A stretch of 64,000 nucleotides of DNA from Bdellovibrio bacteriovorus (GTDB lineage Bacteria; Bdellovibrionota; Bdellovibrionia; Bdellovibrionales; Bdellovibrionaceae): positions 3,038,001 through 3,102,000 of the forward strand of contig NZ_CP102930.1 of NCBI RefSeq assembly GCF_025558485.1, read 5' to 3'. Below are positions 1 through 64,000 of this stretch, piece after piece (positions within the stretch are counted from its first letter, which is position 1; every line of letters starts with the position of its first letter). Both the position numbers and the translations under genes were made by a program. A model generated the notes under the pieces. The model searched no databases. It worked only from the letters and a program-made list of their open reading frames with translations, and was not told the DNA's origin.

Positions 1-581
1 GTGAAATCCGAAGTTCCTCCGCCAAAGTCACCGATCAGGACGATTTTTTCTGATGTCAGTTCACGGCGATAGTCAAAGGCGGCAGCCAAAGGTTCTGGAA
101 CAAAATGAACTTCTTTAAATCCTGCAAAGGCCGCGGCCTTCTGCATGCGATGAAGAGCAAATCCATCAGCGACCGAGTCCATGGAATAGCGGGCCGGGCG
201 GCCGATCACGGCTTTTTCCACCGAGGTGTCTAAAGTTTGTTCAGCTCTTTTTTTCAGTTCCAGCAGGAAGGTTCCGATCATGCTTTCCAAAGTCAGGATG
301 CGATTGTCGAGAACCGTTCCCAGATAGTTCTGATTCGGCAGATGCGATTTGAAAGATCTGAACAGACGGCCTTCCATGTCCTGTTCGATATATTGCTCGA
401 TGGCTTCTGAACCGTAGTAACACAGATCCGGGTTGGGGAAGTACAGCAGGGTGCGCATCATGGTGGGATCGCTGGCTTTTTTATCCAACGTGAGGGCTTC
501 GTAACGTTTTCCCTGATGATAGGCGCCGACCAAAGAGTTGCTGGTCCCAAAGTCGATGGAAAGATAAGTGTCTGTGCTCAT
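1..581 (-). CDS. Hsp70-family chaperone (YegD-like), 3' end outside window
   Basis: Reading the minus strand from the ATG at 579-581 gives about 193 open residues that run off the left edge. The start carries the actin-fold phosphate-1 motif (SIDFGTSNSLVGA, residues 8-20), and residues near 180-193 contain the second loop (VLIGDFGGGTSDF). This pairing defines Hsp70/actin-type ATPases. The spacing and the 'GTSNS' variant fit the YegD subgroup better than DnaK (usual IDLGTTNS). It is expected to be a cytosolic ATP-dependent chaperone-like protein; client unknown. The substrate-binding half is not visible. It is transcribed away from the lipoprotein gene at 729. Family assignment is firm; the YegD subgroup is inferred. 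Confidence 0.85.
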   Translation of the reverse strand, partial: MSTDTYLSIDFGTSNSLVGAYHQGKRYEALTLDKKASDPTMMRTLLYFPNPDLCYYGSEAIEQYIEQDMEGRLFRSFKSHLPNQNYLGTVLDNRILTLESMIGTFLLELKKRAEQTLDTSVEKAVIGRPARYSMDSVADGFALHRMQKAAAFAGFKEVHFVPEPLAAAFDYRRELTSEKIVLIGDFGGGTSDF

Positions 582-688
582 AGGCTTACAAGTGTAGCAT
601 GGCACCATATTTCACAGGTAACTATTTTCGGCACTGGATTTTTCATCTTTTCAAGCGTTCCGTAATTATCCCGCAAGTTCCCATGGAA

Positions 689-716
689 TTGATATTGTCG
701 GCCTTGTCTTTAGGTT
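689..716 (+). promoter_or_regulatory. Candidate sigma70-type promoter (TTGATA, 16 bp, TAGGTT)
   Basis: TTGATA at 689-694 and TAGGTT at 711-716 lie just upstream of the lipoprotein gene at 729. The same unusual -10 hexamer TAGGTT recurs upstream of fbpA and of the manganese riboswitch. The AGGAG at 716-720 is the ribosome binding site, so the leader would be very short. Inferred by eye. Confidence 0.4.
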
Positions 717-728
717 AGGAGTTTAAAT

Positions 729-1850
729 ATGACAGGGAAACATATTAAAATACCTACACTAATTTTCGCTCTGCTGGCGCTTGCTGCCTGTGGAAATATG
801 AATGTTGGTGTGACTTCATTTGAAGCGAATTCTCAGGGCTCGCCTTACGGGCAGCAGGTTAATCAAGGGCCTGCACAACAAGCCGAAATGGGCAGCAACG
901 GTTACTATGGCTATGAAGAGGCCATGGATACTTATGAAGAAGTCGTGCAAGAGGCCATCGCGCCCGTAAAGGAAAAGAAAGACGCCAATGCCACGAAACC
1001 AACTGCTCCGGTAGGGGTTTTGGCTCCGGCAAAGTCCAGTACGGCAAAGACAGAGGCCGAACCTGTCAAAGAGACAGAGGAAAAAGTCCCGGAGAAATCC
1101 TCCGAAGTTGCTGAAGAAAAAACAGAACCCAAAGCAGAACCCAAAAAAGCAGAACAGCCAGCTCCGAAGAAGGAAGAACCTGTTCTATCCAAAACCCCCA
1201 ATGCGCCTCGCAGTGAAATCGTGGGCCCGGGTGTTTTGAAGCCGACAGTTTATTTCTTTGTGATTCTTAACGAAGACAAGAACGGCTGCAAAGCCGACAC
1301 GAAAAGAACACTGTATGGTGCTGGCAGCAAGCCGCTTCTGAAAGTATGCCCTAAAACAGCGGCGGCCTGCGCTCTGCAAGGCTCTTGCGGGATCATTCAA
1401 AAAGGCAAAACACACACCTTCAATATCATTGGCCGCTTTGATGGTCAGGATCGCTACTTTGAAATTCCTGATGATGGCTGCCGCTTTGGCTACGGAGTGA
1501 ACAGCAGTTGTCTTGATCCATTCTATACACTGGCTGCGGATTTGACGATCTACAAACCGGGCGAAGTGATCTTCGTCCCTGCGGTTGTGGGCCTGGAGCT
1601 TCCCGATGGCAGCAAGCACAATGGTTACTTTGTTATTCGTGACAAGGGCCGTGGCATCAAGGGATTGGGTCGCTTTGACTTTTTCTCCGGCCATTACAGC
1701 TGGTATGATTCCGAAAACCCGTTTAAGAAAGTCGGGTTGGGTGATGTGAATACCAACATCCCTTACTACAGAATCAAGGGTGAGGCGGCGAAGAAAGTTC
1801 AGGCTTCCCGCGCCTTCCCAAGCCTGCCACCTCATGCGGTGACAGAATAA
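729..1850 (+). CDS. Lipoprotein with C-terminal 3D/MltA-like double-psi barrel domain
   Basis: 373 residues. The N-terminus is a lipoprotein signal with lipobox LAAC (Cys at about residue 21), so the protein should be lipid-anchored. Residues 60-160 are a low-complexity linker rich in Lys, Glu, Pro and Ala, typical of a periplasm-spanning tether. The C-terminal 150 residues contain a run resembling the 3D domain of MltA and related peptidoglycan enzymes: VPAVVGLELPDGSKHNGYF, then RDKGRGIKG and GRFDFFSG. The Asp residues of that domain are present, but I cannot say whether it is catalytic. AGGAG precedes the ATG. A bidirectional terminator follows at 1851. Role inferred: cell-wall binding or cleavage. 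Exact substrate unknown. Confidence 0.75.
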   Translation: MTGKHIKIPTLIFALLALAACGNMNVGVTSFEANSQGSPYGQQVNQGPAQQAEMGSNGYYGYEEAMDTYEEVVQEAIAPVKEKKDANATKPTAPVGVLAPAKSSTAKTEAEPVKETEEKVPEKSSEVAEEKTEPKAEPKKAEQPAPKKEEPVLSKTPNAPRSEIVGPGVLKPTVYFFVILNEDKNGCKADTKRTLYGAGSKPLLKVCPKTAAACALQGSCGIIQKGKTHTFNIIGRFDGQDRYFEIPDDGCRFGYGVNSSCLDPFYTLAADLTIYKPGEVIFVPAVVGLELPDGSKHNGYFVIRDKGRGIKGLGRFDFFSGHYSWYDSENPFKKVGLGDVNTNIPYYRIKGEAAKKVQASRAFPSLPPHAVTE

Positions 1851-1881
1851 AAAAAAGCCCGGTTTTTACCGGGCTTTTTTT
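1851..1881. terminator. Bidirectional intrinsic terminator
   Basis: AGCCCGG, a T-rich loop and CCGGGCT form the stem, flanked by A6 on the left and T7 on the right. It therefore serves both the lipoprotein gene (+) and the convergent coiled-coil gene (-). Confidence 0.9.
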
Positions 1882-1883
1882 AT

Positions 1884-2909
1884 TTAGACACTTGTTTGTT
1901 GCTGCGCCTGCATCTGGACCGAGTTGCCACCCTGAACCTGAGCGGCCGCGACCTGAGCCATTTGCGCCACGGTCATTTGAGCCTGCTGGGCCTGTTGATG
2001 ATAGTAGTTGAGCTTGGCCACGTACTCTTTCAGAGCCCCATTTTCCTGCTTCAGTACACCCAACTGAGTCAGTGCCTGTTGCAGGTGACTGTAATAGTCC
2101 TGGGCTTCCAGAGCTTTTTTATCCAAAGCCAGCTTCATTTCCACGATCTTGGTTTCGGCTACGGACATCAGGTTTTTCAGAACATCGTTCTGTTGCTGGG
2201 CAGAGGCTTCCACTTCGCTGAAAGAGGTGGAGATTTTTTCGATCTCTTCGTTCAGGGAGGCAATCGTTGTGTCTCTTTCAGCCACTGTGGCCTGCAATTC
2301 CTCGACGTTTTCTTGCAGGTTCTGACGTTCTTCCTTCAGGCCGTGGATTTCTTTTTCAAACTGTTCGCGTTGTTCTTCCCAAAGCTCTTGTTCTTTGGCG
2401 AAAGCACTTTTGGCTTTCATAAGTTCCATCGCGGTTTCGTCTTTCAGGGCCTGATTCAGTTCCAGGTCTCTTTGCAGTTGTTTGTTCTTTTCAAACAAAG
2501 CCTGGCTGTATTTCTTTTCTTCGCTTTGCATTTGCAAGGCGCGCGCTTTCAGGCCTTGAATCTCCAGTTGCAGCTGAAGACTTAATTCCAAAGACTTCGC
2601 CAGATCACCGCTCAGCTTGGTGTTGTTCGAGCGCTCTGCAATCAGTTGGTTTGCCAATTGTTGCAGTTGTGCGTCCAACGTTTCAGCCCCGTAAGACACG
2701 TTCTCCAGGGATTTGATCTTCTCGCGAAGCTCTTCCTGGCTGCCTTTCAGGTCTGAATGGAATTTTTTCATTTGAACCTGCATTTGTTCATACTTTGGTG
2801 GAGGTGGGACTAGACCCTCTTCAGGATTGGTGCCCAGCTCGTTAAGTTTGCTGCAGATCTCATCAAAAAGTTTTTCGTGCTCAGGAACGGAGTTCGTCAT
2901 AGACTTCAT
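1884..2909 (-). CDS. Long coiled-coil cytoplasmic protein, function unknown
   Basis: 341 residues, almost wholly alpha-helical. Heptad-like, Glu/Lys/Gln/Leu-rich sequence runs from about residue 50 to 300, and the tail is Gln/Ala/Met-rich (QAQMTVAQMAQVAAAQVQ). No signal peptide, membrane segment or catalytic motif is visible. A second Met at residue 4 (2900) is an alternative start, and neither has a clear ribosome binding site. The gene is divergent from the SLBB export gene at 3014. It looks like a scaffold or cytoskeleton-like filament protein. I do not recognise a named family, and composition alone cannot give a function. Confidence 0.8.
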   Translation of the reverse strand: MKSMTNSVPEHEKLFDEICSKLNELGTNPEEGLVPPPPKYEQMQVQMKKFHSDLKGSQEELREKIKSLENVSYGAETLDAQLQQLANQLIAERSNNTKLSGDLAKSLELSLQLQLEIQGLKARALQMQSEEKKYSQALFEKNKQLQRDLELNQALKDETAMELMKAKSAFAKEQELWEEQREQFEKEIHGLKEERQNLQENVEELQATVAERDTTIASLNEEIEKISTSFSEVEASAQQQNDVLKNLMSVAETKIVEMKLALDKKALEAQDYYSHLQQALTQLGVLKQENGALKEYVAKLNYYHQQAQQAQMTVAQMAQVAAAQVQGGNSVQMQAQQQTSV

Positions 2910-2946
2910 TGTGAGGCACAGACGGAAGTCAAGTCATCGAAATTTA

Positions 2947-2977
2947 TTGACATCAGTCTAGCCTCTCGATTTAGGTC
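2947..2977 (+). promoter_or_regulatory. Candidate promoter of the polysaccharide export block
   Basis: TTGACA at 2947-2952 is a perfect -35. TTTAGG (spacing 17) or TAGGTC (spacing 19) at 2970-2977 is the likely -10, related to the TAGGTT seen elsewhere in the window. The start codon at 3014 follows. Confidence 0.45.
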
Positions 2978-3013
2978 CAGTGTTGAATAGTCATGATATG
3001 TGGGGGAGTAAGA

Positions 3014-3568
3014 ATGAGTATCCAAAAGTCTTTGCAATTTGCGATGGCTGTTTTAATGACGATGACTTGCGTGGGGCCTGCTTATGGTCAACAGGACATG
3101 GGCTTGCTAAGTGACATCAAGCCACCACAACAGTCTTCTGAATATATCTTCCGCTCTTCCCCTAAAGAATCCCTGATCAGTGTGCAGTTGCTGGGAGCTG
3201 TCTATAAGCCAGGGATCTATTACATTCCGGCAAACACTGAACTGCTGAAGCTTCTGACTCTGGCCGGTGGGACCACTAATGGTGGGGATCTTTCCGAAGT
3301 TTTGGTTCGCAAGTCAGAGCCTAAATCCTGGTCGGATCTTAAGATGAAAGCGATCAACGAATATCAGGGTGCTTACGAAGTCGATGCTGAAAAAATCATC
3401 AAATACGGCGGTGGTAAAAATCTGAAGCTGGGACAGGATGACTTTGTCTATGTTCCTCCTCGCACACCTTGGATCAGCAATGAGGCTTCTCGTGGGATCA
3501 CAATTGTGTCGGTGGTTTTGGGGATTGTACTAACGGGTCTTCTTATCGATAAAAACAGCGGGAAGTAA
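3014..3568 (+). CDS. SLBB-domain polysaccharide export protein
   Basis: 184 residues from the ATG at 3014. This start is preferred over the ATG at 2993 because GGGGGAG lies five bases before it and it begins a clean signal peptide (cleavage near AYG-QQ). After the signal comes an SLBB/soluble-ligand-binding beta-grasp module (VQLLGAVYKPGIYYIPAN, then LLTLAGGTTNGGDL), as in Wza/GfcC-type exporters. The extreme C-terminus has a predicted membrane helix (about residues 160-180). The N-terminal polysaccharide-export domain of full Wza proteins is absent, so this is an accessory or minimal exporter. It is followed three bases later by the O-antigen ligase/polymerase gene, supporting a surface glycan operon. 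Confidence 0.85.
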   Translation: MSIQKSLQFAMAVLMTMTCVGPAYGQQDMGLLSDIKPPQQSSEYIFRSSPKESLISVQLLGAVYKPGIYYIPANTELLKLLTLAGGTTNGGDLSEVLVRKSEPKSWSDLKMKAINEYQGAYEVDAEKIIKYGGGKNLKLGQDDFVYVPPRTPWISNEASRGITIVSVVLGIVLTGLLIDKNSGK

Positions 3569-3571
3569 AAA

Positions 3572-4855
3572 ATGGTGGGGGCCCGCGACGGTCGAATTTT
3601 ATTTCTGATCAAAGCCCTTGTGGCCCTGCTTTTTATTTCCAAGATTTCCCTGGGAAGCTTTCTGCTTCCCGTTCCCTACAGTTTTTCTTATCTGATCTTT
3701 CAGCAGGGGATTCACCCTTATGTGAATGTCTTTCTTTGCCTGTTGTTAGGGTTGCCTTTGTCATTATTGTGGCTGAAGGTGCGGGATCGGCATCATTTAA
3801 GCGGCTTCTATAAACTGTTCGTGTTTTTGCTGATGTTGACTTTGATCATTCAGACCCTTTTGCAGATCAGCTATGTGAACACAGAAGAATCACCCATTAT
3901 GCAGGTGGGCGCTTTGGTCGTGTCGCTGTTTATGGTGGTGGTTTACGGTGTTTTGATCCCCAGTCTTTGGGATGTCAGGGATTTTCTGCGTTTTGTGCAA
4001 AAGTGGTCCGGAGTTTTGGTGCTGCTATCACTCGTCTTGTGGGTGGTGGCCGGGGGCGCTGTTTTTAAGGGAGGACGCTTTGTCGGCGTCTTTAAGCATA
4101 TTCCCCACATGGTGACTTGTGCGACTGTGGCCTTTGTTTTTTCATTGGGAACCTTGCTTGACGACAGCAAAATGAAACATAAGGTTTGGGACGCACTGGT
4201 GCTGGGTGGAAGTTTTCTGGCGATCATTCTGACCGGAACGCGTTCTTCTGCAGCCGCTGCTTTGATGGCTTTTGTTGTGACAATGGTTCTGCATAAAACC
4301 GCAACTAATCAGGGCCGGATCTTTAAGTTTGCATTTCTGTCTTTGCTGGTGACCTTCACTTTATTCTTCGGAAATCAGGTCTATGATTTTGCGCGGGGAA
4401 TTGCGACGGGGCAAAGTTCTTTGGGTAATCGCGAAGCACAGGATGGGATTGCCTCCCGTTGGGAAGAAGTCGAGCGGGGCAGTCAGATCTTTTTGGAAGA
4501 ACCCTGGCTGGGGCATGGGCTGCTTTCCAAATTTGCAGCGGGCAATGAGGTCGATGTTTCCAACTACAACGCCATGAAAGACCCGCACAATATCTTCATT
4601 TCTGCCGGGGTGATCGGGGGCTGGCCACTTCTTGTGTTGGCAGGCATTTCCCTGATTTTGATGGTTGTCGGTTCTTTCAAGGCACTTTTGAGTTTTGACA
4701 TTTCCAAACGGCAAGTGGCGATCTATTTGCTGTCCCATATTCCTATCCTGATCATCTATCACATACACTTGTCCATAGGAGGCATGGCCGACCGTCTTTA
4801 TTGGATGGTCTTTGGTTTTATTGCGGCATCAGTCTCCCGGACAGGGAAGAAATGA
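3572..4855 (+). CDS. O-antigen ligase/polymerase family membrane protein (Wzy/WaaL-like)
   Basis: 427 residues with about ten to eleven hydrophobic helices and one large loop. Residues 215-230 carry ILTGTRSSAAAAL, and the C-terminal half has EEPWLGHGLLSKF followed by DPHNIFISAG. These are the conserved blocks of the Wzy_C/O-antigen ligase superfamily (Arg in GTR, His in the DPHN loop). The protein would polymerise glycan repeat units or ligate a glycan to a lipid acceptor at the periplasmic face of the inner membrane. It sits between the SLBB exporter and a transporter whose start overlaps its stop. Ligase versus polymerase cannot be decided from sequence alone. Confidence 0.8.
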   Translation: MVGARDGRILFLIKALVALLFISKISLGSFLLPVPYSFSYLIFQQGIHPYVNVFLCLLLGLPLSLLWLKVRDRHHLSGFYKLFVFLLMLTLIIQTLLQISYVNTEESPIMQVGALVVSLFMVVVYGVLIPSLWDVRDFLRFVQKWSGVLVLLSLVLWVVAGGAVFKGGRFVGVFKHIPHMVTCATVAFVFSLGTLLDDSKMKHKVWDALVLGGSFLAIILTGTRSSAAAALMAFVVTMVLHKTATNQGRIFKFAFLSLLVTFTLFFGNQVYDFARGIATGQSSLGNREAQDGIASRWEEVERGSQIFLEEPWLGHGLLSKFAAGNEVDVSNYNAMKDPHNIFISAGVIGGWPLLVLAGISLILMVVGSFKALLSFDISKRQVAIYLLSHIPILIIYHIHLSIGGMADRLYWMVFGFIAASVSRTGKK

Positions 4856-6120
4856 AAGGTTTTGGATACGGCTTTGCAGAGTTGGGAATCAACTGCGTTG
4901 AGATTTTCCTGCGTCTGCATTTGCTGGTTTTCTATACTCAGGAAGTGGGACTTAGTTCCTCGTGGGCCGGTTTGGCCTTGGGGCTTTCTATTTTCTGGGA
5001 TGCACTGATTGATCCTTTAATTGGTTATTATTCAGACCGGGTGCGGTCCCGCCGCGGAGAGCGCTATTCATTTCTGCCCTGGGGGCTGGTGTTTCTGTCG
5101 GTGTCGATCATGGGACTTTTGAATCCTCCTCCGATGGCTTCGATGACGTCGAAGTTTTTTTATCTTCTGATTTTCTCTCTTTTGGTGAACACGGCTTACA
5201 CCTGTTTAAGCGTGCCGTATTCCGCCTTGGTGGGGGATCTTGCACGGGATTCTGAGGAACGTTCCCGACTGATTGGCTGGCGTTTGGCCTTTGGTAATTT
5301 AGGGGCCATCTTCGGTATTGCTGTGCCCGGATATTTTCTGATTGCCCGGGACTCCAAGCCCTACGCACAAACCGCCTGGATGATTGTGGGTCTGCTGGGA
5401 ATTGGGACCCTGGTGTCATGGCTGACGGCTTTGAAATACAATCGTCCTTTGACAGAGGGGAAAACCGCGGCGAAGTTTTCGATGTGGCAACCTTTGCGGA
5501 ATAAAAACTTTGCGCCTCTTTTGCTGGCGTACTTTGTGGCAAATATCGGCCTGACCTTCAACTCATCAGTGGCGTTGTACTTTTATCGAGAGGCCCTGGA
5601 GTTTTCCGAGACGGAAATCACCGCCGTGTTGTTGCTGTTTTTGCTGGCCTTCACCCTGTCAATTCCCGGCTGGCTGTATCTGATCCGCTATGTGCCCAAG
5701 CGCAGAGCCCTGATGTGGGGGGTGTTTTTACTGGGAATGGTCAGCAGCTTCATATACCCGATTCTGCCGGTCGCTCAGGTCGGGTGGGCGTTGTTGTGGG
5801 CCTCATTGGTTGGCGGCATGCTGGTGGGCTCTGCCGTGCTTTTAGAGTCCTTATTGACTGATATTGTGAAAGCCGAAGAAGAGCGCACAGGTCATGACGA
5901 GCTGGGGCTGTATTTCGGTGTGTGGAAAATGGTCGGCAAGATCTCTCGGGGTCTGGCGTTAGCTGTTACAGGACAGCTTCTGACCTGGGCCCTGACGGAC
6001 AAGGTCGAAACCACTCATTTTCGAATGAGTCTCGCGTTCGGTCCTCTGGTGGGCAGCCTTTTTATTCTGGCGGTTTTACTGCTTTGGAAGTTGTCAATTG
6101 GGCGCCCTGCCGTGAAGTAA
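4852..6120 (+). CDS. MFS transporter of the glycoside-pentoside-hexuronide (GPH/MelB-like) type
   Basis: 422 residues from the ATG at 4852, which overlaps the upstream stop as ATGA with GGGAAG just before it. A longer reading from 4801 would overlap the ligase gene by 55 bases and is unlikely. Twelve hydrophobic helices are expected. The signature DALIDPLIGYYSD followed by RVRSRRGERYSFLPWG near residue 60 is the GPH family motif between helices 2 and 3. Family members cotransport sugars or glycosides with cations. The C-terminus carries GLYFGVWKMVGKISRG, also typical. Its operon place suggests movement of a sugar or glycan intermediate; the substrate is unknown. Confidence 0.85.
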   Translation: MKGFGYGFAELGINCVEIFLRLHLLVFYTQEVGLSSSWAGLALGLSIFWDALIDPLIGYYSDRVRSRRGERYSFLPWGLVFLSVSIMGLLNPPPMASMTSKFFYLLIFSLLVNTAYTCLSVPYSALVGDLARDSEERSRLIGWRLAFGNLGAIFGIAVPGYFLIARDSKPYAQTAWMIVGLLGIGTLVSWLTALKYNRPLTEGKTAAKFSMWQPLRNKNFAPLLLAYFVANIGLTFNSSVALYFYREALEFSETEITAVLLLFLLAFTLSIPGWLYLIRYVPKRRALMWGVFLLGMVSSFIYPILPVAQVGWALLWASLVGGMLVGSAVLLESLLTDIVKAEEERTGHDELGLYFGVWKMVGKISRGLALAVTGQLLTWALTDKVETTHFRMSLAFGPLVGSLFILAVLLLWKLSIGRPAVK

Positions 6121-6176
6121 TTTCAAACTCTTAATCCTCATTGCACATTAAACACAGGCCAAGCCCTAAAATCGGT

Positions 6177-6190
6177 GGCACAACGAATGC
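6177..6190 (+). promoter_or_regulatory. Candidate sigma54 (RpoN) promoter of the Wzz/deacetylase operon
   Basis: TGGCACAACGAATGCTT spans the site: GG at 6177-6178, exactly ten bases, then GC at 6189-6190. The -24 half (TGGCAC) is perfect and the -12 half (ATGCT) matches TTGCW at four of five. Transcription would begin near 6202, leaving about 21 bases before the ATG at 6223. Confidence 0.55.
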
Positions 6191-6222
6191 TTACGGACTG
6201 TTAGATGAAAAGGTGGGGAAAT

Positions 6223-7644
6223 ATGAGTGATCAGCATATGGAACCGGAACTCACGGTAGGCGAAATTATCAAACTGTACTTATCTCATTGGCGGATGTTT
6301 GCCGTCTTTACGGCCGTGCTGTTTGCTATCAGTGTTCTTGTTTACGTTATCAAAATTCCGTTCGTAGCCAATTCCACGATTGTTATTCACGATTCTCAGA
6401 ACTCGTCCCTGCAGGCGTTTTCCAATCAGTTCTATGGGCTTTCAAAGTCTGTGCAAGAGTCAAAAAAGGGCAGCAGTGTCTTATCCAAGCACATTGAATA
6501 TCTGAAGACCCGCGAGTTCTATGAGACCCTTTTAAAGCGGGTTCAAGAGCGCGGAAACAGCCAGGAAATCACTCTGGAAGAACGTAAAGGATTTGAGATC
6601 TTCCGCGAGAAGTATCTGAAGGACCTGGAAGCAAATCCTGAAAACAAGGTTCAATTATTGCAAGTGCTTAATGCTTGGACTCGCATCAATCTGGATTCAG
6701 ATTTCGAGATCCGTGTGGCCGCGGTGACCCCCGTAAAATCCATGTCGTTGTTCCTGTCGAACACGGCTTCGGAGCTGGCAGCAGACATGCTGAAAAAACG
6801 GGAACTGGCTGAAATCAACCGTGTGGAGGATTTCATGTCCAAACAAAAGGTCGATGCCGATCAAAAGCTGGTGATCTTTGGGAAACAGCTGGCTGAGATG
6901 CAGAATAAAGATGAAAACCTTTTGCCTTTGGCTTCCAAAGACAAAATGGGTGATTACGTGTCTGACCTTTTGGTTCGATCCAACGAGATCAAACTGAAAA
7001 TGGCAGAAAATAAAAAAATGATCGACTACCTTCAGGCAGGACGTGGCAAGCAAAGGGAAAGTGCCCTTTATGGTGTTGGCGGTCGTATCGAAGCATTGAA
7101 AATTGAAAACAACATCCTGGCGGGGAAACTTGGTCAGGTGCAGGCTTCTATTGCGCGTTTGAAAAAGGAAGTGAAGGATCTTCCGTTCGCCGCACAAATG
7201 GTGGAGGACCTGAAGAAGAAGTCAGAACTGGAGTTCAACCGTTATAAGGAATTAAGCACGGCTTTGACTAAATTGGATGCGATGAAAATTTCCATCGACA
7301 CTCGTTTTGAAGTGTTGGAGCGCGCGCGTTGGGAAACGACTTTGCCACAGATCGGACTTTTAAGTCTGGGCTTGTTGTCATTGCTATTGAGCCAGTTTAT
7401 CGGGTCACTGGTGATCTATTTCCGTTACCTGTGGAATCCACATGTGGTGACCGCGCAGGCGTCCCGCAATCTGGTTATTTTCGACAATCATTCTGTGGAC
7501 CCACGGGTGATTATCGAAAATTCAAAAATTAAGTTTAGTTTGAAGAAACCGGAAACCAAGAAGGATGAAGTTAACGAGGACGAACAGCAGAAGATGGCTT
7601 GGAACGTTCTTAATGTCGGTCAAGGGACCGACGTTTCTCAGTAG
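6223..7644 (+). CDS. Wzz-like chain-length determinant / polysaccharide co-polymerase
   Basis: 473 residues. I chose the ATG at 6223 because AGGTGGGGA lies just before it and the predicted sigma54 transcript begins near 6202, almost on top of the in-frame ATG at 6205. A short cytoplasmic N-terminus leads to a membrane helix (about residues 27-45). A long periplasmic, coiled-coil-prone domain follows (about 60-360), then a second membrane helix (about 380-400) and a roughly 70-residue cytoplasmic tail. This is the Wzz topology. No tyrosine-kinase domain is fused. It lies directly upstream of the deacetylase lipoprotein. It probably sets glycan chain length or gates export. Confidence 0.8.
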   Translation: MSDQHMEPELTVGEIIKLYLSHWRMFAVFTAVLFAISVLVYVIKIPFVANSTIVIHDSQNSSLQAFSNQFYGLSKSVQESKKGSSVLSKHIEYLKTREFYETLLKRVQERGNSQEITLEERKGFEIFREKYLKDLEANPENKVQLLQVLNAWTRINLDSDFEIRVAAVTPVKSMSLFLSNTASELAADMLKKRELAEINRVEDFMSKQKVDADQKLVIFGKQLAEMQNKDENLLPLASKDKMGDYVSDLLVRSNEIKLKMAENKKMIDYLQAGRGKQRESALYGVGGRIEALKIENNILAGKLGQVQASIARLKKEVKDLPFAAQMVEDLKKKSELEFNRYKELSTALTKLDAMKISIDTRFEVLERARWETTLPQIGLLSLGLLSLLLSQFIGSLVIYFRYLWNPHVVTAQASRNLVIFDNHSVDPRVIIENSKIKFSLKKPETKKDEVNEDEQQKMAWNVLNVGQGTDVSQ

Positions 7645-7650
7645 GTGACT

Positions 7651-8787
7651 ATGAAGAAATTTGTTTTCGGGGGCATGATTCTTTTATCTGCGACTTCCCT
7701 GGTGGGGTGTGGAAGTCAGATTGGCAGCAGTGTTCGTCAGGCAGTGACGGTCAACCAAGAGGCGAAGTCTCTGGTTGAATGGGAAAACTCTGAAGCCAAC
7801 CCGGAGGCATTGTTCGCCAACTGGCGCCACGACTTCATGGTTGATTCCACCAAGCGTGAATCCATGAAGGAAGAGCTGTGCAAAGAGCTGAACGAACTGG
7901 ACGGTCAGTCTTTGACCATCTTTGAAAATGAAATCCGTGATGAAAACAACCGTGCGCTGGTCAGCTCTTGTAAAGAGGAGCTTTTACAGAAGGTGGATGC
8001 TCACTTCGATAAAGAGCGTGAGACCCTGGATGTTCAGGGGCATGCCCTGAAGGCGGTTTCTTCCAGCAATAACTTCCAGTTCCCGACGAATATTCAAAAA
8101 CGTGACACGTCCAAGGGTTACTTTGCGGTGACCGGGGATGTGGTTCGTAAAGAAGTGATCATCACTTTCGATGATGGTCCAAACGGTCAGTACACAGATG
8201 CGATCCTGCGCGCTTTCAAAGAAGTGAACGCCAAAGCGATCTTCTTCCACATGGGTAAGGCCGCTCGCGCCAACCCGGACATTGTGAAGCGTGTGGCGGC
8301 AGATGGTCACTCCATCGGAACGCATTCCACAACGCATGCTTGTTTGGGTAGCAGCTCGGCGTGCCGCAAAACCAACGGTCGTAACCTGACGTTTGATGAA
8401 GCGGTGGCGGAAATCAAAGGCGGCCATCAGGCTGTTTATGATGCTATCGGCTGGGTCGATCCCTTCTTCCGATTCCCGTATGGTGAGGCTTCTCCGGAAC
8501 TTAAAAACTTCCTGAAAACGAACTCCACTGGCGAATTCTTCTGGTCAATCGACAGTAATGACTGGAGAGCCCAGACGAATGAAAATCTTCTGCGCACAAC
8601 AATCGCAGAGCTTGAAAAACGTGGCCGTGGCCAGGTTCTGTTCCATGATATCCAAAGAAAAACAGCGGAAATCATGCCTCAGTTCCTGCGTGAGCTTTAC
8701 AACCGTGGCTACAGTGTTGTACTACTTCAGCCCGCAGATATGTCTGCGCGATACAACAGTAAGCTGGTTAAGAAAAGACTGCCATAG
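7651..8787 (+). CDS. NodB-type polysaccharide/peptidoglycan deacetylase lipoprotein
   Basis: 378 residues from the ATG at 7651. AGGTG five bases earlier supports it over the GTG at 7645. Lipobox LVGC (Cys about residue 21) predicts a lipid anchor. Residues about 30-145 are a predicted helical N-terminal domain. The NodB catalytic domain follows with all five motifs: TFDDGP (Asp-Asp), THSTTH (two metal His), FRFPYG (Arg), a DSNDW segment, and VLFHDI (His). The enzyme removes acetyl groups from GlcNAc-type sugars using a divalent metal. From memory, Bdellovibrio Bd3279 is a deacetylase that marks prey peptidoglycan, and this gene may be its counterpart. Its operon partner Wzz alternatively suggests exopolysaccharide. 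Confidence 0.9.
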   Translation: MKKFVFGGMILLSATSLVGCGSQIGSSVRQAVTVNQEAKSLVEWENSEANPEALFANWRHDFMVDSTKRESMKEELCKELNELDGQSLTIFENEIRDENNRALVSSCKEELLQKVDAHFDKERETLDVQGHALKAVSSSNNFQFPTNIQKRDTSKGYFAVTGDVVRKEVIITFDDGPNGQYTDAILRAFKEVNAKAIFFHMGKAARANPDIVKRVAADGHSIGTHSTTHACLGSSSACRKTNGRNLTFDEAVAEIKGGHQAVYDAIGWVDPFFRFPYGEASPELKNFLKTNSTGEFFWSIDSNDWRAQTNENLLRTTIAELEKRGRGQVLFHDIQRKTAEIMPQFLRELYNRGYSVVLLQPADMSARYNSKLVKKRLP

Positions 8788-8798
8788 TTTAAAAGTTC

Positions 8799-9167
8799 AT
8801 GAGAAAAACGGATATCGATCGTCCCTCAACCTGGAAGCCCTATAAAACGGGCATGTGCAACGGCTGCTTCGGTGGCTGCTGCACAATGCCGGTTGAAATC
8901 AAGCTTTCGGACCTCATCCGTCTTGGTGTTGCCACCGAGGATGAGGCCCAAACCTCCATAAAAAAATTAGCAAAGCGCTTGATGAAAGAGGGCATCATTG
9001 TCTCGTATCGTTCCGGGACAGAGTTCTTTATGCTTTCCCAGAAGGCCAATAGGGACTGCCTGTATCTGGATTCTAAGACACGCTTGTGCACGGTCTATGA
9101 GAAGCGCCCCGACACCTGCCGCCAGTTCCCTTCCATTGGGCCCCGTCCGGGGTTCTGCCCGGGCTGA
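8799..9167 (+). CDS. YkgJ-family cysteine-cluster (metal-chelating) protein
   Basis: 122 residues with the family's cysteine pattern: CNGCFGGCC at residues 19-27, then C near 88 and 98, with the CRQFPSIGP element near the C-terminus and a final Cys. YkgJ-type proteins are thought to chelate zinc or an iron-sulphur centre; biochemical function is generally unknown. No signal peptide, so cytosolic. It starts 11 bases after the deacetylase stop without an obvious ribosome binding site and may be co-transcribed. Confidence 0.85.
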   Translation: MRKTDIDRPSTWKPYKTGMCNGCFGGCCTMPVEIKLSDLIRLGVATEDEAQTSIKKLAKRLMKEGIIVSYRSGTEFFMLSQKANRDCLYLDSKTRLCTVYEKRPDTCRQFPSIGPRPGFCPG

Positions 9168-9253
9168 TTGTCGAAAATTCTGACAGGGGTGTGCTCTTGT
9201 TCGGCCCTGTCTCAGGCTGGGGCATGCCAAGGTCCTTATATTCGTTATGAAGT

Positions 9254-9267
9254 GGCACAAGCACTGC
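9254..9267 (+). promoter_or_regulatory. Candidate sigma54 (RpoN) promoter upstream of 9298
   Basis: TGGCACAAGCACTGCT: GG at 9254-9255, ten bases, GC at 9266-9267. The -24 half is perfect (TGGCAC) and the -12 half CTGCT matches TTGCW at four of five. The start codon follows 31 bases later with AGGAGG between. The 130-base gap before it holds no gene. Confidence 0.55.
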
Positions 9268-9297
9268 TCTTACACCTTGTAAGAACAGGAGGCCCTT

Positions 9298-10347
9298 ATG
9301 AGCTTCACAGATAAAAAACTCGAAATCGCGATCGCAGGCTTTGCCCTTCTTATGATTGGCGGGATGGGTTATCTGCTGAAGTCCCCTGTTCAAAACGCCA
9401 TCAGTGAAATGGAAGTGATTTACGAGATGCCTCGTCCGAAATCCATTTTGGCGGCGTTGTTTGATCTGGGTGACCGTGAGATCTCCCGCGATTATAAGAA
9501 TCCATTTGCGAAGAAGAAAGACGATGCGAAAAAAGTGGACGCTAAAACGGCGGCTCCACAACAGGCTCCGGCTAAAGCTGTGGCAAAGAAAGCGGATTCC
9601 AAGAAAACCCCGACACCAATCAAAAAGCCTTCTGTGGAGGTGAATGTGGTTGGCGCGGCTCCGGCTTCCGGTTTGAATTCTGACGACATCACTGTGGGTG
9701 ATGGCAACGGTCAGCAGAACTATCAACAGGAAACAAATAATAAAAAGACAGCGGAAAACACAGAAACCAAGAACACTCTTTCCGGTGATCAGTGGAGAGC
9801 GTTGTTGCAGGCTCAGCCAAGCAAAGAAAACGTGGATAAGCTGGTTGCAGCCTACAGCGCGAAAGAAGTGGACGATCAGACTTTCTATACGATTGTGACA
9901 GAGCTTCTTCGCAGTAATAAAACAGAAACTCAGGATTTGGGACTGGCAGCGCTGAAAGGTACTTACAGTGAAAAGAGCTTCGCGGTGGTGGCTCAGTATT
10001 ACGATCAGTTTGCTCCGGAAGTTCAGACCAAGCTGCATACTTATATGTTGAGCTACGCGGTTTCCGGTCGTATGGGTATTCTGATGTCAGTTCTGAAAAG
10101 TGATAATGCAGAACTGGTGACTGCGGCAACTCAAGTGGTGATGGAAGGTTATGTGGCAGCCAAAGCCGGTACAAACTTGAACGATCCCCGCGGTTCCCGT
10201 GGTGACGTGGTCATCAACTCTGTGGATGGTTATGCGAAATTCATCCCGGTCTTCCAACAGTTGGCACAAAGTCAGGACAGTGAAATCGCAGGCATGGCTT
10301 CTGCAGCTTTGAGTCAAATCCAAACTGCGGCAGTGGCAGCTCTTTAA
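9298..10347 (+). CDS. Membrane-anchored protein with Lys/Ala-rich linker and helical repeat domain, unknown
   Basis: 349 residues. AGGAGG stands six bases before the ATG. An N-terminal membrane helix (about residues 10-28) acts as an anchor, with the bulk probably periplasmic. Residues 70-160 are a low-complexity Lys/Ala/Pro then Asn/Gln/Thr linker. Residues 170-349 are alpha-helical with HEAT-like spacing (helical pairs such as LLRSNKTETQDLGLAALK). I see no catalytic motif and recognise no named family. Its own sigma54-type promoter makes it a candidate for conditional expression. A tethered protein-interaction module is a reasonable but unproven reading. Confidence 0.7.
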   Translation: MSFTDKKLEIAIAGFALLMIGGMGYLLKSPVQNAISEMEVIYEMPRPKSILAALFDLGDREISRDYKNPFAKKKDDAKKVDAKTAAPQQAPAKAVAKKADSKKTPTPIKKPSVEVNVVGAAPASGLNSDDITVGDGNGQQNYQQETNNKKTAENTETKNTLSGDQWRALLQAQPSKENVDKLVAAYSAKEVDDQTFYTIVTELLRSNKTETQDLGLAALKGTYSEKSFAVVAQYYDQFAPEVQTKLHTYMLSYAVSGRMGILMSVLKSDNAELVTAATQVVMEGYVAAKAGTNLNDPRGSRGDVVINSVDGYAKFIPVFQQLAQSQDSEIAGMASAALSQIQTAAVAAL

Positions 10348-10380
10348 AACTGGACATGCCCGCCTGTTTTCGACGAGAAT

Positions 10381-10400
10381 AAGCCCATATTTATGGGCTT
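10381..10400 (+). repeat. Perfect hairpin covering the start codon of the next gene
   Basis: AAGCCCAT, a four-base loop and ATGGGCTT form a perfect 8-bp stem. The ATG at 10393 lies inside the right arm. It could weakly terminate the gene at 9298 or hide the start codon of the next. Confidence 0.6.
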
Positions 10401-11136
10401 TCTTCATTTCTGGCGAAACATTCTTTTGATTCTTCTTGTGGCGGCGACCTCTCAGGTCTTTGCGGCTACGGATTTGCCACGAAACTTGGATGCCAAAGAT
10501 CAGACCCGCGCTTTGCAAATTTTAGGATTTGGTTCGGCCTCCAAGATTTTGGATAATCCCTATCCATTGGGTGGTTATACGGGTATCGAAGTCGGCGTTT
10601 CCTCTGAATTTATTCCGGTGGAAGATTTGGCCAGTCTGGGAAGCAAAACCGGAGACAAAGGCGAGTTTAACTTTCACACCCTGACCGTGGGTAAAGGTCT
10701 TTACTATAACATTGATACGCTGTTTTACTTCACGCCCTCTATTCAGGGTGAAAAGATGCAGAACTATGGTGCGCAAGTGCGCTGGGGCTTTTATGAGGCC
10801 AGCTTTTTCCCACTGAGTCTGACGGCCATGATTTACGGTGGTGGCGCAAGCTTTTCCAATCTGATCAATGTCAGCACAATGGGAATGGATCTGATTGCCA
10901 CTGTGGCAATGGATCGTCTGGCTATTTATGTCGGCGCAGGACGTGTGCGTGCCACAGGAACTTTCATTGGTGGAGCAGACGGCATTACGGCTGACCAGAA
11001 TACCGTCACTCAGGATATCATCGAAGATCACGCGGTCTTTGGTATCAACATCGACATTGCCAAGATGTTCCTGGCGATGCAAATCGATCGATATGCAGAT
11101 TCCGTCTATAGCACGAAAATCGGAATCCGCTTCTAG
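10393..11136 (+). CDS. Predicted outer-membrane beta-barrel protein, unknown function
   Basis: 247 residues. The signal peptide is about 24 residues (hydrophobic core ILLILLVAATS, cleavage after VFA). The mature part has alternating hydrophobic/polar strands, many Gly and aromatic residues, and ends in IGIRF. A terminal Phe is the usual recognition residue for outer-membrane barrel assembly. No porin family is recognised. The start codon is buried in a perfect 8-bp hairpin and no strong ribosome binding site is seen. It is convergent with rfaE2, leaving a 12-base gap. Function unknown. Confidence 0.7.
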   Translation: MGFLHFWRNILLILLVAATSQVFAATDLPRNLDAKDQTRALQILGFGSASKILDNPYPLGGYTGIEVGVSSEFIPVEDLASLGSKTGDKGEFNFHTLTVGKGLYYNIDTLFYFTPSIQGEKMQNYGAQVRWGFYEASFFPLSLTAMIYGGGASFSNLINVSTMGMDLIATVAMDRLAIYVGAGRVRATGTFIGGADGITADQNTVTQDIIEDHAVFGINIDIAKMFLAMQIDRYADSVYSTKIGIRF

Positions 11137-11148
11137 ATTTATACGAAG

Positions 11149-11616
11149 TTATTTTTGGGCTTTTTCTATTAGTTTGGTGGTGGATTTTCCGTCCACGAAT
11201 TGCAGGGACATGACCTTTCCACCATAGGACATGACGAACGGGGCGCCGACGATGGATTCAATTTTCCAGTCGCCGCCTTTGACCAGGATGTCTGGCTTTA
11301 CTTTATGGATCAGATTTTCCGGAGTGTCTTCGGTGAAGATCACTGCGAAATTCACGGCGCCTAAAGCGGCCAGGATTTCTGCGCGGTCGTTTTCGATTTG
11401 CACCGGACGGGTAGGGCCTTTAAGGCGCTTCACACTGGCGTCGGAGTTAACCCCCACAACCAGAACATCACCCAGACGTTGCGCCTCTTGCAAGTAGCGA
11501 ACGTGTCCTACGTGCAGAAGATCGAAGCAGCCATTTGTGAAGACGATTTTTCCGCCTTGAGCGCGAACCGGGGCCAGAGTTTCCTCGATGTTGTCGAATG
11601 TGCAAACCTGACCCAT
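11149..11616 (-). CDS. rfaE2: D-glycero-beta-D-manno-heptose 1-phosphate adenylyltransferase
   Basis: 155 residues matching only the C-terminal cytidylyltransferase-like half of HldE. The nucleotide-binding motif FTNGCFDLLHVGHVRYL (residues about 25-41) is intact, as are VVGVNSDASVKRLKG, the ENDRAEILAAL block and KPDILVKGGDW. It adenylylates heptose-1-phosphate in ADP-heptose synthesis for the LPS inner core. The kinase half (RfaE1) is not fused and must be encoded elsewhere. It starts five bases after the RDD gene's stop and is last in the minus-strand run beginning near 15107. Confidence 0.92.
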   Translation of the reverse strand: MGQVCTFDNIEETLAPVRAQGGKIVFTNGCFDLLHVGHVRYLQEAQRLGDVLVVGVNSDASVKRLKGPTRPVQIENDRAEILAALGAVNFAVIFTEDTPENLIHKVKPDILVKGGDWKIESIVGAPFVMSYGGKVMSLQFVDGKSTTKLIEKAQK

Positions 11617-11621
11617 AACTT

Positions 11622-12437
11622 TTAAGCTTTCTTGAACAACTGGGCGCCAGTCACGGAACCGGCGAAGTCTTTAAAAATGTGAACATGTTTGTTGAAGTCT
11701 TTATTAAACAGAGCGGACAAAAGCGGCATCAGGATGAAGCCAGTTGCAATCACCAGCAGGCTGCGTGCAACCACTTTCAAGGAGTAAGCGGCTTTGTTCA
11801 GTTCTTCCGGCTTGCCGATTCTTTGATCGAAAGCCCACTCACCCGGAGTGCAGCCCACAAAGATACGGTTCACTGTCAGATAGATAAACGCCACACCAGC
11901 GAACAGGCAGAATGTGGAAAGATAAATCATACCCTGAGCGTCCGGATTTGTCAGATTGCCAATCAGGTCCACTTTCGTAATGACCAGCAAAATAATCATA
12001 CAAAGAAGGCTGGCTGCGATAACCAACATTCCATCCAACAAAGCTGCAGAGAAGCTCCAGGTTGTTTTTTTGAATTCTTCTTTGGTTGCTGTGCCCGTGA
12101 TTTTTTGCGGGGCTTTGTCCAGATCCAAACGACGGTTCTTTTGCAGGGTTTTCAGGATTTCATCCACAGCTGTGGATGAGACTGCCCCGTCGCCCCCCAC
12201 TTCAGTCAGTGCACCCGGAGCTGCCGGGATTGCAGAAGCTTTTTTGCGTGGAAGAGGCGGACGCAAAGGATCTGTGGAAGCTTCTTCGATAAGTTCCAGA
12301 CCTTGGTCCTTAAGAACCGGGCTGATAGAGAATGACTCAGTTTTATCCTGAGTGGATGCGGACCCGGATTGTTTTTTCTTGTGAAAACCCAAACCGTCCG
12401 TGAGGGGCTTAAACTCAAATTCCTCAAAAGGATCCAT
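11622..12437 (-). CDS. RDD-family membrane protein with long cytoplasmic N-terminus
   Basis: 271 residues. Residues 1-125 are hydrophilic and charged. From about 128 the RDD-type membrane domain starts (WSFSAALLDGMLVIAASLL, with Asp in the helix), with further helices near 170-190 and 225-245. Between them is the typical CTPGEWAFDQRIGKPEE loop. RDD proteins are poorly characterised; some are thought to be ion antiporters or associated with envelope functions. AAGGAG precedes the ATG. It lies 14 bases downstream of rsmE and 5 bases upstream of rfaE2, so it is probably co-transcribed. Confidence 0.85.
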   Translation of the reverse strand: MDPFEEFEFKPLTDGLGFHKKKQSGSASTQDKTESFSISPVLKDQGLELIEEASTDPLRPPLPRKKASAIPAAPGALTEVGGDGAVSSTAVDEILKTLQKNRRLDLDKAPQKITGTATKEEFKKTTWSFSAALLDGMLVIAASLLCMIILLVITKVDLIGNLTNPDAQGMIYLSTFCLFAGVAFIYLTVNRIFVGCTPGEWAFDQRIGKPEELNKAAYSLKVVARSLLVIATGFILMPLLSALFNKDFNKHVHIFKDFAGSVTGAQLFKKA

Positions 12438-12451
12438 GCCTTCTCCTTAAA

Positions 12452-13213
12452 TCAACACATCAAATCAAAGTCATACTTTAGGACGGAGACCAAGGTCATG
12501 CAAGCCGTTTCAACTCGCAAAACTTGGGGCCCTAAGGTCACTGGATGAAGGCCTAGTTTTTGGAATTCCTCAACCTCGCGGTGAGAGAAGCCGCCTTCGC
12601 TGCCCACGATAATCCAGATGTCTTTGATCCCTTGAGGACGGTCGGATTTAACTTTGGTGACATAATCTTTGATGCTTAGAGTCGCCGGACCCTCATAAGC
12701 AAATAGACCCACACCGGACTCATTTTGGTTAATTAAATCCGAGATCTTTTCAAACGGGATGGCGGGATGAATTTTCATCAGATCGCCACGGCCACTTTGT
12801 TGGGTTGCGGATTTGACGATTTTATCCCAGCGGTCGGTTTTATTGTCGGACAGCTTTTCGCCCTTTCTCAGGAAGCTAAATTCCGAAAAGAACGGGTGGA
12901 TGCTGGAAACGCCCATTTCCACAGCTTTCTCCATAATCGCATCCATCACTGGAAAACGGGACAGGGAAAGCACCAAGTGCAGGTGAGGTTCTTTCAGGGC
13001 CGGGATATCCCGGGTTTCAAGAATCTGTGCGGCGGCAGTTTTTTTTCCAACTTGTGTTACTTCAACGAAGTAGGCCTTGCTGTCTTCCGTGAGCACTTCA
13101 AATTTGGAACCCACTTCCTGACGGCAAACATCGAAGATATGATGAAACACGTCTCCGGTGAAGTTCACCTGATCTTGAAAGAGATCCTTTTTGTCGATCC
13201 AGTAACGTCTCAT
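12452..13213 (-). CDS. rsmE: 16S rRNA m3U1498 methyltransferase
   Basis: 253 residues from the ATG at 13213 (MRRYWIDKK). A nine-residue longer reading is less likely because the start at 13213 forms a 4-base ATGA overlap with prmA. The N-terminal PUA-like region is followed by a SPOUT fold. The knot motifs IVGSEGGFSHREVEEF and LGPQVLRVETA near the C-terminus bind S-adenosylmethionine. It methylates N3 of U1498 in 16S rRNA. PrmA directly upstream and RsmE directly downstream is a common pairing across bacteria, supporting both calls. Confidence 0.95.
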   Translation of the reverse strand: MRRYWIDKKDLFQDQVNFTGDVFHHIFDVCRQEVGSKFEVLTEDSKAYFVEVTQVGKKTAAAQILETRDIPALKEPHLHLVLSLSRFPVMDAIMEKAVEMGVSSIHPFFSEFSFLRKGEKLSDNKTDRWDKIVKSATQQSGRGDLMKIHPAIPFEKISDLINQNESGVGLFAYEGPATLSIKDYVTKVKSDRPQGIKDIWIIVGSEGGFSHREVEEFQKLGLHPVTLGPQVLRVETACMTLVSVLKYDFDLMC

Positions 13214-14112
13214 GACTGTTGTACCCAGTAGCCAACCCATTCATCTTTTTCCAGGCGACGGATGACAGTCAGGCCGGAGCCTTCCAGGAATTTTTCAAAG
13301 AAATGATTGTCGCGCTCTTCCAGAATACCTGTCAGCAGCATGTGGCCACCCGGTTTCAGAACGCGCATAAGGTCTTTTTTGATATTGATCAGAACGCCGT
13401 CGATGATGTTGGCAACAACAACGTCAAATTGTTCACGGATGTCTTCAATCAAAGATTCCGGAATGGAGATTTGTTCAACTTTGTTCAGCTTGATATTTTC
13501 ACGCGCTACACGGCGGGCCTCGGGATCAATCTCGATCCCTGTGACCAGCCCCATACCGGCCATTTCAGCCAGCATTGCCAGGATCGCGGTGCCAGTGCCG
13601 ACATCCAGCATGGTCCAATCACCAATTTGGCCTTTGTACTTTTCAGCCAGCTTGTGAATGAAGAACGCCATCATCTGGGTTGTCGCATGAGTTCCTGTTC
13701 CAAACGCCATGCCTGGATCAATATAAATCGGGTGCTTGCATTCCGGCGGAGGAGTCAGCCAGGAAGGAACAACCCAGAAGTCCCCGACAAGTTTGAAAGG
13801 CTTAAAGCCTTTTTTCCATTCTTCCAGCCAGTCTTTGGTTTCTTCCTCAAAGATATTCCATTTGATGCCTTCGTTAAGTTCGATCAAGCCATCAAAGAAA
13901 TTGCAACCCGGGCGTTCAGGGAAGAATACATCCAGTTCATGGGCGCGCACATGCAGAATTTGTGGATCATAAGTCAGATCAGGCTGTGTGAACGGCAAGG
14001 CTTCAGTGACGCCCGAGGCGCCACATTCAAAGCAATGTGTTGTGATAATGTCTTCAAGTTCAGCAGGAACCTGACTTAGGCGGATACGGAAGTAAGAATT
14101 TGTGTCACTCAT
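13210..14112 (-). CDS. prmA: Ribosomal protein L11 methyltransferase
   Basis: 300 residues from the ATG at 14112 (MSDTNSYFRI). The upstream extension would begin with TTG and is rejected. The N-terminal substrate-recognition domain is followed by the Rossmann methyltransferase core: IDPGMAFGTGTHATTQMM, MLDVGTGTAILAML (SAM glycine loop), and VVANIIDGVLI (the NxxxG/NPP-like motif of PrmA). It trimethylates ribosomal protein L11. The start overlaps the stop of the envelope-protein gene upstream by eight bases, so it appears translationally coupled into a run starting at a sigma28-like promoter. Confidence 0.95.
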   Translation of the reverse strand: MSDTNSYFRIRLSQVPAELEDIITTHCFECGASGVTEALPFTQPDLTYDPQILHVRAHELDVFFPERPGCNFFDGLIELNEGIKWNIFEEETKDWLEEWKKGFKPFKLVGDFWVVPSWLTPPPECKHPIYIDPGMAFGTGTHATTQMMAFFIHKLAEKYKGQIGDWTMLDVGTGTAILAMLAEMAGMGLVTGIEIDPEARRVARENIKLNKVEQISIPESLIEDIREQFDVVVANIIDGVLINIKKDLMRVLKPGGHMLLTGILEERDNHFFEKFLEGSGLTVIRRLEKDEWVGYWVQQS

Positions 14113-14731
14113 TCCGAGTGGTGTTATCAGAAACCACCGATTTTTCAAGCTTTTCTGCGGTTTGCAGGGAGGCCTGAACCACCGTCGAAGCCGTTGCCGC
14201 AGGGTTTGCAGAAACTACAGGGTTGGCAGTCTCTGTCGGGCTTGGGGTCGTGATAATTTGCGTCTGAACCACCGTCACCGTCGGGGAGGTTGCCGCCGCG
14301 GGAGTGTCCGCCTCAGAAACCTTGCGGCGTTTGGGCTTGGAGTTGTCGATAAAGGAACCGCCCAGATCAATGCGATCGCCGGTCATAATGCCGATTTGTT
14401 CTAGCATGGGTAATTCGTCACGGGATAGCAGAGTAAATTCGCGAGCCACAGCCACGCGGTCATAAACTGCAATAATTTTAAGCTGACCCACCGGAACCAT
14501 GATTTCGCCCACGGCATTGGCGCCACTGGCATCGCGCACGTTGATTTTTCTGACCGCAGTGACGACCAGATTCTTTTTTAAACCAGAGCCCGCAGTGACA
14601 TTGATGTAGAAGTCTTTGTAAACGGTGTCGTCTTCGGACAGCGTGATATTTCTACGCACATCCACTACTGACATGTCTGCAGCAAATGATGACGTCGAAA
14701 ATCCTAATAGGCATGCAATTAAGAACTTCAT
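14105..14731 (-). CDS. Periplasmic/secreted protein, unknown function
   Basis: 208 residues from the ATG at 14731. AAGGG seven bases before it and an immediate signal peptide (MKFLIACLLGFSTSSFA) rule out the 66-residue upstream extension. The mature protein has a compact domain (residues 20-120) containing VPVGQLKIIAVYDRVAVAREF, which suggests a beta-rich fold. A Thr/Pro/Ala-rich tail follows. A sigma28-type promoter (14764-14791) lies just upstream, predicting co-expression with motility genes. I do not recognise the family. The stop overlaps the start of prmA. Confidence 0.75.
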   Translation of the reverse strand: MKFLIACLLGFSTSSFAADMSVVDVRRNITLSEDDTVYKDFYINVTAGSGLKKNLVVTAVRKINVRDASGANAVGEIMVPVGQLKIIAVYDRVAVAREFTLLSRDELPMLEQIGIMTGDRIDLGGSFIDNSKPKRRKVSEADTPAAATSPTVTVVQTQIITTPSPTETANPVVSANPAATASTVVQASLQTAEKLEKSVVSDNTTRNE

Positions 14732-14763
14732 AAGAAAACCCTTCCATGGTTTGTCTGAACTCT

Positions 14764-14791
14764 TTATCGGCTGTCTTATTTTGAAACTTAA
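14764..14791 (-). promoter_or_regulatory. Sigma28 (FliA)-type promoter, strong match
   Basis: On the minus strand TTAAGTTT (-35, seven of eight against TAAAGTTT), 12 bases, then GCCGATAA (-10, perfect). Predicted start is seven bases further, giving a roughly 28-base leader with GGAAGGG before the ATG at 14731. Confidence 0.7.
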
Positions 14792-14796
14792 GGGTT

Positions 14797-14822
14797 CTGG
14801 ACCTTGGTAATACCAAAGGTCC
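14797..14822. repeat. Intergenic hairpin between two small envelope genes
   Basis: GGACCTTGGTA and TACCAAAGGTCC form a near-perfect stem with one bulge, directly after the stop of the lipoprotein gene at 14823. No T-run follows on the minus strand, so it looks like an RNA-stability or attenuator hairpin rather than a full terminator. Confidence 0.55.
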
Positions 14823-15107
14823 TTAGTTGGAAACAATGGCGCCCTGAACAGAGCTATAGACCTTGTAGGTTTTATCCGCAGTGGTTTGTTCGATACCGGA
14901 CATATAGTTACCCACAGTGCTTTGCACATGGTAGGTCACGCCACCGCCTGTGGCGGTCCCTGTCTGGGTGGAACCAGAAACAAGACCTGTTGTTTTAGCA
15001 GGATCTTGAAACTTGATCGGGGAGTTTTCAGAAATCTGCTCCAGCGATGCATCCATCGAGCATCCTGAGGCAAGAATCAATAGTGAAGCCAGAACGATCC
15101 ATTTCAT
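14823..15107 (-). CDS. Small lipoprotein, unknown function
   Basis: 94 residues from the ATG at 15107, with GGAGG six bases before it. The signal peptide ends at lipobox LASGC (Cys about residue 16), then a short Gly/Thr/Ser-rich mature chain of about 78 residues (including GTATGGGVTYHVQS). No family recognised. It is driven by a sigma28-like promoter whose -10 contains the stop codon of the fibre gene upstream. Position next to two giant fibre genes suggests, without proof, an accessory role in their surface display. Confidence 0.75.
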   Translation of the reverse strand: MKWIVLASLLILASGCSMDASLEQISENSPIKFQDPAKTTGLVSGSTQTGTATGGGVTYHVQSTVGNYMSGIEQTTADKTYKVYSSVQGAIVSN

Positions 15108-15129
15108 GTGCAACCTCCGCACACTGTAC

Positions 15130-15156
15130 TTATCGGCTTGAAGCCGGAGTTCTTTG
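15130..15156 (-). promoter_or_regulatory. Sigma28 (FliA)-type promoter overlapping a stop codon
   Basis: Minus strand: CAAAG core (-35), then GCCGATAA (perfect -10), with the classic CAAA-N15-GCCGATAA spacing. The TAA of the -10 is also the stop codon of the first fibre gene. Leader to the ATG at 15107 is about 15 bases and contains GGAGG. Confidence 0.65.
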
Positions 15157-18100
15157 AGTTTTCTCATTCTGAGACCGGATATATTTCATTAGATCTGCAT
15201 TCTGTTGGCGCAGATCCTCATTTTGTTTTTGTAAGACGGTCATCTGCTTTTCCAGAGTGGAAATCCGTTCTTCATGATTTGTGAGCAGTGCTTTGAACTG
15301 ATGGTAAAGCTGCTGCACGGCGCTGGTGATCGGGGCGATCATATTCATATATGAAACGGACTTGATGCCCTTTTGATTTTGATCAACCACGTGCGGATAA
15401 ACCTGTTCCAGTTCCTGCGCGATAAAACCCATTTGCAGGCGGGGATCGGCATAGGGATCTTTCCAGTGGTACGAAGACGGCTTAAGTTGCAGAATTTTTT
15501 CCAGACTGCCTTCCAGCACCTGAATGTCTTTTTTCAAACGAATGTCCGAGGCTCCGTTCACGGTGCCCACCGTTGTCAGATTTCCGGCAGCCGACAGACT
15601 CATCTTTGATGAAACGTTGCCACCATTTTTAGTCAGGAACTCAAGGCTGCCGCCTTCCATTTCATTGGCGATATTCATAAGAATACTGCCCCCTGTGGGA
15701 ACGCCAATGTATCCACTGCGCACGGTGGGCGCCGAGGTGCGGGCAAAGAATTGAATGTAAGTATGATCCCCGGTCCCGGGCTTCAGACTTAAAATCCCCA
15801 TGCCATTGGATCCGGATTCCCCCAGAGTTAATAAGCCCGAGGCATCCAAAGACATCAACATCTGTCCGGAACCCAGATTGCCTTTATAGAAATTCAGGCG
15901 ACGAGTGGCCCCGAATTCATTTACAATATGGAAGTTGTTGGTGACGGTTGCATCACTGCCCATTTGGAATGAAGAATAAGCCGCGTTACCGGTACCGGAA
16001 CTGCCAATATGAACATTTGCCAGAGGGCTTGGGGTGTTAAAACCTGTTGGCCCTGCGAGATAGTTTTTAGCTGTGCCACTTTGTTGATAGATACTGTAGC
16101 GATTGCTCACAGCTCCACCAGTTGTCGGGGCTTGCAGGAACAGATCATACATGCTGGTAATAGTGCCTGATTGTAGATGCGGGACAATGCGAATACCGAA
16201 TGCATCTGTGGTTGCCGGGGTGTTTCCGACGACATAGTTTTCATGCCCATAGACGAACTGACCGGAAGTCAGAGAAGACACCGTTCCTGAGTCCACATTG
16301 CCGATGTAGCGGTTGCGGGTGGCATTGGAATGTAAAGCTTCATTGGTGCTGGTAACAGTCACGCCGGAAGGCACATTTGGCACGACAATGGTGACAAGAG
16401 AGTGCGTGGACAAATTTGAATTCGCCGCGGGACTGAAGCGTTGATAAGCACCTGCTGCCACATAATTACCAGTGGTTTCGGTATGGTTGCGCAACGTTGC
16501 ATTGAGCGCTTCGGTTGTGATGATACTGAAGTTGGCGGGGAATGGAGCCAGGTCCCCAATAACAGCACCGCCTTTGACCTGGAAATTGGTTGCCGGCGCA
16601 TCGGTATTGATACCCACTTTTCCGTCGGCCAGAATAGTCATGCGTGGATTGGCATCTGTTTCAAAAGTCAAAGATTGCGCATCGTTGGTTCCAAGAACTG
16701 CGGCGGCACCAAACGAGTTCCCACCATTGGCGAAGAGACCCGATGAAGAATAGGTCGTGCAGCCCATCACTCCCGAGGCATTGAAGGTCACAAGCTGGCC
16801 AACAGCACAGGTGAACGGGACAATAGTTGCTCCAGTCCCGTCAGAAGCCAATAGTCGATTTCCGGTAATTGAAGTCACACCTGTGCCACCGCTGCTGACC
16901 GGCAGGGTGCCAGTTATATCAGACGCCAGATTGATTGCAGAACCATTGGATGCCGCTGTCAGGCGACCTTGCGCATCGACGGTGATATTCGCACGCGTAT
17001 AAGCACCAGCCGCGACAGTGGTATTTGCCAGTGAAATAGTGCCCGTGGTGTTGATGGGCCCACCACTAAGACCTGTACCTGTGGCGATGTTGGTGACAGT
17101 GCCTCCGGAGTTGGCGTCGTTATCGACAGCGGGAATCCATTTATCACCGTCGTACTTTAAGACCTGACCGGAAGTTAAGCCAGTGGTGTCCACAGCGATG
17201 CCTTTGATTTTATTGACCGTCACGGCACCAATGGTCCCGCTGACATCACCTGCGACAGAAACATTGATGGACTGACAGGTAAATCCACTGACAGTATTCC
17301 AGTACATCGTCTGATGAGGAGAGCAATTTGCATTTGCAATGGCGGCGTTAAACTCCGTATCGCTCATGTAGCTATTCAAAGCGGCACTAAGTCCGCTGAC
17401 GTCACTGGTGCTGATTGCCGCTGAGGTCCATTCGGCACCAGTAAATTTTAAGAAATGATTATTGGTGGGCGGGGTCACAGAAATGGCCACCCCTTGCAGG
17501 GCGGTCACAGTGGGATTGGGATAAGTGCCACCCAGATCACCGGCGGCTCCACCGGAAGGGGTGCGGGGATCGCTAAGGCGTGGATCATTTCCGGAAGCGA
17601 CCGTATCGGCGGTGTTTCCGACATGCAAAGTCAGTTGTGGCGTGGTTGTGCCATTCACAATGGTGAGGTAGTTATTGGCGGAAGTGACATTGGAAACGGT
17701 TCCACCATTGGCGCCGGAAACTCCGACACAGGTCATGGCCGTACCATTCCATTTTAGAAAAGTTCCATCCGCACAAGGTGGCAGATTGTCCAGTAACAGG
17801 AAGTCTTCCGCTTTATTCTGTCCCAGTTTTTCTGATGAAAGGGCGTAGGCGGCGTAGGGAACCGTGCGGATTTCATTGGAAGGAGAAATGACTTTCCAGC
17901 CAGAGCCATCATGGAATTGCACTTTCAATAGACGGGTGTCACCGGCCTGAGCCGGATACGTGGAATTGCCATAGCAGTTGTGTGTTTTACTGTTGCTAAA
18001 GGCATCCAGCAAAGTGAACAGTGGATCGGTTGGGAAAAGTTTTGTTCCGGAGCCAATAGGTACGTCAAAAACTCCGGATGAATTCAGCATGTTGATGCCA

Positions 18101-18297
18101 TCTTTTTGTTCGCGATAAATAACACAACCACCAGTGGGGCTGGTGATTTCAAATAAGAAGCTGACACTGCTATTTTCCAAAGGCTGGCCATTGGATTTAA
18201 TAATCCGTCCCTGATAGGTCAGGGAATTTGGAGAAGCCTGTGCAATAAAAGCACAAAGCCATGAGAGTAATACAAAAAGACACGTTCCGTTTCTCAT
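15130..18297 (-). CDS. Giant fibre-like surface protein with C-terminal S74 (endosialidase-type) chaperone
   Basis: 1055 residues. Signal peptide (about 21 residues, cleavage after AQA). The N-terminal domain (PNSLTYQGRIIKSNGQPLE onward, to about residue 150) is shared with the neighbouring paralogue. A long Gly/Thr/Ser/Asn-rich stretch follows, with repeats such as GGTVTNIATGTGLSGGPINT, typical of trimeric beta-rich phage tail fibres. The last 139 residues are an S74 intramolecular chaperone beginning at Ser917-Asp918 (SDIRLKKDI), the usual self-cleavage dyad, and ending in a coiled coil. Proteins of this architecture are described at the Bdellovibrio prey interface; the ligand here is unknown. 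It has a sigma28-like -10 seven bases before the ATG and no ribosome binding site. Confidence 0.88.
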   Translation of the reverse strand: MRNGTCLFVLLSWLCAFIAQASPNSLTYQGRIIKSNGQPLENSSVSFLFEITSPTGGCVIYREQKDGINMLNSSGVFDVPIGSGTKLFPTDPLFTLLDAFSNSKTHNCYGNSTYPAQAGDTRLLKVQFHDGSGWKVISPSNEIRTVPYAAYALSSEKLGQNKAEDFLLLDNLPPCADGTFLKWNGTAMTCVGVSGANGGTVSNVTSANNYLTIVNGTTTPQLTLHVGNTADTVASGNDPRLSDPRTPSGGAAGDLGGTYPNPTVTALQGVAISVTPPTNNHFLKFTGAEWTSAAISTSDVSGLSAALNSYMSDTEFNAAIANANCSPHQTMYWNTVSGFTCQSINVSVAGDVSGTIGAVTVNKIKGIAVDTTGLTSGQVLKYDGDKWIPAVDNDANSGGTVTNIATGTGLSGGPINTTGTISLANTTVAAGAYTRANITVDAQGRLTAASNGSAINLASDITGTLPVSSGGTGVTSITGNRLLASDGTGATIVPFTCAVGQLVTFNASGVMGCTTYSSSGLFANGGNSFGAAAVLGTNDAQSLTFETDANPRMTILADGKVGINTDAPATNFQVKGGAVIGDLAPFPANFSIITTEALNATLRNHTETTGNYVAAGAYQRFSPAANSNLSTHSLVTIVVPNVPSGVTVTSTNEALHSNATRNRYIGNVDSGTVSSLTSGQFVYGHENYVVGNTPATTDAFGIRIVPHLQSGTITSMYDLFLQAPTTGGAVSNRYSIYQQSGTAKNYLAGPTGFNTPSPLANVHIGSSGTGNAAYSSFQMGSDATVTNNFHIVNEFGATRRLNFYKGNLGSGQMLMSLDASGLLTLGESGSNGMGILSLKPGTGDHTYIQFFARTSAPTVRSGYIGVPTGGSILMNIANEMEGGSLEFLTKNGGNVSSKMSLSAAGNLTTVGTVNGASDIRLKKDIQVLEGSLEKILQLKPSSYHWKDPYADPRLQMGFIAQELEQVYPHVVDQNQKGIKSVSYMNMIAPITSAVQQLYHQFKALLTNHEERISTLEKQMTVLQKQNEDLRQQNADLMKYIRSQNEKTQRTPASSR

Positions 18298-18304
18298 GTG
18301 TTAC

Positions 18305-18312
18305 TTATCGGT
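18305..18312 (-). promoter_or_regulatory. Sigma28-like -10 element of first fibre gene (leaderless)
   Basis: ACCGATAA on the minus strand (seven of eight against GCCGATAA), exactly seven bases upstream of the ATG at 18297. The -35 is poor, so this call depends on the -10 and on the parallel at the second fibre gene. Confidence 0.5.
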
Positions 18313-18337
18313 TGTTTGGGGAATTAAATAGAGCTAA

Positions 18338-18362
18338 ATCCCCGAAATCCTACGGGGATTTA
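18338..18362 (-). terminator. Intrinsic terminator after second fibre gene
   Basis: AAATCCCC and GGGGATTT form an 8-bp stem with a nine-base loop, just downstream of the stop at 18370 on the minus strand. The T-run is short. Confidence 0.6.
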
Positions 18363-18369
18363 ATGAATT

Positions 18370-21300
18370 TTACTTCTTTTTCTGACAGACTTTGGCTTTG
18401 GGATTCACTTCGCAAACTGCTTCGCGCAGTTCCTGATTTTCCTGCTTCAAAGAGGCGATTTCTCGTTTTTGCGCAGCGACTTCCGCTGTTACACCTGCAA
18501 TGGATTTATAAAGCTCTTTAAAGGCTTCAATCATGGGACCAATCAGTTTGGTGTAGGCCACGGCACGGAAACCCTTCTCATCTTTATCGACGGCTTCAGG
18601 GAAGACCTTTTCAACATCCTGAGCGATCACACCCATGTCTTTTCTTTCTGTGAATTTAAGATCGGGACGAACCTCATGACGCCAGTCGAAGGTGACCCCG
18701 CGCAAAGAAAGAATTTTTTGCAGGGATTCAGGAATGACTTCGATATGAGTCTTCAAGCGTTCATCCGACAAGTTTTCCCAGGCATTCGTACCGCCGGAAG
18801 TTCCATTCACATAGAAGGTGCGCGCAGCAGAAGCTGTGTTGATACCGACTTGTCCAGACGGGTTGATCGAAATACGATGCACATTTTTTTGCATGATATA
18901 CAGATTACAGGTGGAGGAACTGGAGGCATCGCAGATGTGCATATAGGCATCACCACGTCCACTGCCTCCGGTAGAGTTCCCCAATCTGAAGGCTTCGCCT
19001 GCCACGCCGTTATCGATGGAAAGGGGAGCGCTGGAATACAGATAACCTGTGGAGGCGATTTCCAAACGAGATGTTGGGTTGGACAAGCCAATACCGATGT
19101 AACCATTGGAGTGAATACGCATGCGCTCTGCAAAGCTATTGCTTGCCAGAGTGTTGAAAGTCATCACTGATGACTTGGTAGTCGCAAAATCACTGGCAGC
19201 ATAAGCGTGAATTTTCGCGCTATCTGCAAAAGTGCTTCCGTCATGCCCCCGGAAGGACAGGAAGCCCAAGCTGTCATTTGTTTGTACGGCCGCCGCGGCA
19301 CCTGCGTTGTCGCGGGCACGGGTCACAATTACAGCCCCTTCACCGGTGGAGCTGGTTTGCGATTGAATGTACAGATCGTCATTTCCGCCGCCATTTCCCT
19401 TCATGTGGAATCCGCGTTCGGGGCCGGTCAGCAGAGTGCTGCCGATGGCAATTCCACCGGGCACCACCAGTTTCAGGTCCTGCGTGGATCGCCAGTCTCC
19501 TTGGGTGTTGGCATTGCCGATCATAACCGTGCTGTTTGCCGGATTAGCGGCAGGACCAAGTCCCCAGTAGCCAGTGCTGTTCCAGTTTCCGACGAATTGG
19601 GCCTGACCTAAAGTGTTGTGATAAGAGCCGACGAAGACCGCGTTGTAGTTGGCAGTGGCATTCCATTCGCCGACTTGCAGACGGGCGCCGGGGCTTTCGG
19701 CATCAATGCCGACCTTACCGTCATTCGTGATGCGCATTTTTTCGAGGTTGTTTGTATCAAAAATAATATGCGCATCCGCGCCATTGGACAGATAAAGATC
19801 TGAGGTCGCAGTATTGGCGTAACCGAATGTACCCATCCAAGTGCCGTTTCTAAGGAAGTCCATTTCAACCTTCCCCGCTGCCGGAGAATTCAGTACCAGG
19901 GCAGACTTGGTGGTCGCAGGAGCCATGACTGCCAGTGCGGCGGTATTGTCCGGAGCCTGACCAATCCCCACGTATCCGTCTTTATGAATTGTCATGCGGG
20001 TGGTGGCGGTGGTTTCAAAACCTAAAGAGTAGGCATCGTTCGTACCCAGTGTGGCATTGGCGGACAACGAATTTCCACCATTGGCAAAGAATCCTGCCGA
20101 AGCAAAATTCGTACAACCCATCACACCCGAGGCATTAAATGTGATCATCTGCGTGGCACCGCACGTGAATGGAATCACCGCAGAACCTGTTGTGTTCGAC
20201 ACCAGCAGGCGATCCCCAACTATGGAGGTCACACCGGTGCCCCCTTTACTGACAGGAACAGTGGCGGTGAAGTTGGCAGGGTCGGCACCCAGTGTGGCCC
20301 ATTTCACACCCGCGGTCACTGCGCTGTCGGCGGTCAGAACCTGTCCGTTGCCCCCTGCGGGCAGACGGATGTTGTTAGTCGCATCACGAACCAGAATGTC
20401 CCCTTTTGCTGTCAGAGGGGAAAGAGCATTGATCGCTCCCAGTGCAGTCGTTGCACCGGTGCCTCCGTTTGCAATTGGCAGGGTGCCTGTAATATCCGAA
20501 GCCAGGTTGATGGCAGCGCCACTGGCAGCGGAGGTCAAGCGGCCTTGCGCATCCACGGTGATGGTGGCGCGAGTGTAAGTTCCGGGGGTCACAGCAGTGT
20601 TGGCCAGAGCAATGGTTCCTGTTGTGTTGATCGTGCCACCAGTCAGACCTGTGCCTGTGGTGATACTTGTGACAGTCCCGCCAGAGGAAGTGTCAGTATC
20701 GTTGGCACATTCCCAACGGTTGTTCGCGCCAATCCATTTTAGAACTTGCCCGTCACCGCAGGCGGAATTGTTAGGACGATAAGTCAGATACTTTCCAGCG
20801 GCACTGGCAATGTCGCTGGCATCCAAAGTGATTGCACCCGTGCGCCCTGCAACACTTGTTACCGGGAAAGCAATGGCCGCGTTCCCTGCAGCAGTCAGAC
20901 GACCTTGGGCATCCACTGTGAAGGTCGCAACTTGAGTTGTTGATCCGTAAGAATTTGGAGTCACGGCCGTGTTGGCCAGCGAGATGGTTCCGGTGGTGTT
21001 GATCGGACCTCCACTTAAACCGGTGCCCGTGGCGATGTTAGTGACAGTCCCGCCAGAATTGGCATCTTCGTCCGCAGCCGGAGCCCATTTGTTACCGTCA
21101 TATTTCAGCACCTGCCCTGTGCTCAGACCGGTTGTATCGACAGGAACACCTTTGATTTTATTCAAAGAAGTGGCGCCAATCGTGCCACCGATATCACCTG
21201 CGACAGAAACATTGATGGACTGACAGGTAAAGCCACCTACAGCATTCCAGTACATTGTCTGGTGAGCAGCACAGCCCGCATTGGCTACGGCCGTGCTAAA

Positions 21301-22245
21301 CTCCGCATCAGTCATGTAGGTGTTCAAAGTGGCAGACAGTCCACTGACATCACTTTGGCTGATGGCAGAGGCGGTCCACTCTGTACCGACATATTTCAGG
21401 AATTGATTTCCCGTGGGAGGTGTGGCGGAAACGGCCACGCCTTGAATTTTTTCAACAGTGGGGGAAGGGTAGTTGCCGGATAAATCTCCACTGGCACCGC
21501 CTGTCGGAGCCCGCGCATCCGTGAAGCGTGGATCATTCCCCGCCGCGACGGTACCAGCCGTTTGACCTACATTGAGGGTTAAAACAGGAGTGGTGGCGCC
21601 ATCAGTGACGGTCAGGGCGGGATTGGCAGAGCTGACATTGGTGACAGTGCCGCCATTGGCCCCTGAAATCCCGGCGCAGGAAAGTGTGCTGCCCGTGCGG
21701 GTCAGGAACGTGTTGGCTGGGCAAACTGGGAAATCAGTTTTCAGGAAGAAATCATCAATGACATTAGCACCCAGCATTTCTGCGGATTTAGCATAAGCTG
21801 CGTAAGGCACAGTGCGAATTTCATTCGCTGGAGAAATTACTTTCCATCCGGAACCATCATGGAACTGAACTTTCAGAAAACGAATGTCGCCAGAGACGGC
21901 TTGATACTTGGAGCCCCCGGCACAGTTGTGTTCCAGAGTGTTGTTGAAGGCGTCCAGCAAGGTAAACAGCGGGTCTGTCGGGAACATTTTTGTTCCGGAA
22001 CCGATAGGGACATCAAAGACCCCGCCGGAGTTTTGCAGATTCACACCATTTTTCTGTTCACGATAGATGACACAGGTCCCGTTGGGGCTGGTGATTTCAA
22101 AAAGGAAGCTGACGTTGCTGTATTCAAGGCCTTTGCCGTCACTGTTGACGATGCGCCCTTGATAAGTCAGAGAATTTGGAGCCGCGATGGCGACTCCAGT
22201 CCATAGGAGTACGAGAATTTTAAGCAGGTACGTTCCGACTCTCAT
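18370..22245 (-). CDS. Giant fibre-like surface protein with C-terminal S74 chaperone, tandem paralogue
   Basis: 1291 residues with the same plan as the 1055-residue neighbour. A signal peptide is followed by the shared N-domain (PNSLTYQGRIVNSDGKGLE), and then an even longer fibre body with at least three GGTVT-N/S-I-type modules. The S74 chaperone starts at Ser1160-Asp1161 (SDERLKTHIEVIP), and a coiled coil forms the tail. The N-domain and the first fibre modules are very similar to the neighbour at DNA level. The central and distal body differ, with motifs such as SLGFLSFRGHDGSTFADSAK. Likely trimeric, surface exposed, and matured by cutting off its chaperone. A sigma28-like promoter lies seven bases before the ATG. 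Confidence 0.88.
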   Translation of the reverse strand: MRVGTYLLKILVLLWTGVAIAAPNSLTYQGRIVNSDGKGLEYSNVSFLFEITSPNGTCVIYREQKNGVNLQNSGGVFDVPIGSGTKMFPTDPLFTLLDAFNNTLEHNCAGGSKYQAVSGDIRFLKVQFHDGSGWKVISPANEIRTVPYAAYAKSAEMLGANVIDDFFLKTDFPVCPANTFLTRTGSTLSCAGISGANGGTVTNVSSANPALTVTDGATTPVLTLNVGQTAGTVAAGNDPRFTDARAPTGGASGDLSGNYPSPTVEKIQGVAVSATPPTGNQFLKYVGTEWTASAISQSDVSGLSATLNTYMTDAEFSTAVANAGCAAHQTMYWNAVGGFTCQSINVSVAGDIGGTIGATSLNKIKGVPVDTTGLSTGQVLKYDGNKWAPAADEDANSGGTVTNIATGTGLSGGPINTTGTISLANTAVTPNSYGSTTQVATFTVDAQGRLTAAGNAAIAFPVTSVAGRTGAITLDASDIASAAGKYLTYRPNNSACGDGQVLKWIGANNRWECANDTDTSSGGTVTSITTGTGLTGGTINTTGTIALANTAVTPGTYTRATITVDAQGRLTSAASGAAINLASDITGTLPIANGGTGATTALGAINALSPLTAKGDILVRDATNNIRLPAGGNGQVLTADSAVTAGVKWATLGADPANFTATVPVSKGGTGVTSIVGDRLLVSNTTGSAVIPFTCGATQMITFNASGVMGCTNFASAGFFANGGNSLSANATLGTNDAYSLGFETTATTRMTIHKDGYVGIGQAPDNTAALAVMAPATTKSALVLNSPAAGKVEMDFLRNGTWMGTFGYANTATSDLYLSNGADAHIIFDTNNLEKMRITNDGKVGIDAESPGARLQVGEWNATANYNAVFVGSYHNTLGQAQFVGNWNSTGYWGLGPAANPANSTVMIGNANTQGDWRSTQDLKLVVPGGIAIGSTLLTGPERGFHMKGNGGGNDDLYIQSQTSSTGEGAVIVTRARDNAGAAAAVQTNDSLGFLSFRGHDGSTFADSAKIHAYAASDFATTKSSVMTFNTLASNSFAERMRIHSNGYIGIGLSNPTSRLEIASTGYLYSSAPLSIDNGVAGEAFRLGNSTGGSGRGDAYMHICDASSSSTCNLYIMQKNVHRISINPSGQVGINTASAARTFYVNGTSGGTNAWENLSDERLKTHIEVIPESLQKILSLRGVTFDWRHEVRPDLKFTERKDMGVIAQDVEKVFPEAVDKDEKGFRAVAYTKLIGPMIEAFKELYKSIAGVTAEVAAQKREIASLKQENQELREAVCEVNPKAKVCQKKK

Positions 22246-22252
22246 GCTTATC

Positions 22253-22279
22253 TTGTCGGATTTTTAACAGAAAACATGA
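22253..22279 (-). promoter_or_regulatory. Sigma28 (FliA)-type promoter of second fibre gene (leaderless)
   Basis: Minus strand TCATGTTT (six of eight for the -35), exactly 11 bases, then TCCGACAA (six of eight for the -10), then seven bases to the ATG at 22245. No ribosome binding site lies between. Confidence 0.55.
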
Positions 22280-22320
22280 GCTTACAAGGTCTAGATTGCG
22301 TATTTAAAACGGTTTGAAAC

Positions 22321-23211
22321 TTAGCTTTGTCTCGTTTTGAGAGAAGTCGTGTTGATGACCAGAGCCGCACCGATCACCAGTGCCCCCAGGATTTGAATGG
22401 GGCTTAGGGATTCTTTAAAGATGACGGCTCCCATGATTGCTGCGGTGATGGGTTCAATCATCATCAGTAAGGCGACTTCGGTGCTTTTTAGTTTTTGCAG
22501 TGCTGCCAGTTCAAAGGTCAGGGGGATGATCGTGCAGACCAAGGCCAGACCTAAAATGCTGGAAGCCTGAATGTTGGAAAGGTTTTGAATCGCTGAAAAG
22601 TGCGGATGATGAAACAACGACAACGCCAGTGCACCGAAGGTAATTACATACAGGGACGAGGAAATCGGCCGAACATTTTTTTGTAGGCGTCCGGAAAGTA
22701 AAACATAGATCGCATAGCTGATGGCGGAAGCCAGCCCGGCACCGATGGCCCAGATGTTTTTAACTTCGATATGTCCCCATAAAAGCAGAACCAAACCACC
22801 GGAGGCTGCGAGCAGACACAAAGCCTCGCGACGGGAAATTTTGTCTTCAGTAAAGAAGTGCGAAAAGATATTCACCCAGAACGGGTAAGTGTAAAGTAGC
22901 AGAGCCGCCAAGGTGACGCTGAGGCCCTGAACGGCCGTGAAGTACAAAGTGGAAAAGAAGGCATAACCAAAGATTCCCAGCAATGCCGCTATTACGGTCT
23001 GGCGCAGATTCAGGCGCACCCAGGAGGGGCGGAACAGCAGCAAGCCGATCCACATCAACACCGCGGCCAGAGTGAAGCGATAGGAAAGCACCTCGCCGAC
23101 TGACAAGCCGGAATCAAAGCCCCATTTTCCGAAGACCCCTAAAAAGCCAAAACCCACGCTCGCCAGGGATATTTCAATAGTTCCGCGAAGACGTGGGTTT
23201 ATATTTTTCAT
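22321..23211 (-). CDS. EamA/DMT-superfamily inner-membrane transporter
   Basis: 296 residues with about ten hydrophobic helices in two repeated EamA halves (about residues 10-140 and 155-285). The second half ends with the usual LMMIEPITAAIMGAVIFKE block. DMT transporters export metabolites or amino acids; the substrate cannot be read here. It begins nine bases after the rluB stop and is probably co-transcribed with it. Confidence 0.9.
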   Translation of the reverse strand: MKNINPRLRGTIEISLASVGFGFLGVFGKWGFDSGLSVGEVLSYRFTLAAVLMWIGLLLFRPSWVRLNLRQTVIAALLGIFGYAFFSTLYFTAVQGLSVTLAALLLYTYPFWVNIFSHFFTEDKISRREALCLLAASGGLVLLLWGHIEVKNIWAIGAGLASAISYAIYVLLSGRLQKNVRPISSSLYVITFGALALSLFHHPHFSAIQNLSNIQASSILGLALVCTIIPLTFELAALQKLKSTEVALLMMIEPITAAIMGAVIFKESLSPIQILGALVIGAALVINTTSLKTRQS

Positions 23212-23220
23212 AAGTAAGGC

Positions 23221-24108
23221 TTATTTAACTCTTTGGCCGTTTTTATATTTGCTTGGTTTTTTGGTAGTCTTCACTTTGGAAGCCGGTTTTGCCGTCTTTT
23301 TGATGGAAGCTGTGCGCCCCTTGTAGGTGCGCTTTGTTTTTACTTCTTCCGGATCGTCAGCAAGGAACACACGTTGAGCAGCGGCTTCATTCAGGTAAGC
23401 CAGCTCACCGGTTTTGATGGCACCCATACGCAGGCGACCGATTGCCACGCGCTGAAGTCTCATCACATCAAAACCGATCTTCGCGAACATCTGGCGGATC
23501 TGACGGTTTTTACCTTCCGTGATCACGATCTTGTACCATTCGTATTTTTCAGATTTGTTCTCGCCGGTTTTTTTGACTTTTTCAATGTGACGGGCAGACA
23601 CGCGGCCGCCCACGATGGAAACACCCTTGCGCAGTTTATCCAGCTGCACGGGTTCCGGTTTGCCGCTAAGTTTTACAAGATATGTTTTGGTTACTTCCGC
23701 TTTCGGATGCATGACCTTGTTGGCGAAATCACCATCATTGGTCAAAAGCAGCATGCCTTCGGAATCCCAGTCCAGACGACCCACTGGGAATACGCGCACG
23801 GGAATATCTGCCAGGTATTCGGCCACGGTCGGACGATCCAAAGGATCTTCCATCGTGGTCAACACGCCTGTGGGTTTGTTCAGAATGGCATAGATTTTCT
23901 GAGTCAGAGGTTTGCGCAAAGGCTTGCCGTCAACCAAAATACGGTCGTTTTGAGGATCTACTTTGACACCCAACTCGTAAACGCGTTTACCGTTTACAGT
24001 CACTTGCCCCTCTTCGATCATGCGGTCTGCATGACGACGGGATGCCAGGCCACTGTCAGCAATTAGTTTATTAAGTCGAACTCTTTCAGCGGAGTTATTT
24101 TCAGACAT
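23221..24108 (-). CDS. rluB: 23S rRNA pseudouridine synthase (RluB-like)
   Basis: 295 residues. An S4 RNA-binding domain (residues 8-55, RLNKLIADSGLASRRHADRM) is followed by the RsuA/RluB catalytic domain with GRLDWDSEGMLLLTNDG, whose Asp is the catalytic residue, and KTYLVKLSG. The C-terminus is a long Lys/Arg-rich tail (about 35 residues). Expected to convert U2605 of 23S rRNA to pseudouridine. RluB, RluE, RluF and RsuA are close relatives; tail and length favour RluB. Its start lies 46 bases inside the preceding gene, implying translational coupling. Confidence 0.88.
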   Translation of the reverse strand: MSENNSAERVRLNKLIADSGLASRRHADRMIEEGQVTVNGKRVYELGVKVDPQNDRILVDGKPLRKPLTQKIYAILNKPTGVLTTMEDPLDRPTVAEYLADIPVRVFPVGRLDWDSEGMLLLTNDGDFANKVMHPKAEVTKTYLVKLSGKPEPVQLDKLRKGVSIVGGRVSARHIEKVKKTGENKSEKYEWYKIVITEGKNRQIRQMFAKIGFDVMRLQRVAIGRLRMGAIKTGELAYLNEAAAQRVFLADDPEEVKTKRTYKGRTASIKKTAKPASKVKTTKKPSKYKNGQRVK

Positions 24109-25112
24109 TCTTCATCAGCCTCAGGTAATTGTTGAGCGATCAATATATCACTACTGAGGCCGGAAGAGGAGATATTCTTGCGGTTGTACTCGGCAATGGC
24201 ATGGCGAAGGTCGCGAGCCAGCAGAGTCATGAGCTTGTCTCCCAAAAACACGTTATCCACGGCCGTTTCCGCCTTGGAAAGGACAATAGACGACCATTTC
24301 AGGGCTTCAGAATCACCCTGTTGAATTAAAGCGCAGGTTCGTTCCAACTGGCTGACCAGATCCTGATAGTAAGGGTCGGTACGACGATCGACAAAGAACT
24401 GCTCCAGGCGCTTGATCGGGAACAAAAGACGGGTTTGTTCCTGTAGCGGCTCGTTCTTCATTTCAAGCAGCTTTTGGAAGACATAACCTCTTAAAAGGGA
24501 GCCCGTGACCTTGTCGTTTTGAACACGGAACTGGGCCGTGATGTAAGGAGCCACCTCAATTTTATGAGTATGCTGGGAACTTAGTTCCAGTTCCGGAGAG
24601 TAATAAAGCACCAGATCTTTGCGCAAAGGCTCCAAAAGACCGTTGCGGATTGTGAACTTGCGATCAAAAGTGCGCACTTCCAGGGACTTGTCATCACGAA
24701 GGACGATCGCCACCGCCCGTTTGTTCTGGTCCGGAAGGATGCGGAACTTCTCACCTTCGGCGCATTGGGTCTTAATGTATGAACTCACTGCGTCAACGAG
24801 GTCGGAGAAATGTTCGATCTCGATGAGCTGCATTGTTTGCGGGAAGCGGATCGGGGAGAGGTCGAATTTTTGCTGGTAAAAACCGTTGAAGTTTTCCAGA
24901 AGGAACTGAACTTCGTGTCCCAATTGCTGCTTATTGGAAGCCCAGTGCGGGTAATCCATGCAGTAATTGAAGAACATTTCGATCAATTCTGGAGTCAGAA
25001 CGTCTTCGGGATGAGGAAAACCACGAAGGAAATTGAAAAAAGACAGACGCGTCGGAGTGTTCTGCGGATTTAAATCAGAAACAAACTTCAAAAGCTGTCC
25101 AACTTTTAGCAT
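24063..25112 (-). CDS. Conserved hypothetical protein, cytoplasmic
   Basis: 349 residues without signal peptide or membrane helix. Mixed alpha/beta composition. The middle (about 150-230) is beta-rich (RAVAIVLRDDKSLEVRTFDR, APYITAQFRVQND), flanked by helical regions at both ends. I recognise no family and no catalytic motif. The 3' end overlaps the start of rluB by 46 bases. It is divergent from the coiled-coil gene at 25222. Confidence 0.75.
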   Translation of the reverse strand: MLKVGQLLKFVSDLNPQNTPTRLSFFNFLRGFPHPEDVLTPELIEMFFNYCMDYPHWASNKQQLGHEVQFLLENFNGFYQQKFDLSPIRFPQTMQLIEIEHFSDLVDAVSSYIKTQCAEGEKFRILPDQNKRAVAIVLRDDKSLEVRTFDRKFTIRNGLLEPLRKDLVLYYSPELELSSQHTHKIEVAPYITAQFRVQNDKVTGSLLRGYVFQKLLEMKNEPLQEQTRLLFPIKRLEQFFVDRRTDPYYQDLVSQLERTCALIQQGDSEALKWSSIVLSKAETAVDNVFLGDKLMTLLARDLRHAIAEYNRKNISSSGLSSDILIAQQLPEADEECLKITPLKEFDLIN

Positions 25113-25151
25113 TTTTCCCCTCTCTGTATGTCGGCCCTAAAGTATGAACAT

Positions 25152-25180
25152 TTGAATTTTTAGTCCAGAGAAAATATACT
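25152..25180 (+). promoter_or_regulatory. Strong sigma70-type promoter (TTGAAT, 17 bp, TATACT)
   Basis: TTGAAT at 25152-25157, 17 bases, TATACT at 25175-25180. It is the closest match to the standard consensus in the window. The leader of about 35 bases carries GGAGGGG before the ATG at 25222. Confidence 0.7.
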
Positions 25181-25221
25181 GGGAATGCAGAATTTTTTAA
25201 GTCCTACGGAGGGGCCCGATT

Positions 25222-25725
25222 ATGCATAAAGAATTGAATCCAGAATTGTTTGGGGAAAAGAAAGTGGCCAAGAGTTCCGCTATGGACAGCGTTTCTGCCA
25301 TGGGGACAGCTCCGAACAGCTACTTGAATACAGACCGCCAGATTTTTGAACTGAAAGCTCAAAACCAGGCTTTGGCGGACCAACTGAACAAAGTTGTTGC
25401 GACCGTGAATGAGCTGATCAAAACGTCCAACATTAAATTTGAAAAGCAGCACCATCTTTTGAACCGTCTGGAGCAAAGCCATAACGGCCTTGCCACAGAA
25501 GCCGGTCAAAAGATCACGCAACTGAACCAGCGAGTGAATGAACGCAAAAGCTTTGACCTGAAAGTTCAGGAAATGGTGGATCGTCATAACAACGTCATCA
25601 AAAGTTTTGAAGTTCGCATGAATCATCTGCAAAAACTTCTGGCGGAAAAAGAAGCCCAGATGATCGCCAGCCAGGCTGCTTTGAATGAAGCCAAAATGGA
25701 AATCGCCCGCTTGAAGCGTCTTTAG
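25222..25725 (+). CDS. Coiled-coil cytoplasmic protein, unknown function
   Basis: 167 residues. Residues 45-165 are almost continuous amphipathic helix (NQALADQLNKVVATVNELI, LNRLEQSHNGL and further heptads). No signal peptide or membrane segment. A very good ribosome binding site (GGAGGGG) and a near-consensus promoter suggest steady high expression. No family recognised. Could be a structural or partner-bridging protein. Confidence 0.8.
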   Translation: MHKELNPELFGEKKVAKSSAMDSVSAMGTAPNSYLNTDRQIFELKAQNQALADQLNKVVATVNELIKTSNIKFEKQHHLLNRLEQSHNGLATEAGQKITQLNQRVNERKSFDLKVQEMVDRHNNVIKSFEVRMNHLQKLLAEKEAQMIASQAALNEAKMEIARLKRL

Positions 25726-25815
25726 TCCTTTCGGCAAACAAGGGTCTGTATTACAGGCCCTTTGTCCGGCCTGCCAATTACGAACAGTACTTCCGAATGG
25801 AAAAGTGAATGCGAG

Positions 25816-25848
25816 TTGTTTTGGAATCAATGGAATGTCTAATCTAAT
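25816..25848 (+). promoter_or_regulatory. Candidate promoter of the Tsx-like gene, near-leaderless
   Basis: TTGGAA at 25821, 16 bases, TCTAAT at 25843-25848, or TTGTTT at 25816, 18 bases, TAATCT at 25840. Either start would fall within a few bases of the ATG at 25854, and no ribosome binding site is visible. Confidence 0.45.
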
Positions 25849-25853
25849 TAGGC

Positions 25854-26579
25854 ATGCTTAAAAACATAATTACATTTTGCGTTCTGATTCTATCATCAAC
25901 AACTTATGCCGCTAATTGGTCCCAGACCAACATGCAGTTCCTGCATGGGGCTTCTTATAAGAAGCCCGGTGATATTTCCTACTCTGCGACCGTGGTGACA
26001 TTTGAGCATCTCAGCCAGTGGGACTATGGCACCAATTTCTTTTTCTTCGATATCACCAGTCCGGATACTGAAAGCAGCACATCTTATTACGGAGAGTTTT
26101 CCCCCGCTTTCAGTTTTGGAAAAATGGGTGTCTTTACCCCACCGGAATCCTTCCTTAAGGATGTTTTGCTTCAATTGAATTTTGAAATCCCCCAAGGGCC
26201 CTCACGTCGGGTGAATCTGGCGGGGGTGACTTTTGAATGGAAAGACATCGGTTTTGATTATCTGGCCACGCAGTTCCTGTATCGCGATGCCATGGGCATT
26301 GATGGTCACACCGGGCAGTTCACCGTGGTGTGGCTGAAGCGTTTTGGCGGGGATTCCGTGCCGTTTGAATTTTCGGGTTTTTTGGACTGGGCAGGGGCCG
26401 AGGACACCCTGAAAGACAACGTCCATATTCAGGCGAACGTGCTTTATGACCTGAGCCGGAAAACAGCGCAGAAAGTGCCTTTGAAAATCGGTTTGGAATA
26501 CAAGTACTGGAGCAATAAGTACGGCATCGACGGTCTGAATGAAAATGTGCCTCAGGCCAAACTTCTTTGGAACTTCTAA
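25854..26579 (+). CDS. Tsx-like nucleoside-channel outer-membrane protein (DUF5020 type)
   Basis: 241 residues. Signal peptide about 19 residues (cleavage after TYA). The mature chain is aromatic-rich beta-barrel sequence with [20 protein letters not shown] at the start, a [12 protein letters not shown] strand, and a terminal WNF. This resembles the nucleoside-specific channel Tsx and its DUF5020 relatives. It would sit in the outer membrane and pass nucleosides or small solutes, useful to a predator feeding on prey nucleic acids (inference). It ends 11 bases before the MCP start. Confidence 0.8.
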
Positions 26580-26590
26580 AAGGGAATCAC

Positions 26591-28048
26591 ATGAATATCG
26601 GCTCTGTATTTAAAGGACTGCGCGGGAAGCTGCTGGGGGTTTCACTTTTGCCGTTGGTGGCGTTGTCTTTGACAGCGGTCATTAGCTTTCAGGGATTTTC
26701 GCGCATTGGAAACATGCTGAATGAATCCTATGAAGTGTATGTGCCGAACATTCGCCTGCTGGGGCAGATCAATCTGAACCGCGCCAACATTGGGTACTTT
26801 ACCTTTGCGGCTTTGGCTAATAAAGACAATGAAAAGAATCGTCAGAACTTCGTGGGGCTTTTGGATCGCTCGGTGGAATCCTACAAGGCCGCGATGGACG
26901 AATACATGAAGCAAAGCTACATCGATGGAGAGGCCGAGGCTTTTCGCGCGATGAAAGACAATTATCCCAAGTATCTGGAATACACCGCACAGGTTCGGGC
27001 GGCTTTGCTGAAGGGGACTCCGCAGGATTTTGATTTCGTTTTAAGTCTGGTGGATAACGGTGGCCCTTGGCAGGTGTTGCAGATTCAGATTGATCACACC
27101 ATCACAAAAATCTACGAGATGTACACGGCCGTCAGTAAAGCCAACAATGAAATTCAAAAGACAGAGCGGGCTCAAAAGGCCACTTTGATTGTGGGAATGG
27201 CTGTGGGGTCCTCGTTGATTCTGTTTGCGATCATGTTCCTGATTGCCAATCGTGTTTCCGGCTCTGTGGGCAGAGTTGTGGAGGCCCTGACCTCTATCAG
27301 TCAGAATGTATCCGGTGCGATTTCTCAGCTGTCTTTGGCAGGACAGGCTTTATCAACGTCCTCCACCGAGGCGGCCGCTTCGTTGGAAGAAACCGTGGCC
27401 TCTTTGGAGGAACTGACCTCCATGGTCAGTCGCAACTCTGAAAATGCCAAGGAAGCATCCAATCTGGCTGATGATTCCTCTTCTGTCGCGCAAGAGGGTG
27501 AAGGTGAAATCAGCGCCTTGATTCAAAGCATGCGTTTGATTTCCCAGGACTCCAAGAAAATTGAAGAGATCATTCATGTCATTGATGACATCGCCTTTCA
27601 GACGAATTTGCTGGCCTTGAACGCAGCTGTGGAGGCTGCCCGTGCCGGAGAGCAGGGGAAAGGTTTTGCCGTGGTGGCTGAAGCCGTGCGTGCGCTGGCG
27701 CAAAGATCCGCCTCGGCTGCCAAGGAAATCAACGGGCTTATCAAGGAAAGTGTCACCCGCACAGAACAGGGCAGCACGATTGCAGATAACTCGGGTCAGG
27801 TGTTGTCGCGTATTGTTTCATCGGTCAATAAAGTGGTGACGCTGAATAAGGAAATTGCTCAGGCCAGTAACGAGCAGTCGTTGGGGATTTCTCAGATCAG
27901 CAAGGCCATGAATCAACTGGATCAGGCATCCCAAAGCAATGCGGCGTCTTCAGAAGAAATCGCCGCCACTGCCGGGGAAATCGAGCATCGTGCCCAAGAG
28001 CTGCAAAGCCAGGTGCGTATTTTAAGTGATGAAGTGCTGGGGGCTTAA
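26591..28048 (+). CDS. Methyl-accepting chemotaxis protein
   Basis: 485 residues from the ATG at 26591, with AAGGGA before it; the reading from 26567 overlaps the Tsx-like gene. First membrane helix about 13-33, a periplasmic four-helix-bundle sensor (about 35-185), second helix about 188-210, then a HAMP-like linker. The signalling hairpin carries the canonical tip [20 protein letters not shown] and [20 protein letters not shown]. No C-terminal CheR-docking pentapeptide. The ligand is unknown. Adjacent to a nucleoside-channel-like gene, which could hint at the stimulus, but this is speculation. Confidence 0.95.
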
Positions 28049-28054
28049 CCCAGC

Positions 28055-28267
28055 CTACATCTTCATGATCTTTTTATAACGACAGGTGTTCATGCCAAAG
28101 ATTTGATAGGCAGGACACCAGCCGATCAAGCCTGTCACCAGAGGAATGGCACCAAGCAGGAACCACGGATTCGCAGGGCCGATGAAAGCCAGACTGACCA
28201 GAATCAGTCCCGCTACAATTCTTAAAGTTCGATCTATTGAGCCTTCGTTTCTTTGAAAGACAGACAT
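28055..28267 (-). CDS. Small inner-membrane protein, DUF2892 family
   Basis: 70 residues. The start MSVFQRNEGSIDRTLRIVAG leads into two hydrophobic helices (about 17-35 and 37-50). It has the Cys-containing segment GWCPAYQIFGMNTC, typical of DUF2892/YgaP-type membrane anchors. Function in the family is not settled; some members are fused to rhodanese. AAAGGAGG precedes the ATG but lies inside an inverted repeat (28271-28310). Confidence 0.88.
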   Translation of the reverse strand: MSVFQRNEGSIDRTLRIVAGLILVSLAFIGPANPWFLLGAIPLVTGLIGWCPAYQIFGMNTCRYKKIMKM

Positions 28268-28270
28268 AAA

Positions 28271-28310
28271 GGCCTCCTTTACATGGGTTTATTATAACCC
28301 CAAAGAGGCC
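28271..28310 (-). promoter_or_regulatory. Inverted repeat around a TATAAT box, overlapping the ribosome binding site
   Basis: On the minus strand GGCCTCTTT pairs with AAAGGAGGCC, and an inner GGGGTT pairs with AACCC, with TATAAT in the middle. Either the RNA hides the Shine-Dalgarno sequence of the DUF2892 gene, or the DNA is an operator over a -10 box. Confidence 0.5.
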
Positions 28311-28351
28311 GCTACGATTATGACCCAGGACATAGTACCCCGGTAGAAAGT

Positions 28352-30154
28352 CTATTGAATTGCTTTTTCCATGCGCTTGACAAAGTCCGGAGCTTTTTCA
28401 AACTGGGTCAATGTCAGAGCGTCAATCCACATGCCGTGCGGATTGATAAAGACCACGGTTGGCAGGCCCTGGATGTTGTACTTCTTTTTCAGCTCTTTCA
28501 GTTCAGCGGAATCCTTGGTCGCGTCGAACTTCAGCATCACGAACTTTTCCGACAGCGCGCGCACGCGAGCATCGGTGAAGGTCTGTTCTTCCAGTTCGTG
28601 GCAGGCGGCACACCAGTCCGCCCAGAAGTCGATGATAACAGGTTTTTGATCTTTTGCGGCCTGGGCCAGCAAGGCTTCCGAATAAGGCTGCCAGTTCAGT
28701 TTCTGAATCTGATTGATACTGGCTGTACCCATCATCTGACTGCGGATATAAGGGCGCAGATCAAACGCAGCGATCACCATGTATCCGATACCCACAACCA
28801 AAACAGATTGCATCAGACCTTTTTGGATGTGCTGTAAAGTGGACTTCCCTTTTGTGGTCAGGAAAGCTCCATATACACTGGCCAGAACGATCAAACCCAC
28901 TGCCAAAGCCCCATCAAACCAACGATCCGGCAGAAGCAGTTCCAGATAATAATAGAAGGCTGACAGCATCAGTGTGCCCAGAATAAATTTGAAAGCATTC
29001 ATCCAAGCGCCGGATCTTGGTAAAGCTTTCGCCAACTGATTGAAAAGTCCCAGGGCGATAAAGATCAATCCCAGGCCCAGGGCATAGACGAACAGGTAAA
29101 TGAATCCGAGCATTTTATTCTGAGTGGAGGCTACATAAGTCAAAATCGCCACAAGCACCGGGCCTACGCAGGGACTGGCCACGATACCAGCGAACAGTCC
29201 GGTCAGATAGACACCCACGATGCCTTTTTTCTGAGTGCCGCGTCCGAACTTGTTGCGCAGGAATGCTGGGACCTGCAGGTCATAAAGACCGTACATGGAA
29301 AGCGCCATCGCCAGGAAGATCACGCAGATCACAGACAGCACATAGGGATTCCCCAGGCTGGCACCAAAGATGCCGCCACTGGATGCCGCAACCAGCCCCA
29401 GAAGGGAATAAGTTGTCGCGATACCCAGAACATACACGCAACTGGTGAAGAAATTTTGCAAACGGGTGCGTTCGTTGGAATGATTTCCCAGCACCGCCAG
29501 TGTGATCGGAATCATCGGGAAGATGCACGGAGTGAAGCTGGTGAAAATCCCCGCAAAGAATACAAAGATCAATCCAGCCCACATGCTGGAACTTAGGTAC
29601 TTCTGGAAATTATCGGTGCCGAAGAAGGATGTGGGTGCAACAGTTGGTTGCACATCGGCTTCCATGATTTGCGATTCACCTTCGACTTGAGTGACGGTAA
29701 TGGGAACCTCAAGAGCTTTTACCGTCGGAAACAGACAGAACTGATCCGAGCAGGCCTGATAGGTCAGTTCCATTTTCATTTTTGTATGACGTTTCAGAAA
29801 ACGGTGAGGTGCCTCAATATGCGCCGTTAAGGTCGCTTCGTTTTCCATTCCAGAGCGCATTTTTTTCGAGAATTTATCATTCCATGTGATCAGCGGTTCG
29901 ATCTTAAACGGTGCAACCTTGAATCCGTCCGGTTCCAGAATCACCACGCTGAACTTATCCTCGTAAGCATGATAACCAGCCGGCAGTTTCATTTTGATTT
30001 CGATGCTGCCGCCCTGACCGGGGCTCCATTCATAGGGAAGGACTTTGGTCTCTGCCAGCAAAGGATCGGTGTCGTTTGGATCAGCGGCCCAGGACTTAGG
30101 ACTTGCGAATAAAGAGAGAATTAGAACTACAACGTAAAACAGGCTGAATCTCAT
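28352..30154 (-). CDS. dsbD: Thiol:disulfide interchange protein DsbD
   Basis: 600 residues with all three DsbD domains and all six expected cysteines. Signal peptide (cleavage after SWA). The N-terminal periplasmic domain has ACSDQFC. The eight-helix membrane domain has FTSFTPCIFPMIP and GIVASPCVGPVLV. The C-terminal thioredoxin domain has WADWCAACHELE. It carries electrons from cytosolic thioredoxin to periplasmic reductases, keeping Cys proteins reduced. It is divergent from motA. GAGGAAA precedes the ATG. Confidence 0.96.
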   Translation of the reverse strand: MRFSLFYVVVLILSLFASPKSWAADPNDTDPLLAETKVLPYEWSPGQGGSIEIKMKLPAGYHAYEDKFSVVILEPDGFKVAPFKIEPLITWNDKFSKKMRSGMENEATLTAHIEAPHRFLKRHTKMKMELTYQACSDQFCLFPTVKALEVPITVTQVEGESQIMEADVQPTVAPTSFFGTDNFQKYLSSSMWAGLIFVFFAGIFTSFTPCIFPMIPITLAVLGNHSNERTRLQNFFTSCVYVLGIATTYSLLGLVAASSGGIFGASLGNPYVLSVICVIFLAMALSMYGLYDLQVPAFLRNKFGRGTQKKGIVGVYLTGLFAGIVASPCVGPVLVAILTYVASTQNKMLGFIYLFVYALGLGLIFIALGLFNQLAKALPRSGAWMNAFKFILGTLMLSAFYYYLELLLPDRWFDGALAVGLIVLASVYGAFLTTKGKSTLQHIQKGLMQSVLVVGIGYMVIAAFDLRPYIRSQMMGTASINQIQKLNWQPYSEALLAQAAKDQKPVIIDFWADWCAACHELEEQTFTDARVRALSEKFVMLKFDATKDSAELKELKKKYNIQGLPTVVFINPHGMWIDALTLTQFEKAPDFVKRMEKAIQ

Positions 30155-30217
30155 GATTTTCCTCTAAACCCGTCTTAGTCCGACTCCGGACCATGGGCAA
30201 GTTTATTTGCGACTGCC

Positions 30218-30245
30218 TCAATATTAACACAGTTCGCTCCGATAG
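30218..30245 (+). promoter_or_regulatory. Possible sigma28 promoter of motAB
   Basis: TCAA at 30218-30221, 16 bases, TCCGATAG at 30238-30245 (six of eight against GCCGATAA). Spacing is one over ideal. It is weaker than the sites at 14764 and 15130, but motAB genes are classic sigma28 targets. Confidence 0.4.
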
Positions 30246-30267
30246 AGAAACTGAGAGGTCATAACTT

Positions 30268-31134
30268 ATGGGTTTTGTAGGTATTATCGTCGTATTTGTG
30301 ATGGTCTTCGGGGGCTTCCTGTTAGCAGGTGGTCATATGTCCGTGATCCTCAAAGCGGCTCCGCTCGAATTAATGATTATCGGGGGCGCGGCATTGGGAG
30401 CGTACATCATTGCCAACCCGATGAAGATTATCAAAGCCGGTTTCAAGATGAGTATCAAAGCCATGACGGCCAAGGGACCTCAGAAGCAGGATTATGTGGA
30501 ACTGTTGCAGATGATGTTCCAGCTTTTCCAGGCCTTCAGAAAAGAAGGGCCGCAGGGGATTGAGAAACACATCGAGGAACCGGATAAAAGCGACATCTTT
30601 AAAGCTTATCCCAGCTTCATGCACAATCACCACGCAGTTCACTTCCTGTGTGACACGATGAAAATCACTTTGTCAGCAGAGATGTCACCGTACGATGTGG
30701 ATGATCTTTTGGATGCGGATATTAAAGCGATTCACCACGAAGAACACATGGCGGTTCACGCCGTGCAAACAGTGGCTGACGGTTTCCCGGGTTTGGGTAT
30801 CGTTGCCGCGGTTTTGGGTATCGTAAAAACGATGGGACACTTGACTGAAGGGGTTGAAAAGATCGGTGCCTTGGTTGCCGGTGCCCTTGTTGGAACGATG
30901 TTAGGGGTTTTCGGAGCTTACGGTCTGATTGGTCCGACAGCAACGAAGATGGGAGCTGATATCGATTCCGAAGGCCGATACCTTCAGTGTATCAAAGCTG
31001 CGATGGTGGCTTTGCAAAGAGGTGCGCCACCGATTGTATGTGTGGAATACGCACGTCGTTCCATCATGCCGGAAGAAAGACCTTCTTTTGAAGAGATCGA
31101 CAAGGCAACAAAAGAAATTAAGAAAGCTGCGTAA
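30268..31134 (+). CDS. motA: Flagellar motor stator protein MotA
   Basis: 288 residues, the standard length. Four membrane helices: two at the N-terminus (about 3-21 and 30-48) and two at about 170-195 and 200-225. The cytoplasmic loop has the conserved HIEEPDKSDIFKAYPSF segment, and the C-terminus has RRSIMPEERPSFEE. It forms the proton-conducting stator with MotB. From memory, Bdellovibrio encodes three MotAB pairs, and this would be the Bd3253/3254-type pair. It is divergent from dsbD and followed by motB. Confidence 0.95.
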   Translation: MGFVGIIVVFVMVFGGFLLAGGHMSVILKAAPLELMIIGGAALGAYIIANPMKIIKAGFKMSIKAMTAKGPQKQDYVELLQMMFQLFQAFRKEGPQGIEKHIEEPDKSDIFKAYPSFMHNHHAVHFLCDTMKITLSAEMSPYDVDDLLDADIKAIHHEEHMAVHAVQTVADGFPGLGIVAAVLGIVKTMGHLTEGVEKIGALVAGALVGTMLGVFGAYGLIGPTATKMGADIDSEGRYLQCIKAAMVALQRGAPPIVCVEYARRSIMPEERPSFEEIDKATKEIKKAA

Positions 31135-31202
31135 CCGGCTGGGTCGGCCACGCCGAGGATGCGGAGAGGGCGGGGCCCTCGCAACTGGACTGGAACTAAA
31201 CT

Positions 31203-32159
31203 ATGGCAGAAAAGAAACAGACGATAGTCATCAAAAAAGTTATCGTATCGGGCGGCGGTCACCACGGGGGTTCCTGGAAGGTGGCCTTGGCCGACTTTAT
31301 GACGGCGTTGATGGCGTTCTTCCTGGTTATGTGGCTGGTGGGGCAATCTGAAGAAACCAAGAAAGCGGTTTCTGATTATTTCTCCACACCGTCTGTTATT
31401 GAATACAACTTCCAGAACTTCGGTGCGGAAATCACTCTTGAAAAACTTTTTCTGGATATTCTGAACGAACCTTTGAAGGCTTTTCAAAGTTTTATGGAGC
31501 CGGCAGACAAGACACCGAACTTGCTGGATATGGGTTCCACCAAAGTGGTGGCGGCATATCTGGCGGATCAGATGAATGATGTTGCAAAGAACGTCACGGT
31601 AACTCCGGAAGGTTATGACTTTGATATTCCTGATTACATGTTGTTTGAACGTGGCTCGGCCACTCCGAATGCAAACTTTGTGAAGGTCATGGATAAAATC
31701 AAGGGCATTACAACCGGGTTGAAGGATGCCAATATCAAACTGACCTCCGGTTTGTTTGTGCAGGCGGTTCCTGATGCCAGCCTGATGACGGCCAACAAAG
31801 TGGCGGCGGAACGTTATGATATTGTTCGTAACAAGATTCTGGCTTCTTTGGAAAGCAACACAGTGAATGTTTCCGGCGGTATCAACGTCAAAGAAAAACG
31901 CGGTGAAGTGGACCCGGCCAAGCTGGTGGGCTTTATCCGTGTGAAAATTGCCCAGAAGGAAATCACTTCTGACGGCAGAAAACCCCGTAAGCTGGATACG
32001 CTATTTGGACCTTCCCGTGTGGATATGTCTGTGTATGATAGCTTTGTAAATCAGATCAGCAACCGCAAGAAAGCGGAAAAACCGGATCTGCAAAAACAAG
32101 TGGATCAGGATCTGAAAGAGGAAGCGGGCTTTACAGCTCCGTCTTCGCAGACAGAATAA
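31203..32159 (+). CDS. motB: Flagellar motor stator protein MotB
   Basis: 318 residues. A short basic N-terminus is followed by a single membrane helix [20 protein letters not shown], whose Asp is the proton-binding residue. Then come the plug region and a C-terminal OmpA-like peptidoglycan-binding domain (about 130-260; [19 protein letters not shown] is the usual helix). A charged tail ends the protein. The 68-base gap after motA is GC-rich with weak pairing, and the ribosome binding site is weak. The last 29 bases overlap the convergent porin gene. Confidence 0.93.
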
Positions 32160-32814
32160 AGAAGTAATCCCCAGCACCGTCAAATTGAGAGCTTTCACTG
32201 GTTCCGGTGAGAGCTCCTTCAAAGAAGATCACACCCCATTTTCGTCCCAACCCTGTGCGGGCATCGAAGTAAGGATTGATGGAATCCACTTCCGGCGTGT
32301 TGTAACCGACTTCGTTATCCCATTTCCAGTTGCCAAAAACATCCATGGTATTGCCAAAAGCAAAACGCGCTGAGCGTTCTTTGCTGGCTTCCCAATTGGA
32401 AAGGGCATCGTACATGATGCGAGATTTCCACAAATGCAGGTGCAGGCTTAGGATATTTCCGTTGTGATCGCCGCCATTGTAAAACTGGCTTTCACTGTAA
32501 CCAATAGCCAGATTGGTATTGGGGGAAAAGTCCACTTTGATATCCGCATTCAGGCGCAGATTGAAATGATCGTCACCATGCTCGTAGTTGGTGTTGGAAC
32601 CCCACACACCCAGACGGAATTGTGAACCAAAGTTAAACCAGAAGGACCCTTGCAGAGCCGGGGAGTGATCTGACTGCGACAAGCCGTATTCCACATAATG
32701 GGAAAGCAGACTCACGTCTCCGGAAAGATCGAACGTGGGGGACGTGCTTGCCTTGGAGGTTAAGGCCCCCAAAGTGCTCAACAGAATAATGGTAAAAGCA
32801 ATGTATCTTCGCAT
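32131..32814 (-). CDS. TorF-like putative outer-membrane porin
   Basis: 227 residues. Signal peptide about 22 residues (cleavage near SKA). The mature start [20 protein letters not shown] followed by [11 protein letters not shown] is the pattern of TorF-type putative porins (Gcw_chp family). Further beta strands follow to the C-terminus, which ends ILSAKTEL. It probably forms a small outer-membrane barrel; its solute is unknown. The gene overlaps the 3' end of motB on the opposite strand by 29 bases. Confidence 0.75.
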
Positions 32815-32923
32815 AGATAGTTCGTCTCATTGTGACTTAAAGAATCAGGAAAAACAAAGTTTTCGCAGGGACCCTGCAACGGGAACTGGACCAAAAGCCC
32901 AAGGACGGGTAGATTGGCCCGCT

Positions 32924-33754
32924 ATGAACCTTGATTTGCCATTAAATGAATACACATACGTTGCCTTTGATACTGAAACCAGCGGGGCTTATCCGGTCGG
33001 ATTTGACGTGGTCGAGTTCGGGGCCGTGAAATGGTACAAGGGCGAAGAGGTCGGCCGTTTGCAGTTCCTGTTCAAACCGCGCGAGCTGATGAGTGATTTT
33101 ATCATCGGCATTCATGGCATCACCAACGACATGGTTAAGGAAGCACCACTGATTTCTGAAAAGATTCAGGAAATCCACGAGTTTTTCAAAGGGGCCGTCG
33201 TCATGGCTCACCATGCGCCTTTTGATTTGGGTTTCATGGCAATTGATTTTGAAAAGGCATTTCTGCCGGCCTTGCCTGAACCGGCATTATGCACCAGCTT
33301 GTTGTCCAGAAAGTGGATTCACGGCGTGGACAATCACAAGCTGCAAACTTTGGTGAAGCATCTGGGCATTGACGGCGGTCAGGCTCACCGGGCCTATGAC
33401 GATGCCAAAGCTTGTTTGCATGTGGGGCTGGCTTGTTTTGAAAAGATGGGCGCACAGATGACATTGGCTGGTGCTATTAAAAGCCAGGGGAAGTCCTTGA
33501 TGTGGAAAGATTATTCTATCAACGCACTGACCTCTGTTCAGATCAAAACCTTGATTGAGGCTATTCAGACCAAAAAAGACGTTGATATGTCTTATGAAGG
33601 TGGTTCCAACAAAGGTGAAACCCGCCGGGTCACGCCGATCGGCATTGTTCGTAATCCTGACGGGGATTATCTGTACGCCTTCTGCCACAAGGATCAGGCG
33701 CACAAAAGATATTATTTAAACAGAATCAGCGACGCACAGATCCTGTGGCTTTAA
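32924..33754 (+). CDS. DnaQ-type 3'-5' exonuclease fused to a WYL-like domain
   Basis: 276 residues from the ATG at 32924. The longer reading from 32735 would run antisense through the porin start and is rejected. Exonuclease motifs are present: FDTETSG (Asp-x-Glu), the central MAHHAPFDLGF (Asp), and AHRAYDDAKA (His..Asp). The last 75 residues resemble a WYL ligand-sensing domain (ETRRVTPIGIVRNPDGDYLY then YYLNRISDAQIL). DnaQ-like exonucleases proofread or trim DNA/RNA. WYL domains sense nucleic acid or nucleotide ligands in regulators and defence proteins. Stop codon overlaps that of hflX. Confidence 0.82.
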   Translation: MNLDLPLNEYTYVAFDTETSGAYPVGFDVVEFGAVKWYKGEEVGRLQFLFKPRELMSDFIIGIHGITNDMVKEAPLISEKIQEIHEFFKGAVVMAHHAPFDLGFMAIDFEKAFLPALPEPALCTSLLSRKWIHGVDNHKLQTLVKHLGIDGGQAHRAYDDAKACLHVGLACFEKMGAQMTLAGAIKSQGKSLMWKDYSINALTSVQIKTLIEAIQTKKDVDMSYEGGSNKGETRRVTPIGIVRNPDGDYLYAFCHKDQAHKRYYLNRISDAQILWL

Positions 33755-35220
33755 TCTTCGTCGATATTCCAGCTTAGTTTGGCTTTCTTTTTGTTTTTGC
33801 CCGGGATCAGGTCAAAGCGTTCTTTCATCTGTTCCAGATCCTGTTTGTGTGCACGGATTTTTAGCACGACACCGTTGCCTTCGTAGTTTTCTGAAAGCAC
33901 GCGCATTTTGCTGCGGATCTCCCCGATAGCACCCTGAGTGGTGTAAGGAATCAGAACGTCTTCCTCGATCATTTCCTCTTCAAAGTGTTTGACCAGCTTG
34001 GCGCGCAGATCAGTGACGTCGTCAGGATTTTTTGCTGACATAAAGTGAGCTGTTGGGAATTCTTTCGCCAGCTCAGCTTCCTGTTCTGTGCTTAGACGGT
34101 CGCGTTTATTGAAAATCAATAGACTTGGCAAATCAGCTGCGCCGACTTCCGCCAACACTGTGCGAGTGACCTCCAGCTGAGACCTGAAGGTGGGATCAGA
34201 GCAGTCCACGGTGTAAAGCAACAGCGAAGCATTGGCTGCTTCATCCAAAGTGGATTTAAACGAAGCCACCAGATCGTGCGGAAGTTTTTTGATGAAACCA
34301 ACGGTATCGGAAATCAGAATACGGGGGCGAGTTTCCGGATACAACAGACGAACGGTGGTATCCAGCGTGGCAAATAGTTTGTCCGCCACCAAGACCTCAC
34401 TGCCTGTCAAAGCACGCATCAAAGAGGACTTCCCGGCATTGGTATAACCCACCAGTGCGACAGAGATTTCCTGATCACGACGGGCGCGGCGCTGGTCAAG
34501 TTCTTGGGAGACAGCGGCCAGTTCCTGCTTAAGTTCTTTAATACGGTCACGAATTTTACGACGATCCAGCTCGATGCTGGTTTCCCCGGCACCTTTACCG
34601 CCACCACCCTGACGATCATCATCCCCCAAGGCTTCGCGCATGCGTGGGGCCACGTATTTAAGACGGGCGATTTCGACCTGTGAACGGGCAGCTTTCGTGC
34701 GCGCATGGCGGCTGAAGATCTCAATGATCACACCCGTGCGATCCAAAACCTTGGCGCTTGTGGCACTTTCAACAAGTTTTAGTTGTGAAGGGGACAGGTC
34801 ACAGTCAAAGACAATCACTTCGGCGGTTTCCTTCGGTGCCGTGTCAGCAGAAGTATCCAGATCCTCAGCACCTTGTTCTTCGTCAAAGATTTCCTCGACG
34901 TTGTCACCAAAAAGATCGTCGTCTTCATCCTCTTTGTTTTTGCTAAATTTCAAGGCGGCCTTGTGTTTTTTCTTTACGAAAGAAGGCGCAACTTTTCCGG
35001 TGCCACCAGTCCACTCTGCCAGTTCCATCAGCTTGCCGTCCCCGAGGACTGTGGCCGTTTTGGTGGAAGTACGACGTTGGGACATTTGCCCGACGACCTC
35101 ATAGCCCAGTGTGGTGACCAGACGTGAAAGCTCCGTCAAAGATTCCTGAGTTTCTTCATAGGTGGTGCGGGATGTTTGGATACCGACAAGGACTGCCTTC
35201 AGAGGTTTTGTTTCATTCAT
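33751..35220 (-). CDS. hflX: HflX-family ribosome-associated GTPase
   Basis: 489 residues from the ATG at 35220 (MNETKPLKAVLVGIQTSRTT). The 34-residue upstream extension lacks support. The N-terminal HflX domain is interrupted (about residues 75-150) by an acidic insert rich in Asp/Glu (KEDEDDDLFGDNVEEIFDEE). Next come the glycine-rich segment DRQGGGGKGAGETSIELDRR and a coiled coil. The GTPase domain has GYTNAGKSSLMRAL (G1), DTTVR (G2), DTVGFI (G3) and NKRD (G4). HflX splits stalled or hibernating ribosomes. The acidic insert is longer than in E. coli HflX and may be lineage specific. Confidence 0.95.
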   Translation of the reverse strand: MNETKPLKAVLVGIQTSRTTYEETQESLTELSRLVTTLGYEVVGQMSQRRTSTKTATVLGDGKLMELAEWTGGTGKVAPSFVKKKHKAALKFSKNKEDEDDDLFGDNVEEIFDEEQGAEDLDTSADTAPKETAEVIVFDCDLSPSQLKLVESATSAKVLDRTGVIIEIFSRHARTKAARSQVEIARLKYVAPRMREALGDDDRQGGGGKGAGETSIELDRRKIRDRIKELKQELAAVSQELDQRRARRDQEISVALVGYTNAGKSSLMRALTGSEVLVADKLFATLDTTVRLLYPETRPRILISDTVGFIKKLPHDLVASFKSTLDEAANASLLLYTVDCSDPTFRSQLEVTRTVLAEVGAADLPSLLIFNKRDRLSTEQEAELAKEFPTAHFMSAKNPDDVTDLRAKLVKHFEEEMIEEDVLIPYTTQGAIGEIRSKMRVLSENYEGNGVVLKIRAHKQDLEQMKERFDLIPGKNKKKAKLSWNIDED

Positions 35221-35431
35221 GCCGAACGGTATAGCACAGGCCTTTGGAAAAGCCAGCGAAACCCCTTGAATACCCCGGTCAGGATCGGGTGCGATAGCAA
35301 AGAAGGGTGTAACAAATACCAAGAATTGCGGCTGAAAATAATGTGAGGTTTAGGAAGGCTTCCGAGAGATGGATAAAACCCATCTGGGGATTATCTTTAG
35401 CCTTTCATTTTCCTGATTTTCCGGCATTCTT

Positions 35432-35460
35432 TTGCGCCTCTGGGCCTCTTGGGATAGGTT
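35432..35460 (+). promoter_or_regulatory. Promoter of fbpABC (TTGCGC, 17 bp, TAGGTT)
   Basis: TTGCGC at 35432-35437, 17 bases, TAGGTT at 35455-35460; start codon 35485 with AAGGA. The rest of the 264-base gap 35221-35484 shows no gene and no clear Fur box. Confidence 0.5.
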
Positions 35461-35484
35461 GCCTCAAAATTGAAAGGATCTTTC

Positions 35485-36537
35485 ATGTCACCAAAACTGA
35501 TTTTGAATGCAATTTTGCTGTTGGCAGGGGTGTTCTCTGCATCTTCTTCTTTGGCTGCGGATGCGGTGAAGGAAGAGATCGTTGTTTATTCTGCGCGTAA
35601 AGAAGAGCTTATCAAGCCGATCTTTGACCAGTTCACCAAGGAAACCGGGATCGCGGTTAAATTTCTTTCTGATGATGCTCCGAAGTTGATTGCGCGTCTT
35701 GAATCTGAAGGCGTTGCCAGTCCGGCGGATCTTTTGATCACGGTGGATGTCGCTAATTTGACGATTGCCAAGGATAAGGGGCTTTTTGCTCCTGTTAAAT
35801 CCACGGTGTTGGAAAAAAATGTTCCCGCAATTTATCGCGACAAGGACAGTCAATGGTTTGCGTTAAGCAAACGTGTTCGCGCAATTTTCTACAACAAGGA
35901 AAAGGTAAAGCCTGAAGATCTTTCCACTTACGAGGATCTTGCCAGCGCCCGCTGGAAAGGTGAAATTCTGACTCGCTCTTCAGCTCACCCTTACAATCAG
36001 TCTTTGCTGGCAAATATCGTGGCTGTTCACGGTGCGAAGAATGCACAGAAGTGGGCGGATGGTTTTGTGGCGAATCTGGCTCGTAAGCCGCAAGGTGGGG
36101 ATTCTGATCAGCTGAAGGCCGTGGCGGCTGGCGAAGCGAAGCTGGCGATTGCGAACAGCTACTACTATGGTCGTATGATGACGTCTGATCTTCCTGAAGA
36201 CAAATTGGTGGCGCAGAAAGTGGGTATCTTCTTCCCGAATCAAAAAGCGGGTAAAGGAGATTTGACTGGTGCGCACGTGAATATCAGCGGTGGTGGTATT
36301 TTGAAAACCAGTAAAAACGTCAAGAACGCACAAAAGCTTCTTGAGTTCCTAAGCGGTGATCATGCGCAAAACATCTATGCGGCTGCCAATAAAGAATTCC
36401 CGGTGAATCCGCTGGTGAAAGCTGATGCGGTTCTGGCTGCCTGGGGGCCGTTCAAAAATGAAGGCACCAACTTGTCTGTTTGGGCCACTCACAGCAAGGA
36501 TGCGACTCGTATTGCAGACAAGGCTGGCTGGAAGTAA
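35485..36537 (+). CDS. fbpA: Fe(III) ABC transporter substrate-binding protein
   Basis: 350 residues from the ATG at 35485; AAGGA six bases before it favours this over the TTG at 35470. Signal peptide (about 24 residues, cleavage after LAA/LA). The mature start EEIVVYSARKEELIKPIFDQF is typical of FbpA/AfuA/IdiA ferric-binding proteins. The iron-ligand tyrosines are in NSYYYGRMM. It captures ferric iron in the periplasm and hands it to the permease encoded next. Iron acquisition inside or outside prey is a plausible use. Confidence 0.93.
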   Translation: MSPKLILNAILLLAGVFSASSSLAADAVKEEIVVYSARKEELIKPIFDQFTKETGIAVKFLSDDAPKLIARLESEGVASPADLLITVDVANLTIAKDKGLFAPVKSTVLEKNVPAIYRDKDSQWFALSKRVRAIFYNKEKVKPEDLSTYEDLASARWKGEILTRSSAHPYNQSLLANIVAVHGAKNAQKWADGFVANLARKPQGGDSDQLKAVAAGEAKLAIANSYYYGRMMTSDLPEDKLVAQKVGIFFPNQKAGKGDLTGAHVNISGGGILKTSKNVKNAQKLLEFLSGDHAQNIYAAANKEFPVNPLVKADAVLAAWGPFKNEGTNLSVWATHSKDATRIADKAGWK

Positions 36538-36543
36538 TTTTCA

Positions 36544-38148
36544 GTGCTGAGATTTCTGGCCGTTCTTATTGCGTCTTTGTGTATAGCACCTCTGTTGCTG
36601 GTGCTAACGGCCTGGCTGTTGCCTTTTTCCCCTGAAACGGCGGAAAGCTGGCAGCATGTTATTGAAACTCTTTTAAGTTCCTATGTGTGGCAAACCATTG
36701 GTTTGTGTCTGGGTGTTGCCACGATCTGTTCTGTTTTTGGTGTGACGGCGGCTTGGTTGACGTCACAGTTTTCATTCACGGGCCGCCGTTGGCTGGAATG
36801 GGGAATGATTCTTCCTTTGGCGGTTCCGGCTTATATTTCCGCTTATTCTTATGGATGGCTTTTTGAATACGCAGGTCCTGTGCAGTCTCTGATGCGCGAA
36901 TGGATGCAGTGGTCCCGTGGTGATTACTGGTTCCCGGAATTCCGCAGTCTTGGGGGAGCCATCTGGGTGCTGGGTATTTCAACGACTCCTTACGTTTATC
37001 TTCTGGCGCGCACGGCTTTCTTGTCTCAACCTCGTGAGTGGTGGGAAGCGGCGGCGACTTTGGGGGCTTATCCTGCGCAAATTTTCCGAAGAATCGCCTT
37101 GCCTGCGGCGCGACCATTTATAGCCACAGGTGTGGCTTTGTCTTTGATGGAGGCCATCGCCGACATTGGAACGGTGTCCGTGCTGGGAGTACAGACCGTC
37201 AGCGCCGGGATCTATCGCAGCTGGTTCTTTATGAGTGAGCCTCTGGTCGCCGCGCGACTGGCAGGGTTGCTTTTGATTTTTGTTTTTATTTTAATGGGTG
37301 TGGAAGCTCTGGGACGCCGGGGAATGCGCTACAGTTCTTTGCGCGCACAGCAGACGGCGGAAAAAGTTTCCTTAAAAGGTGTTTCCAACTTTGCCGCCTT
37401 TATCGCCTGTTTGCTGCCGGTGACTGCGGGCTTTGTTTTGCCTGTGGCTATCCTGATTCGTCTGATCTTCTATTCCACGTCCTGGGCCTTCATGGAATCT
37501 TTGGCAGATTATCTGTGGCAAAGCATTCGACTGGGTGTTTTCACAGGGGTGCTGGCCTGCTTGGTGGCGTTTATCATGGTTTGTGCTGAACGTTTCCATG
37601 CCCAGTGGTTGCGTCTGGTGACGCTGATGGCGAATCTGGGATACGCCATTCCGGGAGCTGTGGTTGCGGTGGGTTTGATGATGCTTTTTGGCTGGCTTCG
37701 TAATTTTACCGGTTCCACTTGGATTATCACCGGAAGTATCGCTGGTCTTTTGATTGCCTACACCGTGCGTTTTATGGCGACGGCTTACAGTCCCTTACAC
37801 AGCGGGATGTTGCGCATTCCGGAAGAAATCGACATGGCCGCGGCATCGTTGGGGAAAGGCAAGTTTGCCACGATTTTTCGTGTGCATGTCCCATTGATGA
37901 TGCTGTCTTTGTGTACGGCATTTATTGTGGTGTTTTTGGATACGGTCAAAGAGCTTCCGGCGACTTTGATCCTTCGTCCTTTTGATGTGAAAACTTTGGC
38001 GGTGGCGGCGTTTGAATTTTCCAGCGATGATCGCTATATCGAGGCGGCCCCGTATTCTTTGGTTCTGATTACCATGTCAACCGTGGCTGTGGTGGCGCTC
38101 CACTGGATTCAAAAGCGCAGTTTAAGGTGGCGTGATGTCGAACATTGA
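36544..38148 (+). CDS. fbpB: Fe(III) ABC transporter permease
   Basis: 534 residues starting with GTG at 36544, with GGAAG nine bases before. About twelve membrane helices in two homologous halves. Each half has an EAA loop that contacts the ATPase: EWWEAAATLGAYPAQIFRRI (about residue 165) and EIDMAAASLGKGKFATIFRV (about residue 430). This two-in-one permease is the FbpB/SfuB architecture. It overlaps fbpC by 14 bases. Confidence 0.93.
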   Translation: MLRFLAVLIASLCIAPLLLVLTAWLLPFSPETAESWQHVIETLLSSYVWQTIGLCLGVATICSVFGVTAAWLTSQFSFTGRRWLEWGMILPLAVPAYISAYSYGWLFEYAGPVQSLMREWMQWSRGDYWFPEFRSLGGAIWVLGISTTPYVYLLARTAFLSQPREWWEAAATLGAYPAQIFRRIALPAARPFIATGVALSLMEAIADIGTVSVLGVQTVSAGIYRSWFFMSEPLVAARLAGLLLIFVFILMGVEALGRRGMRYSSLRAQQTAEKVSLKGVSNFAAFIACLLPVTAGFVLPVAILIRLIFYSTSWAFMESLADYLWQSIRLGVFTGVLACLVAFIMVCAERFHAQWLRLVTLMANLGYAIPGAVVAVGLMMLFGWLRNFTGSTWIITGSIAGLLIAYTVRFMATAYSPLHSGMLRIPEEIDMAAASLGKGKFATIFRVHVPLMMLSLCTAFIVVFLDTVKELPATLILRPFDVKTLAVAAFEFSSDDRYIEAAPYSLVLITMSTVAVVALHWIQKRSLRWRDVEH

Positions 38149-38776
38149 ACTTAAAAATGCAACTTATCGTTATAAGGTCGGCGGTGTTGCCGGAGTTTCT
38201 TTTGAAGTTCCCGAGGGCAAGATCGCCTGTTTGCTGGGGCCGTCAGGCAGTGGGAAGACCACATTGTTGAAGTTAATGGCAGGCTTCCTGGAACCTCAAT
38301 CCGGTCAGATCCTGATCGGAGGAAAAGCGATTGCCGGTGAAGGGGCTTCCTTTGTGGTTCCTCAAGAACGAAAAATCGGGTTGGTATTTCAGCAACACGC
38401 TTTGTTTCCTCATCTGACTGTTGCCAAGAACATTCTTTTTGGCTGCACCCGTGAAAACAAAGACGAAAAACAGCAGTTGCTGAAAAAACTTCTGCAGGAC
38501 TTCCGTATTGAACAGCATGAAAATCGTTATCCGCATCAGATCTCTGGCGGAGAGCAGCAGCGTGTGGCCATTGCTCGTGCGATTGCGTCTGATCCCAAGG
38601 TGCTTTTGATGGATGAACCATTTTCCAGTTTGGATAAGGCTTTGCGGGAACAGGTTCAGCAGCAGTGTCTGGAAGTCATTCGGGCGCGCAACTTAACGAC
38701 CGTGATGGTGACCCATGACGAAGACAGCGCCAAAGCCATGGGTGATGTGATTATTCGCCTTCAGAGTACTCGATAA
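38135..38776 (+). CDS. fbpC: Fe(III) ABC transporter ATP-binding protein, short form
   Basis: 213 residues from the ATG at 38135, AAGGTGG just before. Walker A GPSGSGKTTLLK, Q-loop VFQQHALFPHL, signature ISGGEQQRVAIARA, Walker B VLLMDEPFSSLD, and switch His in VMVTHDED are all intact. The usual FbpC C-terminal TOBE/regulatory domain (about 130 residues) is absent, so allosteric regulation by that domain is not expected. The last 26 bases overlap the convergent lspA fusion gene. Confidence 0.93.
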   Translation: MSNIELKNATYRYKVGGVAGVSFEVPEGKIACLLGPSGSGKTTLLKLMAGFLEPQSGQILIGGKAIAGEGASFVVPQERKIGLVFQQHALFPHLTVAKNILFGCTRENKDEKQQLLKKLLQDFRIEQHENRYPHQISGGEQQRVAIARAIASDPKVLLMDEPFSSLDKALREQVQQQCLEVIRARNLTTVMVTHDEDSAKAMGDVIIRLQSTR

Positions 38777-39683
38777 CGTTGACGGTGCGTTCTTTCTTGA
38801 TCTGGTGCAGGCGTTTGTTGATTTCCTCTGCCAGTTCTTCCAGATGTTTGAATTCGTCGCCGGCACGCAATTTTAGGTTGGCGTTATTCTTTCCTTCCAA
38901 TGCCTCATTCAGGAATCTTTCAAAGGCGTACAGAGGGCCGGCAATACGGTGGGAAATCAAGCGTCCCACTGCAAACAGAATTGCACAGAAGGCCACTGAA
39001 ATAATCAGGAAGGTGATGATGAACGGCACCAGAAATTTATTCAATAAAAATGCGTTGTTCCCCACCAACTCCTGAATTGTCACGCGCATATAGGTGTAAG
39101 AAAACACCGAACAGATCAAAGTCAGACTTAAACCCACGCCCATCAGGATGAAGCAATACTTAAGCTGAAAGGGCATGTTTACCCAGTACTGCTTGCGCAC
39201 GTTATTTTCCGGCCACAGCAATTCGCCTTCGCGGATGATCGCATAGACGATCAAACCATAGCCCAGCCACTGCAAAGCATCGGCGACGTTAAAGGCTGGA
39301 CTGGACAGCGACGGTGTACCCAGAACTATGAAATCGACGACATAGCCCCAGACGATACGATCGGTGACGTTTCCGATGATCCCGCCGATCAGGATCGACA
39401 GTCCGGAACGCAAGGTCAGGGATTTGATAGGCAGCAGATACTGAATCAAAGCATAGGTCGCCAAAAGGAACGCGCCCCCTGTGGACAGGGACACGATACG
39501 CAAAACTGACGGAAGATCTGAAAAAAGTCCCAACATGGCACCATGATTGTGGTGCAGAACGAAGTGCACTGGACCGAAAGATTTAAGCTGGGTGATACCG
39601 GTGGCCCATATTTTTGTGAGGCGGTCCAAAGACCACGTCGCCAGAAGAGGAAGAATTACAATAAGCCATTCGCGTTTTTTCAT
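38751..39683 (-). CDS. lspA: Signal peptidase II fused to a two-helix membrane module with HAMP-like region
   Basis: 310 residues; ordinary LspA is about 160. Residues 1-165 carry the LspA hallmarks: SLDRLTKIWA, HHNHGAMLGLFS, GGIIGNVTDRI with the first catalytic Asp, and FNVADALQWLG with the second. This part should cleave prolipoprotein signal peptides in the inner membrane. Residues 180-310 add two further membrane helices and a periplasmic loop. A HAMP-like segment (SHRIAGPLYAFERFLNEALE, then RAGDEFKHLEELAEEINKRL) and a short coiled coil complete the protein. That second half resembles the membrane part of chemoreceptors without an output domain. No frameshift is visible; the fusion is one continuous frame. 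Confidence 0.9.
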   Translation of the reverse strand: MKKREWLIVILPLLATWSLDRLTKIWATGITQLKSFGPVHFVLHHNHGAMLGLFSDLPSVLRIVSLSTGGAFLLATYALIQYLLPIKSLTLRSGLSILIGGIIGNVTDRIVWGYVVDFIVLGTPSLSSPAFNVADALQWLGYGLIVYAIIREGELLWPENNVRKQYWVNMPFQLKYCFILMGVGLSLTLICSVFSYTYMRVTIQELVGNNAFLLNKFLVPFIITFLIISVAFCAILFAVGRLISHRIAGPLYAFERFLNEALEGKNNANLKLRAGDEFKHLEELAEEINKRLHQIKKERTVNVIEYSEGE

Positions 39684-39798
39684 GCACTTCAGTCTAACAA
39701 TTCACACAAGGACTTGCGAACGAAAAAACCTCTCATTACCATCGTCTAGAAAGCGGTTGAAAAAGCGCTTTCTTCCTGCTTTGAGGTTTGGAGGCTTC

Positions 39799-41223
39799 GT
39801 GAGATTTTTTTTGAATGTTTGTTTGATTGTTTTTGTGGCAGTTTCTGCTCAGGCGGATGAGAAGTTTGCGGATGTTCAGAAAGAGTTTGAGGCTTTGGCT
39901 AAGAAGTTTGGGGTGAGTACGAAGGATGTTGGGATTTATGCGACGGTTGGGGAAGGGGAGGAGTTAAAGACCCTTCTGGATGTGAACGGGCAGAAGGTGA
40001 TGATTCCGGCCTCTATTTCCAAGGTGGCGACAGCGTCGGCTGTTTTGGCTTCTTTTCCGCCGGGGTTTAAATTCAAAACTCAGTTGCTGACCAGTGGTGA
40101 TGTTAAGAATGGCACCTTGAAGGGGAACCTTTACCTGAAAGGCGGTGGGGACCCGTCGTTTGTCTCTGAGAATATGTGGTTTCTGGTCAATGCCTTCATC
40201 CGTGCGAAGATCAGGAAAATAGAAGGGGATATCATTGTGGATGATTCCCTGTTCGACAAAGTTCGCTATGACCTGAGCCGCCAGAAAGAACGTGTGGACC
40301 GTGCCTATGATGCGCCGGTGGGGGCGATGAGTTTTAACTGGAACTCTGTGAATATTTTTGTTCGTCCCAACGGTGTCGGCAATGGCGCGGATGTGTCGAT
40401 TGATCCGGAAAATGACTATATCCGTCTGGTGAACAAGGCCAAAACAGTCAGCGGTTCCGCGAACAAGCTTCTGGCGGATCGTCAGGAGGATAAGAAGTTT
40501 GACGGTGACGTGATTCATGTCGGTGGCAGTATTGGGCAGGGGTTGAAGGAAGTGGTGGTCTTTAAGAACATCACGCAGCCGGACCTTTGGGCAGGATACA
40601 ATCTGAAATCTTTCCTGGCACAGAGAGGAATCACACTCACCGGAAAGATCAAGAACGGTGTCACACCAGAGAAGGCCGAACTGGTCGCCGAATCGGAAAG
40701 TAAGGCGATCGAGTCGATCGTGGCGGACATGAACAAGTTTTCCAACAACTATGTCGCAGAAATGCTGACAAAGAATCTGGGTGCCGTGAAAAAAACAAAA
40801 GGTGCTGCACTGGCGGATGGCGTGGCGGTTTTGAATGAGCACATGCAAAGTCTGGGCGTTCCGGCTGATCAATATCATTTGCAGTCACCATCCGGTCTGA
40901 CCCGGGACAATAAGATGTCATCATTTGCCATGTGGAAGGTCCTGCAGCATTTACGCAACGATTTCCGAGTCCAGCCGGAGTTCCTGACCTCCTTGCCGAT
41001 CGCGGGGGTTGATGGCACGCTCAAGAAACGCATGAAAAATTCCCCGGCGGAACGCTGGGTGCGTGCGAAAACGGGATTCCTGACTGGCGTCGTCTCATTG
41101 GCGGGTTATGCGGGTTTGGAGGACGGCCGGGTTGTGACTTTCTCTTTCGTTTACAATGGTTCTACGGATGAGACGAAGATTCGTTCGTTTTTTGATAATT
41201 TACTTATCTATCTTGTAAAATAA
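39799..41223 (+). CDS. dacB: D-alanyl-D-alanine carboxypeptidase/endopeptidase, PBP4 (DacB) family
   Basis: 474 residues starting at GTG 39799. GGAGG five bases upstream and an immediate signal peptide (cleavage after AQA) exclude the 84-residue extension. S13-family motifs: Ser72-Ile-Ser-Lys75 (PASISKVATAS), SNN (KFSNNYVAEM) and KTG (RAKTGFL). It hydrolyses D-Ala-D-Ala or cross-links in peptidoglycan. From memory, Bdellovibrio has three such proteins; Bd0816 and Bd3459 reshape prey wall, and Bd3244 is the third. This one sits where Bd3244 would. The lytic transglycosylase gene follows 30 bases later. Confidence 0.92.
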   Translation: MRFFLNVCLIVFVAVSAQADEKFADVQKEFEALAKKFGVSTKDVGIYATVGEGEELKTLLDVNGQKVMIPASISKVATASAVLASFPPGFKFKTQLLTSGDVKNGTLKGNLYLKGGGDPSFVSENMWFLVNAFIRAKIRKIEGDIIVDDSLFDKVRYDLSRQKERVDRAYDAPVGAMSFNWNSVNIFVRPNGVGNGADVSIDPENDYIRLVNKAKTVSGSANKLLADRQEDKKFDGDVIHVGGSIGQGLKEVVVFKNITQPDLWAGYNLKSFLAQRGITLTGKIKNGVTPEKAELVAESESKAIESIVADMNKFSNNYVAEMLTKNLGAVKKTKGAALADGVAVLNEHMQSLGVPADQYHLQSPSGLTRDNKMSSFAMWKVLQHLRNDFRVQPEFLTSLPIAGVDGTLKKRMKNSPAERWVRAKTGFLTGVVSLAGYAGLEDGRVVTFSFVYNGSTDETKIRSFFDNLLIYLVK

Positions 41224-41253
41224 GCCGAATAAAACTGTGGAAGGTGGACCTCC

Positions 41254-42429
41254 ATGACGAAACTTAGTGTCTCAATTCTATACGCAGTTCTTTTGAGTGC
41301 GCCGATGGCGATGGCTCAGGGGGATCTTGCCGCCAAGGTCGTTCCACAGGTTATGGGAAAGAATCCGGAGGAAAGCCGTCCGTGGCGTGCGCCGGTATTC
41401 AGCGATCAGGATGCTTCATTGGGTTATCATGGCGAGGCTTTTTCCGTTCCCAAGGGCATGGAAAAGCAGGTTCAGTTCTGGATTGATATCTACACAAAAT
41501 ATTCCACCACTCAGGGGGTGATCCACGATGCGGAAAATGTGGAGACCGTTTATGAAGTGGTGGACCTGACAGGTCTGGTGGGTGAAAGAGCCCAGCAGAA
41601 AAAGATTGATGAAGTCAAAAAAGCCATCGGTCTGAAACTTTCCAAAGATGAAAAAGACCGTCTGCGTTTTCAGTTGGGTCAAAAGGACCGCATGCAGGAT
41701 GCGATCTTCTATTCCGGTCGCTATATTGAAGACATGGAAAAAATCTTCCGTGATGCCAAAGTTCCGGTGGAACTGACTCGTCTGGCGTTTGTGGAAAGCA
41801 GCTTTAATATCATGGCACGCTCTAAAGTGGGGGCCAGCGGTATTTGGCAGATCATGCCTTACACGGCAAAACCTTATAAAATGATTTCTGCAACTGTGGA
41901 CAAGCGCAACCATCCGATGGAAGCGACTAAGCTGGCGGCAAAACTTTTGCGTCAGAACTATTCCATGTTGCAATCATGGCCTTTGGCAGTGACGGGTTAC
42001 AATCACGGCCCAACAGGTGTGCGCAAGATGACAGAAAACTACAAGACCCGTGAATTGGGTGAGCTTGTGGCCAACGTTCGTTCGCGCAAGAGCTTTGGTT
42101 TTGCATCCCGTAACTTCTACGCCAGCTTCCTGGCGGCATTGGAAGTGGAAAAACATGCGAATAAGTATTTCGGCTCTGTGGTCTGGTCCAAGCCGTTGGA
42201 TGCTCAGGACCTGAAATTACCGGTGGCTGTAAAGTACAAGGAAATCGTCAGTTGGTTTGATGGCGATGATCGCAAGGCACAGATCTTCAATCCGCATCTG
42301 ACATTCAAGGCTCGCAAAGGTCATCCAATCCCGGCGAAAACCGTGATTGCAGTTCCTAAAGACAAATACAATGTGGCTTTGATTTCTTTGGCTCGTCGCG
42401 ACCGCATGGTGGCGATGGAACGAAAATAA
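41254..42429 (+). CDS. Membrane/periplasmic lytic transglycosylase (SLT family, MltD-like)
   Basis: 391 residues. Signal peptide about 21 residues (cleavage after AMA). The SLT domain (about residues 165-310) has LAFVESSFNIMARS with the catalytic Glu, GASGIWQIMPYTA, and SWPLAVTGYNHGPTGV, all standard family 1 motifs. The C-terminal 70 residues (KGHPIPAKTVIAVPKDKYN) look like a degenerate LysM-type region. It cleaves the glycan strand of peptidoglycan, forming anhydromuropeptides. Adjacent to dacB, so both peptide and glycan cuts are encoded together. Confidence 0.9.
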   Translation: MTKLSVSILYAVLLSAPMAMAQGDLAAKVVPQVMGKNPEESRPWRAPVFSDQDASLGYHGEAFSVPKGMEKQVQFWIDIYTKYSTTQGVIHDAENVETVYEVVDLTGLVGERAQQKKIDEVKKAIGLKLSKDEKDRLRFQLGQKDRMQDAIFYSGRYIEDMEKIFRDAKVPVELTRLAFVESSFNIMARSKVGASGIWQIMPYTAKPYKMISATVDKRNHPMEATKLAAKLLRQNYSMLQSWPLAVTGYNHGPTGVRKMTENYKTRELGELVANVRSRKSFGFASRNFYASFLAALEVEKHANKYFGSVVWSKPLDAQDLKLPVAVKYKEIVSWFDGDDRKAQIFNPHLTFKARKGHPIPAKTVIAVPKDKYNVALISLARRDRMVAMERK

Positions 42430-42452
42430 GTTCCGGATTGGAATCAGGACAT

Positions 42453-42486
42453 AAAAAAAAGGGAGCTTTCAAGCTCCCTTTTTTAT
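42453..42486. terminator. Bidirectional intrinsic terminator
   Basis: GGGAGCTT, two-base loop, AAGCTCCC, flanked by A8 and T6. Serves the lytic transglycosylase (+) and the TetR gene (-). Confidence 0.9.
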
Positions 42487-42502
42487 TTTCCTAAAGACGG
42501 TC

Positions 42503-43180
42503 TTAGATGAAATCGCCTTTGCTGCGGTTTACAGTCGCCGCAGGCGCTTGTGCCGTGGCACCCATATCCAGATACTTGTGGAAGAGCTGATAGATCTCTT
42601 CAACGATGGCAGCATCATGGATGGCTGTCGGGTTGTCGATCGCCATGGTATTGGTCAGACCGATAAAGGCATTAACCATGATGTAGGAGATCTTTTCCAT
42701 ATCACGACCCGGAATCTGTGGAAGGTTGTAGCGGACAACCTCCTGGAAGAAGCGGATGGATTCGGACATGTAAGCAGCTTCGGCAACATAGTACTGAATG
42801 GTGGTCAGTTTAGAGCGAAGTTCCGAGTTACGGCGAGTGGTTTCAACAGCCAGCTCGATCATCCCTTTCACGCGTTGTTCCGGTGGAAGAGGAGAGATGG
42901 CGCGCATTTTTTCACTGAAGATGCGTTTGTCTTCTTCAAGAATGTTTTTAACAACAGCTTGAACAACGGATTCTTTGTTGCCAAAGAACTGATACAAAGA
43001 CCCGATACTGACACCGGCTTCTTTGGCGATTTTATCTGTTGTGATGGAATAAAAGCCTTCACTAACTAGCAGGCGAGAGCAGGCATCCAAGATAGTCGCA
43101 ACTGTTTGGCGAGAACGTTCTTGAGTAGGTGCTTTGACAATAATCTTAGTTTTCTTCGTTTTTTCTTCAGATGACATCAT
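42503..43180 (-). CDS. TetR-family transcriptional regulator
   Basis: 225 residues from the ATG at 43180. The helix-turn-helix is intact (residues about 20-65: RQTVATILDACSRLLVSEGF, ITTDKIAKEAGVSIGSLYQF FGNKE pattern). The C-terminal ligand-binding domain is all-helical and unassigned. The nearby target is not obvious: no gene is divergent at close range, since the 146-base gap leads to a convergently placed Cys-repeat gene. Its regulon may lie elsewhere. Confidence 0.92.
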   Translation of the reverse strand: MMSSEEKTKKTKIIVKAPTQERSRQTVATILDACSRLLVSEGFYSITTDKIAKEAGVSIGSLYQFFGNKESVVQAVVKNILEEDKRIFSEKMRAISPLPPEQRVKGMIELAVETTRRNSELRSKLTTIQYYVAEAAYMSESIRFFQEVVRYNLPQIPGRDMEKISYIMVNAFIGLTNTMAIDNPTAIHDAAIVEEIYQLFHKYLDMGATAQAPAATVNRSKGDFI

Positions 43181-43326
43181 GATCAACGAATACCCTTTCT
43201 GTGGACCCGAGGCCCGTGAGGACAGAATAGGTTCGTCTGGACGCGTGGGCAAGTCTGGTTTTTTGCAAACCCGTAATGTTTGTAAAGAAAAACTGTAGAA
43301 AAATATGAGACTTTATTCGTAGATTT

Positions 43327-43776
43327 TTACTGAAGCTCTTGATCGCAGTACTGGAGCGCCCTTTGCTCGTTTGCCGGGTAGCTCATACTTTGGGCGAGCT
43401 TATTACACTGCTTCTTTGAGATCGTCTTATTAAAGTGACGCAGGCACTCCCAACGAGCTTCATCCCCTGAATCCGGGAACTCCATCGCCTTGGTGATTGC
43501 GTGGCACTCCTTCAAAGTAGGACGCGTGCGCAGGTCATAAAGGCAAATCATCCGTGCATCTTCAGCGTTCGTGGAATATTCCATGTTTGCTGCGATGTTA
43601 AGGCACTGGGTAACAGACACCTGTTGTTTCTTTTGCTTTAGGCATTTTAAGCGCAAATCATCGCGTTGGTCCATGGCAAGCTTGGCGGTCTTGGAAACCT
43701 GGCAAAGACCCGAAGCCTGAGCCTGGGACACTCCAAATCCAATCATCACTGCAACAGCCAACAAGAACTTCAACAT
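43327..43776 (-). CDS. Secreted protein of four cysteine-bounded helical repeats
   Basis: 149 residues. Signal peptide about 21 residues (cleavage after AQA or QAS). The rest is four tandem units of about 30-37 residues. Each begins with Cys and ends with Cys, with a shared pattern (C..A..M.[YF]....[DE].A...CL); eight cysteines in all. Examples: CLNIAANMEYS, CHAITKAMEFP, CNKLAQSMSYP. One disulphide per repeat would give a rod of stapled helical hairpins. I recognise no named family. Periplasmic or exported. Confidence 0.8.
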   Translation of the reverse strand: MLKFLLAVAVMIGFGVSQAQASGLCQVSKTAKLAMDQRDDLRLKCLKQKKQQVSVTQCLNIAANMEYSTNAEDARMICLYDLRTRPTLKECHAITKAMEFPDSGDEARWECLRHFNKTISKKQCNKLAQSMSYPANEQRALQYCDQELQ

Positions 43777-44042
43777 ACGTCAAAACCTCTCTTCAGGAAC
43801 CCTGTCATCAGATTAGCAAGGCCCTCGCCAAGCCTTTATGCAATTAGGGGCATAAAGAAGGCAAGTGACTGTCTCATAAATTGACAGAAGGCACATTCTT
43901 GGCGACCCATTTGGGGAGCGAGGGGCTGTTTTGGGCAGAACGATAAAATTGAATTTGGGTCTGGATTTCAAACAGACGGTCTTAAAAAAAATCTGAAACT
44001 GTTTGAAGCTGAAGAAACCGGAACCTTCCGAAGGAGATGATC
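43777..44042. other. 266-base intergenic region, nothing firm
   Basis: Between divergent genes. I see a Shine-Dalgarno GGAG before 44043 and a short CCTTC/GAAGG pairing beside it, but no convincing promoter, RNA or repeat. Confidence 0.5.
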
Positions 44043-44402
44043 ATGGCTGTACCCAAAATTCCTGTAGTGCGTAGAGATGGGCTTATGGGAGAAAAGCCAA
44101 GTGATTTTCCCTGTAAAAAAGGCAGCAGGGAAGAAGTGAATGCTCTTGTAAAAATTTGGCTGGAAGAAACTTTAAAGATGATCGTGAATGATGCCAGCGA
44201 TGTTTCGGTTTCAGTTGTGCAAGGAGAACGAACCACCGTTTTTCATGTCTTATGTGGAAGAGATAATCTGGCAATGGTACTTGGAAGAAGCGGACGCACG
44301 ATTACGGCCCTGCGAAATCTGGTTACTTCAGCCACTGGCCGTTATGGATTTAGAGCCGTGGTCGAAGTGCCTTACTATCCACCAGCTTCAGGGGGACGGT
44401 AA
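44043..44402 (+). CDS. KH-domain RNA-binding protein (KhpA-like)
   Basis: 119 residues from the ATG at 44043; GGAG stands six bases before it, better than the ATG at 44037. A 45-residue N-terminal extension precedes a single KH domain. The GxxG loop is LGRSGRTITALRNLVTSAT, the classic KhpA/YlqC pattern. The domain binds single-stranded RNA. Ordinary KhpA is about 75-80 residues, so the extension is unusual. KhpA normally sits by rpsP or ffh, and neither is here. The final 15 bases overlap the convergent subtilase gene. Confidence 0.85.
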   Translation: MAVPKIPVVRRDGLMGEKPSDFPCKKGSREEVNALVKIWLEETLKMIVNDASDVSVSVVQGERTTVFHVLCGRDNLAMVLGRSGRTITALRNLVTSATGRYGFRAVVEVPYYPPASGGR

Positions 44403-45950
44403 AAGACGTTGCGCCTCAATCACGGCGGCTTCGGCATCCACCAGTCCTGCACCAAACTTATTTTCAAGATTGGGTGTCAGGGGCAGGGCGGTCTTCATCA
44501 GCAGCGCCTTGATTTGGGCCGGGGTCAGGTTCCTGTTGGCGGCCCGAATCAGGGCAACCACACCCGCAACATGCGGGGACGCCATCGACGTGCCAAAGGT
44601 TTCAAAATAATTCGTTGTCACTGTCAGTAAAGCCACAGCGGGATTTTTTCTCTGTGTCAGCAAGGTCTTAATCTGCAGGCCCAATGCGCGATCAATCAGA
44701 TAAGCACTGGCAAACAAAGTGTTCTCGCGATCAAACAGGCGGGTGTCTGCGTACTTGTCATCCACGTTGTGAATAAGGACATGGCGTGCACCGGCTCTCA
44801 TGGCCGAGCGGATCTGATCTGCGAAAGGCATGTCAGTTTTTGCAATCAGTGCAATTTTTCCGCTTAAATCCCGGCCGGTGAAATCTTCGGGGCGACCCAA
44901 ACCACAGTCCACGACGGACATGTTTTCAGACTGCCAGTTGGGGGGGGTGCCCTGAAAAAGCTCGATAGAACTGCGCAGTTGTTCATTTCCGACAGTCAGG
45001 ATCAGGGTGCTTTTACGGCCCTTGTTCATGGGGTAAGTGGAAATCACCTCGACACCCGGAGCCACTACAGACACCTCGGGACCGTATTGCGAAAAGCCTG
45101 CAATCTGCATGTTCTGATCAACGGCACCAACCGCAATCACGGAAGGGTAGGCCGCCGGGAAAAGAACTTTATCAATGCCGTAGTTTCCTGTGGCAGCCAC
45201 CACGGAAATTCCCGCACGATCCGCGCGCAGAATGGCCTCCTGTTCCGCAGGTGACGGAGGCCCCATTGAACCCAGGGACATATTGATCACATCAACTTTT
45301 TCATTCACGCCCCAGTCGATGCCTTCGACCATGCCGACATTGGAACAACCCATTTCGCTGCAAACCCGCCCGGCCAGAATTTTCGCCTGTGGAGCCACTC
45401 CGGAAAAACCGTCTGCATTTTCAGCCGCAGCCACTGTGCCTGCCACATGAGTTCCGTGGCCTGTTTGATCGGTGAAGTCCTCACCCTTACTGAGGCCGGT
45501 AAAGTCACGGCCCTTTTCAAAGTTTGCTTTCAAGGAAGGGTGTTTGGCATCAATGCCGGTGTCCAGCACCAACACCCGAATGCTCTGGCCCTTGCCAGCC
45601 TTTTCCCACGCATACGGAGCTTTGATGGCGGTCAGCCCCCAGGTGCGTTCGGGCCGTTCGATGGCGACATTGGCAAGCCGGGATGCCCGCAAAGGTTTAA
45701 ATGCGACTGGAATGGTGTGCTCTTTTTCCACATAGGAAACGCCCGGCAGATTTTTAAGAGCTTGCAGTTGGGATTCGTTTTGGGTTTCGACGATGAAGGT
45801 GTTCAGGTTGTTAAGGTTTTTTTGAATCTTAACTGGCAATCGCGCTGTTTCAAAGGTCTTACGATCCTTCATAAACACAAGTGCACGTCCGGCCTGGGCG
45901 GTCGGGAGCAAAAGAACAGTCAGCAGAAAAACAAAAAAGGTGAACTTCAT
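44388..45950 (-). CDS. Secreted subtilisin-like serine protease (S8) with PA insert
   Basis: 520 residues. Signal peptide (cleavage after AQA, residue 20), inhibitor I9-like propeptide (about 22-85), then the S8 domain. Catalytic Asp130 is in VLVLDTGID, His165 in GHGTHVAGTVA, and Ser in FGTSMASPHVAG near residue 470. The oxyanion Asn lies in AATGNYG. Between the His and Ser blocks is a PA-like insert (about 325-430). It should mature in the periplasm or outside. Bdellovibrio encodes many such proteases for prey digestion, so a predatory role is plausible but not shown. Confidence 0.95.
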   Translation of the reverse strand: MKFTFFVFLLTVLLLPTAQAGRALVFMKDRKTFETARLPVKIQKNLNNLNTFIVETQNESQLQALKNLPGVSYVEKEHTIPVAFKPLRASRLANVAIERPERTWGLTAIKAPYAWEKAGKGQSIRVLVLDTGIDAKHPSLKANFEKGRDFTGLSKGEDFTDQTGHGTHVAGTVAAAENADGFSGVAPQAKILAGRVCSEMGCSNVGMVEGIDWGVNEKVDVINMSLGSMGPPSPAEQEAILRADRAGISVVAATGNYGIDKVLFPAAYPSVIAVGAVDQNMQIAGFSQYGPEVSVVAPGVEVISTYPMNKGRKSTLILTVGNEQLRSSIELFQGTPPNWQSENMSVVDCGLGRPEDFTGRDLSGKIALIAKTDMPFADQIRSAMRAGARHVLIHNVDDKYADTRLFDRENTLFASAYLIDRALGLQIKTLLTQRKNPAVALLTVTTNYFETFGTSMASPHVAGVVALIRAANRNLTPAQIKALLMKTALPLTPNLENKFGAGLVDAEAAVIEAQRLLPSP

Positions 45951-46024
45951 CGTCTGAGAAGTTCACCTTTTCATGTCTTTATGTAAAGGGGCTGCCGGGG
46001 GGCTTTGAAAGCTTTACGTAAGTG

Positions 46025-46693
46025 TCAAAAGACTTTACGGGCGGCTTTTTCTTTTAAAGCGTCTTCCACCCAGAATTGAACACCATGGTGGTCCTGAATG
46101 TTTCGCATATACTGGCGGATCATTTTGTCTTTGATCTGCACATTGTAGGAAAGGAAGCGGAACACCACCGGGGCAAAGAAGGCATCGGCAATACAGAAGT
46201 CCCCAAACAGGTAAGGGCCCTCACTGACTTTCAGGGCCGTCTTCCACATTTCCAGAATGCGTTCGATGTCCTTGATGGTTCCCGGGGTCAGATGTCTGAC
46301 GTCGCCCTTGTGTTGCAGATCCATGCTAAGTTGAGAGCGCAAGGATGCAAATCCGGAATGCATTTCTGCAGCATAGCTGCGCGCCAGTGCACGGGCACCG
46401 ATGTCTTCAGGCCATAACTGTGCTTCCGGGGAAAGTTCGTTGATGTATTCAGCAATCGCCAAGGAATCCCAGATCACAATTTTACCGTTGCGCAAAGCCG
46501 GAACTTTGCCCGTCGGGGAATACTTCAGAATTTTTTTTGCTGTGTCGGGTTGATCCAGAGTGATGTTGATTTCCTTAAATGGCAAACCGGATTGAACGGC
46601 CACCAGCCACGCACGCATGGACCAAGAAGAAAAAGTTTTATCACCGATGATCAGGTCAAAGAACGGCTTGTCGCTGTGAACGTGATAGGCCAC
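46025..46693 (-). CDS. Glutathione S-transferase family protein
   Basis: 222 residues starting with GTG at 46693; GGAGGT precedes it by about seven bases. The N-terminal thioredoxin-like domain shows DLIIGDKTFSSWSMRAWLV, with Ser in the catalytic region, and SPTGKVPALRNGKIVIWDSL (cis-Pro and the Asp/Ser glutathione contact). The C-terminal domain is helical (about 90-210). Likely a cytosolic detoxification or thiol-transfer enzyme; substrate unknown. Confidence 0.92.
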   Translation of the reverse strand: MAYHVHSDKPFFDLIIGDKTFSSWSMRAWLVAVQSGLPFKEINITLDQPDTAKKILKYSPTGKVPALRNGKIVIWDSLAIAEYINELSPEAQLWPEDIGARALARSYAAEMHSGFASLRSQLSMDLQHKGDVRHLTPGTIKDIERILEMWKTALKVSEGPYLFGDFCIADAFFAPVVFRFLSYNVQIKDKMIRQYMRNIQDHHGVQFWVEDALKEKAARKVF

Positions 46694-46730
46694 GAAAATA
46701 CCTCCGGCATTTTGTTAAGTGGCCTAGAGT

Positions 46731-47429
46731 TTAAGCGGAGGCCGGGCTTTCGGCAAGAGTCATCTCGAATGGAGGAGGTGAAGCAGGGCTTCGTTCCTGT
46801 TTCTTGTGCGCATATTTGGCCCAGAGCTTCTTCACCCAGTGGTGGGTCAGGGGATTGGTAAAATGGCGCTGATCTTTTTTCTCAAAGACAGCAATGGCGC
46901 ATTTGTAGTTCATTTTTTCAATATGCCCCTGAATGCTGGCCCCCAGTCGTTCACACATCGAATCCACCTTCAGATCCACACGCGGGGTTCCCACAACAAT
47001 GTCCGCCGGGGACTGATCCATATAGTAAAGTCCCAGGCCGGTTAAGATTTCGCCCCAGGGGATTTCCTGTGATTGCTTGCGCCACAAGGGCGACAGCGTG
47101 AAATATTCCATGGTCATGATCTTGCTGCCTTGTTTGGTCACGGACTTCACGAACTGGGGATCTAGTTCCTTGAAATAGTTGTGATTGCGGTGGGCGTGCA
47201 GATTCAGATCAAAAGTGGTGAAAAGATTAAATCCCACCACTTCATTTTTATATAAAAGAACTCCGGCGGCATGGCAGCGAAAGAAGTCGTCGTAATCCAG
47301 CTCGACTCCGGCGCGATTTAGCACTTTGCCGAAAGTGTCCTCCCAAAGTCCGAAGACTTCGTTCAGAAGCTCTTTTTGGGAATCGCACACATGATGAAGC
47401 GGAATGATTTGATAACTGATGTTTGGCAT
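46731..47429 (-). CDS. GNAT-like acyltransferase-fold protein, function uncertain
   Basis: 232 residues from the ATG at 47429 (MPNISYQIIPLHH). The longer frame overlaps a terminator and is rejected. The secondary-structure pattern is that of an acyl-CoA N-acyltransferase: an N-terminal helix, a strand with VLLYKNEVVGFNLFTTFD, the central strand-helix MTMEYFTLSPLWRK, and VDSMCERLGA near residue 170. The Gly-rich CoA loop is not obvious. Basic, Pro/Ser-rich C-terminus. No named family recognised; call is tentative. Confidence 0.5.
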   Translation of the reverse strand: MPNISYQIIPLHHVCDSQKELLNEVFGLWEDTFGKVLNRAGVELDYDDFFRCHAAGVLLYKNEVVGFNLFTTFDLNLHAHRNHNYFKELDPQFVKSVTKQGSKIMTMEYFTLSPLWRKQSQEIPWGEILTGLGLYYMDQSPADIVVGTPRVDLKVDSMCERLGASIQGHIEKMNYKCAIAVFEKKDQRHFTNPLTHHWVKKLWAKYAHKKQERSPASPPPFEMTLAESPASA

Positions 47430-47515
47430 ACACCAAGCATGAAGTCGGTACGGTAAAAATACAGAGTCCAATTCTGCGGAACTTGGACCTTCGCTGGAGG
47501 TGTTTTGCTGAAATA

Positions 47516-47550
47516 CAAAAAAAGGACACTGCATCCAGTGTCCTTTTCAG
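47516..47550 (-). terminator. Intrinsic terminator of the M14 carboxypeptidase gene
   Basis: AAAGGACACTG and CAGTGTCCTTT form an 11-bp stem with a short loop; on the minus strand a T-run follows. It lies between 47429 and 47574. Confidence 0.85.
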
Positions 47551-47573
47551 AGTTTATTCTTTTTTGGATGTCC

Positions 47574-48809
47574 TTATGGCTTGAAGATCGGTCCGTTGCC
47601 ATCCAGTACACGGTAAGGATTGTCAGCATATTCGATCATGTAAAGCACGGGCTCCAGATTCTTTCTTTGTACTTCAGGAATCACCTGGGCACCCGGATAG
47701 AAGCCGCCACCGCCCCAGCCGCTGTTGGCCGGATCAAGTTCAAAGGTGAAAGAGATAATCTTGTGTTCACCGTAAGACCAGTCCGTCGTGTCACCACTGG
47801 CAATATACAGCTCGGAGGACTGTTGCGGGTGGTAGCCATTCCATTCCGCCATCTTGCGCGCCATCACCTCGTGAACCTGTTTGTCACGGGTGTTGGAAAT
47901 GCCTTCATATTGATGACCCCAAGGATACAAAATCAACTGAGAATATGTGTGGAAGGAAAGCAGACTTGTGATGTTCTCGTGCGCCTCCACATAGTTTTTG
48001 ATCGCCTGAGTTTCAAGTTCGCTGAACGCAGCCGGACCACGATAAGTATCGCTGTTTGGACTTGTGCTAGCACCGCCGCCACCCCAGCCGTAACCATAGT
48101 TACGGTTCAAATCCACGCCGTAAGTTCCATTGCTGTTTTGACGACGATTTTTTCTCCAGGATTTATAGCTGCCAGTGGAAATGTCGTATTCTGCACCATC
48201 CGGGTTCACCATTGGGATAAAGTGCAGGTCACGGCCATTCACCAGTCGTTGGATGCGCGGGTTGCCGTTGGTGTATTCTGTCAGCAGATACTCGATATAA
48301 TAAAGTGGCAGTTCGATGGACAGATGTTCGCGGGCGTGGTGTCCACCCATAAAGATGGCAGCTGGCAGGGTGTCGGCATTGGTAAGGTCACCGGAAATGC
48401 GCACGGCCCAGATGTCCCGGCCTTCCAATGTTTTGCCAATAGAACTCATTTGCGCGATGGAGGAATGCTGTTGCGTCAGAGTTCTTAGCTTATCCGTCAT
48501 TTCCGCATAGTTATGAAAGGCAGAATCCTTGGCTGGGAAGTCCATGGCTTCGGTCAGAGGGAAGCTGACCTCCAGAAGACCCAGATCTTCAACGGCCTTT
48601 TTTTCTTCCAGACTGCCCATCGCAATCACGTAGTCTTCGCGTGTGGTTTCAATCGTTGCGCCGGTGTTGGCGATCAGGCTGCGTTGGAATTTATCGGTGG
48701 CGCGAATTTTCATCCAGTATTGGTTCGTGTCGATGGATTGTGCGTTTTGAATTGGCAGAAGTGCCATCGCTGCAACGGCGACAAGGCCCAGCCACTTGGT
48801 GATTTTCAT
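47574..48809 (-). CDS. Secreted M14-family zinc carboxypeptidase
   Basis: 411 residues. GGAGGGG precedes the ATG. Signal peptide about 25 residues (cleavage after AQS), then a propeptide-like region to about 110. The catalytic domain follows: zinc ligands in GGHHAREHLSIE (His and Glu) and LLSFHTYSQLILYPWG (His), substrate Arg/Asn region in VDLNRNYGYGW, and catalytic Glu in SFTFELDP. It trims C-terminal residues of peptides outside the cytosol. A 15-base palindrome stands just upstream. Confidence 0.93.
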   Translation of the reverse strand: MKITKWLGLVAVAAMALLPIQNAQSIDTNQYWMKIRATDKFQRSLIANTGATIETTREDYVIAMGSLEEKKAVEDLGLLEVSFPLTEAMDFPAKDSAFHNYAEMTDKLRTLTQQHSSIAQMSSIGKTLEGRDIWAVRISGDLTNADTLPAAIFMGGHHAREHLSIELPLYYIEYLLTEYTNGNPRIQRLVNGRDLHFIPMVNPDGAEYDISTGSYKSWRKNRRQNSNGTYGVDLNRNYGYGWGGGGASTSPNSDTYRGPAAFSELETQAIKNYVEAHENITSLLSFHTYSQLILYPWGHQYEGISNTRDKQVHEVMARKMAEWNGYHPQQSSELYIASGDTTDWSYGEHKIISFTFELDPANSGWGGGGFYPGAQVIPEVQRKNLEPVLYMIEYADNPYRVLDGNGPIFKP

Positions 48810-48825
48810 AACCCCTCCTTGGGTG

Positions 48826-48840
48826 TCTGAGATTCTCAGA
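48826..48840. repeat. Perfect odd palindrome upstream of the carboxypeptidase gene
   Basis: TCTGAGA-T-TCTCAGA, 17 bases before the ATG at 48809 and next to its Shine-Dalgarno sequence. Candidate operator or mRNA hairpin. Confidence 0.45.
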
Positions 48841-48920
48841 TACCATATTGTGAGAGGATTTAGTGTTAGGGTACAAGGCTTAGGTAGAGTCGGGCGGACC
48901 TAGGTCCAGCTTCAGGCAAT

Positions 48921-48955
48921 AAAAAAGGCTCCATCGTAAAGAGGAGCCTTTTTTA
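48921..48955 (-). terminator. Intrinsic terminator
   Basis: AAAAAGGCTCC and GGAGCCTTTTT form a strong stem with a ten-base loop, with an A-run on the left giving a T-run on the minus strand. Ends the gene at 48981. Confidence 0.88.
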
Positions 48956-48980
48956 AGAGTTTTTGTAAGTTGGAACAGGC

Positions 48981-49484
48981 TTAGTTCAGATTGATTTTCT
49001 CCAAACGACGGCCGTCAATGCGCACTTCCAAAGACAGATTTCTTTTTTGGCGTAGCACATTCCAGTTGCAGTCCGTCAGGCTGGAACATCCGAAAGAATC
49101 ATTGAACACAACAGAGTTGCGCACCAGCACATTCACTCGCAAGCGGCCGTTGGATTCAGCGCGAGTCAGATAGCCCTTGTCCATATCGTCCAGAATGAAG
49201 TTTCCACCGACGATTTTTCCCACTGGGATTGCAATTTGCGTGGCTTTTTCTGTCAGAATCACTGCGCCGTCATTGGCGGCATGAACTGTGTAGTCTTCCA
49301 TCAAATTTAAATTCACGCAGCCGGAAACCACAGAGCGTTCGTTATCCAGATTACCGCAGAACAAAACATCCCCGGCTTTTTGTGCGCGAGTGACGTCGTA
49401 ATCAATGCTTTTAACGGCATAAAGGCTTTTGGCATTTGCAATTCCAGAGATCAACAGCAAGGTCGTCATTACCAGTTTTTTCAT
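48981..49484 (-). CDS. Secreted hypothetical protein
   Basis: 167 residues from the ATG at 49484 with GGAAG seven bases upstream. Signal peptide about 18 residues (cleavage after ANA). The mature chain is beta-rich, with four cysteines in the pairs CGNLDNERSVVSGC and CSSLTDC, consistent with two disulphides. No family recognised. Flanked by its own terminator, so probably monocistronic. Confidence 0.75.
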   Translation of the reverse strand: MKKLVMTTLLLISGIANAKSLYAVKSIDYDVTRAQKAGDVLFCGNLDNERSVVSGCVNLNLMEDYTVHAANDGAVILTEKATQIAIPVGKIVGGNFILDDMDKGYLTRAESNGRLRVNVLVRNSVVFNDSFGCSSLTDCNWNVLRQKRNLSLEVRIDGRRLEKINLN

Positions 49485-49632
49485 GAAACTTCCTTTCGCC
49501 TCTTGGCGGGTAAGATATTCGCGGAAATTCACTGCGAAAAGCATTCCAAAGCTGCAACGGGATTTAAGGCTGTTTTAAGGGGGAATGGATGCTTAGTTCC
49601 TGACTGATGGGCGTAGAGTGGCACCAGTGGGA

Positions 49633-50646
49633 CTACCAGCGGATTGGCTCGGGCTCGATATCCACGCCAAACTGGCTTTTCACATCCTGGGCGACTTGCT
49701 GGGCAAGCTTCCATACGTCATCGGCGGTGGCGCCGCCATGATTGACCAGAACCAGCGCCTGCTTTTCGTACATGCCCACAGGGCCAAGGGTTTTGCCCTT
49801 CCAGCCAGCGCGATCAATCAGCCAGCCTGCCGCCAGCTTAAAGCGTCCTTGTTCGTAAGGGAAGCTGACCAGATTTGGATAGGTCGTCAGCAAACGATCA
49901 CGCAGTTCTTCAGTGACGATGGGATTTTTGAAAAAGCTTCCGGCATTGCCGATCACTTTTGGATCGGGGAGCTTGCTTTGGCGGATGTTGATCACAGCTT
50001 TGGAAACACTGCGAGCATCCAGTTCCCAGCCCTGGCGTTCGACTTCTTTACGGATGTCCCCGTATTCAAGCCGCAAAGTGTTTTTCTTTGGCAGGCGGAA
50101 GGTCACATCCCAGATCAGATATTTTCCTGCACCTTCCTGCTTGAAGAAACTATCACGATAAGAAAAATGACATTCTTTGTTGGAGAAAACTTTTTGTTCG
50201 CCCGATTGCAGATCCAGACAGGTGACTTCCCACAGGCTGTCTTTTACTTCCACACCATAAGCGCCAATGTTCTGAATCGGAGCTGCGCCCACGGTGCCCG
50301 GAATAAGCGACAGATTTTCCAGTCCCCAGTACCCTTGGGTCAGGGTCCACTGGACAAAGTCATTCCACACATCTCCGGCTTGTGCTTTGACGAACCAGTG
50401 ATCGGCGTCTTCGTTCACCAAGGACCAGCCCTGATTGGCGACTTTTAAAACCAACCCCTGAACTTTGAACGGAAGAACAAGGTTGCTGCCGCCACCCAGG
50501 ATTTTCCAGTTCATTCTTTTGATTTGGGAATCGTTCAGTAAAGAATGCAGATCTTCGGATTTAAGCAACTCCACATAGTGCTCGGCCTGCGAGCGCAGCT
50601 GAAGAGTGTTGGCAGAGCTAAGATCTTGGTTTGTGTGAATCTGCAT
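49633..50646 (-). CDS. murB: UDP-N-acetylenolpyruvoylglucosamine reductase
   Basis: 337 residues, the length of type I MurB. FAD-binding KILGGGSNLVLP and SLIPGTVGAAPIQNIGAYGVE; catalytic Ser in GNAGSFFKNP; C-terminal VLVNHGGATADDV and EPEPIRW with the conserved Glu. Reduces the enolpyruvyl group in UDP-MurNAc synthesis with NADPH. It stands alone here, away from the division cluster at 59675. Weak ribosome binding site. Confidence 0.96.
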   Translation of the reverse strand: MQIHTNQDLSSANTLQLRSQAEHYVELLKSEDLHSLLNDSQIKRMNWKILGGGSNLVLPFKVQGLVLKVANQGWSLVNEDADHWFVKAQAGDVWNDFVQWTLTQGYWGLENLSLIPGTVGAAPIQNIGAYGVEVKDSLWEVTCLDLQSGEQKVFSNKECHFSYRDSFFKQEGAGKYLIWDVTFRLPKKNTLRLEYGDIRKEVERQGWELDARSVSKAVINIRQSKLPDPKVIGNAGSFFKNPIVTEELRDRLLTTYPNLVSFPYEQGRFKLAAGWLIDRAGWKGKTLGPVGMYEKQALVLVNHGGATADDVWKLAQQVAQDVKSQFGVDIEPEPIRW

Positions 50647-50661
50647 TAAGCAGAGATCATA

Positions 50662-50976
50662 TTAGAAGCTGCCGGTTTTGGCCATCATTCTTTCGAGGAT
50701 TTGGTCTTTATGGATAAAGCAAATGCCAAGCCCCAAACCCTTGCTCCAGATGACTTCTGCGGCCACATTGTGGGTGCGCTCGACCGTGTCTAGCTTAACT
50801 GTGAGATTTAGCAAATCCCCTTTTTGTGGGACATAGTCACCTTGAGACACTTCCAGGAAAGCTCCGGTTTGCGAGATATTGCGAAGCTTGGCCACTAAGA
50901 TCCCGATGTGGCCATAGACCTCGATGTGGGCCATCTCTTTCGTTCTATAGCGTTTTGCGGCTGTTTTTGAACTCAT
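50662..50976 (-). CDS. PilZ-domain protein, single domain
   Basis: 104 residues. GGAGAG precedes the ATG. One PilZ domain: the NISQTGAFLE element (N/DxSxxG) is intact. The N-terminal arginine motif is KRYRTKE, which lacks a clean RxxxR, so cyclic-di-GMP binding is plausible but reduced confidence. Bdellovibrio uses cyclic-di-GMP to switch between lifestyles (established), so this could be an effector. It lies between murB and folA, all on the minus strand. Confidence 0.88.
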   Translation of the reverse strand: MSSKTAAKRYRTKEMAHIEVYGHIGILVAKLRNISQTGAFLEVSQGDYVPQKGDLLNLTVKLDTVERTHNVAAEVIWSKGLGLGICFIHKDQILERMMAKTGSF

Positions 50977-51080
50977 CAGACACTCTCCGGGATAAAGTGC
51001 TTACCTTTATTCTCGGAGAAAAAATCGTGTTGGTAGAGTCCAAAATGGTGCGTTCTCAAATTGGGACTTGATTCTGGACC

Positions 51081-51590
51081 TTACTTTCGCAAGTACGTCA
51101 GAAACGAAAAAGGAATGGGCGTTTCCACGTCACGACGATGTGTCTGGGTGAAAACCTTTTGATCAATTTCAGGGTAATAGGTGTCCCCCGGAAACTCTTT
51201 ATGGATCAGGGTTAGATAGATTTTGTCAGTGATCGGCATGGCCTGTTTGTAGATCTCGCCACCACCGATAATGAAAACTTCATCACCCCACTTTTCGGTC
51301 AAGGGTTTGGCATGTTCGACGGCTTCTTCGATCGACGAAACAAACACCACCGGACTTGATTCGGTGGAAGGGAAACTGTGCTTGGACGGATCGCGGGTGA
51401 TAACAATGTGATAACGATTGGGCAGGGCGCGACCGTTGAAAGAATCAAAAGTCTTTCTGCCCATGATCATGATGTGACCCTTGGTGGTCTCACGGAAAAA
51501 CTTCATGTCCTCGGGTAAGTTCCAGGGAAGTCCCCCTTGTGTCCCGATAACACGGTTTTCAGAGCAAGCCACCACATGAGTCAGAATCAT
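51081..51590 (-). CDS. folA: Dihydrofolate reductase
   Basis: 169 residues. [45 protein letters not shown] and [13 protein letters not shown] match DHFR blocks in order; the Glu/Asp of the active site is in PEDMK. Reduces dihydrofolate with NADPH. Its ATG overlaps the thyA stop (ATGA), the standard coupling of thymidylate synthesis and folate recycling. Confidence 0.96.
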
Positions 51591-52381
51591 ACTGCCACCT
51601 CGGCCTTGATGCCCGGGTGTGGATCGTAGCCGACGATTTCAATGTCTTCATATGTGAAATCGAAAAGATTTTTCTTTGCCGGATTCAGCTTCAACTGTGG
51701 CAGCGGGCGGAAGTCGCGGCTGATTTGCAGTTTGGCCTGTTCCAAGTGATTCAAGTACAAGTGTGCATCACCCAGCGTGTGAACAAAGTCGCCCACTTCA
51801 AGGTCGCAAACTTGCGCGATCATATGAGTCAGCAGGGCATAGCTGGCGATATTGAACGGTACACCCAGGAAAATATCAGCACTGCGCTGATACAACTGAC
51901 AGGACAGTTTTCCGTTGGCTACATAGAATTGGAAGAAAGCATGGCAAGGTGGCAGCGCCATCTTATCCACGTCGCCGGGATTGAACGCCACCACCAGCAT
52001 ACGGCGGGAGTTCGGATTCTTTTTGATCTGTTCAACCACGTTTGTGATCTGGTCAATCGTGCGACCGTCGGCAGTTTCCCATGAGCGCCATTGTTTGCCG
52101 TACACCGGACCCAGATTGCCATTTTCATCGGCCCACTCGTCCCAGATAGTCACTTTGTTGTCGTGAAGATATTTGATGTTGGTTTCACCTTTAAGGAACC
52201 ACAACAGCTCGTGGAAGATGGAGCGTGTATGAAGTTTCTTGGTGGTTAGCAGAGGGAAGCCTTCCTGCAGATTGTAGCGCATCTGGTAGCCGAACATGGA
52301 AATGGTGCCTGTGCCTGTGCGGTCTTCTTTTTTCACACCCTGTTCAAGAACTGTTTTGATGAGATCGTGATACTGCTTCAT
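51587..52381 (-). CDS. thyA: Thymidylate synthase
   Basis: 264 residues, the E. coli length. Catalytic Cys in [33 protein letters not shown] and the folate-binding C-terminus GIKAEVAV present. Makes dTMP from dUMP using methylene-tetrahydrofolate. Translationally coupled to folA. Confidence 0.97.
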
Positions 52382-52440
52382 TCTGCCTCCTTGCGGTTGC
52401 CAGCTTTGGGAAAAGCGGCGGTCCCTTGTCGCTAGACATT

Positions 52441-53313
52441 CTATTTTAGCTTCTTGCCTTGTCCACGTGAAAAGTAGTTCCAGATGAATTTGCCGCAGGG
52501 GCCTAACTCCTTTGCAGAGTGTCGGGCGATGCTTGTGTGCAGGGTGATCGGTTTTTGTCCCAGCGTCACAAGGGATTTTCGCTTGATTTCCTCTTTAATT
52601 GCAAAATCCGGCATACGGCCGTAACCCAGTCCGCTTTCCAAAAAGACCTTTTTGGTCTGTAAATCCTGAACGCTGATCGTGTTTGCCGGATTGATGATTC
52701 CACCCGAGCGGTCGGAGCTTTTCACCGTGCTGGAAAGAACAATTTGAGGATATTTCTTCAGATCCTCGGCGGTGGGTTTTTTCAGCTTTGCCAAAGGATG
52801 TTTGGCAGCGCAGACCATCACCATGTCCACAGTGAAAAGCTCCTCTGTGATGAGGAGTCCTTTTTCGTTAAAGATCGTGCCTAATGAAATATCGGCATGG
52901 TCCTCCAGCAATTGTTCATCTGTACTGAGAACATCGTGAATAATTTTGATCTCCGTCTGGGGGAAGCGTGAAGAGAATTCCTTCAGCGCGCCGACCAAAT
53001 TCGGGAGGGGCCACAGCGCACTGACGGCCAGACGGATGATCGGTTCATGTCCTCTTTTTAAAAATTCGGCAGTTTCCCCCAGTTCATCGAACTGGAAGAT
53101 CAGGTCGCTGGCTTTCTTTAGGAAGGCCCGGCCCTGAGGGGTCAATGTCGGACGATACTGGTCCCGGCTGAACAATTTAAAACCCAGTTCGTCTTCCAAT
53201 GTGCGCATGGAGTAACTGACAGCACTTTGCGCGCGATGCAATTCCTGGGAAGCGGCTCGGAAGCTTCCGGAAGAGACAATAGTTTTAAGGACTTGCAGTT
53301 GATCCAGCGTCAT
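52441..53313 (-). CDS. LysR-family transcriptional regulator
   Basis: 290 residues from the ATG at 53313. Winged helix-turn-helix (residues 3-62; [32 protein letters not shown]), then a periplasmic-binding-like effector domain (about 90-285). Divergent from the pirin gene with an AT-rich operator-like region between, the usual LysR arrangement for control of the neighbour. Effector unknown; pirin can respond to redox or quercetin in other bacteria. Confidence 0.93.
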
Positions 53314-53336
53314 ACCAGAAAAGTATATCAAAAAAA

Positions 53337-53400
53337 TAGATCATGTTAATAGAAAAATTATAATTTTTTTAGATCATTTAATTTTGTATGATTATTCCAG
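53337..53400. promoter_or_regulatory. LysR/pirin intergenic operator region
   Basis: Two TAGATCAT copies at 53337 and 53370 (33 bp apart, about three helical turns) flank a perfect 16-base palindrome at 53353-53368 (A5-TTATAA-T5). The second copy overlaps the likely -35 of a pirin promoter whose -10 is TATGAT near 53387. Confidence 0.55.
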
Positions 53401-53484
53401 ACGCCAACAACTATGCAAAGAAGCAACAGTACGGGCGCAAAAATAAAGCTACAATGGCGTAGCGCCCGAAGAGAGGAGTTCTTT

Positions 53485-54186
53485 ATGATGTATCAACGTA
53501 AATCCGCCGACAGAGGCTATGCGGAATTTGGTGGCTGGCTGAAGTCCATGCACACATTCTCGTTTGCCGACTACTACGATCCAAAATTTATGGGTTTCCG
53601 TGATTTGCGTGTGATCAATCAGGACTGGATTGCGAAAGCCTCCGGATTCCCGACGCATCCTCACCGTGATATGGAAATCATCACCTACGTTCTGAAAGGA
53701 ACGGTGGAACATAAAGACAGTCTGGGCAATGTCGGTCAGATCAAGGCCGGGGAAATTCAGACCATGCACGCAGGAACGGGCATGCGCCACAGTGAATACA
53801 ATCCGTCCCCGACCGAAGAACTTCAGTTGTTCCAGATTTGGATCATGCCGGACGTGGCCGGGGCCAAACCGGGCTACACCCAGCAGTCCTTCACCCGTGA
53901 ACAGAAGCTGGATCAGTTCAAGCTGATCGTTTCCAAAGACGGTCGTGAGGGCAGCCAAATGATCAATCAGGACGTGAACCTGTACGCTTCCGTATTCACA
54001 GAAGGTCATGCGCAGGAATTCAAGCTGCGTCCAGGCCGCGCTGCCTGGCTGCAATTGGCGGAAGGTGAACTTGAGGTCAATGGTCAGGTGTTAAAATCCG
54101 GTGACGGTCTGGCCGTTGAACAGGAAGAGGTTCTAAAACTGAAAGCGTTGCAAGAAACCGAGTTCCTGCTCTTTGATCTGCGCTAA
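53485..54186 (+). CDS. Pirin-family protein
   Basis: 233 residues from the ATG at 53485, GAGGAG before it. Two cupin domains. The N-terminal metal site is formed by THPHRDMEIITY (two His) and MHAGTGMRHSEYN (His and Glu). Pirins bind Fe or other metals, and some act as quercetin 2,3-dioxygenase or as redox-sensitive regulators. Probably controlled by the divergent LysR regulator. Actual activity unknown. Confidence 0.93.
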   Translation: MMYQRKSADRGYAEFGGWLKSMHTFSFADYYDPKFMGFRDLRVINQDWIAKASGFPTHPHRDMEIITYVLKGTVEHKDSLGNVGQIKAGEIQTMHAGTGMRHSEYNPSPTEELQLFQIWIMPDVAGAKPGYTQQSFTREQKLDQFKLIVSKDGREGSQMINQDVNLYASVFTEGHAQEFKLRPGRAAWLQLAEGELEVNGQVLKSGDGLAVEQEEVLKLKALQETEFLLFDLR

Positions 54187-54196
54187 GTCCAAAAAC

Positions 54197-54228
54197 AGAA
54201 GGCGGAGTATCGGCTCCGCCTTCTTTAT
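54197..54228. terminator. Bidirectional intrinsic terminator
   Basis: AGAAGGCGGAG and CTCCGCCTTCT form an 11-bp perfect stem between pirin (+) and the copper chaperone (-). Confidence 0.85.
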
Positions 54229-54245
54229 TTTATCACTTCATGAAT

Positions 54246-54704
54246 TTAGTGATGATGATGCCCTTCCGGCTTTACGCGAGGAATGACTTTGAAATCATAA
54301 GTCTCGCTTTTGCCGTTTACTTTAAAGGTTACTTTCAAAGTTTCTTCAGCCTTCACTTCACGGTTCGGGTCAAACAGCATGATGTGGTTTCCACCCGGCT
54401 TTAGATCCACAGATCCCTTTGCAGGGATGGTCAGCTTTTCCACTTTCTGCATAGCCATGCGACCGTCCTTTTCAACAGTCTCGTGCATTTCCACGGCTTT
54501 GAACGGATCCACTTTTTCAATGGCTACAGAAACTTCTTTGTCTGTGGTGTTGGTGAATGTGCCATAGCCTGCTGTCGCGTTGCTGCCTTTAAGGGGGGCA
54601 AAGATGCGGGCTTCATTGATGGTCAAAGAGGTTTTGGATTCTTTGGCGGCAAATGCCACGGGACTGAAGGCCAAGGCCAAAGCGGCCAGTGCTGTCATTT
54701 TCAT
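54246..54704 (-). CDS. Periplasmic copper chaperone, PCuAC family
   Basis: 152 residues. Signal peptide about 19 residues (cleavage after AFA). Copper motif fits H-X10-M-X21-H-X-M exactly (MHETVEKDGRMAM then GGNHIMLF). The C-terminus ends in EGHHHH, extra His that may bind copper. PCuAC delivers Cu(I) to the CuA centre of cytochrome oxidase with SCO proteins, and a SCO gene is directly upstream, overlapping by four bases. Confidence 0.95.
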   Translation of the reverse strand: MKMTALAALALAFSPVAFAAKESKTSLTINEARIFAPLKGSNATAGYGTFTNTTDKEVSVAIEKVDPFKAVEMHETVEKDGRMAMQKVEKLTIPAKGSVDLKPGGNHIMLFDPNREVKAEETLKVTFKVNGKSETYDFKVIPRVKPEGHHHH

Positions 54705-55279
54705 AAGTTCTCCTTAATTTTTTGAACAATTTCATCAGCAGAGCGCGGACTTGGAATGGAATCCACGACAATGCCTTTTTTATTTAAAATAAAAATGCGA
54801 TCGGTGTGGGCAATGGAATATCCCAGATAGGATTTCGGATCTTGCTCCACCATGTAGCTGGCCCCGAACAGCTTGATGGCCTGATCGATGGACTCTTGGG
54901 TTCCGGTCAAGCCCACAAAAGAAGGGTTGAACTGTTTGGCGTAAGTGGAAACGGATTCGGCGGTGTCGTTTTTGGCATCGACGCTGATAAAGATCAACTG
55001 CACGCGGTCGGCGTCCTTGGAATCAAGTTGCTTGATGGCTTGTGCGGAAAAACTTAAAGCCATCGGGCACACATCCGGGCACTTTGCATAGCCGACGTAC
55101 AGCAGATTCAAAGGTTTGGCGTGATCTGAAAAAGTCCACGCAGCACCTTCGTGAATTAAACTAAAATCTCCACCCATCCGGGGGCCTTGTTGGGAAAACC
55201 ATAAGCCAGCTCCCAAGGCGGCCAAAGCCAGGACACCGGCAAGAAAAGCCATAAGCATTTGTTTTTTAAAGGACTTCAT
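54701..55279 (-). CDS. SCO1/SenC-family copper/thiol protein
   Basis: 192 residues from the ATG at 55279, no clear Shine-Dalgarno. One N-terminal membrane anchor (about 8-28), then a thioredoxin-like domain with CPDVCPMALSF (Cys-x3-Cys copper ligands) and a His in SIAHTDRIFILN as third ligand. Acts in assembly of cytochrome c oxidase CuA. Overlaps the PCuAC gene by four bases, forming a copper-delivery pair. Confidence 0.94.
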   Translation of the reverse strand: MKSFKKQMLMAFLAGVLALAALGAGLWFSQQGPRMGGDFSLIHEGAAWTFSDHAKPLNLLYVGYAKCPDVCPMALSFSAQAIKQLDSKDADRVQLIFISVDAKNDTAESVSTYAKQFNPSFVGLTGTQESIDQAIKLFGASYMVEQDPKSYLGYSIAHTDRIFILNKKGIVVDSIPSPRSADEIVQKIKENL

Positions 55280-55360
55280 TGTTTTTATATAAAGCCGAAT
55301 GGCGCCGCCGCCAAGCTGTAGCATGGCAACTGCAACATCATGCTGCGGGGAAGTTATCTT

Positions 55361-55389
55361 TTGACTTTCGTTTGGGCCTTTCGTAGGTT
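55361..55389 (+). promoter_or_regulatory. Promoter of the manganese riboswitch transcript (TTGACT, 17 bp, TAGGTT)
   Basis: TTGACT at 55361-55366, 17 bases, TAGGTT at 55384-55389. Transcript start near 55392-55396, right at the aptamer. Confidence 0.6.
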
Positions 55390-55468
55390 GGCCGGGTAGT
55401 TAGGGAGTAGTCGAAAATCTTCCCGGATTTTGTTTAGGCCGACATACTGAGTGATGAGCTCCGGTTTA
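55390..55468 (+). ncRNA. yybP-ykoY manganese riboswitch aptamer
   Basis: The conserved GGGAGTAG element at 55403-55410 and the second element GCCGACATACTG at 55438-55449 have the order and spacing of this riboswitch. CCGGG (55392) and CTCCGG (55459) can close the outer stem. It precedes a UPF0016/GDT1 gene, a common partner of this Mn(II)-sensing class. Fine boundaries are approximate. Confidence 0.8.
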
Positions 55469-55499
55469 AACGCAAAAGGATCGCAAGATCCTCTGTTGA

Positions 55500-55553
55500 C
55501 GAGACTGACACGAGTGTTTTTAACAAGCACCGTGTGGTCTCGTTTTCTTTTTT
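55500..55553 (+). terminator. Riboswitch expression-platform terminator
   Basis: CGAGAC pairs with GTCTCG and an inner CACG with CGTG; then comes TTTTCTTTTTT. It lies between the aptamer and the coding start, so it can stop transcription unless Mn(II) is bound. Confidence 0.75.
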
Positions 55554-55590
55554 GAAGCAGCCCCCGCGGTCATAACCGTATCGAGGGCAC

Positions 55591-56142
55591 ATGGAAGCAA
55601 TCATCAATTCATTCTTACTGGTCGCCGCCACGGAAATGGGCGACAAGACTCAATTACTGGCTTTGGTTTTGGCGTCAAAATATAAAAAACCCTGGCATGT
55701 GATGGGTGGTATTTTCGTTGCCACCGTGTTGAATCATGCCTTGGCAGCCTGGGCGGGGGAATGGATCGCAGCCACGGTTCCCAGTCAGTGGCTTAGCTGG
55801 GCGCTGGCGCTGACGTTCTTTGGTTTTGCTCTGTGGATTTTAATTCCTGATAAAGATGATTCCGACACCAACGACATGAAGTGGGGAGCTTTCTGGACAA
55901 CGACAGTTCTTTTCTTCTTTGCAGAGATCGGCGACAAAACCCAGCTTTCCACCGTGGCTTTGGCGGCGAAATATCAAAGTCTGACTTTGGTTACTTTAGG
56001 CACGACAATGGGGATGATGTTCGCGGACGGTTTGGCGGTGGTCTTTGGTGAAAAGCTGACGCAGAGGATTTCAATGAAGTGGATCAATTACGGGTCGTCG
56101 GCTTTGTATGTTCTTTTTGGAGTCGGCATTCTGATGCGCTAA
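55591..56142 (+). CDS. UPF0016/TMEM165-GDT1 family cation transporter (probable Mn exporter)
   Basis: 183 residues, six membrane helices. It carries both family signatures, the Glu-x-Gly-Asp-Lys-Thr motifs TEMGDKTQLLAL (about residue 15) and AEIGDKTQLSTVALAAKY (about residue 110). Family members move Mn(II) or Ca(II) out of the cytosol; MneA-type bacterial members export Mn. The riboswitch upstream makes a manganese role likely. GAGGG lies five bases before the ATG and may pair with GCCCC upstream. Confidence 0.93.
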   Translation: MEAIINSFLLVAATEMGDKTQLLALVLASKYKKPWHVMGGIFVATVLNHALAAWAGEWIAATVPSQWLSWALALTFFGFALWILIPDKDDSDTNDMKWGAFWTTTVLFFFAEIGDKTQLSTVALAAKYQSLTLVTLGTTMGMMFADGLAVVFGEKLTQRISMKWINYGSSALYVLFGVGILMR

Positions 56143-56306
56143 GAGGCTGTATAAAAAGGTGACAGATAAGTTTTGCAAAAGCCTAAGTGGCCGAAAACAA
56201 AAGCTCTTTCCCTCTTTCCGCAGGGCCGTTTATTGCGTCTGGAAAGGGGGAATCGGGGCCCCTATACTCTCACAGTTTCTATGATTTACGAGCCAGTGGG
56301 AGTTTT

Positions 56307-56792
56307 ATGAAAAAGCCAGCCATCGTTTTCTTCTCAGTTCTTTTCTCTGCGATCATTGTGCAGGCGGCACCTGTGGTCAGTAAAACCACCACGGAAGTTC
56401 TGGGCTTTTCCAATATTCTGGGAACCGATGCCACTTCCTGTAATTACTCTGTTGAAAACCGCAAAGATCTAAAAGGCCGCGATGAAGTGGTGGTGTCTTT
56501 GACTTCGGACAAGGAAACATCCATCACAGATTCGATCCGCATTCCTGCTGACAAGCTGCCTTTGAAAGAGGGCGTCCTGCAAGTGCGCCCGGGTTTAAGC
56601 ATCACTTATAAAAAAGGTGTCCTGACCAAAAAAGAAAAGCTGCCGTCTGAAGGACCATCCGGTCAGGACTATCAGGTGATGATGGTGAAGGTCAGTCCGG
56701 ATCTGAAAGTGGTTTCTTTGGGCTACGCTTTGGATTCAGTAAAAAGCATCTTCTCTGAAAAGGCCCTGGCCGAAATCAACTGTACGTTCTAG
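56307..56792 (+). CDS. Secreted hypothetical protein
   Basis: 161 residues from the ATG at 56307, GTGGGAG before it; the 40-residue longer reading is rejected. Signal peptide about 19 residues (cleavage after VQA). Beta-rich mature chain with two cysteines (TSCNYS and the terminal INCTF), probably a disulphide. The 164-base gap upstream includes a TATACT box near 56269. Unknown function. Confidence 0.75.
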   Translation: MKKPAIVFFSVLFSAIIVQAAPVVSKTTTEVLGFSNILGTDATSCNYSVENRKDLKGRDEVVVSLTSDKETSITDSIRIPADKLPLKEGVLQVRPGLSITYKKGVLTKKEKLPSEGPSGQDYQVMMVKVSPDLKVVSLGYALDSVKSIFSEKALAEINCTF

Positions 56793-56811
56793 ATGTGGCT
56801 TTAAAAATGCA

Positions 56812-56845
56812 AAAGCGAGATTCGCCTTCGCCAATCTCGCTTTTG
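56812..56845 (+). terminator. Intrinsic terminator (12-bp perfect stem)
   Basis: AAAAGCGAGATT, ten-base loop, AATCTCGCTTTT. Ends the gene at 56307. The stem's 3' T4 is the only T-run. Confidence 0.75.
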
Positions 56846-56852
56846 GTGGATC

Positions 56853-56877
56853 TCCTGTCCGAAATAACAGGAGGTGT
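56853..56877 (+). promoter_or_regulatory. Hairpin sequestering a perfect Shine-Dalgarno sequence
   Basis: CTCCTGT (56853-56859) pairs with ACAGGAG (56868-56874). The Shine-Dalgarno AGGAGGTG (56870-56877) of the 36-residue ORF lies in the right arm. Pairing would silence translation. Confidence 0.65.
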
Positions 56878-56880
56878 CCG

Positions 56881-56991
56881 ATGCGCAAACCCCAATACTT
56901 GCGTTATCGACGCATTTTGAAGATTACTAAAGAGCTTTTGCTTATTCTGGCTATGATTTTAACGATCATTCTCCAGTTGAAACAACTTTAA
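56881..56991 (+). CDS. 36-residue basic, single-helix membrane peptide (possible type I toxin-like)
   Basis: The frame runs ATG 56881 to TAA 56989-56991. The first 17 residues are basic (MRKPQYLRYRRILKITK). The next about 16 are a hydrophobic helix (ELLLILAMILTIILQ), then LKQL. A perfect AGGAGGTG lies four bases before the ATG, hidden in a hairpin. Small size, basic-hydrophobic layout and a locked Shine-Dalgarno are typical of type I toxin peptides and small regulatory membrane proteins. No known family name is recognised. Immediately followed by a structured RNA and terminator. Whether it is translated is unknown. Confidence 0.5.
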   Translation: MRKPQYLRYRRILKITKELLLILAMILTIILQLKQL

Positions 56992-57182
56992 GAGATCTTT
57001 GAAGCGGCCTCCGGCGTGTATCAGGCCCATGGACCAGTGATTGGGAGACGGGCCTGCGAACCTCGGAAGGGGAACACATGGACGGGGCTGGCGGGGGCAC
57101 CTGTGTACTGTTGCGGTCTTCTGCGGCTCTAAGTAATTTCTAAAACAAAAAAACCGCAGTTTTACTTGCGGGTTTTTTTATT
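56992..57182 (+). ncRNA. Structured non-coding RNA candidate with terminator
   Basis: No ORF fits 56992-57145, yet the sequence is GC-rich and pairs strongly. CAGGCCC pairs with GGGCCTG (7 bp), CCTC-GGAA-GGGG makes a tetraloop, and ACACA(T)GG pairs with CCTGTGT. AGAG..GAAG near the start can close with CTTC..CTCT near the end. An intrinsic terminator (CCGCA/TGCGG plus T7) ends it at 57151-57182. Position between convergent genes suggests an independent RNA. 6S RNA is possible (closed outer stem, size about 150), but I could not align it. Not tmRNA, SRP or RNase P. Confidence 0.5.
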
Positions 57183-57206
57183 ATTAATTTTCTGTGTGGA
57201 CGGGGA

Positions 57207-57737
57207 TTACTGGAAGTTCTGAACTTGCGCGATGTACGGCAGGTTTCTGTAGTAACCCTGATAATCCAAGCCGTAACCCACCACGAACTCGTTTTGGATT
57301 TTGAAGCCGACGTGGTCTATGTCGCATTTTACTTTCAAAGCATCCGGCTTTTCCAGCAAGGACACTGTTGTCAGGCTTTTTGGTTTGCGGGACTGAATGG
57401 CATTTTTCAGATAGTTCATGGTCAGGCCGGTGTCCACGATGTCTTCCACCAGAATCACGTGGCAGTTTTCAATCGGGCTTGCCAGATCCAAAGTCACTTT
57501 CACTTCGCCGGAAGATGAAGTCCCGCCGTGGTAAGAAGCCACACCGAAGAATTCGCAAGTGATGTCGGCGTCAATCGCACGAACCAGATCGGAATAGAAC
57601 ATGAAGGAACCCTTCAGGACACAAACCGCCACCACTTTTTCATTTTTAAATTTTTTGGAAAGAGTCGTGCCCAGCTCTTTTACTTTTTGCTGAATTTGCT
57701 CTTCAGTGATGTAGGGTTTTAAGGAAAGATTCGTCAT
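57207..57737 (-). CDS. hpt: Hypoxanthine-guanine phosphoribosyltransferase
   Basis: 176 residues, standard. PRPP-binding loop VILVEDIVDTGLTM (about residues 98-111), the SGEVK loop (GTSSSGEVKVTL), and VGFKIQNEFVVGYGLDY near the C-terminus. It salvages hypoxanthine and guanine to IMP and GMP. A UPRT gene lies just upstream on the same strand, so purine and pyrimidine salvage are paired. Confidence 0.94.
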   Translation of the reverse strand: MTNLSLKPYITEEQIQQKVKELGTTLSKKFKNEKVVAVCVLKGSFMFYSDLVRAIDADITCEFFGVASYHGGTSSSGEVKVTLDLASPIENCHVILVEDIVDTGLTMNYLKNAIQSRKPKSLTTVSLLEKPDALKVKCDIDHVGFKIQNEFVVGYGLDYQGYYRNLPYIAQVQNFQ

Positions 57738-57756
57738 GGTGGTCCTTTCTCCAACT

Positions 57757-58545
57757 TTACACGAAGGAGTTGTTCATGATTTCGCCAAAGCCCCCGCCGC
57801 CTGGGACGATGTATTGTTTGTCGTTCAGGCCTCGTTCTTGATCCCAAAACTGTCCGGGAGTTGCCTCTAAAACTGCCTGAGGGGACAGTCCCCGGTCAAG
57901 TCTTAAGGCATAGATTACGACCTCGGGATGAGCTGCCAGTACATTCTTCAAATATTCCGGGGTCACAATCAGATTCAGGGCGATAAATTTACGGGCCGGG
58001 CCCTCGATATGGGTCTTGTAGTGTTCAATGGCCGTGACCATGGTGTTTCCGGTGGCTCCCATGGGGTCGGGGAAGATCACATGGGCGTCTTTAACGTCAC
58101 CGCCGATTTTCATACCGCCAAACTCCGCCCCGGTCACAGTGTCTTTGCTGTTTGTCACGCGGGCGGCAAAGATATGGTCCTGACGGACATTTTGAGCGGG
58201 CAGGGCATAGTGCAGGAAATTGTAACAGATATGGCTGGGATAAGTTCCGGCACGGGCCAGGTTCACACTGACGGCTTTCTGTGATGTCTGGATTCTGTTC
58301 CCGGAAAGCTTTTGTTCGGGGTGGATCGCCGTCATACGGGTGTCCTGTTTGAACGCTTCGATCTGGAATTCATTATTGATCGTGATTGAAATCATGTGGG
58401 TGTAAAGAACTTCCACGATGCGGTTGATTTCAGGCTGGAATGTATCCGGGGAACACAGGCGGGCCAGAAGACCGTTCAAGAAAGGACTGTCGATAAGATG
58501 CACTTGCGGGCCATAATGATGGGCCAGTTCCTGCTGAAATGTCAT
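57757..58545 (-). CDS. upp: Uracil phosphoribosyltransferase-family protein, long form
   Basis: 262 residues, about 50 longer than typical UPRT. The PRPP motif is FPDPMGATGNTMVTAIEHYK, equivalent to the family's DPMLATG. C-terminal GGGGFGEIMNNS stands where uracil is normally contacted. N-terminal 60 residues are additional and helical. It probably converts uracil to UMP. The variant PRPP loop and long N-terminus suggest a divergent branch, so base specificity should be treated as provisional. Confidence 0.8.
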   Translation of the reverse strand: MTFQQELAHHYGPQVHLIDSPFLNGLLARLCSPDTFQPEINRIVEVLYTHMISITINNEFQIEAFKQDTRMTAIHPEQKLSGNRIQTSQKAVSVNLARAGTYPSHICYNFLHYALPAQNVRQDHIFAARVTNSKDTVTGAEFGGMKIGGDVKDAHVIFPDPMGATGNTMVTAIEHYKTHIEGPARKFIALNLIVTPEYLKNVLAAHPEVVIYALRLDRGLSPQAVLEATPGQFWDQERGLNDKQYIVPGGGGFGEIMNNSFV

Positions 58546-58562
58546 GATGTAGCCTTTGGTGT

Positions 58563-59579
58563 TTAATTACCTTTTTCAAAATCAACAAAGATCACAAACT
58601 CGCTTTGACCGGCACGGAAGCGTGGGGAACGAAGGATTTTGTAGATTTCAAAGTTCATCAGATCATCTTCGATAGGGCGGTCGATGCCGGGGCCCGGAGG
58701 CAAAACACCGGACATAAAGAAGCCGGTTTCGCCCCCGATTTCAAAAATAGCGGGGAAGGACTTGCGTTGTAATTCCAAAGTGCCACTCGGGGAGGGCTCC
58801 AGCCAGTTTCTTTGAATTTCCAGATTGCCACGCAGGCTGTTGTTTTCAAGATCACTCAGCTCAAAGAATGTCGTCAGACCAATTTCCATGGAAGGGTTCA
58901 TGCGGTTTTTGGCGGCGTATGACCATTGCAGGGTGCGGCTGGCGCTTAAAGTGCGATCTTCCTTGTGCAGAATCACGATGTCCGAGTGATCCAGCACATT
59001 CTTTTTAAAATCAGGCAGGATGCCTGCGGTGTATTCGTTAAAATTCATAAACTGCCCGGTGGACCGGCTGACGGTAAAGATCGTATTCAGGCGACCTCGC
59101 GGGACTTCAGCGTAGTAAACAATCAAATGCGCGCCGGTGCGAGCTGTCGGGCTTGGAGTTGGCGATGCGCCCGGAGTTGCAGCCACGGCCAGAGCGGCAG
59201 TTGCTGGAGGAGGTTCCACCTTATAGGCATCAACCACGCCATCTGCTGCTTCCGAAGACTGTGAGGTGGATTCTGAACTGGCTTCAGCCACAGGAAGGGC
59301 TTCGGGCAGATCGGTGACGCCGCTGGTGGAATTGATTTGCACGGTGGATTTCAGGTACTGAACCCGGCGTTCCAGATTTTGCTGGCCTTTTTGATAAAGC
59401 GTAATGCCAACGCCGCCTGCAACGACAACAACCAAAGAAAGCTGAATCAGCGGATTGCCAATAAAACGTTTCCAGGCAGGTGGGGTTGCGGGTTTGAAGC
59501 TTTCCATGTCAACGCCACACTGCGCACAGTATTTGTCTTCAGGTTGTTGAAAACCACAGCGGGGGCAGTTGATAAGCAT
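58563..59579 (-). CDS. Zinc-ribbon membrane protein, unknown function
   Basis: 338 residues from the ATG at 59579. The N-terminus is a zinc ribbon (CPRCGFQQPEDKYCAQCG, four Cys). One membrane helix follows (about 45-65), then a Ser/Thr/Ala/Pro-rich periplasmic linker (about 85-150) and a C-terminal domain (about 155-338), beta-rich, with SRSTGQFMNFNEYTAG. Zinc ribbon inside, tether, globular domain outside. No family recognised. Divergent from rsmH, 95 bases apart. Confidence 0.72.
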   Translation of the reverse strand: MLINCPRCGFQQPEDKYCAQCGVDMESFKPATPPAWKRFIGNPLIQLSLVVVVAGGVGITLYQKGQQNLERRVQYLKSTVQINSTSGVTDLPEALPVAEASSESTSQSSEAADGVVDAYKVEPPPATAALAVAATPGASPTPSPTARTGAHLIVYYAEVPRGRLNTIFTVSRSTGQFMNFNEYTAGILPDFKKNVLDHSDIVILHKEDRTLSASRTLQWSYAAKNRMNPSMEIGLTTFFELSDLENNSLRGNLEIQRNWLEPSPSGTLELQRKSFPAIFEIGGETGFFMSGVLPPGPGIDRPIEDDLMNFEIYKILRSPRFRAGQSEFVIFVDFEKGN

Positions 59580-59674
59580 GCAATCAGGGTAAGACAAAGC
59601 GACTTGACGCTCAATAGAATAATTCATACCTTGAAAATCCCACAGGAATTTCAAACCAGCGAAAGCGCGCGATC

Positions 59675-60661
59675 ATGAAGAAGTATAAGCCCAAATCCGG
59701 TGAAAAAATTGAACGTCACGAAGAAGAGATCCCGCCGAAGGTCGAGCTTCCCTTTGAATTCTCCCCGGAGCACTATCCGGTGTTGCTGCAAGAGGTGCTG
59801 GGGGCGTTCTACCCTCTGAGACACAAAAGTGAATTGAGTTATTTTGATGGAACCTTTGGGCGAGGTGGACACTACATGGCCATGAAGTTTGCCTATCCCC
59901 AGATGAAAGCCACGGTCATGGACCAAGATCTGACTGCGATTGCCTACGCGCAAACCCGCTTCCCGACTGAGGTCGAGAAGGGCCAGTTAAAGGTAATCCA
60001 CGGTAATTTCTCGCAGTTTTCGGAACACAATCTAAATAACTTTGATATGATGCTCTTAGATCTAGGTGTGAGTTCTCCGCAATTGGACCAGGGGGAACGA
60101 GGCTTTAGTTTTTATAACGATGGCCCCCTGGATATGCGAATGAACCAACAGCAGGGATTGACGGCTGAGGTGCTTATTAATACGGCTTCTGAGGATGAAC
60201 TCATTCGAATCTTCAAAGAGTACGGCGAGGTCTATCGCCCTTCCAGAGTCGTGCGCGCGATTGTGAACGATCGCAAAACCAAAGCATTTCAGACAACCAG
60301 TGCCCTGGCAGGCTTGATTGAGCGTGTGGATGGATGGCAGGTCAAAGGCCATCACCCGGCGACCAAGTATTTCATGGCTTTGCGGCTGGCGGTGAATTCC
60401 GAACTGGAAGTGGTGGCAGAGTCCTTGCCGAAAATGATCCGCGCACTGAATCCAGGCGGGCGTTTGGCGGTGATTTCCTTCCACTCTCTGGAAGATAGAA
60501 TTGTTAAGAATATTTTCCGTGCCTCTGAGGATATGGGGCGCACGGTGACTAAAAAAGTAATTGTTCCCACTCAGGAAGAGTGTGACAGAAATTCTCGCTC
60601 GCGTTCAGCGAAGTTGAGAATCTTCGAGAGGAGTGCTCAGGATGAGCAAGGAAAACTTTAA
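59675..60661 (+). CDS. rsmH: 16S rRNA (cytosine-1402-N4) methyltransferase
   Basis: 328 residues. SAM-binding YFDGTFGRGGHYMA (about residue 50), catalytic-region MMLLDLGVSSPQLDQGERGF, LDMRMN, and GGRLAVISFHSLEDRIVK. It methylates N4 of C1402 in 16S rRNA. It opens the division cluster here; mraZ, normally upstream, is absent and the Shine-Dalgarno is weak. An N-terminal extension of about 25 Lys/Glu-rich residues is unusual. Overlaps ftsL by 20 bases. Confidence 0.95.
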   Translation: MKKYKPKSGEKIERHEEEIPPKVELPFEFSPEHYPVLLQEVLGAFYPLRHKSELSYFDGTFGRGGHYMAMKFAYPQMKATVMDQDLTAIAYAQTRFPTEVEKGQLKVIHGNFSQFSEHNLNNFDMMLLDLGVSSPQLDQGERGFSFYNDGPLDMRMNQQQGLTAEVLINTASEDELIRIFKEYGEVYRPSRVVRAIVNDRKTKAFQTTSALAGLIERVDGWQVKGHHPATKYFMALRLAVNSELEVVAESLPKMIRALNPGGRLAVISFHSLEDRIVKNIFRASEDMGRTVTKKVIVPTQEECDRNSRSRSAKLRIFERSAQDEQGKL

Positions 60662-60977
60662 GCAGCTAAAACCTTTCTTCAGCATCCTACTTATTATTTT
60701 CACGCTGTTTTCCATCGTCTTCCTGCAAATGGAGGAGCGCCGCATGGGCTACAGCGTTCTGAAACTGACCCGCGAACACAAAAAAGTCTGGGAAGACAAA
60801 CGCACCAAGGAAATTGCGCTGGCGAAGATCACGCGTCCGCAGTTGCTGGATTCCGTGGCACAGCAAAAGTTCACACTTAAAAAAGTACAGGCAAATCAGA
60901 TCATTCATCTTAGCGGTCAATTGGCCAGCGACATGAATTCCGTATCTGAAAAAGGTATCGCAAAAAAGGATCTGTAG
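60642..60977 (+). CDS. ftsL: FtsL-like cell division protein
   Basis: 111 residues from the ATG at 60642 (GAGGAG upstream). Short cytoplasmic N-terminus, one membrane helix (FFSILLIIFTLFSIVFLQM, about 13-31), then a periplasmic coiled coil. This size and topology between rsmH and ftsI is diagnostic of FtsL even though sequence conservation is low. It partners FtsB and FtsQ in the divisome. Overlaps rsmH; ftsI starts one base after its stop. Confidence 0.85.
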   Translation: MSKENFKQLKPFFSILLIIFTLFSIVFLQMEERRMGYSVLKLTREHKKVWEDKRTKEIALAKITRPQLLDSVAQQKFTLKKVQANQIIHLSGQLASDMNSVSEKGIAKKDL

Positions 60978-60978
60978 T

Positions 60979-62961
60979 TTGAAATCACGTATTGTTGTCA
61001 TCTTTGTAGGGATTCTGGTTCTGTGGTCCGCACTGGCGATGCGTGCGGCTTATTTGCAATTTTTGCCGAATGATCGTCTGAACAATCTGCAAAATCGTCA
61101 GTTTCAAACCAAGGTTTCATTGCCCGCCCGTCGCGGAGCAATTGTGGACAGCAATGGTCGTGATCTGGCGATGTCGGCGGCGGCTTATTCCCTGTATGCC
61201 GACCCCAAGATCATGGAAAATCGCAAGCAGGTGGCCCGTAAGCTGGCCAAAGTCCTAAACCAGTCATCGGAATCAATCTATTCCAAAATTAAAGACGGCA
61301 GCCGCCGTTTCGTCTGGATTCAGCGCATGCTGGAACAGGACAAGGCTGATGAAATCAAATCTTGGGATATTCGCGGACTGTCGTTCGTGGAAGAATGGCG
61401 CCGTGTTTATCCGAATGAAACTTTGCTGGCGCAGACGTTGGGTTTCCTGGGCAGTGAAGGTCAGGGGCTTGAAGGTTTGGAGCTGGGCTACAATCAGGCG
61501 CTGACGGGTAACAAGAAAAAAGTCATGGTCAAGCGTGATGCCCGCGGGCGTCCGCTGATCAATGATGGGTTGATGTTCATTGAAAATCCCGAGGGCAGTG
61601 AGCTGAAGCTCACGGTGGATTCTGATCTGCAGTATCGTCTGGAAAGTGAACTGGCCAACGCGGTATCGACGTTTGAAGCCGATCATGCCGTGGGTGTGAT
61701 TCTGGATGCAAAAACCTCTGCGGTTCTGGCTTTGGCTTCCGCACCCACTTTTGATGTGAATAAAGCGACAAAGTCCCCGGCGGAATATCGTCGTAATAAA
61801 ATTGTGACAGATGCATTTGAACCGGGCTCTACCATGAAGGCCTTTGTGATTGCGGCGGCTTTGCGTGACGGACTGATTCAGCCCAATACAAAGTTCTACT
61901 GTGAAAAAGGAAGCTTCCGTGTCGGTGATCGCATCATCAGAGAAGCTGAAACCAAAGAAAAGTTTGAAGACCTGACCGTTTCAGAAATCCTGGCGGTATC
62001 CTCGAATGTGGGCACAACCAAGATCGCCTTTAAAATGGGGCAGGAAAGACTGCGCCAGGGACTTTTGGATTTCGGTTTCGGGCAGCGTTTGGGTGTGGAT
62101 CTTCCGGGAGAAGCGCGCGGCATGGTGCAGGCGTTGCCTTGGAGACCGCACTTGCTTAGTAATATTTCCTTCGGCCACGGGATTTCGACAACGCCTTTGC
62201 AAATTGCCAACGCGTTTGCCGCTATTGCCAATGGTGGTGTGTTGAATACGCCGTACATTGTTCAGTCCATGCGTGATGCGGAAACCGGGGAACTGGTGGA
62301 AACTCAGCCAAAACCAATTCGTCGTATTCTGTCTGCTGAACAGGCTTCGCAGATGCGGGCTATGTTGTTGGGGGTGACCACCAAGGGCGGTACAGGCGGC
62401 AATGCCCGTGTTGATGGCTTCATGGTTGCGGGTAAAACCGGAACAGCGCAGAAGGTGAATCCGAATGGCCGGGGATACCTGAAGGGTGTTTACGTTTCCA
62501 GTTTCGGTGGTTTCATTCCGGCGAATGATCCCAAGTTTGTGATTTACATTGCTGTGGACTCTCCGCGCAAGTCTTACTATGGTTCAACAGTGGCGGCTCC
62601 GGTGTTTGCCCGTGTGGCTTCATATGCTGTTCGTAAAGAGGGTATTGCTCCATTGCCACTGGCGGAAGAATCCACCGTAAATCCAAAAACACGCAAGATC
62701 GCGGCGGAAAATCCAAAGCCGGTTAAAAAGGTTGCGGTCCCAGAGCTTCTGACGGCGGCGGAATTGGATAAAGCCACAGAGATGGAAACTGTTGAAACAG
62801 TTCCGAATCTTCTGAATATGACAACGCGTGAAGTGCTTCGCCGAATCAGCGGACAAGAGCTGAAGGTGAAATTCGTCGGGCAGGGACTGGTCAGCGATAT
62901 TCAGCCAAGTGCGGGTTCGCAAGTTCCGGAAAATAAAGAAATCACGGTCATTCTAAAATAG
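60979..62961 (+). CDS. ftsI: Penicillin-binding protein 3, septal transpeptidase (FtsI) with PASTA domain
   Basis: 660 residues starting at TTG 60979 (AAGGA eight bases before). N-terminal membrane anchor, pedestal domain (about 40-230), then the transpeptidase: EPGSTMKAF (Ser about 284, Lys about 287), VSSNVGT (SxN), AGKTGTAQK (KTG, about 485). The tail (about 600-660) has a PASTA domain (VPNLLNMTTREVLRR). It cross-links peptidoglycan at the septum. Bdellovibrio divides as a filament inside prey, so timing may differ. The usual murE/murF/mraY genes do not follow. Confidence 0.95.
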   Translation: MKSRIVVIFVGILVLWSALAMRAAYLQFLPNDRLNNLQNRQFQTKVSLPARRGAIVDSNGRDLAMSAAAYSLYADPKIMENRKQVARKLAKVLNQSSESIYSKIKDGSRRFVWIQRMLEQDKADEIKSWDIRGLSFVEEWRRVYPNETLLAQTLGFLGSEGQGLEGLELGYNQALTGNKKKVMVKRDARGRPLINDGLMFIENPEGSELKLTVDSDLQYRLESELANAVSTFEADHAVGVILDAKTSAVLALASAPTFDVNKATKSPAEYRRNKIVTDAFEPGSTMKAFVIAAALRDGLIQPNTKFYCEKGSFRVGDRIIREAETKEKFEDLTVSEILAVSSNVGTTKIAFKMGQERLRQGLLDFGFGQRLGVDLPGEARGMVQALPWRPHLLSNISFGHGISTTPLQIANAFAAIANGGVLNTPYIVQSMRDAETGELVETQPKPIRRILSAEQASQMRAMLLGVTTKGGTGGNARVDGFMVAGKTGTAQKVNPNGRGYLKGVYVSSFGGFIPANDPKFVIYIAVDSPRKSYYGSTVAAPVFARVASYAVRKEGIAPLPLAEESTVNPKTRKIAAENPKPVKKVAVPELLTAAELDKATEMETVETVPNLLNMTTREVLRRISGQELKVKFVGQGLVSDIQPSAGSQVPENKEITVILK

Positions 62962-62971
62962 CAAAGGTAGC

Positions 62972-63054
62972 AAAGGTACGGACTTACTTATGGTAGTGCG
63001 GTTGCAGCAAATGGAGCGCTGCTGCTACCATAAGTAAGTCCGTACCTTTTTTTT
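62972..63054 (+). terminator. Terminator with a 25-bp perfect stem
   Basis: Left arm 62972-62996 and right arm 63025-63049 are perfect reverse complements (AAAGGTACGGACTTAC...); the 28-base loop holds an inner GCAGC/GCTGC stem. T-run 63047-63054 follows. Much longer than the other terminators here. Confidence 0.85.
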
Positions 63055-63907
63055 ACCAGAGATTTTCGGCTTTAAGCTGTTCGATGGCCAGTTCTTTGGC
63101 GTAGCGGCTGCCGTATTCACCGTTTTCAACATCCACAGTGTCCGTGAAATTTGTCGCAAAAACGTATTCGCGGTCTTTGGTGGTCAGAGTTCCGACAAAC
63201 CATCCGATTCGTCGTTTCAAAGTGGTGTCGGTGTATCCGGAGCCGGTTTTGCCGCTGAACTTGTTTCCCGCCGGGGTTGTTTCCAGGAAAATGATTTTTT
63301 TGGTCAGATCCTGGGATTTTTTGGTGGCTGGCAACTTGTCGTACAAAAGCTTCTTCAGGAAGTCCGTTTGCTGGAAAGCGGAAATTTTCAAAGAAAACCC
63401 CTTCTCCTCTTTCACGAACGCCGCCGGAGTCAGCCAGGCTGTCTTAATTCCTCCGGAAAGATCCTGGTTGCCATAGTCAAATTTGCGCAGGTAGTTCTGC
63501 AACTTTTGAAAACCCATTTTTCCGGTAAGAACCTGCGAATACCATACAGTGGAATTTTTCATCCATGAAGCAGCTGTTTGATCCTGATTCCACGCAGGGA
63601 TGGAGTGCTTTTGTTTGTTCCATTTGAATTTCGTATTTTCATTTTTCAAAAGACCGGAATCAAATCCCATGACAGCCAAGGGCACTTTAAATGTGGAACA
63701 AGCCGGAAGCTGCACATTGCAGTTTTCCTCGTTGATGGACTTTTGGATTTGTCCGGTTTGGGCATCAATCAGCAGGAAGCACACGGCTTTACCGGGATAG
63801 AGATCGGTTTTGACAGGTTCTGGAGCCGGGGCGGATTTTTCAACCGGTGCAGGAGAGGAGCATCCGGCAGTTAAAATGAACAGCGAGATAAGAAGATTTC
63901 TTTTCAT
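63053..63907 (-). CDS. Class D (OXA-type) beta-lactamase lipoprotein
   Basis: 284 residues. Lipobox LTAGC (Cys16) predicts a lipid-anchored enzyme, unusual for OXA enzymes which are mostly soluble. Motifs: Ser71-Thr-Phe-Lys74 (STFK), Ser119-Thr-Val121 (STV), Tyr145-Gly-Asn147 (YGN), Lys220-Thr-Gly222 (KTG), all present. It should hydrolyse penicillins through a carboxylated Lys. Adjacent to ftsI, a beta-lactam target, in convergent orientation. Whether it confers measurable resistance is not known. Confidence 0.93.
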   Translation of the reverse strand: MKRNLLISLFILTAGCSSPAPVEKSAPAPEPVKTDLYPGKAVCFLLIDAQTGQIQKSINEENCNVQLPACSTFKVPLAVMGFDSGLLKNENTKFKWNKQKHSIPAWNQDQTAASWMKNSTVWYSQVLTGKMGFQKLQNYLRKFDYGNQDLSGGIKTAWLTPAAFVKEEKGFSLKISAFQQTDFLKKLLYDKLPATKKSQDLTKKIIFLETTPAGNKFSGKTGSGYTDTTLKRRIGWFVGTLTTKDREYVFATNFTDTVDVENGEYGSRYAKELAIEQLKAENLW

Positions 63908-63930
63908 GTCAACTCCTTGAGAATTTTTAG

Positions 63931-63957
63931 GGTCTCATAATTTTTTTTAAAGGTCTC
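63931..63957. repeat. Direct repeat GGTCTC, 21-bp spacing
   Basis: GGTCTCATAATTTT at 63931 and GGTCTCGTATATTTT at 63952, exactly two helical turns apart, between the beta-lactamase gene and the next gene. Possible regulator site. Confidence 0.4.
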
Positions 63958-63986
63958 GTATATTTTCCGTCTGAAATTCGGAAGTG

Positions 63987-64000
63987 ATGAAAACTCTGGT
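63987..64000 (+). CDS. Possible start of the next gene, cut by window edge
   Basis: ATG at 63987 (or GTG at 63984) is preceded by GGAAG and followed by an open frame (MKTL) of only a few codons. Too short to identify. Confidence 0.3.

Follow-up and report, generated by a model that had tools for sequence, protein, structure and literature searches.

Four surface genes and the promoters in front of them

The window, which is the whole 64-kb stretch of DNA analysed here, contains a minus-strand run of four genes: an S74-type MAT fibre, a second S74-type MAT fibre, a lipoprotein and a secreted protein. Genes and promoters are named below by the first coordinate of the gene (22245, 18297, 15107 and 14731). 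In the direction of transcription, the features are:

22330..22342, no strand: palindrome TCTCGTTTTGAGA, differing from TCTCA-N3-TGAGA at one position, 5′ of the 22245 promoter
22275..22279, minus strand: TCATG, a weak -35-like element of 22245, 15 nt upstream of CCGACA
22252..22259, minus strand: -10 box CCGACAAG of 22245, separated by 6 nt from the ATG, whose A is at 22245
18370..22245, minus strand: MAT fibre gene, 1291 aa, with signal peptide, N-terminal MAT domain and C-terminal Peptidase_S74 (SDERLK)
18334..18363, minus strand: terminator-like hairpin between the two fibre genes, after the first
18328..18332, minus strand: expected -35 position of 18297 (TCTAT), a poor match
18304..18311, minus strand: -10 box CCGATAAG of 18297, separated by 6 nt from the ATG, whose A at 18297 is the predicted +1
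15130..18297, minus strand: MAT fibre gene, 1055 aa, with signal peptide, N-terminal MAT domain and C-terminal Peptidase_S74 (SDIRLK)
15162..15174, no strand: exact palindrome TCTCATTCTGAGA, directly upstream of the 15107 -35
15153..15157, minus strand: -35 TCAAA of 15107, with 16 nt between it and the -10; most orthologues have a CTCAA-like sequence
15129..15136, minus strand: -10 box CCGATAAG of the lipoprotein gene, conserved in orthologues
15114..15118, minus strand: Shine-Dalgarno GGAGG of the lipoprotein gene
14823..15107, minus strand: 94-aa lipoprotein gene, with signal peptide and lipobox ...LASGCSMDA
14787..14791, minus strand: -35 TTAAG of 14731, with a spacer to the -10 of exactly 16 nt
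14774..14786, no strand: relaxed palindrome TTTCAAAATAAGA, filling the spacer of the 14731 promoter
14765..14770, minus strand: -10 CCGATA of 14731
14105..14731, minus strand: gene for a 208-aa secreted protein that is conserved throughout the order and has a predicted beta-barrel domain

The host genome is a single contig of 3.34 Mb and was searched by patterns and in selected stretches. Figures for HD100 come from a genome of the same genus taken as B. bacteriovorus HD100, in which a c-di-GMP-I riboswitch falls within the coordinates published for merRNA (1,073,741-1,074,185, minus strand; PMC3627812) and FliA boxes agree in position with the sRNA starts of the literature. The gene order there is identical and the four promoters are likewise present, with the fibre orthologues at about 3,181,757 and 3,186,533, the lipoprotein gene next and then the 14731 orthologue at 3,191,548.

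In both window fibres a beta-rich domain of ~130 aa follows straight after the signal peptide and is matched by the MAT profile (A1, E about 1e-76), and the C-terminal S74 domains match PF13884 with E-values of 1e-17 and 2e-17; SDERLK and SDIRLK both fit SDxxxK. Among solved structures, the 22245 fibre resembles the Bdellovibrio chains 8ol4 and 8ojn, labelled 'cell wall surface anchor'. A family of 21 MAT fibre genes has been described in HD100 (Caulton et al. 2024, PMC10769870), and our MAT profile finds the same number there. The window fibres are like members of that family in combining an N-terminal MAT domain with an S74 domain carrying SDxxxK; the host genome differs in having only 6 detectable MAT genes, with 3 to 30 detected per genome across the genus. 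Promoters are not dealt with in the passages of that account consulted. The 14731 protein has no family match in Pfam. Its predicted barrel aligns with the C-terminal part of the flagellar H-ring protein FlgT (PDB 3w1e, 8z5n), a weak match (VIA Z 7.5, 83 residues, 17% identity) with Foldseek E-values >0.01, and we did not adopt this identity since F1-ATPase beta-barrels score level with FlgT in VIA-align.

All four sites of the sigma28-type motif that the original prediction had placed 5′ of consecutive genes were found where it put them, on the minus strand. Its account of two recognisable -35 elements held only in part: TTAAG of 14731 lies at 16 nt, whereas TCATG of 22245 has a spacer of 15 nt, not 16, and the list was incomplete in that TCAAA of 15107, at 16 nt, had been overlooked; TCTAT of 18297 is poor. 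The 14731 site, TTAAGTTTCAAAATAAGACA-GCCGATAA (full promoter TTAAGTTTCAAAATAAGACAGCCGATA), is an exact match to the consensus TTAAG-N16-CCGATA published in 2013 for FliA, the attack-phase regulator of HD100 (Karunker et al., PMC3627812). This promoter is kept in 24 of 24 Bdellovibrio genomes, with -35 and -10 nearly invariant and a spacer of 16 nt in 23 genomes and 15 nt in one; its edges are sharp, identity dropping immediately 5′ of the promoter. The 15107 site, GCCGATAA, overlaps the final codons of the upstream fibre gene, and its -10 box is found at 18 orthologous loci, mostly with a CTCAA-like element upstream and a GAGG-type Shine-Dalgarno sequence downstream. Because 15107 has its own GGAGG, the lipoprotein transcript is expected to carry a leader. 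At 18297 the site is ACCGATAAG, and here, as at 14731 and 15107, the -10 CCGATA is exact. The -10 of 22245 is CCGACA, not CCGATA; the corresponding HD100 fibre gene has CCGATAAG. Given the terminator-like hairpin after the first fibre gene, the second would need a promoter of its own.

Motif counts are uninformative, as they do not rise above chance. The window has two exact copies of GCCGATAA where about 2 are expected, allowing up to 2 mismatches to the consensus yields 14 window matches against 9.4 in shuffles, and at genome scale TTAAG-N16-CCGATA at the same tolerance yields 413+414 matches against 435+430 for a reversed control. The case for the promoters rests instead on conservation and position. 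A scoring matrix trained on the MAT promoters of other genomes ranked 15107 (19.5), 14731 (18.3) and 18297 (15.9) as the top three sites in the window and 22245 as seventh (12.2). The five block-shuffled windows that served as control peak at 13.6-16.6 by the same matrix, so 18297 and 22245 are not outstanding by score alone, and for these conservation decides. Flagellin promoters were also considered as a training set and dropped, as no clear consensus was visible by eye.

A FliA sigma factor is encoded in the host genome (TIGR02479 match above cut-off, 3013404-3014075). The sigma28/FliA-type identity proposed for the sites was borne out by the consensus match, by conservation in Bdellovibrio and by agreement in class with mapped HD100 sRNA starts, and such motifs do mark attack-phase genes in Bdellovibrio, as the original prediction had stated: 92 of 140 HD100 attack-phase promoters carry the motif, cell-surface anchor genes among them (PMC3627812). 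In HD100 fliA could not be deleted, and flagellin and TAD pilus promoters assayed in E. coli were driven by FliA (PMC5430801). Conservation and position support the assignment of real, conserved FliA promoters to these four neighbouring surface genes, on sequence grounds. The promoter island would be a new member of the known FliA regulon, with which it shares the consensus, surface-protein targets and, for two of the three tabulated sRNAs, the start distance (PMC3627812). The four genes would then be switched on in free-swimming cells.

A fixed distance between the -10 box and the start codon

The fibre promoters abut the start codon, an arrangement that the original prediction had missed. 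In both window fibres 6 nt separate an 8-nt box, CCGAYAAG, from the ATG, and both island fibre genes of HD100 read CCGATAAG-N6-ATG. No Shine-Dalgarno sequence precedes 18297 or 22245, and neither window fibre has an alternative ATG, GTG or TTG start within its signal peptide.

We counted CCGATAAG-Nk-ATG for k = 1-22. The host genome holds 15 N6 sites against a mean of 1.6 at other spacings (Poisson 1.5e-10) and HD100 holds 21 against 1.95 (Poisson 3.9e-15), an over-representation of about 10-fold in each; pooled, there are 36 sites at k = 6 and a mean of 3.5 over the 21 other spacings. Spacings of 3, 9, 12 and 15, which stand in the same reading-frame relation as 6, show no such excess, evidence against a coding artefact. 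In 35 of the 36 pooled sites the N6 ATG opens a frame of at least 100 codons. A pyrimidine directly precedes the ATG at 32 of 36 N6 sites, as expected if the A is +1; for the other spacings the figure is 47 of 74 (P 0.006). In two genomes, none of the 62 CCGATAAG-ATG pairs spaced 5-9 nt apart has a Shine-Dalgarno sequence, and 12 of the 27 pairs spaced 15-22 nt apart have one. Many N6 gene products start with signal peptides or lipoboxes, and MAT fibres recur among them; ten such products of the host genome include an Ig-like-repeat surface protein, RCC1 and NHL propeller lipoproteins, and TPR, DnaJ and PilZ proteins.

The 24 genomes of the genus together hold 340 N6 sites where 43.8 are expected from spacings 9-22 (about 8-fold), with an excess in every one of them; these genomes are related and their combined counts overstate the independent evidence, a kinship that leaves the single-genome tests unaffected. 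Beyond the genus the excess is weaker, 3.0-fold for the remaining family members and 2.7-fold for the remaining members of the order. A three-row alignment search of genome contigs gave matches only in three Bdellovibrio metagenome bins.

The same layout emerges from genes selected irrespective of the motif. For 90 MAT genes of the genus the start codon was chosen by signal-peptide length, with the motif not used. CCGATA with at most 1 mismatch stands exactly 8 nt before the ATG in 62 of these, and in 48 of 74 after dereplication; 28 of the 90 lack the exact arrangement, several being off by just 1-2 nt. A sequence logo of the 74 genes displays a T-rich/A-rich -35 at -35 to -31, CCGATAAG at -14 to -7 and a pyrimidine in 86% at -1 from the ATG. 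A Shine-Dalgarno-like motif occurs in only two of the 62 leaders with the 8-nt layout.

Three attack-phase sRNAs of HD100 have FliA promoters and start sites tabulated in the literature (PMC3627812, Table 2), and these provide a calibration of the start distance. APsRNA6 reads CCGAAAAG-N6 followed by G at +1 and APsRNA7 reads CCGTAAAA-N6 followed by G at +1, whereas APsRNA3 starts 10 nt after CCGAAGAG, that is, 4 nt further down. With two of three mapped starts at the N6 distance, the A of the ATG in the fibre genes should be +1. This calibration is the strongest link from sequence to transcript, and it comprises three RNAs only, none of them a fibre gene. For a further RNA, APsRNA5 (HD100 605,617, minus strand), no FliA dependence is listed; a perfect GCCGATAAG box there predicts a start about 18 nt upstream of the listed one.

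Predicted leaderless transcripts and alternative readings

Taken together, we consider it very probable, from the sequence comparisons, that all four genes are under FliA promoters, that the fibre mRNAs are leaderless and that they are an instance of a wider class. RNA polymerase carrying FliA would transcribe the four genes from one promoter each. The 14731 and 15107 transcripts would have ordinary leaders with a Shine-Dalgarno sequence, whereas in the fibre genes the -10 would be placed for transcription to begin on the A of the ATG, and the ribosome would have to recognise a 5′-terminal AUG. This leaderless layout may extend to a sizeable part of the Bdellovibrio FliA regulon, chiefly genes for MAT fibres and for large surface lipoproteins. 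Several points count against this explanation, namely the weak -35 elements at 18297 and 22245, CCGACA at 22245, the offset of APsRNA3 and the 28 exceptions among the 90 MAT genes. In an HD100 reporter study, omission of the ribosome-binding site strongly lowered expression from FliA-motif promoters, and an optimised site improved three of four native promoters (PMC12622784); from these results leaderless starts may be weak.

The fibre genes might also use ordinary FliA promoters with transcripts that begin slightly further upstream, or at a distant second promoter, giving a leadered mRNA that simply has no Shine-Dalgarno sequence. The APsRNA3 start demonstrates that the distance can vary, and some MAT genes have their -10 1-5 nt further out. 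However, a leader cannot fit where the box stops 6 nt short of the ATG, the spacing from -10 to ATG is fixed genus-wide, and a terminator-like hairpin sits just upstream of 18297. A start 5′ of the box would require a different promoter, and a sigma70-type scan of the region gave nothing above shuffles. We regard an upstream start as unlikely.

It is highly improbable that CCGATAAG is a translation signal, a weak Shine-Dalgarno-like variant near the start codon instead of a -10 box. Its position 7-14 nt before the ATG falls in the usual range of ribosome-binding sites, and it ends in TAAG, but the same box also stands far upstream of start codons preceded by a Shine-Dalgarno sequence of their own (at 15107 and in its orthologues), it precedes non-coding sRNAs at the mapped start, and the logo places a -35 signal 16 nt upstream of it. 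That the sites are chance matches of a short motif in intergenic DNA would fit window counts that do not exceed shuffles; conservation of both sequence and position in orthologues, and a spacing peak far outside chance, make such a coincidence hardly credible.

The usual description of leaderless mRNAs is that they are widespread in actinobacteria, Deinococcus and archaea, where they are made from housekeeping promoters. The predicted fibre transcripts resemble these leaderless mRNAs of bacteria and archaea in having the promoter at the start codon, a predicted 5′-end AUG and no Shine-Dalgarno sequence. They differ in that the Bdellovibrio class is tied to one alternative sigma factor and to surface proteins. 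The main text of the HD100 regulon study mentions neither leaderless transcripts nor a fixed distance to the start codon (PMC3627812), and we found no mention of leaderless transcripts in Bdellovibrio in the open-access literature, the scope of our search. As far as checked, the leaderless FliA class is a new variant, the FliA regulon, its consensus and the MAT fibres being already known.

If the leaderless reading is true, many surface genes of Bdellovibrio, including the presumed prey-recognition fibres, are expressed without ribosome-binding sites. This would affect gene annotation and also the design of reporter and expression constructs, as adding or omitting a leader would alter the biology, and it would bear on how a non-growing attack-phase cell selects mRNAs for translation.

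A palindrome upstream of the promoters

The palindrome TCTCA-N3-TGAGA is present in 46 copies in the host genome and 54 in HD100, where about 3 are expected and a reversed control gives 1-2, and the ten other genomes of the order that were tested likewise have more copies than expected. In many of the promoters examined it lies 40-110 nt upstream of CCGATAAG (the orthologues among these are not independent), always with a 3-nt centre: no palindrome with an N2 or N4 centre was found upstream of the promoters examined. Of 46 HD100 palindromes inspected, ten are flanked on one side by an exact CCGATAAG no more than 95 nt away, where 0.12 would be expected; leaving out five copies from stretches chosen for other reasons brings the figure to 5 of 41. 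Within the window, the palindrome is exact 5′ of 15107 (the HD100 orthologue reads TCTCAAAATGAGA at 3191012), has one mismatch 5′ of 22245 and is relaxed in the 14731 spacer, where its arms are largely conserved in the genus and its centre is variable. As the relaxed form is not enriched in the window alone, the case rests on the whole-genome counts.

TCTCA-N3-TGAGA is probably the operator of a putative regulator, and that a putative dimeric protein binds it is a reasonable guess. More broadly, the predatory surface programme may run via a FliA regulon with leaderless fibre and lipoprotein mRNAs, attack-phase genes being marked by FliA transcription as well as by a distinct mode of translation initiation, joined at many promoters by the putative dimeric TCTCA-N3-TGAGA regulator; we offer this composite picture tentatively and consider it rather doubtful as a whole.

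Two further observations were made around these promoters. GGACC/GGTCC words and inverted repeats (e.g. GGACCTTTGGTATTACCAAGGTCC, CTGGACCTAGGTCC) recur just 5′ of promoters, in the window at about 14795-14822 and also upstream of many orthologues and of other promoters. An exact TCTCA-N3-TGAGA palindrome lies about 280 bp upstream of fliA, inside the preceding CDS, both in HD100 (3233777-3233789) and in the host genome.

Follow-up and report, generated by a model that had tools for sequence, protein, structure and literature searches.

We found that a short open reading frame (ORF) at positions 56881-56991 (+ strand) of the window, the 64,000-nucleotide stretch of Bdellovibrio bacteriovorus DNA analyzed here, is, judged from its sequence, one copy of an undescribed peptide family with well over 100 copies. 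Computational comparison of the copies revealed selection on the ORF, pairing between the 5' and 3' ends of the predicted mRNA, and promoter-like signals on both strands. We consider it probable (a probability of about 0.74) that the locus is a copy of a type I toxin-antitoxin-like family that would be close to aapA/IsoA and hok/Sok in mechanism. An earlier sequence-only reading had proposed a conditional membrane peptide with a type I toxin-like layout, silenced by RNA structure. This proposal is supported by the conserved frame (dN/dS ~0.29), the paired Shine-Dalgarno (SD) sequence, and the covarying 5'-3' pairing. The whole feature spans approximately 56797-57102, more than the extent given in that reading, because a conserved 3' RNA segment comes after the ORF.

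If this reading is correct, Bdellovibrionota would gain its first type I toxin-antitoxin-like family, according to the literature and libraries searched. A 2025 paper lists Proteobacteria, Firmicutes and Tenericutes as the only groups with type I systems so far, to which it adds Cyanobacteria (PMC12390103). End-to-end silencing of an mRNA, in the style of aapA and hok, would then recur for a peptide family without a known match, with a minus-strand promoter-like site concealed within synonymous codons.

The peptide and its family

The ORF encodes a 36-residue basic membrane peptide (MRKPQYLRYRRILKITKELLLILAMILTIILQLKQL). The 36-codon frame, with the basic head and one hydrophobic helix described in the sequence-only reading, is present at 56881-56991. 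The peptide has a net charge of +7 and a best 17-residue Kyte-Doolittle mean (KD17) of 2.36. The 113 distinct peptides of the family are 30-45 residues long, with a median charge of +5 and a median KD17 of 2.29. KD17 was at least 1.6 in 108 of the 113, as expected of small hydrophobic peptides with a transmembrane helix. The peptide is conserved where the nucleotide sequence is not, and the median dN/dS among copies of the genus (~0.29) indicates purifying selection. The sequence-only reading had made its case depend on conservation of the frame, and the frame is kept across many genera.

Searching the window's own genome with the peptide identified two further places besides the window locus, and a DNA search identified a block of ~130 nt common to the copies. 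Copies were found at the DNA level in 11 of 24 genomes of the genus. About one third of the genus, including HD100, had no detectable copy; the published HD100 transcriptome is therefore of no use for this family. A peptide profile search gave matches in 35 of 66 genomes of the taxonomic family, and a broader profile gave matches in 49 of 141 genomes of the order (Bdellovibrionales). When 369 genomes of the phylum were searched by profile, all matches belonged to this order. Genomes with the family contain 1-10 copies, intergenic wherever inspected and sometimes in tandem. The genes surrounding the tandem arrays are unrelated, and we rejected a linked partner gene there.

The earlier failure to recognize a family extended to every library searched. 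The peptide family had no match in Pfam, NCBIfam, PHROGs or PADLOC, and a PDB profile search with the peptide gave nothing meaningful. The element had no match in Rfam, and the Hok protein and hok RNA families were likewise unmatched (Rfam, Pfam, NCBIfam, PHROGs). No match to the element was found in phage records, nor did its DNA pattern match the named genomes.

In the analyses below, patterns were noticed in a first set of copies. A second set was fetched later, mostly from other genera and families, and is the fairer test since the first had served to spot the patterns. The copies are related to each other, and the controls preserve composition or codon usage, ignoring phylogeny.

Predicted pairing of the mRNA ends and masking of the Shine-Dalgarno sequence

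In aapA/IsoA of Helicobacter pylori, the full-length mRNA is silenced by long-distance pairing between its 5' and 3' ends (PMC6733600). The ends of hok mRNA also pair, following the tac/fbi logic (PMC6733600 and general knowledge). We found a comparable arrangement in the family. In the window, the 5' strand GCCTTCGCCAATCTCG (56824-56839, + strand) is predicted to pair with the 3' strand CGGGGCTGGCGGGGGC (57083-57098, + strand), and the folded RNA from 56822 to 57102 has 13.9 expected 5'-3' pairs. With the downstream terminator included, a competing local fold was preferred and the expected pairs decreased from 13.9 to 8.0.

We used swap tests in which each copy's 5' region was scored against its own 3' region and against those of other copies. 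The self score was 29.1 for the 63 copies of the discovery set, compared to a permuted mean of 20.6 (sd 0.52, maximum 22.8, 10,000 permutations; z ~17), and 28.1 for the 50 copies of the independent set, compared to 19.3 (sd 0.47, maximum 21.2; z ~19), in a test that is conservative insofar as related copies lift the cross scores and whose statistics ignore the tree. The helix formed in all 77 of the copies selected for a detectable 5'-3' match, and the median predicted transcript of these copies was 281 nt. Pairing of the mRNA ends, the feature that marks the class of hok/Sok and aapA/IsoA, is conserved in the family with copy-specific covariation.

The 3' segment also contains a conserved stem-loop (CAGGCCC..GGGCCTG; 57022-57056, + strand) in which 5 of 12 consensus pairs changed on both sides with the pair kept. 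There was no Rfam hit at gathering score in 56992-57175, so we rejected 6S or another known RNA at this position. The weak Rfam E-value hits were mostly terminator matches, and the fold of this segment alone was unremarkable (z -0.58). In distant copies (e.g. L067, L074 and L075), the 3' segment has a conserved CAACGTGTACA-like sequence followed by CCAAGGnnGGGAC..AAATCCC.

The RNA from 56790 to 57000 is predicted to fold more stably than 200 of 200 dinucleotide shuffles (z -4.5). The SD sequence AGGAGGTG (56869-56876, + strand) and the 7-bp hairpin that would mask it (hairpin 2, CTCCTGT/ACAGGAG; 56852-56873, + strand) are located as the sequence-only reading described. An SD-like site precedes the ORF in every copy (119/119; GGAG in 108) and is usually paired in predicted folds, in line with the hairpin conservation on which that reading also depended. 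In predicted minimum-energy folds, the SD was paired in 111/114 copies, compared to ~91/114 with shuffled upstream sequence. Self versus swapped pairing of hairpin 2 was 16.1 versus 14.7 (sd 0.24), and 15.5 versus 14.5 (sd 0.27) in the distant subset. Covariation of this hairpin thus seems modest, notably in distant copies, and we regard the SD hairpin by itself as the weaker portion of the evidence. Removing the 3' end in silico left the SD closed (mean unpaired 0.22 for full-length and 0.19 for truncated RNA, by equilibrium folding only). The simple activation step of hok was therefore not reproduced in silico.

Promoter-like signals on both strands

GG-N10-GC is the -24/-12 spacing of sigma54 promoters. 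We found such a block, GGCTTTAAAAATGC, at 56797-56810 (+ strand), using column conservation and a spacing test. When 53 non-redundant copies were aligned on AAATGC, conservation began abruptly at GG and nothing was conserved upstream. The two bases of GG were present in 47/53 and 52/53 copies and, ten nucleotides on, those of GC in 53/53 and 49/53. In the independent set, GG-N10-GCW was found in 38 of 57 copies, compared to 3-6 when the spacing was set to 6-9 or 11-14. Of 66 genomes, 60 have rpoN, among them that of the window. Given this spacing and the presence of rpoN, we suggest that the block is a sigma54 promoter. The predicted mRNA start is at 56822-56824 (+ strand), 12 nt after the C of the -12 element as sigma54 spacing would have it, and corresponds to position 15 of the column profile, a G in 40/53 copies. 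A start at ~56822 would fall within hairpin 1 (below), immediately 5' of its loop strand (GCCTTCGCC).

It is rather unlikely, though worth weighing, that the block is something other than a sigma54 promoter and that the start lies elsewhere, through upstream read-through or another sigma factor; this would be compatible with any of the readings discussed below. The -12 element reads ATGC rather than TTGC, some copies (L042, L044, L176) have no block, and a search of 85 upstream flanks for an activator (enhancer) site gave no clearly enriched word or palindrome. However, the spacing was exactly 10 in the independent set, conservation sets in abruptly at GG, and several copies lie directly after a terminator (L028, L031), all of which argue for a promoter at the block. 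In L042, L044 and L176, another palindromic repeat (AAGCCCCGAAGGGG...GGCAGGA.GCC) stands where the block would be, taking over at an identical point in all three, as though through insertion of a REP-like element.

The sequence-only reading saw no antisense gene opposite the ORF. We found a promoter-like site within the ORF on the minus strand (56905-56931) that makes a candidate antisense gene plausible. By comparison with the FliA consensus, the candidate -35 element is TTTAG (56927-56931, - strand) and the candidate -10 element, 16 nt away, is TCGATA (56905-56910, - strand). The published Bdellovibrio FliA (sigma28) consensus is TTAAG-N16-CCGATA (PMC3627812), from which the window's TTTAG-N16-TCGATA differs by one base in each box. 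The full -10 varies among copies (CCGATA, TCGATA, CCGAATA), so the match to the consensus holds for the core only.

This site coincides with constrained codons. The codon before R10 ends in T in 61/61 copies, R10 is CGG in 43/61 (11% expected from codon usage in the window), and the codon for residue 16 ends in T in 54/61. Read on the minus strand, these codons give TTTAG-N16-(C/T)CGA, or TTWAG-N16-YCGA as the family form. TTWAG-N17-CGA was present on the minus strand of 45 of 66 ORFs, compared to 7.5 (maximum 12) after synonymous recoding, and in the later set in 14 of 58 compared to 2.4 (maximum 7). At other spacings, the count was 0-6. These comparisons indicate that synonymous codon choice preserves a minus-strand FliA-like site.

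The promoter-like site is directed at hairpin 1 (56809-56845, - strand), a covarying, terminator-like hairpin with a U-tract (stem, then TTTTGCATTTTT). The arms of hairpin 1 covary (self 22.5 versus permuted 13.9, sd 0.36, n = 84). Since the 5' arm is outside the predicted mRNA, this covariation favors a minus-strand terminator. The terminator scan scored hairpin 1 on the minus strand only, and we rejected the idea that it terminates the upstream gene on the plus strand. The sequence-only reading had placed the ORF between two terminators. The downstream one stands, as an intrinsic terminator at 57154-57171 (+ strand), but because hairpin 1 resembles a terminator solely in the minus-strand orientation, the plus-strand unit is not bracketed by two plus-strand terminators. 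Taking promoter and terminator as its ends, a candidate antisense RNA of ~95 nt (56803-56897, - strand) would lie opposite the mRNA's 5' end, its SD and its start codon.

We also considered APsRNA3 of HD100 as an observed antisense RNA of the family and rejected it, as it maps to a flagellin locus and has no more in common with the family than an 11-base motif, which chance also produces in coding sequence. At flagellin loci (L097, L107, L109 and L110; HD100 and the window's own genome), the genes are flanked by structured repeats in which CAACGTGTACA and numerous GGTCCAG-type boxes occur, and the published sRNA APsRNA3 starts at these repeats.

Proposed mechanism, relatives and alternatives

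In the type I toxin-antitoxin-like reading, transcription, the antisense RNA, the sigma factors and toxicity are all predicted from the features above. A sigma54-dependent promoter would produce an mRNA of ~280 nt, counted as far as the 3' pairing strand, for a basic membrane peptide of 30-45 residues. This mRNA would be silent from birth, its 5' end paired with its 3' end and its SD masked by the local hairpin. A sigma28-like promoter inside the ORF would produce an antisense RNA of ~95 nt that ends at hairpin 1 and overlaps the mRNA from its 5' end through the SD to the AUG. In sequence, the 3' strand of the mRNA is similar to the antisense loop, both being complementary to the mRNA 5' end, and so would compete with the antisense RNA, like fbi in hok. 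Once silencing was lifted, the peptide would enter the inner membrane and cause depolarization.

It is possible, although we hold this only tentatively and think the odds are against it, that the family is a module linked to the predation cycle, with the antitoxin RNA made by FliA (sigma28) and the toxin mRNA by sigma54. The balance would then shift once a predator comes out of attack phase or does not carry it through. Through sigma28, the sigma factor of that phase in Bdellovibrio, a silenced membrane peptide would be connected in a testable way with the predatory life cycle. Transcription of the two strands of one toxin-antitoxin family would in that case be divided between two alternative sigma factors.

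TisB/IstR-1 and DinQ/AgrB of E. coli each combine an antisense RNA with a short membrane peptide, hydrophobic or amphipathic, whose primary transcript is translationally inert. They are under SOS control and are activated by 5' processing. The short membrane peptide, silent primary transcript and antisense RNA have predicted counterparts here; in contrast, the conserved silencing feature here is 5'-3' closure, and LexA control was not noticed. The family shares with hok/Sok (plasmid R1 and the E. coli chromosome) the pairing of the mRNA ends, a (candidate) antisense RNA over the leader, and several partly degenerate chromosomal copies. It differs in its promoters, in having no sequence match, and in having no overlapping mok-like frame. 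An upstream ATG at 56808 was rejected as the start of a mok-like leader peptide because it lies before the predicted start and because its frame is shifted relative to the ORF in the window and broken or shifted in many copies.

The resemblance to aapA/IsoA includes a small membrane peptide (the toxin in aapA), multiple chromosomal copies and, as predictions here, SD-masking hairpins and 5'-3' long-distance pairing of the mRNA. It extends to a cis-overlapping antisense RNA (~80 nt for IsoA, PMC6733600; a candidate of ~95 nt here) and to synonymous codon constraint within the ORF, as reported for aapA (PMC6733600). Unlike aapA/IsoA, the family is in another phylum, its peptide is unmatched in the family libraries, its mRNA has a predicted sigma54-type promoter and its antisense RNA a sigma28-type site, and its SD is still masked in silico after removal of the 3' end.

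The peptide might instead be a small membrane protein under regulation but without a toxin's role, for example a modulator of stress or the envelope, silenced at the RNA level in the same manner and perhaps with the antisense RNA as well. Everything in the sequence that speaks for a silenced membrane peptide agrees equally well with this, and multiple copies per genome could serve as isoforms. However, patchy presence, scattered sites, truncated and stop-broken copies, and double silencing typify type I toxin loci, and a needed modulator is expected to be more constant. We think a non-toxin role unlikely. A FliA-driven attack-phase sRNA from the minus strand could also be the main product, with the peptide secondary or vestigial. 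The minus-strand promoter-like site and terminator are conserved, and several truncated copies retain exactly this unit. Against this, the peptide is under purifying selection and conserved where nucleotides are not, and other remnants consist of the 3' part alone, so that either side may be the one retained; such an RNA is very unlikely to be the main product. We give almost no credence to a repeated extragenic or mobile element whose hairpins merely resemble gene control. The copies are indeed dispersed and intergenic, at 1-10 per genome, and the hairpin-1-like terminator also occurs alone, but codon-level selection, an SD in every tested copy, and copy-specific 5'-3' covariation are unexpected of an inert repeat.

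Several loci retain part of the element. L005 and L006 (own genome), L037 and L039 keep the 5' half (promoter block, hairpins, ORF start and antisense promoter) and lose the remainder soon after ACTAAAG; they could be orphan antisense genes. We dropped an argument that truncated copies prove selection on the antisense unit, since the search that gave these four 5'-only copies had queried the 5' half only, and a search with the 3' module then gave 3'-only or internally deleted copies. L207 (G017), in a position apparently orthologous to the full copy L028, and L206 (G014) are remnants with the 3' module and neither the 5' part nor the ORF. L029 (G005) keeps all of the RNA features, and a TAA stop at codon 6 breaks its peptide frame. 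In the window's own genome, L007 and L008 are hairpin-1-like terminators without an ORF, one of them after the end of a transketolase-like gene.
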